Below, piece after piece: positions 1-64,000 of a DNA stretch of 64,000 nucleotides. The stretch is from NCBI RefSeq assembly GCF_019443965.1, contig NZ_CP040814.1:1798001-1862000 (forward strand), given 5' to 3'. The position numbers and the translations under genes were made by a program. How positions within the stretch are numbered: position 1 is the stretch's first letter; the number at the start of each line of letters is the position of its first letter. Under the pieces are notes generated by a model. It made no database searches, was not told the DNA's origin, and saw only the letters and a list, made by a program, of their open reading frames with translations. The stretch is from Salinibacterium sp. M195. Lineage in GTDB: Bacteria; Actinomycetota; Actinomycetes; Actinomycetales; Microbacteriaceae.

Positions 1-461
1 CCTTCAGGCATTTCCGGGAAAATATAGCGCCTATATAGGCGCCAAAATACCCCAGAGGTCCACTTGCTTAGTGCAGGATCGTTCCGAGCTACCCGGCGGC
101 CAACGGTGATGTCGACTTCGTCTGTCGCCAGCGCTCGGAAAAAGTCAATGACGAGTTCGGGTGGTTCTTGCATGTCTGCGGCCATCACGGCAATGTAGTC
201 GCCCGTGGCGTGCTTCATGCCTGTCCGGATCGCTGCGAATGAACCGAAGTTCTTGGAGTGCAGGATGAGCTGCGTGGGAAGCTGAAATGTTGGCAGCAAT
301 TGGGTCAAAACTGCATAGGAGTCGTCGGGCGAGGCATCGACAACGAAGACGATTTCGATTTGGCCGTTTATTTCACCGGCTAGGCCTTTAAGCCGTGCCA
401 GCAAATCGGGGAGGCTCCCGGCATTCCCATAGACAGGAACAACAATTGAGAACGTTTTCAT
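1..461 (-). CDS. Family 2 glycosyltransferase, truncated by the window edge
   Basis: The N-terminal 153 or so residues of a GT-A fold glycosyltransferase are visible; the gene runs off the left end. The start ATG lies at 459-461. The opening SIVVPVYGNAGSL segment, an acidic VVDASPDDS segment near residue 42 and an AADMQEPPE segment near residue 94 are typical of the dolichyl-phosphate-mannose synthase/GtrB branch of family GT2, which moves sugars from nucleotide donors to lipid carriers or glycans. It begins only 5 bases after the stop of the sugar aminotransferase upstream, so the two are probably co-transcribed. A role in surface polysaccharide or glycolipid synthesis is inferred from that pairing; donor and acceptor cannot be read. 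Confidence 0.85.
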   Translation of the reverse strand, partial: MKTFSIVVPVYGNAGSLPDLLARLKGLAGEINGQIEIVFVVDASPDDSYAVLTQLLPTFQLPTQLILHSKNFGSFAAIRTGMKHATGDYIAVMAADMQEPPELVIDFFRALATDEVDITVGRRVARNDPALSKWTSGVFWRLYRRYIFPEMPE

Positions 462-466
462 AGCCG

Positions 467-1600
467 TCAAATCAGCGTCCCGATAGCGTTGCAGACGCGA
501 TCGACCTCGCCCTCAGTCAGCTCAGGAAAGCACGGGAGAGAGAAGATTTCAGACGAGGCTAGTTCAGTGACCGGAAGTGACTGACTGACGGGCCTAAAGC
601 CGGGTTGTTTATAGTCCGGGTAAGGAAAATGAATATCTGTTTGCACGCCCTGCCTGACTAGCGCTGCGCGCAGCTCCGTTCGTCGAGAGCTTCGTGCGAC
701 AGCGAGGTGGCCTACGTGGTGCTCACCCACTGCAGGCATAACTTGGAGGGGGCCTCCGGCCGAAGCCTCTGTATAACGGGCAATGATGGCGCGGCGACGT
801 CCGTTCAGTCCATCCAGCTGGGGTATACGGGAACGAAGGAAGGCGGCCTGCAGCTCGTCGAGGCGCGAGTTCATGCCCCCCGGAAGCTCGGCCTGGTACT
901 TTGATGACCATCCGTATTGGCGCAACTGCTTGACGGTGTCCGCATGCTTCTGGTTGTTGGTCAGGACCGCGCCACCATCTCCGATCGCGCCGAGATTTTT
1001 CGTCGGATAAAAGCTTGTTGCTGCTATATCCCCAAATGAACCTGCAACACGTCCATTTCGGCGCGCTCCGATGGCTTGCGCGCAGTCCTCCACGACGCGG
1101 ATGCCTGATGCATGGCACATTTCAACCAGCGTCGTTATGTCCGTCAGATTTCCGTAGAGATGGGTGACAACCAACACTCCGACGTCAGCTGTTAGCGAGG
1201 ATTGAACTGAAGTGGCGCTGAGGCAGAGTGAATCTGAGTCCACGTCGGCATAGCGAACAACGAAGCCGGCCCGCAGTGCCGCTGTGGACGTGTAGCCGCC
1301 GGCGTTGGCCGCAGTCACGACAACGTTACGGCCCTTTGGCATGACGGCCTTGATCGCCAACTCCAGTGCGTCGGTACCGGAAGCTACACCTAGTACGTGG
1401 TCAAGGTTAAGGTAAGCACCCAACTCTTGTTGAAACGCATCATGGTTGGGCCCCATAACGACATGTCCTGAATCCAAGACATTGGCGAGAGCACCGGACA
1501 GCGCAACTCGGTCCCGCGAGATTGCGCGTGAGAGGTCGTTCATGGGGACTACGGGACGGTCGGGAGATTCGATCAAAGCAGGGTCCTCAATGTGGGTCAT
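467..1600 (-). CDS. DegT/DnrJ/EryC1-type sugar aminotransferase
   Basis: A 377-residue PLP-dependent aminotransferase of the DegT/DnrJ/EryC1/StrS family, which converts keto-sugars bound to a nucleotide into amino-sugars for polysaccharide or natural-product synthesis. Family marks are the GVASGTDALELAI cofactor segment near residue 71, the EDCAQAIGA segment with acidic residues 171-172 that contact the pyridine ring, and the Schiff-base lysine K201 in SFYPTKNLGAIGDGG. The length is normal for the family. An internal ATG at codon 20 (MNDLSRAI) is an alternative start. It lies directly upstream of a glycosyltransferase with 5 bases between them. The exact sugar substrate cannot be deduced. Confidence 0.9.
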   Translation of the reverse strand: MTHIEDPALIESPDRPVVPMNDLSRAISRDRVALSGALANVLDSGHVVMGPNHDAFQQELGAYLNLDHVLGVASGTDALELAIKAVMPKGRNVVVTAANAGGYTSTAALRAGFVVRYADVDSDSLCLSATSVQSSLTADVGVLVVTHLYGNLTDITTLVEMCHASGIRVVEDCAQAIGARRNGRVAGSFGDIAATSFYPTKNLGAIGDGGAVLTNNQKHADTVKQLRQYGWSSKYQAELPGGMNSRLDELQAAFLRSRIPQLDGLNGRRRAIIARYTEASAGGPLQVMPAVGEHHVGHLAVARSSRRTELRAALVRQGVQTDIHFPYPDYKQPGFRPVSQSLPVTELASSEIFSLPCFPELTEGEVDRVCNAIGTLI

Positions 1601-2214
1601 TGTGAAGTCTAACCGTGCACCAGTGATCGTCGACGCCGGGTGAGCTTCGGGCTCCGCGAGGTCGGCTCCTCAGAGTTGATGTTTTGCTGAAATAGCCCAT
1701 TGATGGCGTCGTTCGAGCGAGGGATATCTCTGCGGTTCCTCTAATCCGATTGATTCAACCCTGAGAGGTTAGAGGCCGTCAGCAAGTGCGTGTCGAACGA
1801 TGTGGAATGTTCCGGAGCCGTTTGCGTGCACAGAATCTCTCAATACTTGGGAGTGAGTTTCGAGCGTGCTCCCGAGCGGGACTAGGAAAACGTGATTCGG
1901 CCCTAGTGGGCACCAAAACGGTTGACTTCGGCCTGGCCTCAAGTCGAAGTGGTCTGGAAGTTGACGTGGGTGAAATCTCCGCATGAGGCCGGAAGACCGC
2001 GCACGTCCAGTCGGGAACAGAACGGTCGTGCAACCACTAACAAGCCGGCGCCATCATAGATACCGCCTGCTAGCACCACGTGGGCGGTCGATTCTGTTGA
2101 CGCGACGCTGGGAGCTAAACCGTTGCCTTCGACGCTTTAGCGTACTGAATAGGCGAAGCGGAATGCACCGTCCCTGATTTCCTGCCGCTTCATTTCTGGT
2201 GAAGGGATTCGGTT
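1601..2214. other. 614-base stretch with no recognisable gene
   Basis: This gap separates the polysaccharide genes from the IS3 remnant. Short open frames exist on both strands (for example minus strand 1769-1984), but none resembles a known family and they overlap each other. A 7-base inverted repeat (CCTCTAA at 1738-1744, TTAGAGG at 1769-1775) is the only structure I noted. It is most likely decayed DNA beside a mobile element. Confidence 0.5.
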
Positions 2215-2638
2215 ATGCCCAAGAAATACCCGGATGAGGTTCGTGAGCGAGCGGTTCGTATGACGCTTGATCGTGTGAAGGATTACCCGTCGATGTAGGC
2301 CGTGTGCCGCGACCTCGCGCCCAAGCTCAATCTCTGCCCGGAGACGTTGCGGAAGTGGGTCAGGCAGGCGTATTCCGAAGCCGGAGAATGGATCGCGAAG
2401 AGCTCGAGGAGATCAAGCGCCTCAAGCGCGAAAACCGAAATCTGCGGGAAACGAACGAGATCCTCTAGCCAGCGGCGTCTTTCTTCGCGAGGAAGCTCGA
2501 CCCTCGCAGCCGTCCATAGCCGCATTCATCGTTGAGATGAAGGCGAAGGGCCATGGAGTCGAGCTGACGTGTGGCGTCCTGCGTGAGCAACGAGTCTTGC
2601 TCACTCCGCGGTCATATTGTGCATGGAAGTGGGTCTGA
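2215..2638 (+). pseudogene. IS3-family transposase remnant: OrfA and the start of OrfB
   Basis: From ATG 2215 the frame reads MPKKYPDEVRERAVRMTLDR and continues past an in-frame TAG at 2296-2298 into AVCRDLAPKLNLCPETLRKW, the helix-turn-helix of IS3-type OrfA. The frame then shifts: from 2388 it reads MDREELEEIKRLKRENRNLR, the leucine-zipper half, with another TAG at 2466-2468 where the family usually has a lysine codon, then AASFFARKLD. A third segment from about 2520 (FIVEMKAKGHGVE, then CGVLREQ) matches the N-terminus of OrfB and stops at 2636-2638. Two nonsense codons, a frameshift and the missing catalytic domain make this a dead copy. Confidence 0.85.
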
Positions 2639-2667
2639 TGTCGGTTTGGTTGAATCTGCGGGCCATG

Positions 2668-2860
2668 TCCCCAGGGCGACGGCATCCATCGTTATGGTCT
2701 CGAACTTGATCGGTGTCAGTCTCCGTGAGCCGCGTTAGCGTCGGCCCCACATACCGCCATACGTCCCATCGATCCTTGCAGCCCGTGACGCTTCAAAGCC
2801 TGCCGGAATTTCCTAGAACCAAATTGCGAGCCACGATTAGAATGAACGTCGTCTTCTAAG
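2668..2860 (-). pseudogene. IS3-family OrfB C-terminal (DDE) remnant, opposite orientation
   Basis: Read on the minus strand, 2860 to 2716 gives HSNRGSQFGSRKFRQALKRH followed by GLQGSMGRMAVCGADANA and a stop. This is the last catalytic block of an rve/DDE integrase as found in IS3 OrfB (the family norm being HSDRGSQ and GDxxDNA). A separate frame at about 2671-2713 reads TPIKFET, the usual C-terminal end of the same protein, so the 50 or so residues between the two blocks have been deleted. It faces the OrfA/OrfB fragment at 2215-2638, which implies either two insertions or an inversion within one. Confidence 0.75.
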
Positions 2861-2899
2861 GCCGGGCGGCAAAAGTGGGGTGGCGCGATCCCAGAAGTT

Positions 2900-3571
2900 T
2901 CAGCGGAGCTCTGCTGCTAGTCCGTCCAGACTCGTGACACTCGTCGTCGGGGGAAGGAAGTGTTCCGGGTAGGTCGCTCCGGTGCGATTCACCCACACCG
3001 TTGAGAGTCCAGCCATTGCTGCGCCGTGAATGTCCCAAGGATGCACAGCAACAAGATATGCGGTTCCCGTAGTGCCGGTGCGAGTCAGCGCATCTTCATA
3101 AGCGCCCCGTGCGGGCTTCCATGGAGCGTGACCTTCGACCGAGAGCACCCCATCGATCAGATCTGAGACGCCAGCGGCCTCGAACAGTCGTTGAGCGGTA
3201 GCCGTGGGGCCGTTGGAAAGTGTGAAAAGCCGGTGCCCGGCGCCGTGGAGCGCTCGGATGCCTGCCGGCACGTCGTCGTGAACGTGCACCTGGGCGAACG
3301 CGGAGAGCACAGCATCCACTGACTCGTCTAACGAATGCGTCAGAGGGAGGTCGCGAAGGACAGAGTGTGCGTTTGTCGTAGCGATGTCGAGAAAACGAGC
3401 TGTACTCCCCGTGGCAGCGAGCGCAAAACCGTCGCGGAGCACGGTAGCGAACCACATCGTGGCCAAGCCGTGTGGTGCTCCGGCCGCATCAAAAGCGTCG
3501 GAGACAGGCTTCAGGTTGGATAGCGTTTCGTTGACGTCGAAGAAGATCGTGACCGTGGAGTTATTCATCAT
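2900..3571 (-). CDS. HAD-superfamily hydrolase, haloacid dehalogenase type II
   Basis: A 223-residue protein with the four HAD motifs: nucleophile D12 in FFDVNETL, S119-N120 in FTLSNG, K152 in PWKPARGAYEDAL, and D180 in VHPWDIHGAAMAGL. The layout is that of the L-2-haloacid dehalogenase subfamily, a group that includes true dehalogenases and many small-molecule phosphatases. It follows a GntR regulator on the same strand by 74 bases, and that regulator is divergent from the modified-ribose operon. A role as a phosphatase or clean-up enzyme in that pathway is therefore possible but is inference only. A second methionine follows the first directly, so the start could shift by one codon. Confidence 0.85.
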   Translation of the reverse strand: MMNNSTVTIFFDVNETLSNLKPVSDAFDAAGAPHGLATMWFATVLRDGFALAATGSTARFLDIATTNAHSVLRDLPLTHSLDESVDAVLSAFAQVHVHDDVPAGIRALHGAGHRLFTLSNGPTATAQRLFEAAGVSDLIDGVLSVEGHAPWKPARGAYEDALTRTGTTGTAYLVAVHPWDIHGAAMAGLSTVWVNRTGATYPEHFLPPTTSVTSLDGLAAELR

Positions 3572-3645
3572 GTTCCGACTTTCTGGGCTGGCGTGTGCTC
3601 TAGCATGCAGATCTAGTGATCACGAACGACAACTGGATGCGACAG

Positions 3646-4377
3646 CTATTTGGTGCGCTTGAGCTTAAAGGCATAGGAACCTTCGACAAAGTAGCTCCGG
3701 GAGTAACCGAGAAGCAATCCATCTTCCGCATACTGAAGTTGGTCGAGAAGAATGAAAAGAGTGTGTTCCGCGCTGTCAGGGCCCCAGGCGACTTGGCGGG
3801 ACTCGACGGCATGTACCTCGGCATAACCCAGGGCTGCTGGCGTGCCAAGTTCATTCTCGAAGTATGCAAAGACGGATCCCTCGAGTTCACGAGGGTCAAA
3901 GTCCGGCTTGAAGATCGACATCGGTAGGAGGTCGTAGGAGTACACGACCACTTGACCATCGGCAGTGATGCGGCGGCGAAGTTCGAGCACCAGAGTCTCC
4001 AACGGAACAGACATTCTGGCTGCTTCTGCAGCGTTGACTTCGCGCACCACGCGCCGCGCATACTCCATCCCCGGTGTCTTGCCGCTGAGGCGGATCGACT
4101 CAGAAATAGAGCCCATTCGTTCGAGCCCATCCTGAACATAAGGGATTGAGCGCACGTAGGTGCCTAAGCCGTGACGCGTATAGACCAATCCGACGACGTC
4201 GAGTTCTTTGATCGCTGAGCGCACAGTTGCTCGCGAGACAGAAAATTCCTCACAGAGCTGAGCTTCGGTGGGCAGTCGCGAGGCGGGTGGATAGGTGGCA
4301 TCGTCAATTCGCATTCTGAGCGTCGCAACAATTTCCTCCGAGAGCCCGGGGCGAGATTTTTTCGTAACCATAAACAC
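3646..4377 (-). CDS. GntR-family regulator with UTRA ligand domain (HutC type)
   Basis: An N-terminal winged helix (about residues 10-75, with PPASRLPTEAQLCEEFSVSR and ATVRSAIKELDVVGLV) is followed by a UTRA effector domain (about 90-240), the HutC-subfamily arrangement. Such proteins usually repress an adjacent catabolic operon and release DNA on binding a sugar phosphate or similar pathway intermediate. The gene is divergent from the isomerase gene at 4481, and the gap holds a perfect 13-base palindrome at 4394-4406. The longest start is a GTG at 4377; the ATG at 4371 (MVTKK) is an equally good choice. Control of the downstream modified-ribose operon is inferred from position and operator. 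Confidence 0.88.
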   Translation of the reverse strand: MFMVTKKSRPGLSEEIVATLRMRIDDATYPPASRLPTEAQLCEEFSVSRATVRSAIKELDVVGLVYTRHGLGTYVRSIPYVQDGLERMGSISESIRLSGKTPGMEYARRVVREVNAAEAARMSVPLETLVLELRRRITADGQVVVYSYDLLPMSIFKPDFDPRELEGSVFAYFENELGTPAALGYAEVHAVESRQVAWGPDSAEHTLFILLDQLQYAEDGLLLGYSRSYFVEGSYAFKLKRTK

Positions 4378-4378
4378 C

Positions 4379-4407
4379 TTGACATTCTTGTCTGTTGTCT
4401 GACAACC
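4379..4407 (+). promoter_or_regulatory. Divergent control region with GntR-type operator
   Basis: A perfect palindrome GTTGTC-T-GACAAC occupies 4394-4406, resembling the TTGTCnGACAA operators of many GntR regulators. A TTGACA hexamer at 4379-4384 could be the -35 box of a plus-strand promoter, in which case the palindrome fills the spacer and overlaps the -10 position, a repressor arrangement. No convincing -10 hexamer is visible, so the promoter itself is tentative. Confidence 0.6.
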
Positions 4408-4480
4408 TATCGGAACGAGAGAGTTATCAACAGCTTGCGTTAATCATTTCTAGCGCAATTGCAGAGAAAGTCAGTGAAAT

Positions 4481-5536
4481 ATGCGCACAATTGATTGGAC
4501 ACCGGCCGACGCCGGCGGAAACGCTGTCATAGCGCTAATTGATCAGACTCTACTTCCCGGTGAATTGAAAGTCCTCCAAATACACACCGTGGACCAGCTC
4601 ATCGATGCCATCCACCGCTTGGCCGTACGCGGAGCCCCAGCGCTCGGAATCGCTGGCGCAATGGGCGCCGCTCTTGCCTTTCAAAACGGAGATGATCATA
4701 CCGCTCGTGCTGAAGCTCAGCGCCTACGTGACGCTCGTCCAACCGCAGTAAATCTTGCGTGGGGCGTGGATCAAGCCGTCGCGCGATTCGCTGATGGTCT
4801 CGACGCCGTTATCGAAACAGCCCTGCAGATCCGTGACGATGACGTGCTTTCGTCTCATGCGATGGCCAGTCGTGGACTTGAGCTGCTGCAAGAACTTCTG
4901 CCAGACAAGATCGAATCTGGGCTCAACCTCCTCACCATCTGCAACACAGGAGCTCTTGCCGCGGTCGAGCGCGGAACGGCCCTCGCTGTGATCGAAGAGG
5001 TATTCCTCCAAGGACACCTGCGCAACGTCGTCGCGTGTGAAACCCGACCGCTATTTCAAGGCGCACGGCTGACCGCATGGGAGCTAGACAAAATGGGGGC
5101 GCCGCACCAGACGATTGTTGACTCCGCTGCGAATTTCCTCATGGCGCGGGGCGAGATCGACGCGGTTCTCGTCGGTGCGGATCGCATCACGGCGAATGGC
5201 GACGCTGCAAATAAAATCGGCACCTTTTCGTTAGCGCTGGGTGCTCAGTTCGCTGGTATCCCGTTCCTCGTTGTGGCGCCCGAATCGACCATTGACGTGC
5301 ATACCGCTACCGGGAGCTCGATCACGATTGAGGACCGAGGAACTGACGAAGTCGTCGTCATCAACGGGCGGCGGATGTCGCCGGTTGCCACGACTTCAAT
5401 AAACCCTGCCTTCGACGTCACTCCGGCAGAACTGATCACCGCGATCGTCACCGAGAAACGCGTTATCCGCCCATCAGCTGGCCAATTTCCGAGCGACGCG
5501 ATCGTTACCGAACGGCTGGCGACTGCGCGCCCCTAG
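4481..5536 (+). CDS. mtnA: MtnA-type sugar-1-phosphate isomerase (methylthioribose-1-P / 5-deoxyribose-1-P)
   Basis: A 351-residue member of the eIF2B-like aldose-ketose isomerase family. Family marks are RGAPALGIAGAMG (50-62), the catalytic cysteine C154 in TICNTGALA, ETRPLFQGARLTAWEL (187-202), and the catalytic aspartate D234 in VGADRITANGDAANKIGT. MtnA converts 5-methylthioribose-1-phosphate to 5-methylthioribulose-1-phosphate in methionine salvage; close relatives act on 5-deoxyribose-1-phosphate. The usual downstream methionine-salvage genes (mtnB, mtnC, mtnD) are absent here. Instead a sugar importer, an MtnK kinase and class II aldolases follow, which favours the dihydroxyacetone-phosphate-producing route. 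First gene of the operon, behind the GntR-type operator. Confidence 0.9.
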   Translation: MRTIDWTPADAGGNAVIALIDQTLLPGELKVLQIHTVDQLIDAIHRLAVRGAPALGIAGAMGAALAFQNGDDHTARAEAQRLRDARPTAVNLAWGVDQAVARFADGLDAVIETALQIRDDDVLSSHAMASRGLELLQELLPDKIESGLNLLTICNTGALAAVERGTALAVIEEVFLQGHLRNVVACETRPLFQGARLTAWELDKMGAPHQTIVDSAANFLMARGEIDAVLVGADRITANGDAANKIGTFSLALGAQFAGIPFLVVAPESTIDVHTATGSSITIEDRGTDEVVVINGRRMSPVATTSINPAFDVTPAELITAIVTEKRVIRPSAGQFPSDAIVTERLATARP

Positions 5537-5574
5537 ATTTCCACCGCACAACCACTAAGAGAAGAGATCGAACA

Positions 5575-6669
5575 ATGAAGTTCAAAGCACTACCGCTACT
5601 AGCGCTCACAGCGTCGATGATCATCCTGACAGGGTGTACCCAAGGGACCGCTACCGATAGCTCGGACGCGCAAGCTCCCGCAGTTGTCGACAACGAATTC
5701 ACGTTGCCGGATGCCGCACCCGAGGGATTCACCGAGGGCCTCAAAGTCGCGTTGGTTCGCCAATCCGGTGTCGGCGACTACTTCGAGCAGTGGGGGAGCG
5801 GCTTCGATAAGCAGGTTGCTGCCGCCGGCGGAGAAGTTTCGCTATTTGATGCGCGTGGAGATAACGGCCAGCAAGTTACGCAGTTCACCGAAGCGATCAA
5901 CTCAAAGCCCGACGTCATCGTGGTTGACCACGGTCTCGCCGATTCATTGAACCCCAAGATTGATGAAGCTATTGATGCCGGCATCCCAGTAGTTGTTTAC
6001 GACGTGGCGATCTCGAACCAGGATGCTCTCTACCTTTCACAGGACGACGAATCGCTCGCGGCCAAGATTCTCGACCAGATCAAGACGGACAACCCTGATG
6101 GTGGCAAGCTCGCCTACGTGAACGTCTCGGGGATCGCACCTCTTGATACTCGTGACGGTGTCTACAACACCTTCCTCGTTGACAACCCCACCTTCACAGA
6201 AGTTGCGCGCTTCGGAAAGTACAGCGAATCCGCTGCAGCCGACACCGCAACGGAAGGCGCTGCGGCGCTGACATCAGCACCCGACACGACAATCGTTTTC
6301 GCGGCTTACGACGAACTCGCCAAGGGAGCGCTCATCGCACTCCGCCAGAACAACATGCTTGACCAGGTTGGGCTGTACGGAGTCGACATCTCGACTGCCG
6401 ACATCGGACTCATGACTGAAGATGGAAGCCCGTGGAAGGCCACGGCAGCAACTGACCCAACGAACGTCGGGTCCATCGTTGCTCGTGCGGCTATTGCCGC
6501 TGGTTCCGGGGTCGACATGCCATCGAAGATGGTCATTCCCGCGACGCTGATCACGCAGGAGCTCCTGCGCGATCAGAACGTCTCGAACATGGAAGAGTTG
6601 CGCGCAGCTCTTCCCGATTTGAACACGCCGGAATTCCTCGGCGCTTCCTGGATTCCTCAGGCTCAGTAG
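5575..6669 (+). CDS. Sugar ABC importer, substrate-binding lipoprotein (RbsB-like)
   Basis: A 364-residue secreted binding protein. Its signal peptide ends in the lipobox LTGC with the lipidated cysteine at residue 21, followed by a Ser/Asp-rich linker. The mature part (from about residue 50, GLKVALVRQSG) has the type I periplasmic-binding fold of the ribose/galactose group, with INSKPDVIVVDHGLAD and VGLYGVDISTADIGLM segments. It captures a sugar outside the membrane for the ATPase and permease encoded next. It lies 38 bases after the isomerase gene with a purine-rich ribosome site (AAGAGAAGAG) upstream. The operon predicts 5-deoxyribose or 5-methylthioribose as ligand; this cannot be seen in the sequence. 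Confidence 0.9.
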   Translation: MKFKALPLLALTASMIILTGCTQGTATDSSDAQAPAVVDNEFTLPDAAPEGFTEGLKVALVRQSGVGDYFEQWGSGFDKQVAAAGGEVSLFDARGDNGQQVTQFTEAINSKPDVIVVDHGLADSLNPKIDEAIDAGIPVVVYDVAISNQDALYLSQDDESLAAKILDQIKTDNPDGGKLAYVNVSGIAPLDTRDGVYNTFLVDNPTFTEVARFGKYSESAAADTATEGAAALTSAPDTTIVFAAYDELAKGALIALRQNNMLDQVGLYGVDISTADIGLMTEDGSPWKATAATDPTNVGSIVARAAIAAGSGVDMPSKMVIPATLITQELLRDQNVSNMEELRAALPDLNTPEFLGASWIPQAQ

Positions 6670-6753
6670 TGCGCACGGCTGCTGCAACGGACGAGGTTGC
6701 AGCAGCCGTTCACTCGCCAATCTACTTGTTCTGAAAAAGGGGACTCGAGCGGT

Positions 6754-8313
6754 ATGAAACATGCACTGGAACTGACTAACGTCGTTAAGGACTTTGGGCC
6801 GAATCGCGTGTTGCGTGGTGTCGGATTCGCCGTTCGGCACGGCGAGATTTACTCGCTCATGGGCGCCAACGGTGCCGGAAAGTCGACGTTGATCCGAGTG
6901 CTGTCTGGTGCGCATCGCGCGGACTCCGGTCAAGTACTGATGGAGGGTGTCGCTATCGACATCGTTGATCCAATCAGCGCGCAACGGCATGGCATCGGAA
7001 CGGTACAGCAAAACCCCAACGATGGGGTCGTGCTCGACATGACCGTTGCCGAGAACCTCGCGTTGGATACCTTCGTAGACAGCAAGGCCGGAATACTCAC
7101 TAACCGGCGCAGCACAGAAGCTCGCGCCACTGAGATTGCTGGACTACTTGGCCTCGAAGTGACGCCTGATTTCTTGCGAACCCCAGTGAGGGACCTCGGA
7201 GTCTCCGAACGGCAGCTCCTCGTTCTCGCTCGAACGTTGTCTCGGCGGCCGCAAATTCTCGTCTTGGACGAGCCAACCTCTGCACTATCCGGCGAGGAAG
7301 CGGCTCGACTGTTCAACATCATTCGAGATCTTGTTCGTGACGGGATGTCGGTCATATTTGTCACTCACAAACTCAGTGAGATCGCTGAACTCGCTGACCG
7401 CGTTGGTGTATTGCGCGATGGCGAGATGAGGGGCGAATTTTCTCGAGACGATGCCGGCCAGTTCGACTGGTCTCAGGTGCTCACAGAACTCTTTGACAAG
7501 ACTCCCTCAGAACTCACTCACGAAGAGCTTCCCGGTAAAGACGATGTCGTCTCTATTTCTCAAGCGCGTGTCTTCTACGATTCCGTGCCGTTCGATCTGG
7601 TGATCAGGAACGGCGAAGTAACTGCGTTGCTCGGACTCCTCGGCAGCGGAAAGTCAGAGCTGCTTCAATGGCTCTATGGCGCGGGGAAAATTGTTGGCGG
7701 CACTGTTCACCTCAACGGTGAGCCCTTTGTGCCACAGCACCCCGCCGATGCAGTGGCGAGCGGCGTTTATCTTGTTCCGGAATCGCGCCATGAACAGTCG
7801 ATCGTTCCGGAATGGACGATCGACACAGTGATGACGCTTCCATTCGTCCGTCGGTTTTCGCCGTGGGTCGTAATGGATCGCCGCGCGGAACGTTCGGCAG
7901 CAGCACGGTTGATCGAACGCATCGGAATCGTCACGTCAGGGCCCGACCAAGGAATCGAATCGCTGTCGGGTGGCAACCAGCAGAAGGTTGTCATCGCGCG
8001 CTGGCTACTGGGAAACCCCGCATTTCTCCTGTTAGACGAACCATTTCGCGGCGTCGATATCAACGCGCGTCACGAAATCGCTGAAACGATCCGCGAGGTA
8101 ACGGAACGAGCACCGGTCTTGGTCGCCACATCCGACATTGACGAGGCACTAGAAGTTGCGGACCGCATCATTGTGGTCAATAACGGCAGCCTCGTCGCTG
8201 ATTTACGGCTTTCGGAAGCCACGCGCGAACGAATAGTGAGCGCCATGAGTGGCAGTGCCCATCCTGGACGCGGCCAGAAACCTCCAACGCGACAGGATGC
8301 GGCCCTATCGTGA
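6754..8313 (+). CDS. Sugar ABC importer, double ATPase (RbsA-like)
   Basis: Two nucleotide-binding domains in one chain of 519 residues. Domain 1 has Walker A GANGAGKST (37-45), a degenerate signature region LGVSERQLLVLARTL and Walker B ILVLDEPTSALS. Domain 2 has GLLGSGKSE, signature LSGGNQQKVVIARWL and LLLDEPFRGVD. This is the CUT2 (ribose-type) arrangement. The frame is open 19 codons further upstream, but the start at 6754 has a strong AAAGGGGA site about 10 bases ahead, and the preceding residues do not look like the family. It powers uptake with the binding protein before it and the permease after it, whose GTG start overlaps its stop by four bases. Confidence 0.92.
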   Translation: MKHALELTNVVKDFGPNRVLRGVGFAVRHGEIYSLMGANGAGKSTLIRVLSGAHRADSGQVLMEGVAIDIVDPISAQRHGIGTVQQNPNDGVVLDMTVAENLALDTFVDSKAGILTNRRSTEARATEIAGLLGLEVTPDFLRTPVRDLGVSERQLLVLARTLSRRPQILVLDEPTSALSGEEAARLFNIIRDLVRDGMSVIFVTHKLSEIAELADRVGVLRDGEMRGEFSRDDAGQFDWSQVLTELFDKTPSELTHEELPGKDDVVSISQARVFYDSVPFDLVIRNGEVTALLGLLGSGKSELLQWLYGAGKIVGGTVHLNGEPFVPQHPADAVASGVYLVPESRHEQSIVPEWTIDTVMTLPFVRRFSPWVVMDRRAERSAAARLIERIGIVTSGPDQGIESLSGGNQQKVVIARWLLGNPAFLLLDEPFRGVDINARHEIAETIREVTERAPVLVATSDIDEALEVADRIIVVNNGSLVADLRLSEATRERIVSAMSGSAHPGRGQKPPTRQDAALS

Positions 8314-9371
8314 CCGACACCGTGAACCGTCAAAAACCTAGAAAGCAGACCTCTGTGAATACCGAACTGACTCGGGCCCGCGGCGCGGGCCAACTAGCTA
8401 CGGACTTCCTAGTTCGGTACGGCGTGCTCGCGATGGGCTTGACGCTCATTATTGGGTTCTCAATCGCGATTCCCGGATTCGCATCACTCACGACGGCGAC
8501 AGCGATCCTGCAGGCACAAGCGGTGGCTGCCTTGTGTGCTCTAGGAATGACCTTCGCTGCCGTGGTTGGCGACCTTGATCTTTCTGTCGGGGCAACCGCT
8601 GGACTATCCGTGACCGTCGCGGCTCTCGTAATGATCCGCTTTAACCTCACGGGAATCACTGCGATTGTTCTCTGCCTGTTGGCAGGAGCAGCTGTCGGTT
8701 GTTTGAACGCGGTATTGATCGTCGTTCTCAAGATTCCTGACTTGCTTGCGACTCTTGGCGTGATGTTCACGATCCAAGGTTTGAAGAAATGGCTTGTGGA
8801 CGGCCAGACGCTCACTACAGGCATGACGCTCCCGAGCGGCGAGAAGATGCCAGGACGTTTCACCGACGACTTCAGCGCAATAGATGGTTCGAAACTGTTC
8901 GGCGTGCCGTTCTCTGTAATCCTCCTCATCATCATCGCGATCGTTGTCTGGGTGTTCCTCGAGCGCACACGCTACGGCCGAGTGTTTTATGCCGTGGGTG
9001 GCAACCCCGTCGCTGCGAGGCTCGCGGGTGCTCGGGTGAACCGCTACAGGTTCTCCGCCTACGTGATCTCAGGAGTTCTCGCCTCTACTGCGGGAATAAT
9101 CCTTGCGTCCCGGCTTAGACAGGGCGACGTGACAGCAGGTGACTCCGTGCTTCTCGACGCCGTAGCCATGACCCTCATTGGGTTTGCTGTTCTCGGAGCA
9201 CGAAAGGCGAATGCCTTGGGTACCGTGGTCGGAGCAGTTTTCATTGGTGTGCTCCTCTACGGATTAACCCGCATGGGTCTGAGCTATTTCACACAGGACC
9301 TCATCAAGGGTCTCGTGCTTGTTCTTTCGCTCATACTTTCCTTCTCGCTGTCCCGAAAGAGGGCTCGCTAA
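8310..9371 (+). CDS. Sugar ABC importer, permease (RbsC-like)
   Basis: A 353-residue membrane protein of the BPD_transp_2 family with about eight to ten hydrophobic helices and the characteristic AAVVGDLDLSVGATAGLSV and ERTRYGRVFYAVGGNPVAARL segments. It forms the channel of the CUT2 importer. The GTG start at 8310 overlaps the ATPase stop (GTGA), so translation is coupled. A second GTG at 8355 is possible, but the first is better supported by the overlap. The kinase gene begins directly after the stop, which ties import to phosphorylation of the same sugar. Confidence 0.92.
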   Translation: MTDTVNRQKPRKQTSVNTELTRARGAGQLATDFLVRYGVLAMGLTLIIGFSIAIPGFASLTTATAILQAQAVAALCALGMTFAAVVGDLDLSVGATAGLSVTVAALVMIRFNLTGITAIVLCLLAGAAVGCLNAVLIVVLKIPDLLATLGVMFTIQGLKKWLVDGQTLTTGMTLPSGEKMPGRFTDDFSAIDGSKLFGVPFSVILLIIIAIVVWVFLERTRYGRVFYAVGGNPVAARLAGARVNRYRFSAYVISGVLASTAGIILASRLRQGDVTAGDSVLLDAVAMTLIGFAVLGARKANALGTVVGAVFIGVLLYGLTRMGLSYFTQDLIKGLVLVLSLILSFSLSRKRAR

Positions 9372-10583
9372 ATGACTACAGACATGCTCAATCTCACAAC
9401 AGTTTCTGACTACATTCGCAGTCGCCCAGCGCTGCAAGGCCTGATCGACCCAGAGAACCTTGACGTCGCGGAAGTCGGCGACGGCAACCTCAACTTGGTC
9501 TTCGTCTGCCGCGATAGTGCTGGTCGTGGCCTCGTCTTGAAGCAGTCGCTTCCGTATGTACGGCTCGTCGGCCCCGAGTGGCCAATGACGGAAGATCGGG
9601 CCGCGCGTGAGGCAACTGCGCTCTCTGTGCATGGTTCACTGGCCCCTGAGCTGGTGTGCCGCCTCATCGACTACGACAACGAGCGGCATGTGCTCGCGCT
9701 CGAGGACCTCACTGATCACGAAGTGCTCCGGTCGCGGTTGAACAATGGCTCGAGTCACCGTGGTGCATTCGCACCTATGGGGCGGCTCATCGCCCGGGTC
9801 CTCGCCGGTACGTCATGGATGTCGCTCGGCGAGGAGGCATTCCGGCTTCAAGCCGGCGCGACAATTAACAGTGAGCTTTGTCGAATCTCGGAGGATCTAG
9901 TCTTCACGGAGCCTTTCCTCGGGGGCTCGCGAAATAGCGTTCGTGCCTCCGTCGAGGACCGCGCCGACGCTCTGCAATCGGACACGGAACTAGTCGCAAG
10001 CGCGATGCGAATGAAGCGACGTTTCTTATCGGTGCAGGAGGCGTTGGTCCACGGGGATTTGCATACCGGAAGCATGTTCGTGCGCGGGCAGGATGCTGAC
10101 GACAATCTCTCGGTGAAAGCGTTTGACTCCGAGTTCGCCTTTTACGGTCCCATTGGATTTGATCTCGGCCTGCTGTGGGGCAACATACTGGCGGCAGCCG
10201 CTCGTGCTGCGGCACTCGGAGAAGAGGATCGGGCCGCATCGCTCTTTTCCGAGATTGAGATTACTTGGGATGCATTCGATGCCGAGATAAGAACGTTGTG
10301 GGCTAGTCGAGTTAATCCGGAACTATATGCCGATTCGTTTCTCGAATCGTGGTTGAAGGACATCCTGGATGACGCGTGGGGCTTTGCCGGAGCTGAGGCT
10401 GCTCGTCGCGTAGTCGGCCTAGCGAAGGTGAGCGACGTCGAGAGTTTGGCCGACGCGGATTACGTCTACGCCGTTACCATCATGCTTTCGATGGGTCGCT
10501 CCTGGCTCGTCGAGCGTTCGACCCGTGATTTTGACTCGTACCAGAGGGAGTTCCTCGCGGCTGCTACAGCGAGAACCGTCTGA
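9372..10583 (+). CDS. mtnK: MtnK-type kinase (5-methylthioribose / 5-deoxyribose kinase)
   Basis: A 403-residue kinase of the aminoglycoside-phosphotransferase fold that matches the methylthioribose-kinase pattern closely: VGDGNLNLVF (35-44), ATP-binding lysine K58 in VLKQSLPYVRLVG, the paired WPMTEDRAARE segment, catalytic D229 in VHGDLHTGSMF, and the metal-binding FDSEFAFYGPIGFD (251-264). It phosphorylates C1 of a 5-modified ribose using ATP. The gene follows the permease without a gap and ends in a one-base overlap (TGATG) with the aldolase gene. The pairing with the MtnA-type isomerase is the core of both the methionine-salvage and the 5-deoxyribose routes. Confidence 0.92.
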   Translation: MTTDMLNLTTVSDYIRSRPALQGLIDPENLDVAEVGDGNLNLVFVCRDSAGRGLVLKQSLPYVRLVGPEWPMTEDRAAREATALSVHGSLAPELVCRLIDYDNERHVLALEDLTDHEVLRSRLNNGSSHRGAFAPMGRLIARVLAGTSWMSLGEEAFRLQAGATINSELCRISEDLVFTEPFLGGSRNSVRASVEDRADALQSDTELVASAMRMKRRFLSVQEALVHGDLHTGSMFVRGQDADDNLSVKAFDSEFAFYGPIGFDLGLLWGNILAAAARAAALGEEDRAASLFSEIEITWDAFDAEIRTLWASRVNPELYADSFLESWLKDILDDAWGFAGAEAARRVVGLAKVSDVESLADADYVYAVTIMLSMGRSWLVERSTRDFDSYQREFLAAATARTV

Positions 10584-11224
10584 TGCCGGCAGGCATCGGC
10601 CCAGAATGGGATGGCGTGATCGCTGAGTTGATTGCGGCGGGGCGGCAGAGCGTAGAAGATGGTCTGGCGATTGCCAGCGGCGGTAATTTCTCGGTGCGCC
10701 TCGAGGGGTCAGATGACTTCCTTATTACGGGGACAGGAACTCACCTTAACCGATTGACTCGAGACAGCTTCGCGTTACTGACGGCCAGCGGAGAGCGCGT
10801 GGAGGGGTGTGCGCCTTCCAGCGAGTGGCGGTTGCACAGCGAGGCGTATCGCCAGCGCCCGGATGGCCGAGTGTTGCTGCATTTGCATCCAGAGGTCTGC
10901 GTGACGTTGGACCTTCTCGGTATCCCCATTCGCCAAATGACCCTCGATCATGTGGCGTACATTCCGCGCATCGAGCGGATCGGTTTCTATCCGAACGGTT
11001 CGCCCCAATTGGGAACTGAGGCCGCGCAAGCAATGACGCGGGCAGATTGCGTCATCCTCGGCAACCATGGCTGTTCGGTGATCGGATCAAGCGTCGATGA
11101 TGCGCTTCGCAAAATCAATAACCTCGAGCAGGCAGCTCGGATGACGATGGCGATGGCGATGCTGGGCGATCGCTCGACGGAATTCCCCAGAGAACTGCGA
11201 TCGTCGGCTGTCCACGCCGGCTAA
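10583..11224 (+). CDS. Class II aldolase (5-deoxyribulose/methylthioribulose-1-P type)
   Basis: A 213-residue zinc aldolase of the AraD/FucA family. Visible are the phosphate-binding ASGGNFSVR loop (31-39), the candidate catalytic glutamate E81 in SSEWRLH, zinc histidines H100 and H102 in LLHLHP, and H162 in GNHGCSV. By position after the MtnK and MtnA homologues it should cleave the ketose-1-phosphate to dihydroxyacetone phosphate and an aldehyde: acetaldehyde from 5-deoxyribulose-1-phosphate, or methylthioacetaldehyde from the methylthio analogue. The same kinase-isomerase-aldolase trio is known from the Bacillus drd genes and the dihydroxyacetone-phosphate shunt. The start overlaps the kinase stop. 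Substrate choice is inferred. Confidence 0.88.
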   Translation: MPAGIGPEWDGVIAELIAAGRQSVEDGLAIASGGNFSVRLEGSDDFLITGTGTHLNRLTRDSFALLTASGERVEGCAPSSEWRLHSEAYRQRPDGRVLLHLHPEVCVTLDLLGIPIRQMTLDHVAYIPRIERIGFYPNGSPQLGTEAAQAMTRADCVILGNHGCSVIGSSVDDALRKINNLEQAARMTMAMAMLGDRSTEFPRELRSSAVHAG

Positions 11225-11284
11225 GAGACTTTACCTGCGGTGCGAAGCCGCTTAGGCGCACAACCAAAAGACATGAGGCTACAC

Positions 11285-13264
11285 ATGCTAAACCGATGGA
11301 CTGACATTTCCGGGACCTCAACCACGCCGGTGCCAGATGCATTAGACGAGATCGTTCACGTTTCACGTCTTCTCGGAGCGGATCCTGGGCTCGTGCTTCA
11401 CGGTGGAGGAAACACCTCTATTAAGAGCGAAGTCGTCGATGTGACGGGCGAGTCCGTTGAGGTTCTTTTTATCAAGGGGAGCGGCTGGGACCTCGCAACA
11501 ATAGAACGTCCGGGTTTTGTGCCTCTGAGGCGGGATCGGTTGGCAGAGCTGTTGAGAGTGCCAACCCTCACCGACACCCAGATGATGAATGGGCTTCGTC
11601 AGGCAAGTCTGGATTCCGCGGCACCGGATCCCTCTGTCGAATCGTTGCTGCACGCCCTGCTGCCGGCGCGGGTGGTGCTTCATTCGCATGCGGATGCGCT
11701 CGTGGCTCTCATGAATCAGCCGGATGGTCGGGCCTCCGTCGAGCGTGTGTACGGCGACAGACTTATCGTTATCCCTTATGTGATGCCCGGTTTCGACCTA
11801 GCGCGCTTGGCCGCCGACTTGTGGCCCACGTTAGCCACTGCAGAAACAGAGGGCATGGTTCTCATGAACCATGGGTTGTTTACTGTGGGCGCGACCGCCG
11901 AAGAAGCCTATCGGCGTCACATCGAATTTATCCAACTCGCTGAAGATGCGGCCGAGTTTTTCACGTCTCCCGTTTCGACGATGGCGGAACCTCCGGTTCG
12001 CTCAGGTGTGTCTCACGAACTGGCGGTTTTTCGCGCCGAGGTCAGTCGAATTGCGGGCCGCGCGATGATCGTTAGCCAACAGTCATCTCAACGGGCTCTA
12101 ACATTTGCTAATGACCCAGCAGTGGCCGAAAAAGCGACTCGAGGACCTGCGACACCTGACCATGTGATTCGCACTAAGCGGCTCCCGCTTATCGGGCGCG
12201 ACCTTGCTTCCTACGCTGCTGACTACGAGGAATACTTCGCCGATAACAGCGCGCGACGGGGAAGCGAGTTGGAGGAGCTCGATCGTGCCCCGCGGGTCGT
12301 CCTCGATGCGGAATGGGGGCTCGTGACCGTCGGCGGCTCTCTTGCCGAAACGCGTATTGCGGCGGACATTTATCTGCATACGCTGGACATTATCGACGCT
12401 GCGGAGCGGCAGTCGGGCTATCAAGCGTTGCCAGCCGGCGACATTTTTGATGTCGAGTATTGGGAACTAGAACAAGCAAAATTGCGCTTGGGTTCCGCGC
12501 CGAAACGTTTTCAGGGTGAGGTTGCTTTGGTCACCGGCGCAGGGTCAGGCATTGGCCGGGCCTGTGCGCAAGTGTTGCTTGAGCAGGGCGCAGCCGTCAT
12601 CGGCCTCGATCTTGCATCAGGCGTGGGGGAGACTTTCGATTCGCCGAACTGGCTTGGTATTCGGGCCGATGTCAGCGACGCCGGCCAACTCGCCTCCGCA
12701 ATTGACCTAGGAGTTCGGCGTTTCGGAGGCGTCGATATTGTTGTCCCCGCCGCCGGAATCTTTGCCCAGAGCGCCCCCATTGCTGAGTTCGATGAGGAGG
12801 CATGGGGCCGCAGCTTTGCAGTAAACACCACCGCGGTCGCGCGACTTTTCTCCTTGGTTCACCCTTATCTAGCGCTAGCGCCGAATGGCGGCCGGGTAGT
12901 TCTCATCGCGACAAAGAACGTAGCGGCACCGGGGCCTGGAGCGTCGGCATACTCCGCGAGCAAATCCGCTGCCGTCCAGCTCGCACGCGTAGCCGCGCTT
13001 GAATGGGCACCTGACGGCATCCGGGTCAATATGGTGCATCCTGATGCGGTATTCGACACTGGTTTGTGGAACCCGGCATTGTTGGCAGAGCGAGCGGCCA
13101 AATACAACATGACGCAGGCTGAATACAAGCGCCGAAACCTGCTGAGCTTAGAAATCGTGAGCGTCGACGTTGGCCGCGCTGTCGCGGAACTTTGCTCGGA
13201 CACATTCCGTGCCACGACCGGAGCTCATGTTCCCATCGATGGAGGCAACGAACGCGTCATCTAG
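11285..13264 (+). CDS. Fusion of class II aldolase and short-chain dehydrogenase
   Basis: A 659-residue protein of two enzymes. Residues about 20-230 are a class II aldolase with the HGGGNTSIK loop (39-47), E119, zinc ligands H133 and H135 in LHSHAD and H196 in MNHGLF. Residues about 410-659 are a short-chain dehydrogenase with the TGAGSGIG nucleotide loop and the catalytic YSASK near residue 556. This is the layout of rhamnulose-1-phosphate aldolase/lactaldehyde dehydrogenase fusions (RhaE/YuxG type). Here it probably oxidises or reduces the aldehyde freed by an aldolase. The frame is open to a GTG at 11240, but the ATG at 11285 has a GAGG site seven bases ahead. Last gene of the operon. Confidence 0.88.
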   Translation: MLNRWTDISGTSTTPVPDALDEIVHVSRLLGADPGLVLHGGGNTSIKSEVVDVTGESVEVLFIKGSGWDLATIERPGFVPLRRDRLAELLRVPTLTDTQMMNGLRQASLDSAAPDPSVESLLHALLPARVVLHSHADALVALMNQPDGRASVERVYGDRLIVIPYVMPGFDLARLAADLWPTLATAETEGMVLMNHGLFTVGATAEEAYRRHIEFIQLAEDAAEFFTSPVSTMAEPPVRSGVSHELAVFRAEVSRIAGRAMIVSQQSSQRALTFANDPAVAEKATRGPATPDHVIRTKRLPLIGRDLASYAADYEEYFADNSARRGSELEELDRAPRVVLDAEWGLVTVGGSLAETRIAADIYLHTLDIIDAAERQSGYQALPAGDIFDVEYWELEQAKLRLGSAPKRFQGEVALVTGAGSGIGRACAQVLLEQGAAVIGLDLASGVGETFDSPNWLGIRADVSDAGQLASAIDLGVRRFGGVDIVVPAAGIFAQSAPIAEFDEEAWGRSFAVNTTAVARLFSLVHPYLALAPNGGRVVLIATKNVAAPGPGASAYSASKSAAVQLARVAALEWAPDGIRVNMVHPDAVFDTGLWNPALLAERAAKYNMTQAEYKRRNLLSLEIVSVDVGRAVAELCSDTFRATTGAHVPIDGGNERVI

Positions 13265-13320
13265 CTGTGCCACGAGCGGGCGAGTCCCACGGAGCTATCG
13301 CACCCGTTGGTGCTCGGCCG

Positions 13321-13983
13321 CTACGGTACGCGCAGTACGGAACGCTTTCCTGAGATCCAGAACACGAGTGACCCAAATGCCAGCATGACGACGACGATGA
13401 GTCCGACGTAAAAGAATACGCTGGCGTAACCGGTATCGGGGTGCAAGAACGGATACGGCACCCAGCCGTCGGTTGCGCCGCGCACGAGAACGACGACGAC
13501 CCACACGATGGGATAGATCAATACGATCCACAGGCGGCTGAAAGCGATGCGAGCGCGGTCGGAGAACAGGATCCAGTCGGCCAACGCATATACCGGGGTG
13601 ATGATGTGCAGCGCCGTGTTCGCCCAAGCGACCGGAACCCCGCCGGCAGCGCCGAGCGGGGCTAGCAGGGTGGCATATACGACGCCGACGATGATGATGT
13701 AGGTCGTCACCGACGCGCGAGCGATGTTCAACGCTGGTGATGCGGCATTCCCGCGCAAAGCTACGACAGCGATGACGGCGTAAACCACGGCGAGGATGAT
13801 GTTCGACTGAATAGTGAAGTAGCCGAACATATTGAACGGATTGATCACGGTGCGGCCCGCTGCCTCAGCCACGGTCGCGATCACCGCAGCGGTGACGAGA
13901 GCGGCAATACCCAAGCGCAGCAGGGCGACAACTGCCGTGCCGTTTCGGGTCTCGGGTTTAGCGGGCGTGGCGGTGTAAGTCAT
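13321..13983 (-). CDS. Pr6Pr-family membrane protein
   Basis: A 220-residue protein with about six transmembrane helices. The FGYFTIQSNIILAVVYA segment near residue 53 and the NTALHIITPVYALADW segment near residue 135 match the Pr6Pr (FAR-17a/AIG1-like) membrane family common in actinobacteria. No function is established for the bacterial members. The conserved Asn-Gln and His positions inside membrane helices recall the hydrolase-like core of the eukaryotic relatives, but that is only suggestive. It ends 57 bases from the convergent fusion gene and has its own upstream region on the other side. Confidence 0.75.
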   Translation of the reverse strand: MTYTATPAKPETRNGTAVVALLRLGIAALVTAAVIATVAEAAGRTVINPFNMFGYFTIQSNIILAVVYAVIAVVALRGNAASPALNIARASVTTYIIIVGVVYATLLAPLGAAGGVPVAWANTALHIITPVYALADWILFSDRARIAFSRLWIVLIYPIVWVVVVLVRGATDGWVPYPFLHPDTGYASVFFYVGLIVVVMLAFGSLVFWISGKRSVLRVP

Positions 13984-14197
13984 GGTTCCCCTCGAGCCGA
14001 AAACAAGCAGTCACACTGACTATAGTGGACGCCCCACGCGGGGTGAACGCTCGGTGGCCGCGGGCAAACTGACGGAGATCAGTCACGGGGTTTTGTGTCG
14101 GATAAAAAAGCTGGTCAGAGCGGAAGTGCTTTCCTCTGAGGAATGGGCTATGGTCATGGTGAACACGCCATCTGACACAAGGGGAAGCGGAGTAATC

Positions 14198-14323
14198 ATG
14201 GCTGGAAAATCGCCTCGAGGAAACACCAAAAAAGACGCCAAGTTGTCGATTAAAGACAAGCGGGCGCAAAAGCGGGCCAAGCTCGAAGACACTGGGTTTC
14301 TCAAGCCCCGTAAGGGCCACTAG
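14198..14323 (+). CDS. Small basic actinobacterial protein, 41 residues
   Basis: The frame from ATG 14198 reads MAGKSPRGNTKKDAKLSIKD and ends FLKPRKGH. It is very rich in Lys and Arg. To my recollection short proteins of this kind (MAGKSPRGN start, KRAQKRAK middle, LKPRKG end) recur in Microbacteriaceae with no assigned role; the charge suggests nucleic-acid or ribosome contact, which is inference. A purine-rich AGGGGAAGCGGAG run precedes the start. The same frame is open further upstream, but the conserved part begins here. Confidence 0.65.
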   Translation: MAGKSPRGNTKKDAKLSIKDKRAQKRAKLEDTGFLKPRKGH

Positions 14324-14378
14324 AGCCTGGAGCACCGAACTACTCGGCTTCGACAGTCAGCCGTAAGTAGTTTCGCGT

Positions 14379-14435
14379 GGCGGTAGGCCGTCGCGGGCAC
14401 GGAAATCCCGTGAACCTCCAGCGTGCCCTACCGCC
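14379..14435. terminator. Hairpin between two small genes
   Basis: A 9-base inverted repeat (GGCGGTAGG at 14379-14387, CCTACCGCC at 14427-14435) encloses a second small stem around 14398-14412. It sits between the small basic gene (plus) and the PLDc_N-type gene (minus), which converge on it. A transcription end is plausible, but no clear T-run follows on either strand. Confidence 0.4.
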
Positions 14436-14465
14436 GCGCACTCTCAGAGTTTGGGCCGCGTGGAG

Positions 14466-14654
14466 CTAGTTGCGCACCTTGCCGCGACCGAAGATCAGCC
14501 ACAGGATTGATCCGAGGATCGACAAGAAGAATGCCACCAGAATCCAGACGAACTTGCCGATCACGCCGTGGTTGTTGCTTTTGGCAATCGATATAACGGT
14601 AATAATGAAAATGATCAGGCCGACGATGCCGAAGCTGAAGCTAATTGGTTCCAT
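14466..14654 (-). CDS. Small PLDc_N-type membrane protein
   Basis: A 62-residue protein with two hydrophobic helices (about residues 7-24 and 34-54) and the KFVWILVAFFLSILGSILWL segment that defines the phospholipase D N-terminal-like (PLDc_N) membrane domain. Stand-alone copies are common in actinobacteria and have no known activity. It starts 34 bases from the divergent CoA-transferase gene, so the two share a short control region. Confidence 0.75.
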   Translation of the reverse strand: MEPISFSFGIVGLIIFIITVISIAKSNNHGVIGKFVWILVAFFLSILGSILWLIFGRGKVRN

Positions 14655-14688
14655 GGTCTAAATCCTATCGACGTGGCACTATCAAGAT

Positions 14689-16047
14689 ATGAGTTTGCTG
14701 GATGCCGCGTGGCAATCATTGGGCGAAGAGGCCGCTGCCTTGGCCTTAGTGCGCGACCTCGGAACCGCAGTGCCCCTCACTGGGGCATTGCCTGCTGGTC
14801 GTTTCGTTCACGATGCTATTGCTGCAGCCTCGTTTTCTGCCTCGCTGCTGGCGGCACGCCGAGTGGGATGCGCGGTTCCTTCCGTCGAGTTGAATCCGCT
14901 CAAGATTGCCACTGCGGTGACTAGTGACAAACACTTTCGGCTGAACGGTGACCCCGTCTCGGCCTGGGCAGAACTTTCCGGCTTCTGGCCCTGTAGCGAC
15001 GGCTGGGTTCGCACTCACGCCAACTACCCGCACCACCGCGCTGCGTTACTGAAAGCGTTAGATCTTGCCGATGACACCAGGGCCGATGATTTTATGCTCG
15101 CCCTGCATCCAATGATCGCTACTGAGGTCGAGAGCGCTGTAGCCGCGGCTGGAGGAGTCGCAACGGTCGTACGCACGCCAGAGCAGTGGGCAGAGCATCC
15201 TCAGGCCCAAGCGCTGGCCGAGCTGCCGGTTCTCGAAATGACATCTCTTGGCGATACTGAACCAGCGCAGCTCCGCGAAACCACCGTCGATGCGCCGCTT
15301 GCGGGGCTGCGCGTGCTTGACCTCACGCGCGTGATCGCGGGGCCTGTTGCCGGGCGAACGCTCGCCCTGTGGGGCGCGGATGTGTTGCGCATCGACAGCC
15401 CTCGGCATCCTGAAATTGGCTGGCAACATCTCGACACTGGCGCAGGCAAGCGCTCCGCCCTTCTCGACCTTGACCGCGATGCCGACAGCGCTACCTTCGA
15501 GAAGCTTCTCGAGACCGCGGATGTCGTACTCACCGCCTACCGCCCGGGTTCTTTAGATAAGTTCGGGCTGTCACCCGCGGCTCTTGCCAAGCGCCGCCCG
15601 GGAGTCATCGTTGGCCGGCTCTCTGCGTGGGGAACAGTGGGACCGTTGGCCGAACGCCGCGGCTTCGACAGCATTGTGCAGGCAGCAACGGGCATTGCCA
15701 TGGTGGAGGGTGAAGGCGCGGGAACGCCAGGTGCGCTTCCGGCTCAAGCGCTCGACCATGCTGCGGGCTATTTGCTGGCGGCGGCAGTGGCGACGGCCGT
15801 GCGCCGTCGTATCGACGCTGGACATTCTTGGCTTGTGGAGCTGTCGTTGGCGCGGCTAGCGACCGAGTTGTTGCAGCAGCGGCGTCCCCGGCATGCGCCG
15901 GAGGCATCCACTAGTTTCACCCCCACGGTCGCTACCAAGGATGGCATCACTAGTGCGGTCGCCGCGACGAGCTATGACGGGGGACCCGGAAGCTTTCACA
16001 GCGCTGCGGTCGAGTGGGGTTCGAGCAAACCGGAGTGGCTTTCCTGA
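14689..16047 (+). CDS. Family III (CaiB/BaiF) CoA-transferase
   Basis: A 452-residue protein whose second part begins with DAPLAGLRVLDLTRVIAGPV and continues with LALWGADVLRIDSPRHPE, the hallmark of family III CoA-transferases, and later has RRGFDSIVQAATGIAM in the region that usually holds the acyl-transfer aspartate. Members move CoA between carboxylic acids or racemise acyl-CoAs. The first 200 residues look like a divergent additional half, seen in the actinobacterial versions. Substrates cannot be deduced from the neighbours, a PLDc_N-type protein upstream and a DUF1684 protein downstream. Confidence 0.85.
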   Translation: MSLLDAAWQSLGEEAAALALVRDLGTAVPLTGALPAGRFVHDAIAAASFSASLLAARRVGCAVPSVELNPLKIATAVTSDKHFRLNGDPVSAWAELSGFWPCSDGWVRTHANYPHHRAALLKALDLADDTRADDFMLALHPMIATEVESAVAAAGGVATVVRTPEQWAEHPQAQALAELPVLEMTSLGDTEPAQLRETTVDAPLAGLRVLDLTRVIAGPVAGRTLALWGADVLRIDSPRHPEIGWQHLDTGAGKRSALLDLDRDADSATFEKLLETADVVLTAYRPGSLDKFGLSPAALAKRRPGVIVGRLSAWGTVGPLAERRGFDSIVQAATGIAMVEGEGAGTPGALPAQALDHAAGYLLAAAVATAVRRRIDAGHSWLVELSLARLATELLQQRRPRHAPEASTSFTPTVATKDGITSAVAATSYDGGPGSFHSAAVEWGSSKPEWLS

Positions 16048-16101
16048 AATAATCCCGTGTCGGCGGTGGTTGGCATGATGGACTTCAACAAGGATGGACT
16101 T

Positions 16102-16929
16102 ATGACTGACACTGCTGCTCCTGCTCTCACGCCCGAAGCTAAGCTCGCGAATTTTCGTGAGCGACGCGATCTAGCGGTTGTGCAGCAAAACGGAAACCTT
16201 GCGCTCACTAACACTCAGTGGGTTGACGCTGAGCAGACAATTTGGGGTGTTCCGGGAACGTGGGCGCCGCACGAGCATGGCCTCACTGTTACGGCCACTG
16301 CCGCAGACAACATCGTCGTCGATGGCACGCTCGTTGAGGGCAGCGCTGTTGTGCGCAGCAAGAGCAATGACACCCCCAGTGCGATCGTCTTCGGCGAAAC
16401 CGTAACCGGTTTTGTGATCACGTCGCCTGAGGGCAGCAACGGATTGCGGGTGTGGGACACCAACTCGCCAGCCATTCAAGAGTTCGGCACGATTGATGCC
16501 TACGCCTACAACCCTGAGTGGGTCATCACCGCGACCTTTACTCCGAATCCGGAGGGAACCACTCTCGGCTTTGAGCACATCAAAGACAACGGTCAAGAGC
16601 GCGAACAGCCGATCCCCGGCGACATCTCGTTCACCAAAGACGGCGTTGACTATAGTCTCGCCGCTTTCAAATCAGGTCGTGCCCTTCAGCTCGTATTCGC
16701 GGATGCCACCAGCGGCGTCGACACCTACAGCGTCGGTCGCTTCCTGTTCGTCGCTCCCAACCCCGACGGAACCATCGTTCTCGACTTCAACCTCGCGATC
16801 CTGCCGCCGTGCGCCTTCAGCTACAACTTCAACTGCCCCATGCCGCCCAAGCAGAACCGTTTCACAGTCGCTATTGAGGCCGGCGAAAAGAATGTACTCA
16901 CAAAGGATGGCTCGCTGCTTCACGAATAG
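16102..16929 (+). CDS. DUF1684 protein
   Basis: A 275-residue protein matching the DUF1684 pattern, most clearly in the C-terminal LDFNLAILPPCAFSYNFNCP followed by MPPKQNR, with FRERRDLAV near the N-terminus. No enzymatic role is established for the family. No signal peptide or membrane segment is visible, so it is probably cytoplasmic. The frame is open from a GTG at 16057, but ATG 16102 has an AAGGATGG site ahead and begins where the family does. It is 54 bases from the CoA-transferase gene, probably co-transcribed, and converges on ramB. Confidence 0.85.
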   Translation: MTDTAAPALTPEAKLANFRERRDLAVVQQNGNLALTNTQWVDAEQTIWGVPGTWAPHEHGLTVTATAADNIVVDGTLVEGSAVVRSKSNDTPSAIVFGETVTGFVITSPEGSNGLRVWDTNSPAIQEFGTIDAYAYNPEWVITATFTPNPEGTTLGFEHIKDNGQEREQPIPGDISFTKDGVDYSLAAFKSGRALQLVFADATSGVDTYSVGRFLFVAPNPDGTIVLDFNLAILPPCAFSYNFNCPMPPKQNRFTVAIEAGEKNVLTKDGSLLHE

Positions 16930-16944
16930 AGCACTAAAACCGCG

Positions 16945-18414
16945 TCAGAAGCTCGGGGAGTGTGACTCCAAAAACTCAAACACTTCGGTGGAGTCCACCC
17001 CTGGATACATCCCGGTAGGCATCGCTGCTAGCAACGAGCTATTGAGGCGAGCGCTCGGGATCGAATGTTTCGCCCAGCGCCCAGAAAGACCTTCCGGTGC
17101 GTTGCGGCAGCATCCGTCATCCGGACACGTCGATGTGGCGCGGTTGGCGGTGTCGCGGCCACGGAACCACTTCGCCGACGCAAACGGAGTTCCTAAGCTC
17201 ACGGAGAAGTCCCCGCGGCGCCCCGATTGGATGCGCGAGGTGCACCAGTACGTGCCGCCCGGCTTGTCGGTGTACTGGTGGTACGGGCTGAAGCGATCTT
17301 CCACATCGAAAACTTGGCGCGCACTCCAATTGCGGCACACCGTTTGGCCTTCGATGGCGCCAAGGGCATCCGTGGGAAAAGCTGCGTTGTCATTTTCGTA
17401 CGCTTTAGAGATCGTTCCACCCTCGTGCACTTTGAGAAAGTGAACGGGCACGCCCAAGTGTTCTGTTGCCAAATTAGTGAAGCGATGCGCGGCAGTTTCG
17501 TAGGGCACGGCGAAAGCGTCTCGCAGATCTTCTACCGAGAGTTCACGCTGTGCTTTCGCTGCCGTCAAGAACTCGACTGCTGTCTTCTCCGGCATCATAA
17601 GGGCCGCAGCGAGATAATTTGTCTCCACCCGCTGATGCAAGAATTCCGCATAATTAGCGGGCTCCCCGATGCCAAGCACGTGTCCCGCGAGGGCTTGAAG
17701 CAGGGTTGATCGTGGATCAGTGCTCTCGGCTTGGGCGACCGGAAGATAGATGCGACCGTTGCGCAAATCCGTGACGCTGCGAGTGGATCCGGGCAAGTCA
17801 GGAACGTAGTGCAGCGAAAACCCGAGGTGCGAGGCTAGATCGGAGGCGACCCGCTGAGAGAGCGGTCCGCCTGCATGGCCAACCGCATCCAGCAGTTCTC
17901 GTGCTGTGCTTTCCAGCTCGCCGAAATAGTTGTTGCGTTTGCGCATCATGCGCCGTAACTCGGTGTTTGCTCGGCGCGCTTCTTCGGGGGTTGATGCACG
18001 CTCGCGGTGCAGGCGCTGTAGTTCGTCATGAAGACCGAGCACCGTTTCGATGGCCTCGTTGCTCAGGGTCTTGCGCACCGGCAAGTCGGGGAGTGCAAGC
18101 GATGCATAGAGCGGTCCTCGTTGTGCACGCTCGAGGGCAATTTCCAGGGCGGCTCGGCGGGACGGCGGCTCGCTGCTGAGAAGATCATCGACGCTGACCT
18201 CGAAGATCCGAGCCAATTTTTGCAGCTCACTGAGCTTCAGCTCACGCTTCCCGTTCTCGATAACAGAGACCTGTGATGCTGCCCGACCGAGTGCTGTGCC
18301 GAGGTCGTCGAGGGTGAATCCGCGGTCGGTGCGTAGCTGACGAATGCGGCGGCCAATGGTGAGGGAATCAAGCATGTCCTCATCGTCTGCCTGCGTGCGC
18401 GTGCGTGGGGCCAT
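16945..18414 (-). CDS. ramB: RamB-type regulator of acetate/glyoxylate metabolism
   Basis: A 489-residue regulator with an N-terminal XRE helix-turn-helix (about 20-75: IGRRIRQLRTDRGFTLDDLG, ASQVSVIENGKRELK), a middle ImmA/IrrE-like region (about 200-300) and a C-terminal short-chain-fatty-acyl regulator domain with conserved cysteines (TVCRNWSARQVF, GTYWCTS, DDGCC). In Corynebacterium RamB (about 474 residues) represses aceA and aceB when acetate is absent. Here it is divergent from aceA, which supports the same job. The frame is open much further upstream, but ATG 18414 has an AAGGAGG ribosome site and begins where the family does. The shared 176-base gap holds repeat motifs. Confidence 0.9.
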   Translation of the reverse strand: MAPRTRTQADDEDMLDSLTIGRRIRQLRTDRGFTLDDLGTALGRAASQVSVIENGKRELKLSELQKLARIFEVSVDDLLSSEPPSRRAALEIALERAQRGPLYASLALPDLPVRKTLSNEAIETVLGLHDELQRLHRERASTPEEARRANTELRRMMRKRNNYFGELESTARELLDAVGHAGGPLSQRVASDLASHLGFSLHYVPDLPGSTRSVTDLRNGRIYLPVAQAESTDPRSTLLQALAGHVLGIGEPANYAEFLHQRVETNYLAAALMMPEKTAVEFLTAAKAQRELSVEDLRDAFAVPYETAAHRFTNLATEHLGVPVHFLKVHEGGTISKAYENDNAAFPTDALGAIEGQTVCRNWSARQVFDVEDRFSPYHQYTDKPGGTYWCTSRIQSGRRGDFSVSLGTPFASAKWFRGRDTANRATSTCPDDGCCRNAPEGLSGRWAKHSIPSARLNSSLLAAMPTGMYPGVDSTEVFEFLESHSPSF

Positions 18415-18437
18415 CTCGACGTCCTCCTTGACGGTGT

Positions 18438-18474
18438 TCTGCTGAAAAACAGAAGAATACGCATAATTCTGCTC
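18438..18474. promoter_or_regulatory. Paired TTCTGCT motifs in the ramB-aceA gap
   Basis: TTCTGCT followed two bases later by an A-run occurs at 18438-18444 and again at 18468-18474, exactly 30 bases apart, about three helical turns. The pair lies just upstream of the ramB start and over its likely promoter on the minus strand. Same-face binding of a dimeric or paired regulator, possibly RamB itself, is a reasonable guess. Confidence 0.45.
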
Positions 18475-18531
18475 CAAAAGTCGGTTAAGAACCAGCACAG
18501 AGCCACCAGAGTCGAAGAAACGCAGCACTGC

Positions 18532-18576
18532 CGCACTGCAAATCAACGCACTGCAAACCAACGCAATGCGAACCGA
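18532..18576 (+). repeat. Three tandem 15-base repeats before aceA
   Basis: Three adjoining copies of CGCACTGCAAACCAA-like sequence (18532-18546, 18547-18561, 18562-18576; the third is diverged) end just before the GAGGAG ribosome site of aceA. The first two contain TGCAAA, the half-site core of the RamB-binding motif reported in Corynebacterium (TTTGCAAA type). They may be regulator sites or part of the leader RNA. Confidence 0.6.
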
Positions 18577-18590
18577 CCGAGGAGCACACC

Positions 18591-19892
18591 ATGACGAACA
18601 ACCGCCCAGGCGACCAGAATCAGACCGCAGCCGAGCTCGAGACCGAGTGGAAGACGGATGCACGCTGGAACGGCATCGACCGCGACTTTTGCGCCGAAGA
18701 CGTCATTGCTCTCCGCGGAAGTGTTCGTGAAGACCGTACCCTCGCCCGTCGAGGCGCCGAAAACCTCTGGAATCTCCTGCAGCGCGACAACACCGAGTGG
18801 GTAGCCGCGCTCGGAGCCCTCACCGGCAACCAGGCTGTGCAGCAAGTGCGCGCCGGCCTCGAAGCGATCTACTTGAGCGGCTGGCAAGTCGCCGCCGACG
18901 CCAACCTCTCCGGCCAGACCTACCCCGACCAGAGCCTGTACCCGGCCAACAGCGTTCCTGCTGTTGTGCGCCGCATCAACAATGCTCTGCTTCGGGCGGA
19001 CCAAATCGAGACCGCCGAGACGGGCGCTCCCCAAATTGACTGGATGGCGCCGATTGTTGCCGATGCGGAAGCCGGCTTTGGTGGGCCTCTGAACTCCTAC
19101 GAGCTCATGTCATCCATGATCGAAGCCGGGGCGGCCGGCGTGCACTGGGAAGACCAACTCGCCTCAGAGAAGAAGTGCGGCCACATGGGCGGCAAGGTTC
19201 TCATTCCCACCGCTCAGCATGTTCGCACGCTCAACGCTGCTCGACTCGCTGCCGATGTTGCCGGTGTCTCGAGCATCATCATTGCGCGCACCGATTCGCT
19301 CGCCGCTGACCTCATCACCAGCGATGTGGATGATCGAGACAAGCCGTTCTTGACGGGTGAGCGCACGAGCGATGGTTTCTATCGCACCACTCCGGGTATC
19401 GAGACCGTGCTGAGCCGTGGTCACGCCTACGCGCCCTACGCCGATCTGCTGTGGGTCGAGAGTGCGAAGCCCGACTTGGAGCTCGCTCGAACGTTTGCGG
19501 AGAGCATCCACAAGGAGTTCCCGGGCAAGAAGCTCGCGTACAACTGCTCGCCCTCGTTCAACTGGAAGCGTCATCTCGATGACGACCAGATTGCGACCTT
19601 CCAGCGCGAGTTGGCTGCGATGGGCTATGCCTTCCAATTCATCACTCTTGCCGGATTCCACGCCCTCAACCACTCGATGTACACGCTTGCGCGGGGCTAC
19701 AGCGAGCGTCACATGAGTGCGTATGTGGAACTGCAAGAGGCAGAGTTCGCGTCTGAAACAGACGGCTACACGGCAACGCGCCACCAGCGCGAGGTCGGAA
19801 CAGGGTACTTCGATCGCATCGCGACGGCCCTCAACCCCACGAGCGAAACCCTCGCCCTCGTGGGCAGCACCGAAACCGCGCAGTTCCACTAG
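18591..19892 (+). CDS. aceA: Isocitrate lyase
   Basis: A 433-residue enzyme that splits isocitrate into glyoxylate and succinate, the first step of the glyoxylate shunt used for growth on acetate and fatty acids. The signature [14 protein letters not shown] with the catalytic cysteine lies near residue 197, and the magnesium-site segment [19 protein letters not shown] lies around residue 155. The length matches the short bacterial form. A GAGGAG ribosome site precedes the ATG. It is divergent from ramB, its likely regulator, and is followed 80 bases later by malate synthase. Confidence 0.97.
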
Positions 19893-19939
19893 ATCGGCAC
19901 CGTCACTAGATCGGCACCGCCACTAAATCGGCATCACCA
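19889..19939 (+). repeat. Three tandem 17-base repeats at the aceA stop
   Basis: CTAGATCGGCACCGTCA-like units occur three times in a row (19889-19905, 19906-19922, 19923-19939). The first copy contains the aceA stop codon. The first two copies differ by one base, which suggests recent slippage duplication. Confidence 0.75.
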
Positions 19940-19972
19940 CCCCTCGACTACACAACTTTCTAAGGACAGATC

Positions 19973-21592
19973 ATGACTACTCGCAGAATGGAACCGATCG
20001 CTGAATCAGAGGAACGATTCGACGAAATTCTCACTCCGGATGCACTGCACTTCCTCACGCGGCTGCACGACCAATTTGCTGGTCGACGCCACGACCGACT
20101 GGCGGCACGCATGGAGTCGCGAAAGCACATCACCAACGGACGCAACTTGCGCTTCTTGCCGGAGACGGCAGCGATTCGGGATGACGACAGCTGGCGTGTT
20201 GCCGGGGCAGGGCCAGGACTCGACGACCGTCGGGTTGAGATCACGGGCCCGACGGATCGCAAGATGACCGTTAACGCCTTGAACTCGGGTGCGAAGGTAT
20301 GGCTTGCGGATCAAGAAGACGCGACGAGCCCCACTTGGCACAACGTCATTGGCGGTCAAGTGAATCTTCACGACGCGATCCGTCGGCAGATCGACTTCAC
20401 TACGCCCGAGGGAAAGACCTACGCCTTGGGTGAGGAAACCCCCACGATCGTGATGCGACCGCGTGGGTGGCATCTGGTGGAAAAGCACTTGCGGTACACC
20501 GACCGCGCTGGCCTACGGTCTCCGGCATCCGGCTCGCTCGTCGACTTCGGGCTCTACATATTCCATAACGCGCACGAACTGATTGAGCGTGGCAGCGGTC
20601 CATACTTCTACATCGCGAAGATTGAGAACCACCTTGAAGCGCGCCTGTGGGATGACGTGTTCACGTTCGCCGAGAATGCCCTGAACATCACGCACGGCAC
20701 CATTCGTGCAACGGTTCTGATCGAGACAATCCCTGCCGCATTCGAGATGGACGAGATTCTGTATGAGCTGCGCGAACACTGCGCTGGCCTCAACGCTGGC
20801 CGTTGGGACTACATCTTCTCGATCATCAAAAACTTCCGTGGTCGTGGGGCAAACTTTGTGCTGCCAGACCGCTCGGCAATCACAATGACGGTGCCGTTTA
20901 TGCGCGCCTACACCGAGCTGCTCGTTGCTACCTGTCACAAGCGGGGCGCGCATGCCATTGGCGGCATGAGCGCCTTCATCCCGAACCGTCGTGACCCCGA
21001 AGTGACCGCTCGTGCCCTCGACGCGGTAACGCGCGACAAGCGGCGCGAGGCTGCCGACGGCTTCGATGGCACGTGGGTTGCGCATCCGGATCTCATCCCC
21101 ACGGCACGCGCCGAGTTCGACGCGGTGCTGGGGGAGCGCCCCAACCAGGTTGACCGCCTGCGTGACGATGTTCACGTGACAGCGGATGACCTGCTCGACC
21201 TGCGCATTGATGGCGCGGTAACGGATGCCGGAGTGCGGTCAAATGTCTCCATTGCGTTGCGTTACATCGAGAGCTGGTTGCGCGGTGTTGGTGCCGCTGC
21301 GATCGACAACCTCATGGAAGACGCCGCAACCGCCGAGATTAGCCGCGGTCAACTGTGGCAGTGGATGCACCAGAGCGTGGTGACGGCGGAAGGAACCGCG
21401 ATCACCCATCGCAGTATCGAAGAGGAACTCGCTCACGTGTTCGCCACAATCGAACGCACGCCAGACGATCGCTTCGATGAGGCTGCCGCAGTGTTCCGTG
21501 AAGTGACGCTGGAGGAGGAATTCCCCACCTTCCTCACTCTCAGCGCCTACAGCAGTTACCTCGTAGAACAGCCCCGCGAGAACGCCGCTTGA
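19973..21592 (+). CDS. aceB: Malate synthase A
   Basis: A 539-residue malate synthase of the A form, condensing glyoxylate with acetyl-CoA to give malate and completing the glyoxylate shunt. Diagnostic segments are [20 protein letters not shown] near residue 90, [20 protein letters not shown] around residue 245, and [19 protein letters not shown] around residue 270. The length fits the A form (about 530) rather than the G form (over 700). It lies 80 bases downstream of aceA, separated by short tandem repeats, and is presumably in the same acetate-regulated unit. Confidence 0.96.
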
Positions 21593-21727
21593 CACGTCCA
21601 TGGGCTAGCCACATACATTGAGGGCACTCGACCAACGTTGATTGGAGTGCCAGTGGCTAGCCCGTGGCAGTCTGCGTCTGACGTCAGTGCGTGACCCTCG
21701 TCGAACAAGATCACAACAGCAGAATGG

Positions 21728-23476
21728 GTGAAGAAAACCGCCGATCCGATTGCTGAGGCAACCGCTGTCAGCACAGCACGGCAGACTAGTCACGTGTACC
21801 TCGTTCTCGCGACTAGTGGCCGCACCCTCACCGCCACACGTGTGGATGCTGCGGGCGTGGTTATCGGCGAACTCGCTATTGACGACGTGGCCACGTTTGT
21901 TGCGCAGACTCACCGTGTGGAGCCCGCAATTCGTTGGGTCTGGCATGACACGGCAGCCTGGTATCCGGCACTCTTAGAGGCTCATGTGCGCGTGAATCGA
22001 TGTTTCGACCTTCGGCTGTGTCACGCGATTCTGCGCAATTCCGTTTTCACTCGTGAATCAGCGCTGGCCAAAGCGCGATCCGGTCGTTGGGACGCTCTGG
22101 CTCAAGCTGGCCACACGGCGCCCGTCGATCACGTCTCCCCGCAGCACTCAACGCTGTTTGACTTTGACGACGACGATGCGGCGCAGGAGAGTGGGGAACT
22201 CGACGTTCTTGCCGAATTCTTGCGTCAACTCGATGCTGTCGCAACCTCGACTGAGGCAGGCCGCTTGCAGCGACTCCTTTCGGCCGAGTCGGCCGGCGCC
22301 CTTATCGCCGCCGAGATGCGCTGTGCGGGGCTCCCGTGGAGTGCGCAAGCGCATGATGAAATTTTGACCGAGATGCTCGGCGCGCGACCGAGCGTGGAGG
22401 GCGAAAGGCCGGCAAAGCTCCAGGCGCTTGTTGACGGTATTCGCACTCTGCTCGACTCCCCGCGATTAGCCCCAGAGTCTCCCGCTGAGCTCTTGCGGGC
22501 GTTGAGCGTTGCGGGCATTCAAGCCACGACAACACGGTCCTGGGAACTCAAGCAGCTCAAGCATCCGGTGATCGCGCCGCTTCTCGAGTTCAAGAAACTC
22601 CAACGTCTTATGACGGCCAATGGATGGTCGTGGCTTGACTCGTGGGTTGTTGACGGGCGTTTTCGTCCCGACTATGTTCCCGGCGGTGTCGTGACCGGTC
22701 GATGGGCGACCAGCGGTGGCGGCGCGCTGCAACTGCCGCATCTCATTCGCGGCGCGGTCAGGGCTGATCCGGGGTGGAAGTTTGTGGTGGCCGACGCGTC
22801 GCAGCTCGAGCCACGCATTCTGGCGGCGATGGCCGGTGACCGGGGGATGGTCGCGGCCGGCGCTTCTGGCGATCTCTACGAGGGCATCGTGGCCAGTGGT
22901 GCGGTTGACACTCGCGCCCACGCCAAGCTCGCGATGCTTGGCGCGATGTATGGGGCAACTTCGGGGGAGAGCGGTCGACTGATGCCTCGACTTTCGCGGG
23001 CTTACCCCCAAGCAATTGCGCTTGTCGAGCAGGCGGCGCGGGCGGGCGAACGCGGTGAAGTGGTAAGCACTCAGCTCGGTCGCAGTTCCCCTCCCGGCAC
23101 TCATTCGGCGGCCTATGATGATTCACAGTCTCCGGCCCAGCGTGCGGCGGCGCAAGAACAGGGGCGCTCCTGGGGGCGCTTTACTCGTAACTTTATCGTG
23201 CAAGGAACCGCTGCCGAGTGGGCACTGTGCTGGATGGCGAGCATCCGCAATCGACTCGGCCAGCTTTCGGATGGCGCGTGGTTCACCGACGCACCACACC
23301 TCGTATTTTTCTTGCATGACGAAGTGGTGGTGCACGCTCCGGCCGAGCGTGCCGACAGCGTCGCCGAGCATGTGATCGCCGCGGCGGCGGACGCTGGTCG
23401 CCTCGTGTTTGGCGACATCCCCGTTACGTTTCCGCTCACGACGGCGATCGTTGATCGTTACGACCACGCCAAGTAG
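21728..23476 (+). CDS. Bifunctional 3'-5' exonuclease/DNA polymerase, PolA-like
   Basis: A 582-residue family A polymerase without the 5'-nuclease domain of PolA. The polymerase part shows motif A (VVADASQLEPRILAAMAGD) and, before it, PDYVPGGVVTGRWATSGGG; motif C is FFLHDEVVVHAP; a YGATSG segment replaces the canonical fingers motif. The N-terminal third should hold the reduced exonuclease domain. Such proteins are widespread in actinobacteria and sit beside the normal PolA; their role is not settled. The start is a GTG at 21728; another GTG at 21795 is possible. It converges on a PadR regulator 31 bases away. Confidence 0.85.
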   Translation: MKKTADPIAEATAVSTARQTSHVYLVLATSGRTLTATRVDAAGVVIGELAIDDVATFVAQTHRVEPAIRWVWHDTAAWYPALLEAHVRVNRCFDLRLCHAILRNSVFTRESALAKARSGRWDALAQAGHTAPVDHVSPQHSTLFDFDDDDAAQESGELDVLAEFLRQLDAVATSTEAGRLQRLLSAESAGALIAAEMRCAGLPWSAQAHDEILTEMLGARPSVEGERPAKLQALVDGIRTLLDSPRLAPESPAELLRALSVAGIQATTTRSWELKQLKHPVIAPLLEFKKLQRLMTANGWSWLDSWVVDGRFRPDYVPGGVVTGRWATSGGGALQLPHLIRGAVRADPGWKFVVADASQLEPRILAAMAGDRGMVAAGASGDLYEGIVASGAVDTRAHAKLAMLGAMYGATSGESGRLMPRLSRAYPQAIALVEQAARAGERGEVVSTQLGRSSPPGTHSAAYDDSQSPAQRAAAQEQGRSWGRFTRNFIVQGTAAEWALCWMASIRNRLGQLSDGAWFTDAPHLVFFLHDEVVVHAPAERADSVAEHVIAAAADAGRLVFGDIPVTFPLTTAIVDRYDHAK

Positions 23477-23507
23477 CGGTTATGCCGCAAGTAAAGACGC
23501 AGAGCGT

Positions 23508-24140
23508 TTATTCGCTCGAGAGCGCGGACGTGGCCGTCGCCGGTCGGCCCCGTTTTGGTTTCGTGAGGTTAAGGGGGAACGCATCCGCGAAGCCACGCTC
23601 CTGCGCTGTCGTTAGCGTGGACTCCACGTGATCAAGCCACTTCAGCTCTGCTTCAGCGTGTGCATAGAGTGAATCGCTGACGAGCTGTTCCGCAAACTGC
23701 GTGGCATCTCGAGCGTCCTCCCGCACTTCCGCAGTGAGGGAGAGCGCATCAACGGCGCCCCGCGTCGCCTGGCGCTGAGATGCAATGACCGCGTGCGCAT
23801 CAACGCCGGGAAGCGTGACGGCGATCGCGAGCTTGATCGCCAGTTCGTCGCGGCTGACGGAGTAGCTGTCAACGGGGGTGGAAAGCCAGCGTTCCGCTTC
23901 GACTATTCCCGCGCCCGTAATCGTGTAATACGTCTGCTGAGACGAACCGGAGTCGTTGTCGATTGATGCAGGTGACTTTGCCACGAGATCATCGCGCACT
24001 AGCCGATCGAGAGTGTTGTAAATCTGACCGACGTTCAGCGACCATGTCGATCCGGTTCGTCGGTCGAATTCCGACCGTAGTTGATAGCCGTAGCACGGCC
24101 CTTGCGCCAAGATTGAGAGCAAGCTGTGGCGGATTGACAT
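23508..24140 (-). CDS. PadR-family transcriptional regulator
   Basis: A 210-residue regulator. The winged helix at the N-terminus reads SIRHSLLSILAQGPCYGYQL and continues into VGQIYNTLDRLVRDDLV, the PadR pattern, and the C-terminal half is the long helical Vir-C-like dimerisation part. The start at 24140 has a GGAAGG ribosome site and begins at the conserved residues; the frame is open 13 codons further but without support. Its upstream region contains an 11-base palindrome. No adjacent transporter or detoxification gene identifies its target, so autoregulation is the safest prediction. Confidence 0.88.
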   Translation of the reverse strand: MSIRHSLLSILAQGPCYGYQLRSEFDRRTGSTWSLNVGQIYNTLDRLVRDDLVAKSPASIDNDSGSSQQTYYTITGAGIVEAERWLSTPVDSYSVSRDELAIKLAIAVTLPGVDAHAVIASQRQATRGAVDALSLTAEVREDARDATQFAEQLVSDSLYAHAEAELKWLDHVESTLTTAQERGFADAFPLNLTKPKRGRPATATSALSSE

Positions 24141-24162
24141 GCTAGACCTTCCGGGTAAAACG

Positions 24163-24173
24163 ATACTGAGTAT
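24163..24173. promoter_or_regulatory. Palindrome upstream of the PadR gene
   Basis: ATACT-G-AGTAT is a perfect 5+1+5 inverted repeat 22 bases ahead of the PadR start, next to a TTGTACA sequence on the minus strand that could be part of a promoter. Short AT-rich palindromes are usual PadR operators, so this may be an autoregulatory site. Confidence 0.45.
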
Positions 24174-24415
24174 GTACAAACTGACCCTAGCGACGGGGTG
24201 GATGCTTGCCCGGTAGTCGTCGGTGTGTCGAGTTGTTCCGGCGGGCGTGGTCTCGCGAACCTCGCGACCTGACGAAAATCAGGCGGTGGATGAATGATGA
24301 CGCGAGGCCGACACCGCCTCGCAGAATGTCCACAACTTTCCAGGAGTCTCTGGATGAATTGGACTCTTCGTACCCGATTTCGTGCAGACCGGCTCACGGC
24401 CTCATACTCAGGTGC

Positions 24416-25165
24416 GTGAGCGATGAACCAGCAGCTGCAGCAGCGACCAAGCCCGTCCCCGAGTCGATCAATGATCGCGAGTTCATACTGATGTCCTCGT
24501 CGGGAAGTGCCGTTTCGACGGCAGCACCCACTCGATTCCGCTATCACCAAGACGGCCAAATGATCTGGGGAGAGTACTACGGCGACACTGTTGCTGTCGG
24601 CAGGGTCGTAGGTCGCCGTGACGGTGACGTACTGACGCTCCATTTCGCGCATCGTTTGGCAGCGAGCGACGAAGTTGTCCTTGGCGGCGCGCAGAGCACA
24701 ATACGCTGGGGCGCCAACGGTGCTTTGGAGTTGTATGAAACCTTCGAGAAAAACGGTGAGCAACAGGTGAGCCTGTGCATCGAAGCCGATCGTTTTGCCG
24801 CCTGGCCAGCACTCGATCCAGCGCGTCGCAGCGAACCAGTGCTCGATGGCACGACCTTTATCCTCGAAGAATCGACAGCGAGCACTGTGAGTGCTGAACC
24901 AACACGGTTCGAATTCGACGAAAACTCTGGCGTCGTCTGGGGCTTTTACTTCGGTGACACCGTTAGCGCCGGGCGCTGTGTTGGCCGGTACCGTGACGGC
25001 GTTCTCGATGAGTTCTTCGTCCACCACGTCATCGCCAGCGACGAAACTCTGCTTGGCGACAGCAGCACTACCCTCGGGCGACGAGCAGATGGTCGCCTTG
25101 ATCTCACTGAGAAATTCGTTCTCGATGGGGTGCCGGGCATGAGCGTATGCGTTCAGGTCGTTTAG
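24416..25165 (+). CDS. Protein with two tandem copies of a small actinobacterial domain
   Basis: Two homologous halves of about 105 residues can be laid on each other: INDREFILM / LDGTTFILE, then PTRFRYHQDGQMIWGEYYGD / PTRFEFDENSGVVWGFYFGD, then the VGRVVG / AGRCVG and ASDEVVLGG / ASDETLLGD segments. Single-domain proteins of this type (about 110 residues, F-Y-Q-G and W-E-Y-G motifs) occur in many bacteria and are often mislabelled as N-acetylglutamate synthase; function unknown. The GTG at 24416 is my choice of start; the frame is open to 24206, but that part does not look coding. It ends four bases before the convergent Lrp gene. Confidence 0.65.
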   Translation: MSDEPAAAAATKPVPESINDREFILMSSSGSAVSTAAPTRFRYHQDGQMIWGEYYGDTVAVGRVVGRRDGDVLTLHFAHRLAASDEVVLGGAQSTIRWGANGALELYETFEKNGEQQVSLCIEADRFAAWPALDPARRSEPVLDGTTFILEESTASTVSAEPTRFEFDENSGVVWGFYFGDTVSAGRCVGRYRDGVLDEFFVHHVIASDETLLGDSSTTLGRRADGRLDLTEKFVLDGVPGMSVCVQVV

Positions 25166-25169
25166 CGCG

Positions 25170-25757
25170 TTAGTTGTTGAGCCCTGCCCGGTTGGGGTCG
25201 GCGCGCGTGAAGCGGGTGAGGCCCAGTTGCGCGGGTTCTTGAGCTCGCACCGGCAGGTCTGATGGCAGCAGGTATGGTCGCTGGAACACCTCATCGAGAA
25301 CAAGCACCGTTTCCAGTGACTTCACTTCGGGGAGCACCGAAAGCACTCCAACAATGAAGTCGTGAATCGCGCCGACTTCATGCCCGCGGATGACTAGCAT
25401 CGCGTCATGCTCGCCAGTAGTGATGCGACAAGATTCAATCTCGGTCATGCTGGTGATGCGGTCGCGAAAACTGGCCCAGGTCTGCGGATGCACGGAAAGA
25501 AACACGAGTGCGCAGATGCCCAGCCCCGTCTTGGCGGGATCGACTTGCGCGCTGAATCCGGTGATCACTCCGTCAGACATGAGTTGCTCAACACGGGTAT
25601 ACACATTCGCCCGGGAGACGTTTACCTTCTCCGCGAGAGCCGACATTGATATTCGTCCGTTATAGCGGAGCTCATTCAATATCTTCAGGTTGATCTCATC
25701 CAAAACGGGCTGTGATTGTCCAGTTGAGGGTGAACCGGCGGGGGCTTTGCTGGACAT
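25170..25757 (-). CDS. Lrp/AsnC-family transcriptional regulator
   Basis: A 195-residue regulator with an AsnC-type helix-turn-helix (about 22-75: ILNELRYNGRISMSALAEKV, SRANVYTRVEQLMSDGVI) and a RAM ligand-binding domain (about 85-165, with CRITTGEHDAMLVIRG). It carries a Ser/Pro-rich N-terminal tail and a longer than usual C-terminal tail. The ATG at 25757 has an AGAAGGA site 11 bases ahead; the ATG at 25778 has none. It is divergent from the peptide-type ABC operon, and Lrp-type proteins often sense amino acids, so control of that importer is likely. Confidence 0.88.
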   Translation of the reverse strand: MSSKAPAGSPSTGQSQPVLDEINLKILNELRYNGRISMSALAEKVNVSRANVYTRVEQLMSDGVITGFSAQVDPAKTGLGICALVFLSVHPQTWASFRDRITSMTEIESCRITTGEHDAMLVIRGHEVGAIHDFIVGVLSVLPEVKSLETVLVLDEVFQRPYLLPSDLPVRAQEPAQLGLTRFTRADPNRAGLNN

Positions 25758-25796
25758 ATTGTTCGAAGTCCTTCTCATGTTTGACGCTACGGGTGA

Positions 25797-25816
25797 CCAA
25801 TGACTGCTTTGATTGG
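25797..25816. promoter_or_regulatory. Possible Lrp-type site in the divergent gap
   Basis: CCAAT and ATTGG form a 5-base inverted repeat with 10 bases between (25797-25801, 25812-25816), centred between the regulator and the importer genes. Spacing and arm length are compatible with Lrp/AsnC sites, but the match is short. Confidence 0.3.
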
Positions 25817-25891
25817 ACAGACTAGCGGGAATTGTGGCAATCTCAACCCAAGCCGTCCAGAGGCTGTTTTACAACAACCAAGGAGTTCCCT

Positions 25892-27454
25892 TTGCGCACA
25901 CAGTTCCGCTACGTAGCGGCCGCGTTCGGACTAACTGCATCGCTGGCACTCGCCGGTTGCGCTGCAGCAGCCCCCGAAGTAAGCGACAGCATCGTTATTG
26001 ACACCGCATTCACGCTCGAGACCAGCGACCCAGGCCGCAACTACGTTCCCACCGGGTACATGGTGTCGAAGGCGCTCTACGAGACGCTCCTCGACTTCGC
26101 AGGCTCTGACGAGTCAACGCCGGTTTCCGGCCTCGCGTCCTTCGAAGCGAATGACGATGCAACGGTCTTCACCTTCACGCTCGAAGATGGTCGCGTCTTC
26201 TCCGATGGCTCAGCGATCACAGCAGACGATGTTGTTTTCTCGCTCAACCGCGTCGCGGGAATGACCGAGAGCAAGGCGAACTTCTTGATGAACGGCATCA
26301 CCGTCACCAAGATCGACGACATGACCGTTGAGCTCAGCACTGAGACCCCGTCGCTCAAGCTCCCGGCTCTCATGACCAACCCGTCGCTCGCCATCCTGAA
26401 CTCGAAGCTCGTCATGGAGAACGGTGGAACGACCGATGACTCGGATGCTGCTGAAGCATTCTTGAATGAGACGTCGGCTGGTTCCGGTCCGTACATCCTC
26501 GACACCGTCAACTTCGAGTCGCAGGTAGTTCTTACCGAAAACGAGAACTACAACGGTGAAGAAGATATCGACTTCACTCGTGTTGTGATCCGCAACGTTT
26601 CCGAGGCCGCCACCCAGAAGATCAACCTTGAGGGCGACGACTCTCAGGTAGCCGTTGACCTCAGCGGTGACCAGGTCGCCAGCTTGAGCGACAGCATCAA
26701 CGTCTTCTCGACTCCGTCGGCACAGACAATCTTCCTGCTAATCAACCAGAGCGAAGAAGTGGGTGGAGTTACCTCCAACCCTGATTTCGCCAACGCGGTC
26801 CGCTACGCCCTCGACTACCCGGCGCTGCTTGAACTTGCTGGTGCAGGATCAGAGCAGGCAACCGGCGTCATCCCGCCGTCGTTCCTCGGCGCGCTGGAGA
26901 ACGGTGTAGACCAGGATCTCGACGTTGCAGCAGCATCGCTCGAGGCATCCGGATACAACGGGGAGAGCATCACGCTCGAATACCCGAATGACTACCCCGT
27001 TGGTGGTGTGAGCTTCACCCCACTGGCTGAGCGCATCCAGTCGCAGCTTGCGGATGCGGGAATCACCATCGAGCTCGCTCCGGCGCCGTTCACGACCCAG
27101 ATCGACAGCTACGTCAACGGAACCGAAGCCTTCAGCATCTGGTTCTGGGGCCCCGACTACGCCGACTCCGCTAACTTCCTGCCATTCTCGGCTGGGCAGA
27201 AGGTTGGACTGCGCGCTGGTTGGACCGCTGAGCAAGACACCGACGTGGTAAACCTTGCGTCGGCGGCAGAGAACTCGACCAGCTTCGAGGAGCGCGAAAC
27301 TGCGTTCAGCAACTTCGCTGAGGCCCTGCAGCAGCGCGGTCCGTTCGTTCCTTTGATCGTTCCCGGCTCGAACATTGCGACTGCTTCGTACATTGAGGGA
27401 GTTGCCTACAACTCCACGTGGACGATGGACATCGCTGAACTGCAAGCTAAGTAG
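25892..27454 (+). CDS. Peptide-type ABC importer, substrate-binding lipoprotein
   Basis: A 520-residue family 5 extracellular binding protein (DppA/OppA type). The start is a TTG at 25892, supported by AAGGAG eight bases ahead and by the signal peptide that follows (MRTQFRYVAAAFGLTASLAL), ending in lipobox LAGC with the lipidated cysteine at about residue 23. The mature protein has the SDPGRNYVPTGYMVSKALYE opening and a FSDGSAITADDVVFSLNR segment, the family signature. Four more genes of the same importer follow. The ligand may be a peptide, but related systems carry other compounds such as nickel or plant metabolites. Confidence 0.92.
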   Translation: MRTQFRYVAAAFGLTASLALAGCAAAAPEVSDSIVIDTAFTLETSDPGRNYVPTGYMVSKALYETLLDFAGSDESTPVSGLASFEANDDATVFTFTLEDGRVFSDGSAITADDVVFSLNRVAGMTESKANFLMNGITVTKIDDMTVELSTETPSLKLPALMTNPSLAILNSKLVMENGGTTDDSDAAEAFLNETSAGSGPYILDTVNFESQVVLTENENYNGEEDIDFTRVVIRNVSEAATQKINLEGDDSQVAVDLSGDQVASLSDSINVFSTPSAQTIFLLINQSEEVGGVTSNPDFANAVRYALDYPALLELAGAGSEQATGVIPPSFLGALENGVDQDLDVAAASLEASGYNGESITLEYPNDYPVGGVSFTPLAERIQSQLADAGITIELAPAPFTTQIDSYVNGTEAFSIWFWGPDYADSANFLPFSAGQKVGLRAGWTAEQDTDVVNLASAAENSTSFEERETAFSNFAEALQQRGPFVPLIVPGSNIATASYIEGVAYNSTWTMDIAELQAK

Positions 27455-27468
27455 AAAGAATCTCTAGC

Positions 27469-28530
27469 GTGGGAAACACACCCCGCGCGACTCGCAGGTA
27501 CTCGGCCAGATCACCTCTGGTCGGGTACCTGCTTCGTCGCCTCGGAACCTCAGTCCTGCTCCTCTTTGGAGTCACTATCGTCACGTTCGCTCTCGCGAAC
27601 CTTGTGCCGGGTGACCCCATTGCGGCCGCGCTCGGTGAAGGGGCGGCGAGCAATCCCGCCACCGTCGAGGCGTATATTCAGGAACGCGGCCTTGATCAGC
27701 CGCTTCCCGTTCAGTACGCCACCTACATCGGTGGTCTGTTCCAGGGCGACATGGGTATTTCGTTGCGTACGACCCAGCCCGTGGCCGACGACCTTGCCAA
27801 GGCAGTTCCGGCCACTGTCGAAATCGCACTGCTCGCCATCATCGTCAGCCTCGGCATCGGTGTTGCTCTCGGCTCGCTTGCGGCCTACCGCCGCGGCAAG
27901 ATCAGCGACCAACTCGTTCGCGTGTTCTCTCTGATCGGCCTCAGCATCCCGACTTTCTGGATGGCGCTGGTTAGCTTCAACTTCTTCTTCCTTCAATTGC
28001 GCATCGCGCCTGGTTCGGGGCGGCTCTCGCCCGCGTTAGCGCCGCCGCCTACCGTGACCGGTTTCTACACGGTGGATTCGCTCCTCGATGGCCAGTGGGT
28101 TACTTTCACGGATGCGCTCGCGCACCTCATGCTTCCCGTTTTCGTTTTGTCGCTCTTCACTATCGGCCTCCTGACGCGATTCGTGCGCACTTCTGTTCTT
28201 GAGGTTCTCGACGCCGACTATGTGCGCGCCGGTCGCGCAAAGGGGCTCAGCGGCCCACGCCTGCTCTTCGGCTACGTGCTGCGCGGAGCTTCGCTGCCAA
28301 TTCTCACGATCGTCGGTCTCGCGTTCGGAACGCTGCTCTCGGGCACAGTGCTTGTGGAAGCAGTATTCGCGTGGCCAGGCCTCGGCAGCTACGCCTATAA
28401 CTCGGCAACCAGCCTCGATCTTCCCGGTGTCATGGGCGTCGGTCTCGTCGTTGGCGTTGTCTACCTGTCTATCAATTTCGCCGTCGACCTTCTTTACGGT
28501 GTACTCGACCCGAGGGTGAGGCTCGCATGA
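27469..28530 (+). CDS. Peptide-type ABC importer, permease 1 (DppB-like)
   Basis: A 353-residue inner-membrane permease with six predicted helices. The N-terminal LLRRLGTSVLLLFGVTIVTF and NLVPGDPIAAALG segments and the cytoplasmic loop DADYVRAGRAKGLSGPRLLF (the EAA loop that docks onto the ATPase) identify the DppB/OppB group. The start is GTG 14 bases after the binding-protein gene; the stop overlaps the next permease start by four bases, as is usual within such operons. Confidence 0.93.
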   Translation: MGNTPRATRRYSARSPLVGYLLRRLGTSVLLLFGVTIVTFALANLVPGDPIAAALGEGAASNPATVEAYIQERGLDQPLPVQYATYIGGLFQGDMGISLRTTQPVADDLAKAVPATVEIALLAIIVSLGIGVALGSLAAYRRGKISDQLVRVFSLIGLSIPTFWMALVSFNFFFLQLRIAPGSGRLSPALAPPPTVTGFYTVDSLLDGQWVTFTDALAHLMLPVFVLSLFTIGLLTRFVRTSVLEVLDADYVRAGRAKGLSGPRLLFGYVLRGASLPILTIVGLAFGTLLSGTVLVEAVFAWPGLGSYAYNSATSLDLPGVMGVGLVVGVVYLSINFAVDLLYGVLDPRVRLA

Positions 28531-29381
28531 GAAAACGTTGGCTAAAGATTCCTGCCGCGTGGATAACTCCGCTCGGTGTCATTGGTGCTGTTATTGCTCT
28601 CGCGTGGGTGGGCATCGCGTTCACGGCGCGGGCGTGGGTTCCTTTTGATCCACTGTCGCAAGACCTGCCACGGCTTCAGGCTCCCGGCATCGACACCCTC
28701 ATGGGAACGGATGCTCTCGGTCGCGACATCTTCTCGCGCTTGATGACCGGCGCTGGCGTCACCATCCCGCTTGCGCTCATGCTCGTGCTCATGTCGCTTG
28801 CCGTCGGCACCCTCATCGGCGCAATCGCCGGCTACTTCGGCAAGTGGGTCGATGAGTTGCTTATGCGTCTCACGGACCTCGTGATGGCGTTCCCCACGGT
28901 TATCCTCGCTATGGTCGTCGCCGCGGCCCTTGGCCCGTCGCTCTTCAACGCGGTAATCGCAGCCTTCGTGGTCTCGTGGCCGCAATATGCGCGAATGACG
29001 CGAAGTATTGTGTTGGGGCTTCGAACCCAGAACTACGTCATGGCAGGTCGCCTGATGGGCTTCTCGCCGTTCAAAACTTTGCGCGTCGACATTGCGCCGA
29101 ACGTGGTTGGCCCGATTCTTGTTCTCGCGAGCCTCGACGTGGGAACAGCAATCCTGTTGCTCTCCGGTCTCTCCTTCCTAGGGCTCGGCGCTCAACCGCC
29201 AACAGCAGAGTGGGGTTCCATGATCTCTGCGGCCATCCAAAACTTCGATAGCTGGTGGATCGGGTTGTTCCCTGGTCTGGCTATTCTCACCGTGGTTATG
29301 GCATTCAACTTCGTTGGCGACTCACTGCGAGACATCTTCGATCCCACTTCACAGGTCTCGCGAGCGGGGGCACGGTCATGA
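28527..29381 (+). CDS. Peptide-type ABC importer, permease 2 (DppC-like)
   Basis: A 284-residue permease partner. The MGTDALGRDIFSRLMTGAGV segment near residue 57 and the EAA loop TQNYVMAGRLMGFSPFKTLR near residue 165 are characteristic of DppC/OppC. It overlaps the DppB-like gene by four bases and its stop overlaps the first ATPase start (ATGA), so all importer parts are translationally coupled. Together the two permeases form the channel. Confidence 0.93.
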   Translation: MRKRWLKIPAAWITPLGVIGAVIALAWVGIAFTARAWVPFDPLSQDLPRLQAPGIDTLMGTDALGRDIFSRLMTGAGVTIPLALMLVLMSLAVGTLIGAIAGYFGKWVDELLMRLTDLVMAFPTVILAMVVAAALGPSLFNAVIAAFVVSWPQYARMTRSIVLGLRTQNYVMAGRLMGFSPFKTLRVDIAPNVVGPILVLASLDVGTAILLLSGLSFLGLGAQPPTAEWGSMISAAIQNFDSWWIGLFPGLAILTVVMAFNFVGDSLRDIFDPTSQVSRAGARS

Positions 29382-30247
29382 TCGACGAAACACCATCAGA
29401 AGTCGCGGATGCCGCAGCTGCCGCCTCAACGCCAGTACTCACGGTCGACGGTCTCACGATCGGCATCGGCTCTCGCAAAAACCTGAAGTCCATCGTTAAG
29501 GGCATCAGCCTCGCACTCACCCCCGGACGTATTCAAGGGCTCGCGGGGGAGTCGGGCTCGGGCAAGACGATCACGTCGCTCGCGATGTTGGGTTTGTTGC
29601 CAAGCAACGCGGTCGTTGGCGGTTCTATCCGTCTGACTGATCCCGAGCGCGGTGACACCGAACTGGTCGGGATGTCGCACCGTCAGCTGAACGAGATTCG
29701 TGGCCGTCGCATCGCGATGATCTTCCAGGATCCCTCGTCGAGCCTGCACCCGCAACTCACAGTAGGTACGCAACTCACTGACCATGTGAAGCGTCATCTG
29801 AAGATGTCGTCAAAGCAAGCGCGGGCGCATGCGATTGTGTTGCTGGACCGGGTTCGCGTTCCGAATCCGGCTGAGGCGCTCACTCGTTATCCGCACCAAT
29901 TTTCGGGCGGGCAACGGCAACGTATCGCCATCGCGATCGCTTTGGCGTGTGACCCGATCGTCTTGTTGGCTGACGAACCCACAACCGCGCTCGACGTGAC
30001 TGTTCAGGCGGGCATCTTGCACTTGCTGCGCGACTTGGCTGATGAGCGCCAGCTCGCGGTTCTGCTCGTTACCCATGATCTTGGTGTCATGAGTGCTATC
30101 GCCGATGACATTGCGGTGATGCGTCACGGTGAAGTCGTCGAGTCGAATGTGCGCCGCGAAATTTTCGCTAACCCGCAGCACGCTTACACGCGTGAGCTGC
30201 TCGCGTCGCTTCCGGGCGCCGCAGGCTTCGAGGAGACAACCGAATGA
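29378..30247 (+). CDS. Peptide-type ABC importer, ATPase 1 (DppD-like)
   Basis: A 289-residue ABC ATPase with Walker A GESGSGKT, Q-loop MIFQDPSSSLHPQLTVG, signature FSGGQRQRIAIAIAL and Walker B IVLLADEPTTALDVT. The true start is the ATG at 29378, which overlaps the permease stop; the frame is open 41 codons further upstream only because it overlaps the permease gene. The signature is slightly unusual in reading IAIAIAL where IARAL is normal. It overlaps the second ATPase gene by four bases. Confidence 0.93.
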   Translation: MIDETPSEVADAAAAASTPVLTVDGLTIGIGSRKNLKSIVKGISLALTPGRIQGLAGESGSGKTITSLAMLGLLPSNAVVGGSIRLTDPERGDTELVGMSHRQLNEIRGRRIAMIFQDPSSSLHPQLTVGTQLTDHVKRHLKMSSKQARAHAIVLLDRVRVPNPAEALTRYPHQFSGGQRQRIAIAIALACDPIVLLADEPTTALDVTVQAGILHLLRDLADERQLAVLLVTHDLGVMSAIADDIAVMRHGEVVESNVRREIFANPQHAYTRELLASLPGAAGFEETTE

Positions 30248-31086
30248 CTGAACTGCTTGAGGTCTCAGACCTCGTCATTGAGTACCACGGCGCTACTGTC
30301 GTTCGTGCTGTCGACGAGGTATCGCTCACGATTGCTCCCGGCGAAGTGCTGGCCCTCGTGGGGGAGAGCGGTTGTGGCAAGTCGAGTCTCGCGCGAGCTG
30401 TCGTCGGCATGGAGAAGCCGCGTGCCGGTTCCGTCACCTATCGGGGTTCAGAAGTTCCTCTGCTGGGTGTTCGTCGCCGTCGCGCGCAGTTCACGTCGAT
30501 CCAAATGGTGTTCCAGGACCCGAACTCGTCGCTCAACCCTCGTATTCGGGTTGGGCAACAGATCGCTGAAGGCATCCGTGCCGCGGTGGAACGCGGCGAC
30601 GAAGGTTCTCAGCCAGAAGAGTGGCTCGAACGCGTCGGGCTTCCCACCGAGATGGTCTCGCGCTACGCGCACGAACTGTCGGGTGGCCAGCGTCAACGCG
30701 TCGCTATCGCGCGCGCTTTGGCTGCACGCCCCGATCTGCTCGTTGCTGACGAACCGATTTCCGCTCTGGATGCCTCGAGTCAGGCGTCTGTCGCTGACAT
30801 GATGCGCAAGCTCGCGCTGGATGCCGGTGCCGGGTTGCTTTTCATCTCGCACGACCTCGCGATCGTGCGTCTAATCGCCGACCGCACTGTGGTGATGTAT
30901 CGCGGAAAGATCGTCGAGTCTGGCGTTTCGGATCGCATCTGGAATGATCCTCTGCATCCATACACGCGCGCGCTGATCTCGGCGATTCCCGAGCCAGACG
31001 GTAAAGGAATTCTCCCCGCAGCCCCGGCGGCGGATGCGCCAGAAGAGTGGCGAAGCGACGTGCCTGCTGCAATCAACCGTTCGTGA
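30244..31086 (+). CDS. Peptide-type ABC importer, ATPase 2 (DppF-like)
   Basis: A 280-residue ABC ATPase with Walker A GESGCGKSS, Q-loop MVFQDPNSSLNPRIRVG, signature LSGGQRQRVAIARAL and Walker B LLVADEPISALDASS, plus the HPYTRALISAIPEPD C-terminus typical of oligopeptide/dipeptide ATPases. It pairs with the preceding ATPase to drive import. Last gene of the five-gene unit; the next gene is on the opposite strand. Confidence 0.93.
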   Translation: MTELLEVSDLVIEYHGATVVRAVDEVSLTIAPGEVLALVGESGCGKSSLARAVVGMEKPRAGSVTYRGSEVPLLGVRRRRAQFTSIQMVFQDPNSSLNPRIRVGQQIAEGIRAAVERGDEGSQPEEWLERVGLPTEMVSRYAHELSGGQRQRVAIARALAARPDLLVADEPISALDASSQASVADMMRKLALDAGAGLLFISHDLAIVRLIADRTVVMYRGKIVESGVSDRIWNDPLHPYTRALISAIPEPDGKGILPAAPAADAPEEWRSDVPAAINRS

Positions 31087-31170
31087 CGGAGGAGTTCTCT
31101 CATCGCTCGCGACCGGGAATCGCGGACGTGTGCTGGTTAACCTGTCGCCCATAGCCGGGCGGCTGAATCG

Positions 31171-32625
31171 TTAGCTACCCAGTGCGAGGTCAGGCGTTCG
31201 CGTGATGCCAAACTCATGCCGAAGCGCCGAACGAGCGGCATAGAACCCGCACAGTCCGTGCACCGCCGGACCAGGCGGAGTTGATGATGAAGCCAAGTAA
31301 ATACCTTTAGCCGGAGTGCGCCACGGATCAGTCGACAGGACGGGCCGGGCGAGGAGCTGCGAAAGATTGACGGCGCCAGCGGAAAAGTCACCCCCGATGT
31401 AGTTGGGGTTGTAGCGCTCCAGTTCCGACGCGGTCATGTGATGCGAACCGATGATCAGGTCGCGGAAGCCAGGGGCAAAACGCTCAATCTGAGTGATAAT
31501 TCGCTCGGTCATGTCAACCGTGGAGCCGCTGGGCACATGGGCGTACGCCCACACGACGTGCTTCCCTGCCGGTGCTCGGCTCGGATCGAGAATGGTGGGC
31601 TGAGATACGAGAACATACGGTGCTTCGGGGTGGATCCCGCGAGCAACTTCACTCTCGGAGTGAGCGATTTCTTCTCGAGTACCGCCAAGATGAACGGTGC
31701 CGGCGTTGCCCACCTCGGGATTGGTCCACGGTATCGGGCCGGAAAGCGCCAGATCTATTTTGGCCGCCGCATTCCCGTACCGGAAATTGCGTAGCGCTTT
31801 TCGGTAACGCGCTGGCAGCTGCTCGCCGGCGATACGGTCGAGTGCGCGAGCGGAAACATCGAGAAGTACCGCTTTCGATGCAGAGAACTGACTGATCGAC
31901 TCCACCTCTGCGCCAGTGGTGATCGTGCCGCCGTGGGCCAACAAATCGGCGGCCATTGCATCAATAATTCCTTGACTGCCTCCGACAGGAACTGCCCAAC
32001 CTCGTGCGTGAGCTTGCGCCCCGAGGAGGAGTCCAGCGCCGGCTGAGGAAGGCCGTGGCATGGGGCTGACCGAGTGTGCGCTGAGGCCAGCGAGCAGTGC
32101 AGGGGCGTGATCTTCACGAAAACGCATGTTCCAGGCTCGCGAGCCCTGCTCGAGCACTCGCATTCCAAAAGCTGCTGCGGCGATGGGGGATCGGGGAATT
32201 CGCAGCAGTTGGTTGCTCGTAAAGTCGGTGACACCGTCGATGCGATCAACGAGGGGTTTCATCAGACGATGCCAAGCCTTGCCATCGCGTCCAAGCGCGT
32301 CTGCGGTGCGGTCAAGGTCTCGGTAGGCGATCCCCGCCTCGCCCCTATCTAGCGGATGGGCGTACGAAATCTCCGGAACAATGAAGTCGAGCCGGTCGGT
32401 GAGCTGAAAGTCTTGGAAGAACGGTGAGGCGAGAGCCATGGGATGTACGGCAGAGCAGATGTCATGCCGAAAGCCGGGGAGGGTGATCTCTGCGGTGCGT
32501 GCGCCCCCGCCAATCGTGTCGTTGCGTTCGACGAGGTGAACGCTGAGTCCCGCTCGAGCCATTGTTACCGCGGCTGCGAGCCCGTTGGGGCCCGCTCCGA
32601 CGACGACAACGTCCGTGTGGGTCAC
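31171..32625 (-). CDS. Phytoene-desaturase-like NAD(P)/FAD oxidoreductase
   Basis: A 484-residue flavoprotein. The dinucleotide fold at the N-terminus reads VVVVGAGPNGLAAAVTMARA followed by VERNDTIGGGARTAEITLPG, placing it with the phytoene desaturase/amine oxidase group; the C-terminal IYLASSSTPPGPAVHGLCG is also conserved. Actinobacterial members of this branch are mostly uncharacterised and are not necessarily carotenoid enzymes; no other carotenoid gene is near. The GTG at 32625 is chosen because the conserved Rossmann strand begins immediately after it and an AAAGG site precedes it; the frame is open 62 codons further upstream. Confidence 0.85.
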   Translation of the reverse strand: MTHTDVVVVGAGPNGLAAAVTMARAGLSVHLVERNDTIGGGARTAEITLPGFRHDICSAVHPMALASPFFQDFQLTDRLDFIVPEISYAHPLDRGEAGIAYRDLDRTADALGRDGKAWHRLMKPLVDRIDGVTDFTSNQLLRIPRSPIAAAAFGMRVLEQGSRAWNMRFREDHAPALLAGLSAHSVSPMPRPSSAGAGLLLGAQAHARGWAVPVGGSQGIIDAMAADLLAHGGTITTGAEVESISQFSASKAVLLDVSARALDRIAGEQLPARYRKALRNFRYGNAAAKIDLALSGPIPWTNPEVGNAGTVHLGGTREEIAHSESEVARGIHPEAPYVLVSQPTILDPSRAPAGKHVVWAYAHVPSGSTVDMTERIITQIERFAPGFRDLIIGSHHMTASELERYNPNYIGGDFSAGAVNLSQLLARPVLSTDPWRTPAKGIYLASSSTPPGPAVHGLCGFYAARSALRHEFGITRTPDLALGS

Positions 32626-32890
32626 TGAGCACCTTTTCTTAGTGGAACGCTTCGAGACTACTAGCTCGGACGATCGCAGGGCTTCGCTTCCAACGCAGTT
32701 CTCGCAACAAGGTTCCCGCGGTAATGGCGCCCCGAGTTTGCAGAAAAGATGCCAAACTGTTGCGCATTCACTGTGTCGTCGGCGATAATGGCCAAAAGCG
32801 GTTCGCCGCACAATTTAATAGCTTGAGTGTCGTCACAGACACCGTTCATGGATCGATGGGGAAGTCGCATCCAAACGGAACGGAGATATC

Positions 32891-33394
32891 GTGACTGCAC
32901 AAAACGCTCGCGGAGTGCTCTACGTGCACTCTGCTCCTCGCGCGCTCTGCCCACATATCGAGTGGGCAGCAGGTCGCGCCCTTGAACGTGCCGTGAACTT
33001 TTCATGGGACGATCAGCCGGTGCTCAAAGGCTCCCAACGTGCCGAGTTCTATTGGGAAGGCCCTCAGGGGTCTGGTGCTGTTCTCGCCTCTGCTCTTCGC
33101 GGTTGGGAACACCTCCGTTTCGAAATCACTGAAGACCCGTCTCCTGGTAGCGATGGCGGCCGCTGGATGCACACGCCCGATTTGGGGATCTTCTTTGCCC
33201 AGACTGACACTGTCGGCAACATGGTGATCCCGGAGGATCGGGTTCGCTACGCCATGGAAATTGCTGGTTCTGACGCGTTCGAGCTTCACCGCGAGCTACG
33301 GTTGGTGCTCGGTCAAGCGTGGGATGACGAACTCGAGTCTTTCCGGCACGCCGGTCAAGATTCCGCCGTTGTGTGGCTCCATAAGGTCGGATAG
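32891..33394 (+). CDS. DUF3145 protein
   Basis: A 167-residue protein matching the actinobacterial DUF3145 family across its length: RGVLYVHSAPRALCPHIEWA at the start, AEFYWEGPQGSG in the middle and DDELESFRHAG near the end. The family is restricted to actinobacteria and has no known function. The start is a GTG with GGAGATATC upstream. A 51-codon frame begins two bases after its stop. Confidence 0.9.
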   Translation: MTAQNARGVLYVHSAPRALCPHIEWAAGRALERAVNFSWDDQPVLKGSQRAEFYWEGPQGSGAVLASALRGWEHLRFEITEDPSPGSDGGRWMHTPDLGIFFAQTDTVGNMVIPEDRVRYAMEIAGSDAFELHRELRLVLGQAWDDELESFRHAGQDSAVVWLHKVG

Positions 33395-33396
33395 CG

Positions 33397-33552
33397 ATGA
33401 TCTCCGAACGCACGTCGGTGTCAGGGGCAATCACTGATACTCGGATTCCGCTCATCGAATGGGACGAGTGCATCGATGTCGTTCTGGACTCCGTTGATTC
33501 GCGGTTCGATGGCGAGTGCACGGCGCATGACGGATGCCGTTCAATCTCCTAA
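33397..33552 (+). CDS. Possible small protein, 51 residues
   Basis: An ATG two bases after the DUF3145 stop opens a 51-codon frame reading MISERTSVSG at the start and GECTAHDGCRSIS at the end, with three cysteines. The tight spacing suggests translational coupling if it is real. I do not recognise the sequence; it may equally be a chance frame. Confidence 0.3.
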   Translation: MISERTSVSGAITDTRIPLIEWDECIDVVLDSVDSRFDGECTAHDGCRSIS

Positions 33553-33713
33553 CCCTTTATCGGAGCGATCCCTTCCGCTGACGGTTCGCTGCGAGCTTGG
33601 CTCTCAGCTAGCATCCAGCAGACTCCCGGCGTAGCGTTGCCTTGTGGCCGGAAGCGTTCGGGCACGGTTGCCACACAGGGCCGTCCCGAGGTCCTCGGAC
33701 TCTGTCCTTCCGG

Positions 33714-33728
33714 CTGAAATAATTTCAG
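33714..33728 (+). promoter_or_regulatory. 15-base perfect palindrome before the SDR gene
   Basis: CTGAAAT-A-ATTTCAG is a 7+1+7 inverted repeat ending seven bases before the GGAAGGA ribosome site of the dehydrogenase gene at 33746. It is AT-rich against its surroundings and in the right place for a repressor operator. No regulator gene is adjacent. Confidence 0.5.
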
Positions 33729-33745
33729 GATTCGGAAGGAACATT

Positions 33746-34483
33746 ATGTCTAGGTTTGACGGAAAAGTAGTTCTCATTAGCGGCGGTGCTCGCGGTATGG
33801 GAGAGTCACACAGCCGAGCGGTCGTGGCGGAGGGTGGCAAAGTCGTCATCACCGACGTGCTTGATGCCGAAGGTCAGACTCTTGCCGATGAACTCGGCGA
33901 GAGTGCGGTCTATATTCACCTCGATGTCACCAAGGAAGAGGAGTGGAATGCGGCAGTGAAGCTGGCCGTTGACACCTTCGGTGGGCTCCACGTGTTGATC
34001 AACAATGCTGGCATTGTGAACTTCGGTACGCTCGACAGCTATACCGAAAGCGACTGGTCTCTCATTATCGGGATCAACCTCACCGGCGCGTTCCTCGGAA
34101 TCAAGGCCGCCACACCCGAGCTGGTCAAAAACGATGCTTCATCAATCGTGAACATCTCCTCGACCGCCGGTATGCAGGGCTACGCTGCTCTGCACGGCTA
34201 CACCGCCTCGAAGTTTGGTCTGCGTGGGCTCACCAAGTCCGTCGCAATGGAGCTCGGTTCGCAGGGTGTTCGGGTCAACTCGGTTCATCCTGGCGGAATC
34301 CGCACCCCCATGACAGACGGGCTGAGTATGGGCGATCCCGGAACGCCGATCAATCGTATTGGTGAGGCGGACGAAGTCACCAAGATGGTGCTTTTCCTTG
34401 CGAGCGACGACGCCAGCTTCTCCACCGGCTCCGAGTTCATCATTGATGGGGGAACCCTCGCCGGCGAAGGCGCAGTCAGCTAA
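33746..34483 (+). CDS. Short-chain dehydrogenase/reductase
   Basis: A 245-residue classical SDR: nucleotide loop GGARGMGESH (13-22), NNAGI near residue 90, catalytic serine in NISSTAG and the YTASK pair around 152-156, then HPGGIRTPMTD. The acidic residue in VVITDVLD suggests NAD rather than NADP. The sequence resembles the hydroxysteroid/cyclopentanol dehydrogenase branch, but the substrate cannot be assigned. The start at 33746 has a GGAAGGA ribosome site; the open frame extends upstream without support. It stands alone between a palindromic site and a long bidirectional terminator. Confidence 0.88.
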   Translation: MSRFDGKVVLISGGARGMGESHSRAVVAEGGKVVITDVLDAEGQTLADELGESAVYIHLDVTKEEEWNAAVKLAVDTFGGLHVLINNAGIVNFGTLDSYTESDWSLIIGINLTGAFLGIKAATPELVKNDASSIVNISSTAGMQGYAALHGYTASKFGLRGLTKSVAMELGSQGVRVNSVHPGGIRTPMTDGLSMGDPGTPINRIGEADEVTKMVLFLASDDASFSTGSEFIIDGGTLAGEGAVS

Positions 34484-34522
34484 CGTCCCACTTTTCCCGG
34501 TGTGTCAGTGACGCTGCCGTGA

Positions 34523-34576
34523 TTAACGAGCTATCGCCCGTCCGATCAATGATCGTGACGGGCGATAGCTCGTTAA
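34523..34576. terminator. Long bidirectional hairpin between the SDR gene and fabF
   Basis: A perfect 20-base inverted repeat (34523-34542 with 34557-34576) whose 14-base interior, CGATCAATGATCGT, is itself a CGATCA/TGATCG inverted repeat, so the whole 54 bases fold into one nearly continuous stem. It lies between the ends of two convergent genes. TTAA rather than a long T-run closes each side, so it may work as a terminator, an RNA-stability stem, or both. Confidence 0.8.
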
Positions 34577-34613
34577 CGCCTCACTCCGCAGGGCGGGTGA
34601 AGCGTGCAAATTG

Positions 34614-35849
34614 CTAAATCGAGCGGAAGGCTGCGACAGCGTTGTGTCCGCCGAAGCCGAATGAGTTGCTGATGGCCAGCTGCGGACCGGTGCCGAGGTC
34701 GCGAGGCGACGTGACGACATCGAGCGGGATCGCGGGATCCTGCTCGGTGAGGTTGATCGTCGGGGGAGCGGTGCGGTGGTACAGCGCCAAGACGGTGAAG
34801 ATCGCTTCGAGTGCTCCTGTACCGCCCAAGAGGTGGCCTGTGGCGCCTTTGGTGGCGGAGACCGGAATGTTGGGCAGGTGGTCACCGAAAATGCGCAGGA
34901 GCGCCTTGTACTCGGCGATGTCACCAACAGGCGTGCTCGTGGCGTGCGCGTTGATGTGCGTAACCTGATCGACGGTCGCGCCGGCTGCATCGAGCGCGTC
35001 GCGCACAGCGCGGGCTGCAGCAGTTCCCTCGGGGTCGGGGGCCGTGATGTGGAACGAGTCACTGGTGACGGCGCCACCGGCGAGTTCAGCATAAATACGG
35101 GCGCCGCGCGCGAGGGCATGCTCTTCGGTTTCGAGCACGAGCGTGGCCGCTCCTTCGCCGAGCACAAAGCCATCACGCGAAATGTCATAGGGACGTGAGG
35201 CGGTTGCGGGGTCGTCGTTGCGCTTCGACAGCGCCTGCATCGATGCGAAGGCAGCGATCGGCAACGGGTGAACAACGGCTTCAGTGCCACCGGCGATGAC
35301 GACATCCGCCAGACCTGCCTGCAGGTGCGCGTAAGCGTTAGCGAGCGCTTCAGTGCTGGACGCGCACGCGGAAACATCAGTGCGGGCGTAGGCGCGAGAC
35401 GGGATCGCCATGCTGATGGCTGCCGCAGCAGCGTTCGGCATGAGCATCGGAATTGTCATCGGCAATACACGACGGGGCCCCTTTTCGCGCAGGGTGTCCC
35501 ACGCGTCGAGAAGGGTCCACAATCCACCGATGCCGGTGGAATAGTCAACGCCAATGCGCTCAGGGTCGACGTCGGGCGAACCCGCGTCTGCCCAAGCTTC
35601 ACGGGCGGAAATCAGTGCGAATTGGCTCGAGGGATCGAGTCTCTTGTACTCGACACGCTCGAGAACTTCTTCGGGGCGTACTTTTGCCTGGGCAGCGAAG
35701 GTCACGGGGAGAGAATGCTCTGCAACCCAGTCTTGCTCGAGTGAGCGTGCGCCCGATTCGCCGGCGAGGAGGGCGTTCCACGACTCAGTCGCGGTTCCGC
35801 CGAGTGGCGTGGTGGCACCAATGCCAGTTACTACGATCTTTTTGGTCAT
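34614..35849 (-). CDS. fabF: Beta-ketoacyl-ACP synthase II
   Basis: A 411-residue condensing enzyme that extends acyl-ACP chains with malonyl-ACP in fatty-acid synthesis. The catalytic triad is visible: C162 in VSACASSTEAL, histidine in INAHATSTPVGD, and histidine in KGATGHLLGGTGALEA. Length and order fit KAS II. It is the last gene of the fabD-fabH-acpP-fabF unit; a strong hairpin lies between acpP and this gene, which may lower its expression relative to the carrier protein. A convergent dehydrogenase gene ends beyond its stop, with a long hairpin between. Confidence 0.96.
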   Translation of the reverse strand: MTKKIVVTGIGATTPLGGTATESWNALLAGESGARSLEQDWVAEHSLPVTFAAQAKVRPEEVLERVEYKRLDPSSQFALISAREAWADAGSPDVDPERIGVDYSTGIGGLWTLLDAWDTLREKGPRRVLPMTIPMLMPNAAAAAISMAIPSRAYARTDVSACASSTEALANAYAHLQAGLADVVIAGGTEAVVHPLPIAAFASMQALSKRNDDPATASRPYDISRDGFVLGEGAATLVLETEEHALARGARIYAELAGGAVTSDSFHITAPDPEGTAAARAVRDALDAAGATVDQVTHINAHATSTPVGDIAEYKALLRIFGDHLPNIPVSATKGATGHLLGGTGALEAIFTVLALYHRTAPPTINLTEQDPAIPLDVVTSPRDLGTGPQLAISNSFGFGGHNAVAAFRSI

Positions 35850-35896
35850 TTCACGTTCCTTTTGAATACACGGCTTACGGAGTGCATGTGGTGCTG

Positions 35897-35937
35897 CGCG
35901 GAGGCCAACCGCAAATATGAGCGGTTGGCCGTCCGCG
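35897..35937 (-). terminator. Hairpin between acpP and fabF
   Basis: GGCCAACCGC (35903-35912) pairs with GCGGTTGGCC (35921-35930) around an 8-base loop, and the stem extends by CGCGGA (35897-35902) with TCCGCG (35932-35937) across one bulged base. No T-run follows on the minus strand. Within the operon it could act as a partial terminator or RNA-processing stem that leaves acpP message in excess. Confidence 0.65.
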
Positions 35938-35948
35938 TGTAGCTGGTG

Positions 35949-36197
35949 CTACGCCTGAGCGTTGGTGATGAAGCTCACAGCGTCACCGACGGTCTTGAGG
36001 TTCTTGACCTCTTCGTCGGGGATCTTCACGTCGAACTTCTCTTCGGCGTTGACAACGATCGTCATCATCGAGATCGAGTCGATGTCGAGGTCGTCGGTGA
36101 ACGACTTACCCATTTCAACTGTGTCGGTCGCGATGCCGGTCTCGTCGTTGATGAGCTCAGCCAGTCCGGCCATAACTTCTTCGGTGGACAGTGCCAT
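35949..36197 (-). CDS. acpP: Acyl carrier protein
   Basis: An 82-residue acidic protein carrying growing acyl chains. The phosphopantetheine attachment serine is S41 in DDLDIDSISMM, a variant of the usual GxDS motif. The four-helix ACP pattern and strongly negative charge are normal. It lies between fabH and fabF in the standard actinobacterial order. An AAGGAG-type site precedes the start. A hairpin follows on the 3' side. Confidence 0.96.
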   Translation of the reverse strand: MALSTEEVMAGLAELINDETGIATDTVEMGKSFTDDLDIDSISMMTIVVNAEEKFDVKIPDEEVKNLKTVGDAVSFITNAQA

Positions 36198-36265
36198 GTT
36201 TTTCTCCTTGGGATGTAAATTGACCGTTAGCCAGTGTAGGCCAGCAGCTGCGTTTAGCGGGGTTA

Positions 36266-37270
36266 CTACGGCAGAACGATTACTTGCGCGCCGAATACGA
36301 GACCGGCTCCAAAGCCGATCTGAAGTGCTAGGCCGCCGCTCAATTCGGGGTTTTCTTCGAGCAGACGGTGAGTCGCGAGCGGAATCGATGCGGCCGACGA
36401 GTTGCCCATGTCGGCAACATCGCGAGCGATCACGACAGACTCGGGCAGCTTCAGCTGCTTCGCGAACTCATCGATGATGCGCATGTTGGCCTGATGAGGG
36501 ATGAACGCAGCAAGGTCTTCCGCGGTAATTCCCGCGACATCCAGTGCTTCTTTCGCTACTTTTGCCATGTCCCAGACAGCCCAGCGAAAGACGGTCTGGC
36601 CCTCTTGACGGAGGGTCGGCCACGCGGCGTCGCCCTCACGAAAGTCGACGAGCGTTGCATTCATTTTGATCGCGTCAGCCTTCGAGCCATCCGACCCCCA
36701 CACTGGAGCCGAGATGCCGGGAGTGTCGCTCGGGCCGATAACAACGGCGCCGGCGCCATCAGCCAAAAGGAACGAGATGCTGCGGTCGGTGGGATCGACA
36801 ATGTCAGAGAGCTTCTCGGCGCCGATCACGAGGGCGTATTTTGCGGCGCCAGCACGGATCAAGGCGTCGGCCTGGGTGACCGCGTAGCTGAAACCAGCGC
36901 AGGCGGCGTTCACGTCGTATGCCGCGGCAGGGTTGGCTCCCACACGGTCGGCGACAACAGCGGACATCGACGGCGTCTGCAGAACGTTGCTGATCGTCGC
37001 GATGATGACGAGGTCGATCGCCGACGGGTCGACGCCAGACTTCTCAATCGCTTCGCGCGCGGCATCCGTGGCGAGATCGACGGCGAGGATTCCCGCTGAC
37101 GCGCGGCGGCGGGTGATCATGCCGGTGCGCTGCTGAATCCACTCATCGCTTGAGTCGATCGCTTCAACGAGCTGATTGTTGTCCACAATCAGGTCGCCGC
37201 GGGCAGCGCCATAACTGTAAATTTTGGTGAACTGTGCTCCGGCGGACTGGGTGAGGGTGGGTGCGGTCAT
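36266..37270 (-). CDS. fabH: Beta-ketoacyl-ACP synthase III
   Basis: A 334-residue enzyme that starts fatty-acid synthesis by condensing an acyl-CoA with malonyl-ACP. Catalytic C124 lies in DVNAACAGFSYAV, the histidine in FIPHQANMRIID, and the asparagine in VADMGNSSAASIPLA. In actinobacteria this enzyme usually also accepts branched primers. Its start overlaps the fabD stop by four bases, so the two are coupled. The N-terminus is about 15 residues longer than the E. coli protein. Confidence 0.96.
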   Translation of the reverse strand: MTAPTLTQSAGAQFTKIYSYGAARGDLIVDNNQLVEAIDSSDEWIQQRTGMITRRRASAGILAVDLATDAAREAIEKSGVDPSAIDLVIIATISNVLQTPSMSAVVADRVGANPAAAYDVNAACAGFSYAVTQADALIRAGAAKYALVIGAEKLSDIVDPTDRSISFLLADGAGAVVIGPSDTPGISAPVWGSDGSKADAIKMNATLVDFREGDAAWPTLRQEGQTVFRWAVWDMAKVAKEALDVAGITAEDLAAFIPHQANMRIIDEFAKQLKLPESVVIARDVADMGNSSAASIPLATHRLLEENPELSGGLALQIGFGAGLVFGAQVIVLP

Positions 37271-38187
37271 GCGTTGGCCTCCATCAGGTCAAATGCTGCG
37301 GATAGATCGTCTGGTGTCTTCACAGCGACGGCCGGGATGCCCCGGAGCCCGCGCTTAGCGAGACCAACAAGTGCGCCTGCTGGCGCGAGTTCAATAATTC
37401 CGGTCACTCCGGCATCCGCTAGAGAGCCCATGGTGAGGTCCCAGCGCACCGGCGACGAAACCTGGCCAACGAGGAGGTCGACGTAGTGTGTCCCGCTCTC
37501 GATGACCGAACCATCGCGGTTCGTGTAAATCGGCAGTGTTGGGTCGTTCTTCGTGAGTCCAGCTGCCACGGTTTCGAGATGAGCAACTGCTGGCTGCATG
37601 TAGCGAGTGTGAAATGCTCCGGCAACTTGCAGCGGAATAACGCGTGTTCCCTTGAGGGGGTCCGCGGCCAGAGCAGCAAGAGCTTCGAGCGCTCCGGCTA
37701 CGACAATCTGTCCGCCGCCGTTGAAGTTTGCGGCCTGCAGCCCGAGCTCGGCTAAACGCTCCAGTAGCGCTTCTTCATCGCCACCGATAACGGCTGACAT
37801 GCCGGTCGACTCTTGCGCTGCGGCGGCGGCCATTGCGGCACCACGCTCCACCACGAAACGCATCGCATCGACTTCAGAGAGGATGCCGGATGCTGCAGCA
37901 GCAGTGATTTCTCCCACGGAATGCCCGGCAACCGCACCAATGTGCTTGCGACGGTCGCCCGCTGTTAGCGCGCTGAGCGTCAACAGGCCAGCCGCAACAA
38001 TGAGTGGCTGAGCCACTGCGGTATCGCGGATGGTATCTGCGTCAGAAATAGTTCCGTGCTTGGCCAGATCAATGCCAGCAGCTTCAGAGATGGCACCGAG
38101 CTGCTCGCGCAGTGTGGCGTCTTCTAGCCACGGCTCAAGAAATCCTGGGGTTTGGGAGCCCTGTCCGGGCGCTACTACAACAATCAC
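37267..38187 (-). CDS. fabD: Malonyl-CoA:ACP transacylase
   Basis: A 306-residue transferase that loads malonyl groups onto the acyl carrier protein. The nucleophile is S90 in VAGHSVGEITAAA, the N-terminal APGQGSQTPGF is typical, and the partner histidine is in AGAFHTRYMQ near residue 203. First gene of the fab unit, 95 bases downstream of the PucR-type regulator fasR on the same strand. That gap contains GTGA-AA-TCAC and CCAA-ACC-TTGG inverted motifs that could bind the activator. Confidence 0.95.
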   Translation of the reverse strand: MIVVVAPGQGSQTPGFLEPWLEDATLREQLGAISEAAGIDLAKHGTISDADTIRDTAVAQPLIVAAGLLTLSALTAGDRRKHIGAVAGHSVGEITAAAASGILSEVDAMRFVVERGAAMAAAAAQESTGMSAVIGGDEEALLERLAELGLQAANFNGGGQIVVAGALEALAALAADPLKGTRVIPLQVAGAFHTRYMQPAVAHLETVAAGLTKNDPTLPIYTNRDGSVIESGTHYVDLLVGQVSSPVRWDLTMGSLADAGVTGIIELAPAGALVGLAKRGLRGIPAVAVKTPDDLSAAFDLMEANA

Positions 38188-38282
38188 TTAGCTAGTTTGC
38201 CAATCTTTGTTCGGAACCGCTTGGATGACCCCACCAAACCTTGGGAGGATCATTGTGTGATTTCACCAAAAGACCACAGAAG

Positions 38283-39431
38283 CTAGTGCGAACGACCAGA
38301 CTCGGGATCGGAAATTGATCCGACGATGAGGGCCGCCTGCAAAATCAGGGCCTCTCGGGCACCAGTCGCATCCCACCCAATAACTTCACTGACGCGTTTG
38401 AGGCGATAACGCACCGTGTTGGGGTGCACGAAGAGTTCACGCGCAGTGGCTTCAAGCGAGCGACCGTTATCGAGGTAACACCACAGAGTGGTCAAGAGGT
38501 CAGTGGAATGAGCCTGGAGGGGTTTGTAAATCTTGTTGATGAGAGTGGAGCGCGCAAGCGGATCGCCCGCGAAAGCTCGTTCGGGAAGGAGATCGTTCGC
38601 CATTGTCGGACGCGGTGCATTACGCCACGAGCGCGCTACAGCAAAACCGGCGAGAGCTGCTTTCGCGCTCTTCGACGCCTCTACCAGACTCGGAACTTCG
38701 GGGCCCAAAACCAGATGACCACTACCGAACCCGGGTTCTAACTGCTCAGCGATCGTGATGAACGGCAACGGCTCTTCGCCTTCGGCCTTTTCGGAACGAG
38801 GTGCGGCTCGGCCGATAACGAGCACGAGGCGCGATCCTTGAACCCCGATGAGCACATCGGCATCGAGGTGACGAGAGGTGCGACGCAATTGGTCGACGTC
38901 GAGCTGGCGTGGGGCAGTGCCAACCAAAACACAGACCTCACCGTGGCCATTCCACCCGAGAGCTGCGATGCGGCTGGGGAGTTCGTTGTCATATTCGCCG
39001 CTGAGGATTGAGTCAACGACGAGAGCCTCAAGTCGGGCATCCCATAGCCCGCGAGCCTCCGCTGCACGTGCGTACACATCTGCCGAAGCGAATGCGATCT
39101 CTCGCGAGTACAAAAGGATCGCTTCGCGCAAGACATCGTCATCTGCCTTCACCCGCGCCTCAACGACTTCGACCGTGATGCGAATCAACTGCAAAGTTTG
39201 TTGGAGCGAGACTGATCTCAGCAGCTCTCGAGGGGCTGCGCCAAAGACGTCGGCAGCGATCCACGGCGTTGTCGTTGGATCCTCGAACCAGCTAATAAAG
39301 CTGGTGATGCCAGCCTGTGCCACTAGTCCAACAGCGGACCGCCGCCCTGGAGGCATTTCGCCATACCAGGGCAGCGTGTCCTCAAGCTGCTTCAGGGTCG
39401 CTGTTGCGAGTTCGCCCGAAATAACACGCAA
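38283..39431 (-). CDS. fasR: PucR-type activator of the fab operon (FasR-like)
   Basis: A 382-residue regulator with a C-terminal PucR helix-turn-helix (LEATARELFVHPNTVRYRLK) and a GGDEF-like middle region (residues about 170-290). In Streptomyces coelicolor the PucR-type protein FasR is encoded just before fabD and activates fabDHPF; the same order here supports the name. The start is uncertain: the first standard start codon is a TTG at 39431 without a good ribosome site, while coding-looking sequence in the same frame (IPPVQKTKAQTLAW) continues back to the aceE stop codon. It is probably translated by coupling to aceE. Confidence 0.85.
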   Translation of the reverse strand: MRVISGELATATLKQLEDTLPWYGEMPPGRRSAVGLVAQAGITSFISWFEDPTTTPWIAADVFGAAPRELLRSVSLQQTLQLIRITVEVVEARVKADDDVLREAILLYSREIAFASADVYARAAEARGLWDARLEALVVDSILSGEYDNELPSRIAALGWNGHGEVCVLVGTAPRQLDVDQLRRTSRHLDADVLIGVQGSRLVLVIGRAAPRSEKAEGEEPLPFITIAEQLEPGFGSGHLVLGPEVPSLVEASKSAKAALAGFAVARSWRNAPRPTMANDLLPERAFAGDPLARSTLINKIYKPLQAHSTDLLTTLWCYLDNGRSLEATARELFVHPNTVRYRLKRVSEVIGWDATGAREALILQAALIVGSISDPESGRSH

Positions 39432-39482
39432 CCAGGCGAGAGTCTGCGCCTTGGTCTTTTGTACCGGGGGGATGGTTGCGAC

Positions 39483-42209
39483 CTAGCTTTCGCCGCCGGC
39501 AGAACCGGTGGTACCCGCATTGACGTCATGGAGGCTGTACTTCTCAATTGCTTGAGCGAGAACTGCTGGATCCATTTCGCCGCGCTTCACAAGCGACTGC
39601 AAAGTGCGAACAACCATCGAGTGGCTGTCGATCTTGAAGTAGCGTCGTGCAGCAGCGCGAGTGTCCGAGAAGCCGAAGTCATCGGCACCCAAGGTGGCAA
39701 AATCGCCGGGTACGAAGGCACGAATCTGGTCGGGAACCGCGTGCATGAAGTCCGTGAGGGCAACAAACGGTCCCTTTGCCTCAGCTAGTTTCGCTGTGAC
39801 GTACGGCACTCGAGCTTCTTCGTTGGGATTGAGGAAGTTGAACTCCTCAGCGGCCAAACCGTCGCGACGCAATTCAGTCCACGATGTGACTGACCAAACA
39901 TCAGCGGCGACACCCCAATCAGAGGCGAGCAGCCGCTGGGCTTCCAGCGTCCACGGAACGGCAACACCAGAAGCGAGCAATTGAGCTTTCGGACCAGTGA
40001 TCGTCGGTGACGACAAGTGATAAATTCCCTTGAGCGCACCCTCAACGTCGAAATTCTCGGGCTCGGCCGGCTGAACGAGAGGCTCGTTGTACAACGTCAG
40101 GTAGTACATGACGTTGGGGTCTTCGTGCTCGCCCCCATACATGCGCTCGATACCCGCGCGCACGATGTGGCCCAGCTCGTAGCCGTACGCTGCGTCGTAG
40201 CTGACGACCGCAGGGTTGGTGGATGCCAGCAACAGGGAATGTCCGTCGGCGTGCTGCAGGCCTTCACCCGTCAGCGTTGTGCGACCAGCGGTTGCGCCCA
40301 TGATGAATCCACGCGCCATCTGGTCACCAGCAGCCCACATGGCATCGCCAGTGCGCTGGAAACCAAACATCGAGTAGAAGACGTACACCGGTATCAGCGG
40401 CTCACCATTGGTGGCGTACGACGTGCCGACAGCGGTGAATGCCGCAAATGCTCCAGCCTCATTGATGCCGACGTGAACAATCTGGCCCTGCGGGCTTTCC
40501 TTATAGGCCAGCAATTGCTCGCGGTCTACCGAGGTGTAGTGCTGTCCGGCGGGGTTGTAGATCTTCGCAGTCGGGAAGTAAGCGTCCATGCCGAAAGTGC
40601 GTGCCTCATCCGGGATGATCGGAACGATGCGGTTACCAATGGACTTGTCACGCAGAAGATCCTTGAGCAGTCGAGCGAACGCCATCGTGGTGGCGATCTC
40701 CTGCTTGCCGGAGCCCTTCTTGACGACGTCGTAGGTCTTCGCATCTGGCAACTCGATGTGCGTGTGCTTGGTGCGACGCTCTGGCACATAGCCGCCCAGT
40801 TCGCGACGGCGCTCTTGCATGTACTGAATCGCCTCATCGTCCTCACCGGGGTGGTAGAACGGGGGCTGGTACGGATCTGCTTCGAGTGCGGCATCCGTAA
40901 TCGGGATGTGCATTTCGTCACGGAACTTCTTGAGGTTATCGAGCGTCATCTTTTTCATCTGATGCGTCGCGTTGCGGCCCTCGAAGCTCGGACCAAGGCC
41001 ATAGCCCTTGACAGTCTTCGCGAGGATGACAGTCGGTTGCCCCTTGTGCTCGCTTGCAGCCTTGAACGCGGCGTAAACCTTGCGGTAGTCGTGACCGCCG
41101 CGCTTAAGATTCCACACATCATCGTCCGAGAGGTGTTCAACCATCTTGAGCGTGCGCGGGTCGCGACCGAAGAAGTTCTCGCGAACGTAAGCGCCAGACT
41201 CTGCCTTGTATGTCTGGTAGTCACCATCGGGGGTGCGGTTCATGAGGTCGCGAAGAGCGCCCTCTGTGTCGTTGGCGAGCAGGTCATCCCACTCGCGGCC
41301 CCACACAACCTTGATAACGTTCCAGCCGGCACCGCGGAAGAAGCTCTCAAGCTCCTGAATGATCTTGCCGTTTCCGCGAACCGGGCCGTCGAGGCGCTGG
41401 AGGTTGCAGTTGATGACGAAGTTGAGGTTATCGAGGTTCTCGTTGGCTGCCCACTGAAGGGCTCCACGGCTCTCGACCTCATCCATTTCGCCGTCACCGA
41501 GGAATGCCCAGACTTGCTTGTCAGACACGTCCTTGATGCCACGGTTGCTGATGTATTTGTTGTTTTGTGCCTGGTAGATCGCGTTGATCGGGCCCAGACC
41601 CATCGAGACGGTCGGGAACTGCCAGAACTCGGGCATGAGGCGCGGATGCGGGTAGCTCGAGATGCCGTTCGGAGCCTGAGACTTCTCTTGACGGAAGCCC
41701 TTGAGCTGGTCTTCGCTCATGCGACCTTCGAGGAAGGCGCGAGCATACATGCCGGGGGAGGCGTGGCCCTGGTAGAAGATTTGGTCTCCACCAGATTCGT
41801 GGTCTGCGCCACGGAAGAAATGGTTGTGCCCTACTTCGTAGAGCGCGGCTGACGACGCGTAGGTGGAGATGTGACCGCCAACGCCGACGCCGGGGCGCTG
41901 GGCGCGATGCACAGTGATCGCTGCATTCCAGCGGATCCACGCACGGTAGCGACGCTCGAGTTTTTCGTCACCCGGAAAATCAGGTTCGTCTTCTTTTGCG
42001 ATGGTGTTGATGTAGTCGGTGGTGGGAACCATCGGCACACCAAGGTGCAAATCTTTGGATCGCTTGAGCAAGCTGAGCATAATCTCGCGACCGCGCTCGT
42101 GGCCTTGTGCCGCGACGAGGGAGTCGAGTGATTCGTTCCACTCGGCGGTTTCTTCTGGGTCCTTGTCGGTGTTGGTTACCGAGTATGGGTCCTGGTCGTT
42201 TACCGTCAC
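39483..42209 (-). CDS. aceE: Pyruvate dehydrogenase E1 component, homodimeric
   Basis: A 908-residue thiamine-diphosphate enzyme that decarboxylates pyruvate and passes the acetyl group to E2. The ThDP-binding segment runs from [16 protein letters not shown] (near residue 230) to [20 protein letters not shown]. The C-terminal half has the transketolase-like [14 protein letters not shown] stretch. Length and form are those of the AceE type found in actinobacteria and proteobacteria rather than the two-subunit type. It begins with its own upstream region opposite a peroxiredoxin gene and runs into fasR, so acetyl-CoA production lies beside fatty-acid synthesis. Confidence 0.97.
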
Positions 42210-42387
42210 CGTTGACCTCTTTCGTGTAGAGAACAGAGTCCTGCGAGTCGAGTCACGACCGGGTTGCGGATGTGATGGGATCGACTACGCCCAACGATTC
42301 TAGTTGTCGGATGCGGCAACATTCGAACCGAGCGTTTTTCTCCCGTAATCGTGGGGCTTTCGTCGGTTCACCACAGAGAGGTTTCTC

Positions 42388-42858
42388 ATGGCGATCGCGA
42401 TCGGGGCTGCTGCCCCTGAATTTCAGTTGCGCAACCAGCACGGCCAGACCATCGTGTTGGGGGAGCTGCTTTCGCGACGTTCGGCGCTAATCGTGTTTAT
42501 CCCCTTAGCCTTCTCGGCAATTTGTACTGACGAAGTTGCGCAGTTGAACCAGTGGCATGACATTGCGGCTAGCGCCGGGGTGGAGATTCTGGTGATCTCA
42601 GTCGACGCTATGGCGACGCTGCGAGCATGGGCAGATTCACAGAAGATTCAGCTGTCGCTGCTCTCCGACTTTTGGCCACATGGCGGTGTCGCCGAAGAAT
42701 TCGGCGTTTTTCTTTCCAAGGAGGGGTTTGCGAGTCGGGTGAGTTTTTTGGTAGATCAAAGTGGAATCGTGCGCGATGTTATCGAGTCACCATTGGGCGA
42801 GGCGCGACAATTTGCTGACTACGAGCGCGCCATTGTGGCCTTAACTTCTGACCGATAG
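42388..42858 (+). CDS. 1-Cys peroxiredoxin, AhpE-like
   Basis: A 156-residue thioredoxin-fold peroxidase that reduces hydrogen peroxide or organic peroxides. The peroxidatic cysteine is C46 in FIPLAFSAICTDE, and the supporting arginine is in ASRVSFLVDQSG. It is the only cysteine in the protein, so a resolving thiol must come from a partner such as mycothiol or a mycoredoxin; that is known for actinobacterial AhpE and inferred here. It is divergent from aceE and ends 81 bases before a tRNA gene. Confidence 0.88.
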   Translation: MAIAIGAAAPEFQLRNQHGQTIVLGELLSRRSALIVFIPLAFSAICTDEVAQLNQWHDIAASAGVEILVISVDAMATLRAWADSQKIQLSLLSDFWPHGGVAEEFGVFLSKEGFASRVSFLVDQSGIVRDVIESPLGEARQFADYERAIVALTSDR

Positions 42859-42939
42859 CTACGGTTTTGGGGAGAGCGTGAAACGAGCCCCAAGAATCCG
42901 TGTAGCATTATCGAGCGCTGCTTCGCATTGCGACGCTGC

Positions 42940-43015
42940 GGGCCTTTAGCTCAGCTGGTAGAGCGCCACGTTTACACCGTGGATGTCATCGGTTCGATCC
43001 CGGTAGGGCCCACCA
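42940..43015 (+). tRNA. tRNA-Val (anticodon TAC)
   Basis: A 76-base cloverleaf with the acceptor stem GGGCCTT/AGGGCCC, D-arm GCTC-AGCTGGTA-GAGC, anticodon stem CCACG/CGTGG around loop TTTACAC (anticodon TAC), T-arm with GGTTCGATCC, and an encoded CCA end at 43013-43015. It reads the valine codons GUA and GUG. Confidence 0.96.
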
Positions 43016-43019
43016 CAAC

Positions 43020-43050
43020 AGAAAGCCCCCGTCAAGGACGGGGGCTTTCT
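43020..43050 (+). terminator. Terminator after tRNA-Val
   Basis: A 14-base perfect stem (43020-43033 with 43037-43050) closed by an AAG loop, GC-rich at the tip and ending in CTTTCT. It begins five bases after the tRNA CCA end and should stop its transcript. Confidence 0.88.
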
Positions 43051-43151
43051 GCATTCCCGCGGTCTTGTGGAGCCTCATCGCTGCGCCTCGGTGCAGTCCC
43101 TACGCTGCCATGTGGCTCCTCCCCGATAGAGTAACTAATGAGTCTTGTTCA

Positions 43152-43169
43152 GTTGGCATTCTTGCCAAC
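43152..43169 (+). promoter_or_regulatory. Palindrome upstream of the lipoprotein gene
   Basis: GTTGGCA-TTCT-TGCCAAC is a perfect 7+4+7 inverted repeat 32 bases ahead of the ATG at 43201. It could be an operator or a small leader hairpin; no regulator gene is adjacent. Confidence 0.4.
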
Positions 43170-43200
43170 GCTATCGAGCAATTGCGGAGGGGAAAGTTCG

Positions 43201-43926
43201 ATGAAGAGTGCGAAGTTCCGCAGCAGTGCTGTGCACATCGCCATGACGGCAATACTCGTCATGATTCTGTCGAGTTGTTCCATAGTGCACGACGCAATAA
43301 CCACGACTGGTGCAGAGGATGCTGCTGGGCTTACGCAAGCTGAAGTCGGCAAACTCTCCGTGAAGGAGCAGTTTGAGTTGGTTGAACAGCGCACCGAGCA
43401 CCTACAAGAGCTGTTGACGGAAACCCAAGAACAGGTCAGTACTGATCAGTGGACCTGGGTTGTCAAAGGCGCGATCCCTAAAAGCGGAAATGGCGCTCCA
43501 GGTTCTGTCTCGGGATCGACGCGAGAGAACAGCTATTACCTAGAGGCGGTTCGGGCCGTCTATCAGGAAGGCGCCTCCGGAGCGCAAGAAGATATCGAGC
43601 CGATGCTGTCCTATTTCGAGTCCAAGGGCTGGGAGGCTTCGGTTGGCGAGCACACCGAAGGTCATGCGTACCTAGTACGCGCAGAGACCGGAGACGGTTA
43701 TCGGCTGAACTATCGAGTTCAGCCCGATGGGTCCTACAGTGTTTCGGTCATCAGCGAAATGTTCTGGGGTGATTACACGGCGCTACTCGCGGCGGTAGCC
43801 GACCGCATTCCTGACGAAGCCGCTGATGTAGACGAGTCTTTGCCGGGGGTATATATTCCATTTCCTCAATGGGATGATCCGATCCACGCTCCGGACCTAC
43901 TGAATCCATACTCCGGAGACGAATAG
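43201..43926 (+). CDS. Predicted lipoprotein of unknown function
   Basis: A 241-residue protein with a signal peptide (AVHIAMTAILVMI) and a lipobox LSSC, lipidated cysteine near residue 26, so it should be anchored outside the membrane. A helical, Glu/Gln-rich segment (LVEQRTEHLQELLTETQEQV) follows, then a domain containing YFESKGWEASVGEHTEG and DGYRLNYRVQPDGSYSVSVI. I do not recognise a family. The start at 43201 is chosen for its GGAGGGGAAAG ribosome site and because the signal peptide begins there; the frame is open to 43138. Confidence 0.75.
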   Translation: MKSAKFRSSAVHIAMTAILVMILSSCSIVHDAITTTGAEDAAGLTQAEVGKLSVKEQFELVEQRTEHLQELLTETQEQVSTDQWTWVVKGAIPKSGNGAPGSVSGSTRENSYYLEAVRAVYQEGASGAQEDIEPMLSYFESKGWEASVGEHTEGHAYLVRAETGDGYRLNYRVQPDGSYSVSVISEMFWGDYTALLAAVADRIPDEAADVDESLPGVYIPFPQWDDPIHAPDLLNPYSGDE

Positions 43927-44040
43927 GGAACAATCGCTTCTCGACGTCTATCGCGCGTGCCAACACCGGCGGTGCTGGGTTCGCAGAAACAACCGCCGGC
44001 AGCGTGGCTAGGCCTCGTGCTCATATTTGTTGCGATAACT

Positions 44041-44051
44041 GTACTTAGTAC
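44041..44051 (+). promoter_or_regulatory. Palindrome before the giant permease gene
   Basis: GTACT-T-AGTAC is a perfect 5+1+5 inverted repeat 46 bases ahead of the start at 44098. A TTAGTAT sequence at 44086-44092 nearer the gene could be a -10 element. Both are tentative. Confidence 0.35.
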
Positions 44052-44097
44052 GGCTAGTCATCCCCGCAAAGTACTGGGTTCGCCTTAGTATCTGTGC

Positions 44098-47000
44098 ATG
44101 GCATTCCACGACGACGTTGACGACGCGAACGATGCGAACGACAAAACGTCCTCAGAGCATGAGTTCGAACTACCCGTTCCCCGGCGCGCAGCGTCGAGTA
44201 TCCCTGCCGTCGATGAGACGGATCGCGACGAAAAGCCGACCCCTGTCGACTTGAGCGAAGCCTCAAACGATGGCGTCTTCGATTTGGATGTTGCGCTCGA
44301 GGTTCCGGCGAGTCTCGACGACACACCCGTTCCTGAGGTGCCGCTAACCCCACCGGGTGCTTCCGACTTCGCACCCATCAACTTGGATGAAGAGTTCCAG
44401 CGTTCAGAACTTGCTGAAGGTCTAGACCAGGGAATGCCACCCTGGGCGATGGCGCCCGCACCCGACCCCACACAAGCTGTATCCCAACTTGACGCGCCCG
44501 ACGAATTTTCAGGCCCGCGCCGTTCGACTTTCAGCCACGTCGCGGCAGAAGATAGCCTCACAGATTCGGACAGTTCAGGCACCCCTGCGAGCCCCGCGGG
44601 TCCTCAGAGTCCCGTGGATTCTGACAGTCCCGTGGATTCTGACACCGCCGCCGTTTCCGAGACTGAGCTCAATCCAGCAGTCTCGGGTGTTTCCGCAGGA
44701 GACTTTGCGCCCAACGCCGTAGCAGTGCCTAGCGACGACCCCTATCAAATTCCGGCTGATTACACGACGCCGGATTTCTTTGCACAACGTATTTCACGTC
44801 GCCGTGCCACGGACGAGGTCGCGAGCGCGACGTCAACTGAGATTCCCGAAGACGACTCGGACGCTGCGGAAAACCTAGCCGCTTCCGATCAAGATCATTT
44901 CGCGGAACTCGAAGAGGCGCCGAATGAGGAAAGTCTCGAGAACTCAGAAGGCAGCGCGAGTGCGGAAAGCAGCGCTGACGACGACGACCTCACGAGTGTT
45001 GGCGGGTCAGCTAACGCACCCGACTCCACCAGCCCCGATGGCCCGACCGAGATCCAAGATTCCAAGGTATTCGATTTCGATTCCTTGTTTTCGACGGATG
45101 CCCCAGCGACGCCTCCGGCACCTTCTACGACAGCCGATTCATCAGATGACACGTCGTGGGCACCGATGGCTGCGCCAGCCGACTCGCAGAGTACTGCCGT
45201 GGCCGACCCGGCGCCGGAAACGAATAACGTCTGGAAGCTCGGGCCACTCGAGCCCAACACCGACAGCGCAGCGCCATCAGCAGCTTCGGATGTGGCCGCA
45301 TCGGCCGTCGACGCTCCGGCGTCAGCTGATGTGGACGCGTCCTCGGCGAGTGAAGTAGCGCAGCCAGCGAACGAAGATGCGGAAGTCGCTCACGATGCTT
45401 CGCCCGTCAACGCTTTCGAGACGCCTCACGAATCCGAGAATGTCGCGGCGAACGCGGCGGAGGATTCAGTTGTGTCCGACGAGGTGCCCCTCAACGCTGA
45501 ATTTGTCATTGAGGGCGCGCCCATGTGGAACCTCGACTCGGCATCCAGCGTCGAGGAAGCGAACGAGGACTCCGCTCGCGACGTCACGAACGAAGATGTC
45601 GTTCACGACGCTGCTGACGTCGATGACTCGGATGACCTAGCGGCAGCTGAAGCCGTTCAAGGGACTGCTGAACCGGCTCAAGATAGTACTGAAGTTGCTC
45701 AGGGCAGTGCTGAAATTGCTCAGGACAGTTCTGAGACAGATCGTGTTCACGACGTTGATGTTATTCAGGACGAACCCGATCCTGAAGGCCCGATCGATTC
45801 AGTTGACGTCGATGTTGCGCATGCCGCTGCCGATGGTGAAGTGCTTCGCGATCAGCCAGACATCGCCCCTGCGCACGACGATGTGACTCACGATGTTGAG
45901 GTTGTCGACGTTGTCGATGCACCTCAGGATGGCGCCGAGGATCGTACCGAGGGTGATCTCGACGCTTTCGACGGTGCGGATCCGGTAGATGCGACCGATG
46001 GGGCAGCGCCAGCAGGAGTTGAGCCTCTTCTCGCGTCGCCGCTGGAGTTCCCCGCTGAGGCCTTTTCGGCGGCAGCGGCGGAGTTCGCGCCGACGCAAGA
46101 AGACGCCCCTAGTTTCGAAAGCCAGACGCCCGAAACGGAACAACCAGTCCAGGGTCAACCGGGATCGTCTTCGCCTAACGAACCAATTGAGCCTGCTGTC
46201 GAGCACAGCTCGTTCGAGCCGCCTCGCACGTCAGAATCGATAGTCGAGTTGGACGATGCGGACGATGCGGACGATGCGGACGATGTGGATGACTCTGACG
46301 GGTCGGACGAAGCAACACCGCCGGTCCGGCGCTCAATGGCAGATGACGAACTGCTCAACTGGGCAGACAGCCCCGAGAGTCAATCAACTGGCACGCTCAG
46401 TGTTATCGAGGTACTTGAAGCCCAGCTCCGGCTGCGCGAAGAGGAAGCTCGCGAGTATCGCGAATGGGAAACCACTCTTCGATCCAAAGCAAGCCAGACG
46501 ACCGAGGTATCAAACGAGCCAATCGTTTCTGCTGACGAAGGAATTGCGGCGAACAGCGATGTCGCTGCCGCGCCCTCGAATCTTTCCACTCCCGCAGAGG
46601 ACTCCCAGACCGAAGCGAAAGCCGAAACAGAAGCGGCGGCGGCTCAATTGCCCGCGTGGGATGTTCCACCACCGAGTGACTCCTGGGCTCCGGGCGTCGA
46701 TTTCGACGACGAGATTCCTTTCGCGGCGCACGCAGATCCCACCGGGTCGATAACGCTCCCGGTATTCGACGCACAACCGGCCATCGATGACTCGGCGACT
46801 GAAGGCGACGCTTCAGCGGCAACTACCGCAGAAGCTGAACCCGAAATATCAAAGTTCGGCGCCTCCGTGCCAGAAGAGACTGCCATTCCAGCGGATGTGA
46901 CCTCAGATGAGGCCGGCTCCGAGGCTATCGCTGAAGTCGACTTTGGCTTCGCCCCTGCTTCCGAAGTGCCGAATCAGATTGACTCTGACCCCGAGTCCGA

Positions 47001-49560
47001 GTCCGAGTCCGAGACTGAGTCCGAAGTTGCGGTCGCGCCCGAGCAGATCGTGCCGCACTTTGATGAGGAATCCGGGCTTCTGAGCTTGGGTAATGTGCCC
47101 GTCACCTCCACATTTGCTCCGCCGACTCTTGATCCCGCTGATGCCGCGGCGCACGCTGAGCAATCGCCAGAGTTTCCCGCAGACGAGGACGGTGACTACG
47201 ACGAAATTCCACTCGCACCGCCACCCCTTGTCGAGCCATTGACGGCGCCGTCGAACCCTCGCTCAAACCTCGACGAGCATGTGTCGTTCGGAGATTTCGG
47301 CTTCACGCCCCCGATCTCTGGTGAACCGGCAGCAGCCGAAGCGCCGATCGCTGAAACCTCCGCCGCAGCATCCGAGGTTGATTCCGACAACGTAAACGCG
47401 TTTGCCTTCAACCTCGATTCTCCTGCTGCAGCGGTAGCACCCAGCAGCACTCACGTCTCCGCTGACGACGCAGAACCTGCCGCTGACGACGCAGATTCAC
47501 AACCTGAGGGCGTCGATGTTCCGGCCGAACCTACGGATATCGAAGCTGCAAACGTTGAGATTGCCGGGGCTCCTTCCTCTTTCAGCTTTGCCTCAGAAGA
47601 AACCCCGCGCTATGTGCCATCCGCGCCTCTGAGCTTTGACGACCTTTTGAAGAGCGATAGTGAGGATGACGAAGAAGCCGACGATGCGGACGACGCTGAC
47701 GACGTCAACCCGCTCGACGCGTTTCTTGCGGAGCCCGATACAGAATCGCTGCCAGGAGACCCGCTCTCGACCGTAAACACGGGGTCGATTTCGATAAGCG
47801 AAACCCTGCTGGAAGCTGAGTCTGATGAGGCAGTAGACGACAGCGATCGTTTCTCTCACTCGGACGAGGTTCCCGCACATCGTGCCGACGACGACAGCAA
47901 CCCGATTCCTTTCGCGGCGGGCGCCGCGACGGTAGCTGCGGGGGTCGCCGCGACAGCCGTGAGCCCTTCAGCAGCACCGAGCACTGCTGACGCTGCGGCA
48001 TCGGGCACCGATCCTGCGGTAGTTCCTCAGCCACTGTCGCTCTCGTCGGCGCTCGTCAGCCAGCAACCTCTTGGCCTGGATGACGTCGCACCAACCGCCC
48101 AACGAGTTTTCAGCCTCGAAGAGAGCGGGCTTGAGCCCACCCCGGTTGATCGCCGAGTTGGTCACGCCGCGCGTATGTTCTGGCTGTGGTTTGCAACAAA
48201 CTCTTCCATCGTGAGCCTCGGCCTAGGTGCCGCTGTGTTCGCTGTCGGGATGAGCCTTCGCCAGTCGGTAGTCGCGATTTTGGCCGGCGTGGCGCTGTCG
48301 TTCATCCCTTTGGGGCTCACCACTCTTGCAGGCAAGCGCAGCGGTCAGCCGACAATGGTCATTTCGCGATCAACCTTCGGATTGCTCGGTAACGTTGTTC
48401 CTGCCGTTGTTGCGCTAGTTGCCCGACTCTTCTGGGGCGCAGTTCTGCTGTGGCTCTTAGCGTCATCTGTAGCGATCGTCCTGATCGGGGCAGATCTCAA
48501 CGTTGGACTCGGTGACCGTCAACTGTTGCTTATCGCGCTTGCGGTGTCCTTCCTCGTGGCGCTCGTCGTCGCATTTGCCGGCTACCCGTTGTTCGCTCGC
48601 ATCCAACTCATTTTGAGCATCGTCTCCGGCGTGCTCGTCGTGGGCCTCATTGCTCTCACCGCTCAATACGTTGACGTTGCTCAGGCACTTACCACTCCAG
48701 ATGGGTCGTGGCTGCTCACTCTCACTGGTACGGTCCTCGTGTTCAGTTTCTTGGGCCTTGTGTGGGCTTACAGCGGAGCAGATATCGCGCGCTACCAACG
48801 ACCGTCGTCTAGTGGTGCAGCATCTGCGCTATCGGCAGCGTTTGGCGCTACCGTTCCCGCGTTCGTGCTCATCGCCTACGGTGCACTCCTTGCGGCATCC
48901 GACCCGGCAATCGCACGGGGATTCCTTGCATCGCCGCTCGACACACTGTTGCCACTTTTGCCGGGCTGGTTCCCCATCCCGCTCTTGCTCGCGGCTGCGT
49001 TGAGTCTTCTCTCTGGCATTACATTGAGTCTGTACTCCGGTGGATTCGCCCTCCAAGCTATCGGTGTTCGACTTCCCAGACAGTGGTCAATTGTGATCGT
49101 GGGAGTGCTGTTGGGCGCGCTGGCTGTACTCTTTGCGTTCGGCGTCACTGGCGGTATCAACGAGTTGTTCCGTGATGTTGCGACAACGATCGCGGTGCCG
49201 ACTGCGGCTTGGGCAGGGATCTTTGCTGCTGAGACCATGATTCGCACGCGTCGCCTCGACAGCGCCGCCCTCACCACACGAGGGGGAATATATGCGGATG
49301 TTCGCTGGGTCAACTTGGGTGCGTTTGTGTTGATCTCAGTAATCGGATTCGCTCTCACTAGCGCGACAATCACCTGGCTTTCTTGGCAGGGTTACGGCTT
49401 TGCGGCACTGGGTGTTGACCTCAATTCTGAGCTAGCTGCAACAGACCTCGGCGTACTTGTCGCCTTGGGCCTTGGATTACTGACTCCGATGGTTGCCGGC
49501 ATTCCGGCTATTCGTCGCCAAGAGTCTGGCCTTTCCGAACGCGCAAACCGCGCTGTCTAG
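44098..49560 (+). CDS. Giant acidic low-complexity region fused to an NCS1-type permease
   Basis: An 1820-residue protein. Residues 1 to about 1340 are an Ala/Asp/Glu/Ser/Pro/Thr-rich, strongly acidic stretch without hydrophobic helices, containing runs such as DDADDADDADDVDDSDGSD and a short charged helix (EAQLRLREEEAREYREWE, about 775). Residues about 1340-1820 begin ESGLEPTPVDRRVGHAARMF, then WLWFATNSSIVSLGLGAAVF, and form about 12 membrane helices of the nucleobase:cation symporter-1 (cytosine/purine permease) family. Normal members are 400-550 residues. Codon use and frame stay open throughout, and membrane topology puts the extension in the cytoplasm. Substrate unknown. Confidence 0.85.
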   Translation: MAFHDDVDDANDANDKTSSEHEFELPVPRRAASSIPAVDETDRDEKPTPVDLSEASNDGVFDLDVALEVPASLDDTPVPEVPLTPPGASDFAPINLDEEFQRSELAEGLDQGMPPWAMAPAPDPTQAVSQLDAPDEFSGPRRSTFSHVAAEDSLTDSDSSGTPASPAGPQSPVDSDSPVDSDTAAVSETELNPAVSGVSAGDFAPNAVAVPSDDPYQIPADYTTPDFFAQRISRRRATDEVASATSTEIPEDDSDAAENLAASDQDHFAELEEAPNEESLENSEGSASAESSADDDDLTSVGGSANAPDSTSPDGPTEIQDSKVFDFDSLFSTDAPATPPAPSTTADSSDDTSWAPMAAPADSQSTAVADPAPETNNVWKLGPLEPNTDSAAPSAASDVAASAVDAPASADVDASSASEVAQPANEDAEVAHDASPVNAFETPHESENVAANAAEDSVVSDEVPLNAEFVIEGAPMWNLDSASSVEEANEDSARDVTNEDVVHDAADVDDSDDLAAAEAVQGTAEPAQDSTEVAQGSAEIAQDSSETDRVHDVDVIQDEPDPEGPIDSVDVDVAHAAADGEVLRDQPDIAPAHDDVTHDVEVVDVVDAPQDGAEDRTEGDLDAFDGADPVDATDGAAPAGVEPLLASPLEFPAEAFSAAAAEFAPTQEDAPSFESQTPETEQPVQGQPGSSSPNEPIEPAVEHSSFEPPRTSESIVELDDADDADDADDVDDSDGSDEATPPVRRSMADDELLNWADSPESQSTGTLSVIEVLEAQLRLREEEAREYREWETTLRSKASQTTEVSNEPIVSADEGIAANSDVAAAPSNLSTPAEDSQTEAKAETEAAAAQLPAWDVPPPSDSWAPGVDFDDEIPFAAHADPTGSITLPVFDAQPAIDDSATEGDASAATTAEAEPEISKFGASVPEETAIPADVTSDEAGSEAIAEVDFGFAPASEVPNQIDSDPESESESETESEVAVAPEQIVPHFDEESGLLSLGNVPVTSTFAPPTLDPADAAAHAEQSPEFPADEDGDYDEIPLAPPPLVEPLTAPSNPRSNLDEHVSFGDFGFTPPISGEPAAAEAPIAETSAAASEVDSDNVNAFAFNLDSPAAAVAPSSTHVSADDAEPAADDADSQPEGVDVPAEPTDIEAANVEIAGAPSSFSFASEETPRYVPSAPLSFDDLLKSDSEDDEEADDADDADDVNPLDAFLAEPDTESLPGDPLSTVNTGSISISETLLEAESDEAVDDSDRFSHSDEVPAHRADDDSNPIPFAAGAATVAAGVAATAVSPSAAPSTADAAASGTDPAVVPQPLSLSSALVSQQPLGLDDVAPTAQRVFSLEESGLEPTPVDRRVGHAARMFWLWFATNSSIVSLGLGAAVFAVGMSLRQSVVAILAGVALSFIPLGLTTLAGKRSGQPTMVISRSTFGLLGNVVPAVVALVARLFWGAVLLWLLASSVAIVLIGADLNVGLGDRQLLLIALAVSFLVALVVAFAGYPLFARIQLILSIVSGVLVVGLIALTAQYVDVAQALTTPDGSWLLTLTGTVLVFSFLGLVWAYSGADIARYQRPSSSGAASALSAAFGATVPAFVLIAYGALLAASDPAIARGFLASPLDTLLPLLPGWFPIPLLLAAALSLLSGITLSLYSGGFALQAIGVRLPRQWSIVIVGVLLGALAVLFAFGVTGGINELFRDVATTIAVPTAAWAGIFAAETMIRTRRLDSAALTTRGGIYADVRWVNLGAFVLISVIGFALTSATITWLSWQGYGFAALGVDLNSELAATDLGVLVALGLGLLTPMVAGIPAIRRQESGLSERANRAV

Positions 49561-49569
49561 ACTGAGAAC

Positions 49570-50388
49570 GTGTCTACTACTGTTTCCGAAGTAATCGCAG
49601 CAACCGAACAACTGTGGCCGTCTACTGGCGCTGAGTCGTGGGACGCTGTTGGCCTTGTTGCTGGCGATCTCGACGCGCCCGTGACCCGTATTGTCCTTGC
49701 GGTCGATGCAGTGCTTGACACCGTCGACGAAGCGATCAGCGCTGACGCAGACATGCTGATTACACATCACCCCTTGCTGCTGCGCGGCGTCACGTCAATC
49801 GCGAGCGACCGGTATAAGGGCGCCGTTCTGACACAGCTGATTCGGGCCAAGTGCGCGCTCCTTGCTGCTCACACCAACGCGGATGTCGTCGAAACAGGAA
49901 CATCAGGGAGATTTGCGGCGAAACTGGGTCTCACAGACATCGCACCGATTGTTGCTGGTGAGAATCCTGATCGCGGCATCGGTCGCACGGGAATGCTGCC
50001 AGAGGCTATGACTCTCGGTCGGCTTGCCCGACTTCTCGGAGAAATTCTCCCGGCGACTGCCACCGGAATCCGAGTCGCTGGTGACTTTGACCAGGTAGTG
50101 CAGTCAGTGGCGTTGTGCGGGGGAGCCGGTGACGCATACTTGAATGACCCGGCGGTGCTTGCCTCTGATGTGTACATCACCAGCGACCTGCGCCATCATC
50201 CGGCGTCGGAGGCGCGAGAGAATGCGCGTCTCATGCGTGGTCCTGCACTCATCGATGTTTCTCATTGGGCAAGTGAATGGCTGTGGTTAGACGCCGCAGC
50301 GGAAGAATTGCGTGAGTTGCTGCCAGCAGTAACGATTACGGTGAGCGAGTTGCGCACCGACCCTTGGGATTTTGCGGTTGTGCAGTAA
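49570..50388 (+). CDS. Nif3-like dinuclear metal protein
   Basis: A 272-residue member of the Nif3/YbgI family, toroidal hexamers with a two-metal centre, often labelled GTP cyclohydrolase I type 2 without good proof. Metal-ligand segments are visible: ITHHPLLLRG (near 65), LAAHTNADVVETG (near 97), and DVSHWASEW (near 233). The length is that of the short form lacking the inserted PII-like domain. The start is a GTG nine bases after the permease stop, and the coiled-coil protein follows 30 bases later; Nif3 and that protein are neighbours in many actinobacteria. Confidence 0.9.
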   Translation: MSTTVSEVIAATEQLWPSTGAESWDAVGLVAGDLDAPVTRIVLAVDAVLDTVDEAISADADMLITHHPLLLRGVTSIASDRYKGAVLTQLIRAKCALLAAHTNADVVETGTSGRFAAKLGLTDIAPIVAGENPDRGIGRTGMLPEAMTLGRLARLLGEILPATATGIRVAGDFDQVVQSVALCGGAGDAYLNDPAVLASDVYITSDLRHHPASEARENARLMRGPALIDVSHWASEWLWLDAAAEELRELLPAVTITVSELRTDPWDFAVVQ

Positions 50389-50418
50389 GCGCACCGGTAT
50401 ACAGAAAGAAGCACCACT

Positions 50419-51159
50419 ATGGCGTTAACCGCTAGCCCCGCCGATCAAGCTTTGCTCCTCGACCTGCAAGCGTTTGACACAAAGATTTCCCAACTGGAAC
50501 ATCGCACAAAGAAGCTTCCGCAGCACGAAGGACTCATAACCCTCAAGCAGCACCGCGACAAGCTTCAATTGACTTTGCTGGAAGAGCGCGGAATCAAAGA
50601 GGATATCGAGCTCGAATTGAGCCGGATCGACTCTGATGTGAAGGTAGTTGATGCTCGAATCGCTCGAGACAGTGCGCGACTCGATGCAACGTCGTCGGCC
50701 AAGGACGCTGCGGCGTTCGAGCACGAGCTGACAGCATTGCGCACGAGACTGAGCAACCTCGAGGACATCGAACTCGCGGTTATGGAGCGCCTTGAAGCGC
50801 AGCAAAAAGTTGTTGACAATCTGATTGAGCAAGGCGATAACCTAGTCGCCGAATCGTCCGAGCTTGAGGCAAGTCGAGACGAAGCACTGAAAGACATCGA
50901 CGCTGAGCTGACTACGGTTCGTGCCGGTCGCGCTGCTCTGCAGTCAACTATCCCCGAAGATCTTCTCGCCCTCTACGAACGCCAACGATCGCGCTATGGC
51001 ACCGGCGCTTCGCTCCTTCGGGGCGGCGTCTCATTAGCATCCGGCGTAAAGCTTCTTGAGAATGAGATGCAAGAGATTCGTGCGGCTGCACCAGAATCGA
51101 TCATCATGTGCGCGAGCAGCGAAGCCATTCTTGTGCGCACGGACCAGTCCGGGCTGTAA
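50419..51159 (+). CDS. Coiled-coil protein with a decayed C-terminal zinc ribbon
   Basis: A 246-residue protein, almost entirely alpha-helical hairpin (about 10-185, with heptad-like ELTALRTRLSNLEDIELAVM) followed by a C-terminal segment that corresponds to the C4 zinc ribbon of this family (CT398/zf-RING_7 type). The usual CxxC pairs are lost: the first site reads LLRGGVSLASG and the second IIMCASSEAILVRT, leaving one cysteine, C231. Function of the family is not settled; a chaperone or nucleic-acid role has been suggested. It follows the Nif3-like gene and precedes rnpB, a usual order in actinobacteria. Confidence 0.85.
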   Translation: MALTASPADQALLLDLQAFDTKISQLEHRTKKLPQHEGLITLKQHRDKLQLTLLEERGIKEDIELELSRIDSDVKVVDARIARDSARLDATSSAKDAAAFEHELTALRTRLSNLEDIELAVMERLEAQQKVVDNLIEQGDNLVAESSELEASRDEALKDIDAELTTVRAGRAALQSTIPEDLLALYERQRSRYGTGASLLRGGVSLASGVKLLENEMQEIRAAAPESIIMCASSEAILVRTDQSGL

Positions 51160-51214
51160 ACGCGGCCGATGCCGTGGTTCGCTGCCTCTGGCGCGAGCGC
51201 TAGGCTAGACAGCT

Positions 51215-51590
51215 GAATGGGTCGGCAAGACGGTCGCGTTGCCTGCAAGGGTACCGAGGAACGTCCGGGCTCCGTAGAGCAGGATGGTGGGTAACACCCA
51301 CCCGGGGTAACCCGCGAGAACAGTGCAACAGAGAGTAGACCGCCACGGGCTTCGGCCTGGGGTAAGGCTGAAACGGTGGTGTAAGAGACCACCAGCGGTT
51401 GGGGTGACTCAGCCGGCTAGGTAAACCTCGTCCGGAGCAAGATCAGACAGAAGACGCTAAGGCTGCTCGCCGAGTCTTCGGGTAGATCGCTAGAGGTGTG
51501 CGGCAACGTACATCGTAGATAGATGACCGTCCAGCACGGGGTTTTGGCCCCGTGTGAACAGAACCCGGCGTACTAGCCGGCCCATTCTTT
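51215..51590 (+). ncRNA. rnpB: RNase P RNA, bacterial class A
   Basis: The catalytic RNA of RNase P, which matures tRNA 5' ends. The conserved GAGGAACGTCCGGGCTC block (from about 51255), the ACAGAGAGTAGACCGCC block (from about 51327) and the GGTAAGGCTGAAACGGTG block mark it, and the ends pair (GAATGGGTCGGC at the 5' end with GCCGGCCCATTC at the 3' end, ending at 51587). About 375 bases. Exact ends are estimated from the terminal helix; a TCTTTT run follows. Confidence 0.95.
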
Positions 51591-51666
51591 TACTCCGCGG
51601 CAGAGAACCTCTGGCACCCGCGCACCCGCCTGAGCGCGAAGCCAACCGGTGATGCGTCTGTGTTAA

Positions 51667-52377
51667 CTAAACGACTCCGCTGGTGCCCAGAAGCGTTCCG
51701 ATGAGGAACGTTGTGGCGAGAGCAATTGTTCCGCCGACGACGATCCGCAGTGTCGGGCGCACCCAGCTATTGCCACCAACCCGAGCCGATAAGGTGCCCG
51801 TGATGATGAGCGCAGTCAGTACCGCCACGAAGGTCGCAAACACTCGGATCGATTCGGGGGCGAGAAGAATGGCGGCGAACGGCAGCACCCCGCCGATGGT
51901 GAACGCAAGCGCCGATGCACCTGCGGCTTGCCACGGGCTCACGACGGCATCTTCGGTAATACCGAGCTCTGCTTCAAGATGAGCGGCCAGGGCATCGTGT
52001 GCGGTGAGTTCCTCGGCAACTTGGCGGGCGGTCTCTAGGCTGATGCCCTTCACACGGTAGATTTCCGTCAGTTCGGCGAGCTCCTCTTCCGGCATTTCCG
52101 CAAGCTCACGGCGTTCTTTCTCGATGAGGGCGCGTTGGCTGTCGCTTTGGCTGCTCACGGAAACGTATTCGCCCAAGGCCATAGAGATCGCGCCACCCAC
52201 AAGACCGGCGACTCCTGCGGTGAGAATTGGGGCAATTGCGGTTGTCGCGCCGGCAACACCAACGACGATCGCGGCAACGGACACGATGCCATCATTGGCG
52301 CCAAGAACTCCAGCCCGGAGCCAGTTGAGGCGACCAGCAAGATCGCCGGAATGAGGTTCGTCGAGATGGAGACTCAT
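51667..52377 (-). CDS. VIT1/CCC1-family metal transporter
   Basis: A 236-residue membrane protein with about five helices. The N-terminal LNWLRAGVLGANDGIVSVAA and VGGAISMALGEYVSVSSQSD segments are the family signature; between the second and third helices is the cytoplasmic acidic loop with EKERRELAEMPEEELAELTE. Relatives carry iron or manganese out of the cytoplasm; bacterial members are little studied. It follows ppgK with three bases between, so the two are probably co-transcribed. Confidence 0.9.
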   Translation of the reverse strand: MSLHLDEPHSGDLAGRLNWLRAGVLGANDGIVSVAAIVVGVAGATTAIAPILTAGVAGLVGGAISMALGEYVSVSSQSDSQRALIEKERRELAEMPEEELAELTEIYRVKGISLETARQVAEELTAHDALAAHLEAELGITEDAVVSPWQAAGASALAFTIGGVLPFAAILLAPESIRVFATFVAVLTALIITGTLSARVGGNSWVRPTLRIVVGGTIALATTFLIGTLLGTSGVV

Positions 52378-52380
52378 CCG

Positions 52381-53127
52381 TTATTGCCTCACGGCAAGAG
52401 CTGCTGCGCCGAGGATGCCCGCGTTATTGCGAAGCTGAGCGGGAACGATTGGTGTCGTTAGCTTGAGCAATGGCAAGAACTTTTCGTGACTTTTCGAAAC
52501 GCCACCACCGACGAGGAAGAGATCCGGAGAAAAGAGTACTTCGAGGTGTGTGTAGTAGCGCTGGAGGCGCTTCGCCCACGCTCGCCAGCTGAGATGGCGT
52601 CGTTCCTTTGCGGAAAAGGACGCGCCCTTCTCCGCATCCTGTCGCCCGATGGTCAGGTGACCGAGTTCCGAGTTGGGAACAAGCGTTCCGTTATAAATGA
52701 GTGCACTACCGATGCCGGTGCCGAGCGTCGTGAGCAAGACCAGACCGGGCACGTCTTTCGCGGCGCCGTAGCGCACCTCGGCTATGCCGGCGGCATCCGC
52801 ATCATTAACGAAGTGGATGTCGCGGCCGAGCGCTGTCTCGAACAACGCTTCGGCTTCAAGCCCGATCCACTCTTTCGAGATGTTCGCGGCAGACATCGTC
52901 TTGCCATTGCGCACGACCGCGGGGAAGCAAACGCCAACGGGCATCGACTCGGGAAGACCGCCAAGTTTCTCGACAAGCTCCACGACGACCTTCACGATTG
53001 CATCAGGTTTTCCGGACTTCGGTGTCGCGATTTTCACGCGTGCACTCACGAGTTTTCCCGTGTCGGTGTCGACAATGGCACCCTTGATTCCGGTGCCGCC
53101 GATATCAATTCCTAAAGCCTGAGTCAT
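52381..53127 (-). CDS. ppgK: Polyphosphate glucokinase
   Basis: A 248-residue ROK-family kinase that phosphorylates glucose with polyphosphate or ATP. Marks are the phosphate loop GIDIGGTGIKGA (6-17), TLGTGIGSALIYNGTLVPNS followed by ELGHL (the family's conserved stretch), the LSWRAWAKRLQRYYTHLEVL segment and DLFLVGGGVSKSHEKFLP. These last parts distinguish PPGK from ordinary ROK glucokinases. The ATG at 53127 has an AGAGGACA site ahead and starts where the family does; the frame is open to 53202, overlapping map. It lies 19 bases downstream of map. Confidence 0.93.
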   Translation of the reverse strand: MTQALGIDIGGTGIKGAIVDTDTGKLVSARVKIATPKSGKPDAIVKVVVELVEKLGGLPESMPVGVCFPAVVRNGKTMSAANISKEWIGLEAEALFETALGRDIHFVNDADAAGIAEVRYGAAKDVPGLVLLTTLGTGIGSALIYNGTLVPNSELGHLTIGRQDAEKGASFSAKERRHLSWRAWAKRLQRYYTHLEVLFSPDLFLVGGGVSKSHEKFLPLLKLTTPIVPAQLRNNAGILGAAALAVRQ

Positions 53128-53146
53128 TGTGTCCTCTTTCGCGTAA

Positions 53147-54013
53147 TTAGGGGAGCGTAAGAATTTCGGTGCCGCGTTCGGTGACGACCATGGTGTGTTC
53201 AAACTGAGCGGTCAAACTCTTGTCGCGTGTGGTGACGGTCCAGTCATCAGCCCACTGATCCCAGTCATGAGAACCGAGCGTCAGCATTGGCTCGATTGTG
53301 AACACCATGCCGACCTCGATTACATCGTCGAACTGTGGCGCTGAGTCGTAGTGGGGAATGATCAAGCCGGAGTGGAAGGCCTCGCCAACGCCGTGGCCGG
53401 TAAAGTCTCGTACCACTCCGTAGCCGAAACGCTTCGCGTACGACTCGATGGCGCGCCCGATCACATTCACCTGACGACCGGGTGCTACCGCCTTGATGCC
53501 GCGATTGAGGGCCTCCTGAGTACGTTCGACGAGGAGGCGGGCGTCTTCGGAGACATCGCCGACGAGAAAAGTTTTGTTGAGATCGCCGTGCATGCCGTCT
53601 TTGTAAGCGGTGATGTCGATGTTGATGATGTCGCCATCGTTGAGCACGGTGTCGTCGGGGATGCCGTGGCAGATAACCTCGTTGATGCTCGTGCAGCAGG
53701 ACTTAGGGAACCCCCGGTAGCCAAGCGTCGAGGGATAGGCTCCCCGCGTGACCATGTATTCGTGGGCGACCTGATCGAGTTGCGCGGTTGTCACTCCAGG
53801 AGCGATCGCGGCCCCAACAGCTTCCACGGCTCCGGCAGCGATCTTTCCCGAAGCCCGAATGCGATCAACGGCTTCGGGCGAATACACATCTGAGCCCGTG
53901 AAGGGGCGCGGCGCCGCTTTGCCGACATACTCCGGGCGTGTGATTGCTGGGGGAACGGCGAGTTGGGGTGGGATTACTCCCGGAACGAGGTGACCAGAAG
54001 AATTCCGAGGCAT
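53147..54013 (-). CDS. map: Methionine aminopeptidase, type I
   Basis: A 288-residue metalloprotease that removes the initiator methionine from new proteins. The metal ligands appear in [20 protein letters not shown] (two aspartates), [11 protein letters not shown] (histidine), [10 protein letters not shown] (glutamate) and [10 protein letters not shown] (glutamate). A 35-residue N-terminal extension (with [11 protein letters not shown]) is typical of the actinobacterial MapB form. It is followed on the same strand by ppgK and has a small conserved gene divergent upstream. Confidence 0.94.
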
Positions 54014-54061
54014 CCCACCACTCTACCGGCGTAGCCTTGTGCCCAACGAAAGGACGAGACT

Positions 54062-54229
54062 ATGACGCAATGGTGGTTCAACCACAAGACCGGTGAGGTC
54101 GAAGAGGGTCCGCAGTCACTCGGGGTCGACCGTGACGGACCGTACGACACTCGTGAACAGGCCGAGCACGCGCCCCAAATCGCGGCAGAACGTGCTCGCA
54201 AATGGGCGAATGAGGACTCCGAAGACTAA
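54062..54229 (+). CDS. Small conserved protein beside map, 55 residues
   Basis: The frame from ATG 54062 reads MTQWWFNHKTGEVEEGPQS, then DGPYDTREQAEHAPQIAAER, ending DSED. The W-x-N-x-K/T-G-E-V-E-E-G-P-Q pattern and the G-P-Y-D/A-T-R-E-E/Q-A motif recur, to my recollection, in short actinobacterial proteins next to map that are labelled SPOR-like or wrongly methionine aminopeptidase. The GPYxTRExAE part resembles an SPOR half-repeat, which would suggest peptidoglycan contact, but no export signal is present. AAAGGACGAGACT precedes the start. Confidence 0.7.
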   Translation: MTQWWFNHKTGEVEEGPQSLGVDRDGPYDTREQAEHAPQIAAERARKWANEDSED

Positions 54230-54245
54230 AACGCACAGCGGGGGT

Positions 54246-54281
54246 ATCCGCGGCACAGCGTCGTTGCACCGTGCCGCGGAT
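54246..54281. terminator. Hairpin between the small gene and gdhA
   Basis: ATCCGCGGCAC (54246-54256) pairs with GTGCCGCGGAT (54271-54281), an 11-base perfect stem with a 14-base loop, in the gap between two convergent genes. There is no clear T-run, so it may be a weak or bidirectional terminator. Confidence 0.6.
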
Positions 54282-54284
54282 CAG

Positions 54285-56511
<2,227 letters not shown>

Positions 56512-56576
56512 AGCCGTCAGTCTAACCAAACCAGAGCAGCCAGCGATTGGTGAGGCGAACCGGCGAGTGCGCTGCA

Positions 56577-56605
56577 TTGACGCGTCAGAGCAAGTAGCCT
56601 AAGAA
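56577..56605 (+). promoter_or_regulatory. Candidate promoter of glnA2
   Basis: TTGACG (56577-56582) is followed after 17 bases by TAAGAA (56600-56605), a plausible sigma-70-type pair, 51 bases ahead of the glnA2 start. No palindromic operator is evident beside it. Confidence 0.45.
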
Positions 56606-56656
56606 AGGCACAATCGACGTCGCGAATTCGCGACACGGCTCGGATTGAGGAACTCA

Positions 56657-58000
56657 ATGTCAATGGACAAGCAGCGCGACTTCGTTCTTCGCACTATCGA
56701 AGAGCGCGGCATCAAGTTCGTTCGACTCTGGTTCACGGATGTCGTGGGAACGCTCAAGAGCGTTGCTGTTGCTCCCGCTGAGATTGAGGGCGCTTTCGCT
56801 GAAGGCCTCGGCTTCGACGGCTCGGCCATCGAAGGATTCACTCGAGCTTATGAAGCAGACATGCTTGCACATCCTGACCCCACCACTTTTCAGATTCTGC
56901 CGTGGCGCGGAGAGATTGACCCCACAGCCCGCATGTTCTGTGACATCACAACACCTGACGGCCAGCCGGCAGCATCCGATCCGCGTAATGTGCTCAAGCG
57001 CACGCTCGAGAAGGCAGCCGAGCGCGGGTTCACCTTCTACACGCACCCGGAGATTGAGTTCTACCTCCTCAAGTCGAGCAAGCTCAAGAACGGCCGACCG
57101 CAGCCGGTCGACTCCGCCGGGTTCTTTGACAACGTTCCCGGGGGAACGGCTCACGATTTCCGCCGTCGTTCAGTCCGGATGCTGGAAGATCTCGGAATCT
57201 CGGTGGAATTTAGCCACCACGAATCAGGTCCAGGGCAAAACGAGATTGACCTCCGCTACGCAGACGCGCTGACCACTGCAGACAACATCATGACGTTCCG
57301 CACGGTGATCAAAGAGGTCGCGATCGAGCAGGGTGTTTACGCGACCTTCATGCCGAAGCCAATCTCTGGCCAGCCAGGGTCGGGAATGCACACTCATATG
57401 TCGCTCTTCGAGGGCGATCAGAATGCGTTCTATGACGCAAGTGGTCACTACCAGCTCTCAAACGTTGGCCGCCAATTTATGGCAGGCATCCTCAAGCATG
57501 CCGCCGAAATTACCGCCGTCACGAACCAGTTCGTGAACTCCTACAAGCGTCTTTGGGGCGGTGATGAGGCGCCCAGCTTCGTCACTTGGGGTCACAACAA
57601 CCGTTCTGCACTTGTGCGAGTTCCGCTGTATAAGCCCGGAAAGGGCCAAAGCGCTCGCATCGAGTATCGGGCGCTTGATTCCGCAGCGAACCCCTACTTG
57701 GCGTACTCGCTGTTGCTCGCTGCGGGGCTGAAAGGCATCGAGGAGGGATATGAACTTCCACTCGAGGCTGAAGATGCCGTCGGCGATCTTTCTGAACATG
57801 AGCGTCGAGCGCTCGGTTACGAGCAGTTGCCGTCGAACCTCAACGACGCTCTCGCAATTATGGAGAGTTCAGAGCTCGTCGCCGAGACGCTGGGGGAGCA
57901 GGTATTCAACTTCGTTCTCCTCAACAAGCGTCGCGAGTGGAAGGCATACGGCGCGCAGGTAACCGCCTACGAGCTGGAGAGCAATCTAGAGATTCTCTAG
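56657..58000 (+). CDS. glnA2: Glutamine synthetase family protein, GlnA2-like
   Basis: A 447-residue enzyme of the glutamine synthetase family. It shows FVRLWFTDVVGTLKSVAV and GLGFDGSAIEGFTR in the N-terminal domain, and EIEFYLLK, HHESGPGQNEIDLRYADALT, SGQPGSGMHTHMSLF and NNRSALVRVP in the catalytic part. The order glnA2-glnE-glnA1 and the length match the second synthetase of mycobacteria. It lacks the adenylylation tyrosine: the region reads LEAEDAVGDLSEHERRALGY. So it should escape GlnE control. The ATG at 56657 has GAGGA five bases ahead. It may make glutamine or act on a related amine. Confidence 0.92.
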   Translation: MSMDKQRDFVLRTIEERGIKFVRLWFTDVVGTLKSVAVAPAEIEGAFAEGLGFDGSAIEGFTRAYEADMLAHPDPTTFQILPWRGEIDPTARMFCDITTPDGQPAASDPRNVLKRTLEKAAERGFTFYTHPEIEFYLLKSSKLKNGRPQPVDSAGFFDNVPGGTAHDFRRRSVRMLEDLGISVEFSHHESGPGQNEIDLRYADALTTADNIMTFRTVIKEVAIEQGVYATFMPKPISGQPGSGMHTHMSLFEGDQNAFYDASGHYQLSNVGRQFMAGILKHAAEITAVTNQFVNSYKRLWGGDEAPSFVTWGHNNRSALVRVPLYKPGKGQSARIEYRALDSAANPYLAYSLLLAAGLKGIEEGYELPLEAEDAVGDLSEHERRALGYEQLPSNLNDALAIMESSELVAETLGEQVFNFVLLNKRREWKAYGAQVTAYELESNLEIL

Positions 58001-58016
58001 AGGTCGTCGACTCGAA

Positions 58017-60947
58017 ATGTCTAGGTCTCCGTACACTCTGACCGAACTTGCCAAGCTCGGTTTCTTAGAACTGAGCGAAGCACGCGAGCGCCTTGTGGCT
58101 CTCAACCGTCCCGAGCTTTTGGGGCTCTTTGCGCGGGCGGCAGACCCCGATCAGGCGTTACGGCTGTTGCTGGCGCTTGAAGAATCTGCACCAGAAAAAC
58201 TTGAGCCGATTATTGCCAACGACGCCGCGGCCGTGCGGCTTGTGAAGATTTTTGGTGCGTCATCGGGCCTTGGCGACTTCTTCGTTCGGCATCCTCAAGA
58301 ATTGGATGCGTTGTGCGAGCCGATCGCTGGACCATCAGAGCCCGAGGAATATGTCGCCGTGCTGGCGGAGGCGACCGATGGTTGTGAAGGAGAAGATGCC
58401 TGGGTTGCTTTGCGCATCCGCTATCGCCGTGAGCTTGCAAAGCTCACCGGCTGGGACCTCGCGCAAGAAGATCCTCTTGGAGCCGTAGACCGCGTCGCGA
58501 TGGCGTTGGCCGACCTTGCGGGGGCCGCCCTTGAAGAGTCCCTGAATATCGCACGCCGCACGGTTCACTTTCCCGCATCCGACATCGCGGCTACGCGTGT
58601 GGCCATCATCGGAATGGGCAAGGCTGGCGCGCGTGAGCTGAACTACGTGTCGGATGTTGATGTCATCTTTGTCACTGAGCCGGATGGCATTGACGCTAAC
58701 CGCGCGGTTGAAATCGCGACGAGCCTTGCCGTTCAAACTATGCGCGGGATAAACGACCTCACACTCGAGCCGGGACTGTGGGAAGTCGACGCAAACCTTC
58801 GCCCTGAGGGCAAAGACGGCGCTCTGGTGCGCACGCTGGAATCGCATCTTGCCTACTACGAACGTTGGGCAGATAGTTGGGAGTTTCAAGCGCTCCTCAA
58901 GGCACGTCCGATCGCCGGTGATCACGAGCTTGGCCAACGCTACGTTGCTGGTGTCGCGCCTATGGTGTGGTCGAGTGCGTCCCGTGAGAACTTCGTAGCG
59001 TCGGTTCAACGAATGCGTGAACGCGTCACCGAGAACATTCCTCCCGAGGAACGCGATGTACAGCTCAAATTGGGGCCGGGCGGTCTTCGCGACATTGAGT
59101 TCACCGTGCAATTGCTCCAACTGGTGCACGGTCAAAACGATGAAGATGTGCGTCAGACCTCAAGTCTGCGTGCACTTATTGCCCTCGCCGAGCATGGCTA
59201 CATCGGTCGAACTGAGGCGGGCGAGTTTGCCAGGGATTACCGTTTTCTCCGGCTGTTAGAGCACCGCATCCAATTGTCGCGGCTGCGCAGAACTCACTTG
59301 ATGCCGCGGGATCCCGATGATCTTCGTGTGCTCGCGCGCGCGACCGGAATCGCCACGAGTGCGAGCGACCTGACTGAGCAATGGCAGCGCACCAAAATCG
59401 CGGTTCGCCGGCTACACGAGCGCCTGTTTTATCGGCCGCTCCTTTCGGCCGTCGCGGCTCTCCCCGATGAGGGGATTGCGCTGTCGAGCGAGCAAGCTGC
59501 CGCGCGTCTTGCAGCAATCGGATTCCTCGACCCCAAGGGCGCCTTGGCGCATATTGCCGCGCTCACGGGTGGTCTAACGCGTCGTGCAACGGTGCAGAAA
59601 ACTCTCCTGCCTGTCATGCTGCAGTGGTTTTCTGACGGTGCAGACCCAGATTACGGACTGTTGGCGTTCCGACGTCTAAGCGAAGCGCTGGGGGAGGCAT
59701 ACTGGTTCCTCAGAATGCTTCGGGACTCATCTGGTGCTGCAGAACGCCTAACGCATGTCCTTTCGTCTTCCAAGTACGTCGGTTCGCTCTTTGAACGGAT
59801 TCCCGAAGCTGCAGCGTGGCTCGAGCACGAAAAGGAACTGCGTCCCCGCTCGATCGAGGTGTTGCAAGACGAATCCCGCGCGATAGTCTCACGCCACAAG
59901 GGTGACGAAAAAGCTGCTGCTGCAGCTCTCCGCATCGCACGGCGCCGGGAAGTGCTTCGACTCGCGCTTGGGTCGATCCTGGGGGTCACAACGATCCAAG
60001 AACTGGGCCGAGGGCTCAGCGATGTAACGACCACCATTCTTGAAGGCGCTCTCGCAGTGCTCCGCCCCGAGCCGGATGGCATCGAATTCGGAGTCATCGC
60101 GATGGGTCGCTACGGCGGGGCAGAGTCAGGTTTCGGATCCGACACCGACGTCATGTATGTCTATCGCGCAACTGACGCTGCCAGCGAAGACGCAGCAAAG
60201 CGTGCTGAGGCCCTTGCGAAGGGCTTAACGCGCATCACCGAGGACGTGAAGCTGCCCTTGGAACTCGATCTCGATCTGCGGCCAGAGGGCAAGAATGGCG
60301 CCATCGTGCGCTCATTGGACTCCTACAAGGCCTACTACGAGCGTTGGTCGCTAACCTGGGAAGCGCAAGCGCTGTTGCGAGCACGCGGCGTAGCGGGCGA
60401 CGTGGCGCTTCTCAACGATTTCGAAACGCTTGCGAACAGCGTGCGGTATCCACGCTCGATTTCGGTGCAAGACGTGCGTGAGGTCAAACGAATCAAAGCC
60501 AGAGTGGAATCTGAGCGGCTTCCGCAGGCAGCGGACCCGTCGCGACATCTGAAATTGGGGCGCGGCTCGCTCAGCGATGTCGAATGGTTCGTGCAGCTGC
60601 TGCAGTTGCAGCACGGCGCACGAGTCGAAGGCTTGCGCACAACATCGACTCTGGATGCTCTCGACGCCGCTGTCGCTGAAAAGCTCGTTACGGCATCCGA
60701 CGCGGCGCGCTTACGCGAAGCGTGGATTCTAGCTTCACGGGCGCGCTCAGCGATCACCCTCTGGACATCGAAAGCTGCAGACGTTCTTCCCAACGACCGT
60801 CTTCAACTTGAAGGCATAGCTCGAATGCTGGAGTATCCACCGGGGTCAGCAACCAAACTCGAAGAGGATTATCTCCGCGCCACCCGCCGCTCTCGTCGGG
60901 TTTTCGAGCGACGTTTTTACGGCGTGACCAACGTCGTGCGCTCGTAG
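58017..60947 (+). CDS. glnE: Glutamine synthetase adenylyltransferase
   Basis: A 976-residue two-headed regulator that adds AMP to, and removes it from, glutamine synthetase. Both nucleotidyltransferase domains are visible: the N-terminal one with IIGMGKAGARELNYVSDVDV (about 198-217) and the C-terminal one with AMGRYGGAESGFGSDTDVMY (about 695-715). Each is followed by an LRPEGKxGxLVR-type segment and a KARPIAGD or RARGVAGD segment. All aspartate pairs look intact, so both activities are expected. It lies 16 bases after glnA2 and converges on glnA1, its likely target. Confidence 0.96.
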   Translation: MSRSPYTLTELAKLGFLELSEARERLVALNRPELLGLFARAADPDQALRLLLALEESAPEKLEPIIANDAAAVRLVKIFGASSGLGDFFVRHPQELDALCEPIAGPSEPEEYVAVLAEATDGCEGEDAWVALRIRYRRELAKLTGWDLAQEDPLGAVDRVAMALADLAGAALEESLNIARRTVHFPASDIAATRVAIIGMGKAGARELNYVSDVDVIFVTEPDGIDANRAVEIATSLAVQTMRGINDLTLEPGLWEVDANLRPEGKDGALVRTLESHLAYYERWADSWEFQALLKARPIAGDHELGQRYVAGVAPMVWSSASRENFVASVQRMRERVTENIPPEERDVQLKLGPGGLRDIEFTVQLLQLVHGQNDEDVRQTSSLRALIALAEHGYIGRTEAGEFARDYRFLRLLEHRIQLSRLRRTHLMPRDPDDLRVLARATGIATSASDLTEQWQRTKIAVRRLHERLFYRPLLSAVAALPDEGIALSSEQAAARLAAIGFLDPKGALAHIAALTGGLTRRATVQKTLLPVMLQWFSDGADPDYGLLAFRRLSEALGEAYWFLRMLRDSSGAAERLTHVLSSSKYVGSLFERIPEAAAWLEHEKELRPRSIEVLQDESRAIVSRHKGDEKAAAAALRIARRREVLRLALGSILGVTTIQELGRGLSDVTTTILEGALAVLRPEPDGIEFGVIAMGRYGGAESGFGSDTDVMYVYRATDAASEDAAKRAEALAKGLTRITEDVKLPLELDLDLRPEGKNGAIVRSLDSYKAYYERWSLTWEAQALLRARGVAGDVALLNDFETLANSVRYPRSISVQDVREVKRIKARVESERLPQAADPSRHLKLGRGSLSDVEWFVQLLQLQHGARVEGLRTTSTLDALDAAVAEKLVTASDAARLREAWILASRARSAITLWTSKAADVLPNDRLQLEGIARMLEYPPGSATKLEEDYLRATRRSRRVFERRFYGVTNVVRS

Positions 60948-61072
60948 CCAGCGAACGGATCGAAAGAAAGTTCTTCGTTGGTCGGCCTAGCGTTACATGA
61001 GGCTCACTGCAGGCTTAGTGCCACTTTTCGAGTGTCTGCCTCGCGAGCTACTGCTGGGGTCGTTAACGAAAA

Positions 61073-61102
61073 TCGGGCCGCATCCCCAAGGATGCGGCCC
61101 GA
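61073..61102. terminator. Bidirectional terminator between glnE and glnA1
   Basis: TCGGGCCGCATCC (61073-61085) pairs with GGATGCGGCCCGA (61090-61102) around a CCAA loop, a 13-base perfect stem. On the minus strand it is followed by TTTTCG, fitting a factor-independent terminator for glnA1; on the plus strand AAATT follows, weaker for glnE. Confidence 0.88.
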
Positions 61103-61121
61103 AATTATGCTGCGTTAGTGC

Positions 61122-62558
61122 TTAGACACCGAAGTACAGTTCGTACTCGTACGGGTGCGGGCGCTGCGCGAACGGAAGAAGTTCGTTGGTGCGCTTGTAG
61201 TCAATCCACGTCTCAATGAGGTCCTTGGTGAAGACATTGCCTTCCATGAGGAACTCGTGGTCGTCTTCGAGAGCAACAAGTGCTTCTTCGAGCGAAGCGG
61301 GAACCTGAGGAATCAGGCGAGCTTCCTCGGGAGGCAGCTCGTAAAGGTCCTTGTCAACGGGCTCGTGCGGCTCAATCTTGTTCTTGATGCCGTCGAGTCC
61401 AGCCATAAGCTGAGCAGCGAACGCGAGGTAAGGGTTACCCGATGCGTCGGGTGCGCGGAACTCAATGCGCTTTGCCTTGGGGTTCGTTCCCGTGATCGGA
61501 ATACGGATGGAAGCCGAGCGGTTTCCGGCCGAATACACGAGGTTTACGGGAGCTTCGAATCCGGGGATGAGGCGACGGTACGAGTTGACGGTTGGGTTCG
61601 TGAAGGCGAGCACGGCAGGAGCGTGCTTGAGCAGCCCACCGATGTACCAGCGAGCGGTGTCGCTGAGTCCTCCGTAGCCCTTCTCGTCATAGAACAACGG
61701 CGTGCCATCGTTCCAGAGCGACTGGTGGGTGTGCATTCCTGACCCGTTGTCGCCGAAGATTGGCTTCGGCATAAACGTTGCCGTCTTGCCCCATTCACTT
61801 GCGGTGTTCTTGACGATGTACTTGAACTTCAGGATGTCGTCACCGGCGTGCACCAGAGTGTCGAACTTGTAGTTGATCTCGCCTTGGCCGGCCGTTCCGA
61901 CCTCGTGGTGGCTGCGCTCAACTTCGAGTCCTACATCGATGAGCTTCATGACGATGTCGTCGCGAATGTCGGCGTGCTGGTCAACGGGGGAGACCGGGAA
62001 GTATCCACCCTTCATGGGAGTCTTGTTGGCGAGGTTTCCGCCTACTTCTGTGCGGCCGCTGTTCCATGCGCCTTCGCTGGAGTCGACTTCGTAGAAGCTC
62101 TTGTTGGCGCTCACTTCGTAGCGCACGTCATCGAAGATGTAGAACTCTGCTTCTGATGCGAAGAATGCTGTGTCGGCGATTCCGGTCGACGTCAGATATT
62201 TCTCGGCCTTCTTGGCAACCTGGCGCGGATCGCGAGGGTAGATCTCGCCGTTGCGGGGGTTGTAGATGTCGAAAATGATGATGAGTGTGCGCTCGACACG
62301 GAAGGGGTCGACGTAGGCGGTGGTGACGTCGGGGATCAGTTGAAGGTCCGACTCATGAATCGACTGGAAACCGCGGATCGATGAACCGTCGAAGAGCTGG
62401 CCTACGGAGAAGAAATCTTCATCGACGGTGGCTGCGGGGATGTTGAAGTGCTGCTGGATTCCTGGCAGATCGGTAAACCGGATGTCGAGAAACTTTACGT
62501 CTGTGTCCTTGATGAATGCAAGAACCTCAGACGAATTGGAAAACTTCGGATGAGACAT
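61122..62558 (-). CDS. glnA1: Glutamine synthetase type I, adenylylated form
   Basis: A 478-residue enzyme, the same length as mycobacterial GlnA1, making glutamine from glutamate and ammonia. Family segments are [38 protein letters not shown], the [11 protein letters not shown] stretch, [16 protein letters not shown] ATP-site residues ([11 protein letters not shown]) and [10 protein letters not shown]. The GlnE target tyrosine is Y406 in [12 protein letters not shown]. The ATG at 62558 has GGGAG ahead and begins the family N-terminus ([14 protein letters not shown]); the frame is open to 62645. A terminator follows it, and an RDD gene is divergent upstream. Confidence 0.96.
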
Positions 62559-62694
62559 TGAGTAGAACTCCCAGTGGTTCATTGGCGATCGGCTGTCGTT
62601 ACAACCACCTTCTAGGGTACAGAAGAAGGGTTTCGCCTGCGTCACCGGATTGTTTCCGGCATGTTACGGTGCCGGGACTGGTTAGGCTGGTGCA

Positions 62695-63099
62695 GTGCAA
62701 CAGCCGCAAAACTCTCACGACCAATGGCCAGGAAAATCTATCGGGCTACCCATTGCAGGCCCGCGTTCGATTGCGAGATTTGGCCGTCGACTAGTTGCCT
62801 TGACTATCGACTGGGCGTTCGCAGTTGTCGTCTCAATCGCGTTCTTCGACTATGACGCTTTCGCGACCTTGGCAGTATTTGTCACCGCACAGATCGTCTT
62901 GCTACTCACAGCGAACGGCAGCTTTGGTCATTTGATCACAGGGCTGCGGGTGGTTCCTGTCGCTGGAGGATACCTCGGCGTGTGGCGTCCGATCGTTCGG
63001 ACGCTCCTTATGGCGCTCGTCATTCCCGCAGTGATTTGGGATGCGGATCAACGTGGCATGCACGACAGGCTAGCTGGCACGCTGCTGGTCCGACGCTAG
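62695..63099 (+). CDS. RDD-family membrane protein
   Basis: A 134-residue protein with an RDD domain: ARFGRRLVALTIDWAFAVVV near residue 27, then GSFGHLITGLRVVP and the closing IWDADQRGMHDRLAGTLLVR. Three or so membrane helices. The function of the family is unclear; some members exchange ions or take part in stress tolerance. The start is a GTG. Position between glnA1 and a DUF4191 gene is the standard order in actinobacteria, which supports the call. Confidence 0.88.
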   Translation: MQQPQNSHDQWPGKSIGLPIAGPRSIARFGRRLVALTIDWAFAVVVSIAFFDYDAFATLAVFVTAQIVLLLTANGSFGHLITGLRVVPVAGGYLGVWRPIVRTLLMALVIPAVIWDADQRGMHDRLAGTLLVRR

Positions 63100-63145
63100 A
63101 CGCGCACAATGGCAGACGTGTTCGCCAGCCACGGCGTCGCGTGGA

Positions 63146-63871
63146 TTATGCCCGCTGTGAACGCTGAGCCCGTGCCTTCATCGGATCGATCCCCTTGGGA
63201 ATGGGCAGCCCGTTCTTTTCCAGTGAGGTCAGACGGTTTGAGATTGCGAGAATCTCGGGCTTGCGCAGAACGTTCTTGAGACGACCGAGTGCGGGAGCCA
63301 GCTTGTGCAGCGCTACTGATTCAGCATCGGGTCCGACATAGATAAAGTGCACGGGAACGTTGGGCAGGAAGCGAACCATCTTTCGACGTTCATCCTCAAG
63401 CATCTTCTGTGTACGGCTTCGTGGGCCTTCGCCAATGAGAGCGATTCCGCCCTTTCCGACGGCGCGATAGACGGCATCTTGAGTCTTCGGGCTGATAGCG
63501 ACGGGCATTTCGCTTGCCGTCCATCCGCGTCGAAGTGAGCTTTTCAACACGGCACCGACGGCACCGGGCTGTCCAGCAATCTGCGAATAAGCGGCACGCT
63601 CAGCTCGGCGGCCGAGCACAATCAGGAAGGCGAGAAGCCCGGCCATGACGCCAGCAACGATGTAGAGCACGAAGCCCAAAACGTTGTCACGCGATGTGAT
63701 GAACGCAAGCGCGAGTCCGACAAGAATGGGGAGCAGGAACGCCAGTAAGAAGAACCATACGGCGAGGTTGTCGTACCGTCGTGTCATCTGGAAGACCTGG
63801 TACATCTGTTTGATGCGACCGGGTTCTTTCGGAGCTTTTGGAGCCTTCGGAGTCTTTTCGCTGCGTGCCAT
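63146..63871 (-). CDS. DUF4191 membrane protein
   Basis: A 241-residue protein of the actinobacterial DUF4191 family. A Lys/Pro-rich N-terminus (EKTPKAPKAPKEPGRIKQMY) leads to YQVFQMTRRYDNLAVWFFLL, two membrane helices (about 38-58 and 65-90), then a cytoplasmic part with RRGWTASEMPVAISPKTQDA and RKMVRFLPNVPVHFIYVG. No function is known. The ATG at 63871 starts at the family N-terminus; the frame is open 37 codons further. In many actinobacteria lipA follows upstream; the last 130 bases here show no recognisable coding sequence. Confidence 0.88.
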   Translation of the reverse strand: MARSEKTPKAPKAPKEPGRIKQMYQVFQMTRRYDNLAVWFFLLAFLLPILVGLALAFITSRDNVLGFVLYIVAGVMAGLLAFLIVLGRRAERAAYSQIAGQPGAVGAVLKSSLRRGWTASEMPVAISPKTQDAVYRAVGKGGIALIGEGPRSRTQKMLEDERRKMVRFLPNVPVHFIYVGPDAESVALHKLAPALGRLKNVLRKPEILAISNRLTSLEKNGLPIPKGIDPMKARAQRSQRA

Positions 63872-64000
63872 GCTTCTAGGATACGGCCTTCTGCGGGATG
63901 CTGGATGCCCGATGTGACCGGTGACCGAAATCCTGGTGTCGCACGGGGGGAATGCTGACACTTCACCTCCCGAATTGACCAAGCTTCTCGTTCTCCACCG

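Follow-up and report, generated by a model that had tools for sequence, protein, structure and literature searches.

Organization of the locus

The window, that is, the whole 64,000-nucleotide stretch analysed here from the single 3.04-Mb contig of the Salinibacterium sp. M195 genome, carries an uninterrupted open reading frame of 1,820 aa (44098..49560; the tail, its motifs, the permease body, nif3 and the cdsZ-like gene, given by position below, lie on the same, + strand). The frame encodes an acidic, low-complexity N-terminal tail (residues 1–1330, 44098..48087, as delimited by composition and an AF2 model of residues 730–1820), followed by an NCS1 permease body with 12 transmembrane segments (TM) and a LeuT fold (48136..49437). 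With a net charge of -279 (D+E 23.5%, K+R 2.6%) over about 1,330 aa, the tail is the large acidic, in-frame extension of a permease that an earlier sequence-only reading had described. Nine nucleotides past the permease stop begins nif3 (DUF34; 49570..50388), and a cdsZ-like coiled-coil gene comes after it (PF24481; 50419..51159); both are constant neighbours of the permease. A further ORF (43138-43926), flanked by the peroxiredoxin gene and the permease, looks lipoprotein-like by eye, has a weak, sub-cutoff match to DUF436 and gave no BLAST match at 1e-8 among the 40 orthologous loci.

In comparison with the nearest fetched relative (L033), dN/dS (NG86) was 0.16 for the tail, 0.04 for its motifs, 0.20 for the spacers between them and 0.03 for the permease, values that are rough because dS is saturated (1.7–3.0); against L034, dS was not computable for the tail and motifs. 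As dN/dS is low in all of these parts, the reading frame is conserved. An isolated assembly artefact or a pseudogene fusion was ruled out by this conserved frame and the many relatives of the same architecture. Inspection by eye of residues 1101–1400 found no internal permease start with an obvious Shine-Dalgarno sequence.

These rates bear on the view that most of the tail is low-complexity sequence gained by neutral growth and that the permease alone matters, which would fit the seven short rows of tandem repeats within the ORF, an ADTA run in a relative (L039) and the spacers having the highest dN/dS. Spacer dN/dS is nevertheless still about 0.2 and that of the motifs about 0.04 (with dS saturated), and a mini-domain of the tail is retained in relatives without a transport core (see below), so we consider this view rather improbable; neutral growth is likely true of spacer length only. 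The ADTA run, located at the start of the L039 ORF, is a simple-repeat expansion and, if translated, illustrates a way in which spacers might lengthen.

The permease body

The permease matches PF02133 (Transp_cyt_pur) over residues 1347–1758 (E = 2.1e-28), above the Pfam gathering score (99.8 vs 23.5 bits) and below the curated NCBIfam cut-off of TIGR00800 (66.8 vs 353.1 bits). By these profile scores, it is a divergent NCS1 member outside the TIGR00800 subfamily model. Its fold is of the LeuT type with NCS1 structures nearest; a PDB search with a permease profile returned Mhp1 at 1e-5, and one with a single permease sequence returned nothing.

In an alignment of the clade, the substrate-stacking Trp of TM3, the Asp of TM6 and the Arg of TM6 are each kept in 26/26 sequences. 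Together with the strong constraint on the body (dN/dS 0.03), this indicates that the permease of the window strain is probably still a working transporter. The position of CodB Gln105 (residue 1443 of the window protein, alignment position 113, in TM3) is Arg in 25 of the 26, the window protein included, and Lys in one, as against Ser/Thr in 25/30 paralogues, and four residues further on the clade has Gly/Ala (25/26) where the paralogues have Glu (29/30). This positive pocket suggests an anionic substrate. At the Na2 site, the position of Thr278 (CodB numbering) is Ser in 24/26 and that of Thr279 is Gly/Ala in 25/26, with Ser and Gly, respectively, aligned in the window protein; given these replacements, Na+ coupling of the permease is doubtful.

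The N-tail LID motif of NCS1 proteins, N-X-D/S-phi-X-P, lies about 10 aa before TM1, according to the available portion of PMC6597760. We tentatively assigned by eye the stretch ESGLEPTP, directly before TM1 (48121..48144), to this position; ESGLEP has the phi-X-P part and lacks the Asn. A positive-inside count places the tail on what would be the cytosolic side.

Ordinary actinobacterial NCS1 permeases, which we treat as paralogues, are 31–37% identical among the loci listed. They share with the tailed clade a PF02133-type sequence and a body of similar length, and differ from it in lying at other loci and in a TM3 pocket that is mostly Ser/Thr plus Glu rather than Arg plus Gly/Ala. At five of these loci (L106–L110), the upstream open frames (97–563 codons) are without the motif patterns of the tail, have net charges of +81, -26, +61, +14 and +6 (four of five not acidic) and were judged by eye to be non-coding. 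In a permease tree that used 18 of the 31 available paralogue rows, a branch with 100/100 support separates these 18 from all 20 rows with a tail and from the 3 syntenic ones. The window genome itself also has a second PF02133 protein of ordinary length (G000:C1:579547-580761; 531-aa frame).

Distribution and synteny

Permease matches at E ≤ 1e-20 were found in 79/149 genomes of the family, which was taken to be Microbacteriaceae on the basis of names among the database and named-collection matches. In 45 of the 149, including the window genome, the permease is at least 39% identical, and all remaining matches are at most 37% identical. We fetched 40 of these 45 orthologues, the others being the window's own and four whose contigs are short. 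Each of the 40 carries an N-terminal tail (173–1,516 aa), which answers the earlier proposal to survey such extensions across the family. A cdsZ gene lies downstream on the same strand in 40/40 and nif3 in 38/40; for the two others (L064 and L071), a genome-wide search found no nif3 either. The tail-plus-permease architecture also occurs in 120 listed of 220 database proteins of at least 1,001 aa (tails of 518–1,590 aa), so the extension is not the isolated artefact that the sequence-only reading had allowed for. In a named collection (79 loci listed out of 85), the titles include Salinibacterium, Rhodoglobus, Leifsonia, Cryobacterium, Glaciihabitans, Frigoribacterium and Galbitalea, along with several MAGs that have only a higher-rank name and one MAG titled Acidobacteria. 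Both nif3 and cdsZ are present in 74/74 listed named loci with room downstream, and the gap between permease and nif3 has a median of 9 nt (78 loci listed). Across 296 genomes of the class, no permease match besides the window's own exceeds 37% identity.

Motifs and a mini-domain in the tail

Short motifs recur across 121 tails (from the database matches listed). Position matrices were built on these 121 tails, with the best of 200 shuffled tails as threshold, and applied to the 40 orthologues, some of which may also be among the database tails. The most frequent in the orthologues are B (DDDxLAxALA, 30 of 40), A (family form RRSTYTPP, 25), E (a helix, 23; its cut-off is lenient, with a negative score, so some matches are weak) and D (RRSLxDDEL, 17), and the rarest are K (8), F (3) and C (2). 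All of the motifs except B and K occur in the window protein. From its N-terminus, these are motif C (PPWAMAPAPDPTQAV, 44437..44481; 76/121 listed database tails and only 2/40 orthologues), motif A in the form GPRRSTFSH (44512..44538; 25/40 orthologues score higher than all 200 shuffles), motifs D and E (PPVRRSMADDELL ... TGTLSVIEVLEAQLRLREEEAREYREWE, 46318..46506), motif F (PAWDVPPPSDSWAPG, 46651..46695; 65/121 listed database tails, 3/40 orthologues), motif G (PPPLVEP, 47209..47241; 15/40), motif H (SFDDLL, 47623..47658; 9/40) and motifs I and J (TGSISISETLLEAE and SDEAVDDSDRF, 47776..47853; 9/40 and 14/40). The coding pattern of SFDDLL has one further site in the window genome. Motif order is mostly constant in the orthologues, with exceptions that include L037, L046, L055, L058 and L071. 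The L071 tail also has, at residues ~246–315, a GPRRRSSA-like motif four times, about 20 residues apart, which looks like a multiplied RRS motif.

Stricter patterns detect one or more of A, B, E and H in 35/40 orthologue tails and 60/73 named tails, as against means of 0.1 and 0.5, respectively, in shuffled tails; none of the four was found in 5/40 and 13/73. Motif E was not detectable in 17/40 permease-bearing orthologues; these 17 all have A and/or B, and such tails are possibly a shortened form.

Motifs D and E together form a mini-domain, delimited by the AF2 model and a profile. Contrary to the earlier statement that the tail has no visible fold, these approximately 60 residues (740–799) are predicted to be helical, with block means of pLDDT 78–92, and the further recurring motifs lie elsewhere in the tail; a charged helix may score high in pLDDT without a stable fold. 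The rest of the modelled tail is mostly below pLDDT 50 and predicted to be disordered. A profile of the D-E block matches 51 of the 74 named sequences listed (one of the 74, L125, being a permease fragment without a tail) and 0/740 shuffles. No Pfam match at gathering level was found in a scan of 12 members (best E = 0.033), no convincing sequence relative in the PDB (best E = 0.25) and no copy in the window genome besides this ORF. In the 296 class genomes, which include the window's own and some family members, with at most 19 candidates scored per genome, E = 0.001 was reached by two, the window genome and one marginal hit (7.6e-4) that we take as chance.

The recurrence of these motifs also bears on the idea that the tail works through charge and volume, as an ion or crowding sensor or an entropic spacer. 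Most members' tails are indeed long and acidic, with a median charge per residue of -0.16 in the 121 listed database tails and -0.14 in the 73 named tails. Their length varies about nine-fold, however (173 to 1,590 aa). The charge per residue, too, runs from -0.25 to about 0 (near-neutral tails may have misplaced starts) and is above -0.06 in five named tails (starts again possibly misplaced), yet the motifs recur in mostly fixed order. We regard an action through bulk charge as very improbable, and the sensor part of the function proposed in the sequence-only reading is not favoured.

Mini-domain genes with decayed permeases

Run against the 149 family genomes, the mini-domain profile yielded 38 matches; 15 of these lie in genomes where the permease search had found no permease at the locus. 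All 15 genes are directly upstream of nif3, with a cdsZ match in 14/15, and their membrane parts differ widely. L198 and L199 have 11–12 predicted TM, are 27–29% identical and have lost the substrate Trp of TM3 (among syntenic permeases, it is also lost in L105 and present in L102–L104). L200–L203 and L206 have 9–12 predicted TM and a hardly recognisable body, with a weak profile match in L201. L193, L195, L196 and L197 have four TM, and their matches to the permease profile are confined to positions 324–469, that is, TM9–12; L194 has two TM (TM9–10 by eye; profile match not significant) and L207 has one. L204 and L205 have no clear TM and end in a segment rich in tryptophan and arginine. For L204–L207, the mini-domain scores are weak (E of 2e-4 to 6e-3 in the genome search and 1.6e-5 to 1.7e-4 in the locus reading).

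Used as the query of a protein search, the L195 form found 22 relatives; seven of them carry an organism name, Frondihabitans in every case, and the protein names given are 'hypothetical protein'. The mini-domain is present in 22/22 (E ≤ 2e-16). Nineteen give a match to the permease profile that stays within positions 324–470 (weakest 3e-4). The three without such a match comprise one protein with two TM and two with four TM plus a WQG[YW] stretch. In CodB, the substrate and Na+ sites are held by TM1, TM3, TM6 and TM8, as described in the available part of PMC9379551. As these segments are absent, TM9–12 forms of the L195 type are very unlikely to act as NCS1 transporters.

Tail-like genes at the nif3 locus

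We found nif3 in 143/149 family genomes and read the locus in 140/149 (unread: G020, G040, G050 and G113, permease present, and G010, G014, G089, G145 and G096). Neither a permease nor a mini-domain match is carried by 80 of the loci read. In 7/80, a TM-less, tail-like ORF lies directly upstream of nif3; five of these have at least two motifs (L211, L244, L247, L258 and L266), and L254 and L273 have H only. No shuffled ORF reached the same criterion (0/827), which is not an independent test, as the patterns were written after the ORFs had been seen. Among the real upstream ORFs scanned, all five with at least two motifs end within 40 nt of nif3. The TM-less genes upstream of nif3 have a form of motif H near the C-terminus, and L236 and L252 are also tail-like by eye, with TLGAIDELEQLL or similar and a C-terminal WPFGRR. 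Counting these two as tail-like, nothing of the kind was seen upstream of nif3 in 71/80 loci, which indicates that the tail gene is dispensable in many genera. At six loci with no tail gene (L210, L212, L215, L216, L219 and L246), an ORF of 305–413 aa with 6–9 predicted TM lies upstream of nif3.

Overall, 73/149 genomes have a tail-like gene at the nif3 locus, as counted with loose motif calls. A recognisable permease body is present in 51 (45 at ≥39% identity, four of them unread, 4 syntenic at 31–35% and 2 at 27–29%); the rest are 5 hardly recognisable multi-TM, 5 four- or two-TM, 3 that have one TM or none that is clear, and 9 TM-less. In the small TM-less forms, the motifs are limited to B plus H, or to H by itself, and a clear membrane anchor is missing. 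Tethering is therefore not a universal feature, and such B/H-only genes might be only distant kin or convergent. A nif3 tree (built from 82 rows, after roughly half of the rows for permease and no-tail loci had been dropped, and with L236 and L252 entered as tail-like by eye) groups the TM9–12 and two-TM forms together (SH-aLRT 99). It is too weak to count anchor losses; the one-TM and TM-less forms require 7 changes as drawn, of which 1 is forced by starred branches.

These forms weigh on another explanation, in which the tail would act in cis on the transporter to which it is joined, controlling gating, specificity or turnover by way of the LID beside TM1. The tail joins the LID position directly, the permease is under strong constraint, and the N-tail of fungal FurE controls gating and specificity, according to the available part of PMC6597760. 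As the whole function, cis regulation is at odds with the mini-domain being kept where TM1–8 are absent and with motifs on TM-less genes at the locus, and we consider it unlikely.

A candidate membrane adaptor

Because the tail module persists as the anchor varies, we favour docking over transport regulation alone or bulk charge: the tail is reasonably likely to be a modular docking or adaptor region, with the permease as its membrane anchor. Of the functions guessed in the sequence-only reading, a scaffold or anchor for other proteins is accordingly the part that fits best, given the ordered motifs, the mini-domain and a tail that is kept even with a degraded or missing transporter.

The gene product would then be a membrane-tethered adaptor, whose disordered cytosolic tail would display docking motifs (RRS-x-Y/F-x-PP, RRS-x-x-DDEL and S/T-FDEL) and the helical mini-domain, spaced out on long, variable acidic spacers. 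These elements would bind one or more putative cytosolic partners and tether them to the membrane. The NCS1 permease would serve as the anchor and, in the Salinibacterium strain, probably as a transporter too, and substrate flux could couple to partner binding via the N-tail and LID. In sister lineages, transport would have decayed with parts of the tail kept, so that what lasts of the gene's function may be the tail rather than transport. The ORF is intact, the motifs recur in largely fixed order, the locus is syntenic and the mini-domain sits on degraded permeases at the same locus; from these observations, we infer docking to putative partners and loss as the direction of change. The weak one-TM and TM-less genes are presumed relatives of the tail family and may not be kin.

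A more specific version, which we hold tentatively and with somewhat less than even confidence, is a Microbacteriaceae-specific adaptor whose transporter anchor is undergoing loss. Here, tail and mini-domain would recruit a cytosolic machine, perhaps the nif3–cdsZ products, and the 12-TM body would have given way to four, two or a single TM or to a basic aromatic end, or would have disappeared altogether. Counting against the adaptor reading, the permease is under stronger constraint than the tail, which points to a real transport role in the genus Salinibacterium. The same holds for the orthologues in which motif E goes undetected, the tails with none of A, B, E and H, the 71 loci with nothing tail-like and the weak mini-domain scores of L204–L207.

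Relation to known systems

As the sequence-only reading had supposed, we found no described example: literature searches on disordered NCS1 extensions, Microbacteriaceae cytosine permeases, FurE-type tails, linear motifs of actinobacterial transporters, acidic scaffolds and Frondihabitans/Salinibacterium gave no description of a tailed family among the papers listed, and the available part of a DUF34 survey (PMC8469502) shows no NCS1 neighbour of nif3. According to PMC6597760, in the part available, the termini of transporters are as a rule shorter in prokaryotes than in eukaryotes, and practically missing in some families; a bacterial NCS1 clade with tails of up to 1,590 aa contrasts with this. 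A mini-domain retained after loss of the transport core is a natural experiment that separates tail function from transport, and its 60 residues offer a bait for a partner search. The locus suggests a bacterial route from transporter to membrane adaptor.

The nearest NCS1 structures are those of CodB (7QOA) and Mhp1 (2JLN), from which the clade differs at Gln105 and the Na2 threonines 278/279; E. coli CodB has 419 aa, compared with 1,820 aa for the window ORF. Fungal FurE has a functional cytosolic N-tail with a LID motif (available part of PMC6597760), features that the tailed clade may share. That tail is 38 aa long, as against 173 to 1,590 aa in the tailed clade, which also differs in having a mini-domain that relatives retain without the transport core. 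Yeast Ssy1, of the SPS sensor, has a large N-terminal extension. As would hold for the adaptor proposed here, Ssy1 is a receptor that evolved from transporters and works with cytosolic partners (as far as the available part of PMC12958826 describes it). Unlike the tailed clade, it is a eukaryotic amino-acid receptor from another transporter family, and in the tailed clade the transporter body is in addition truncated or lost in relatives.
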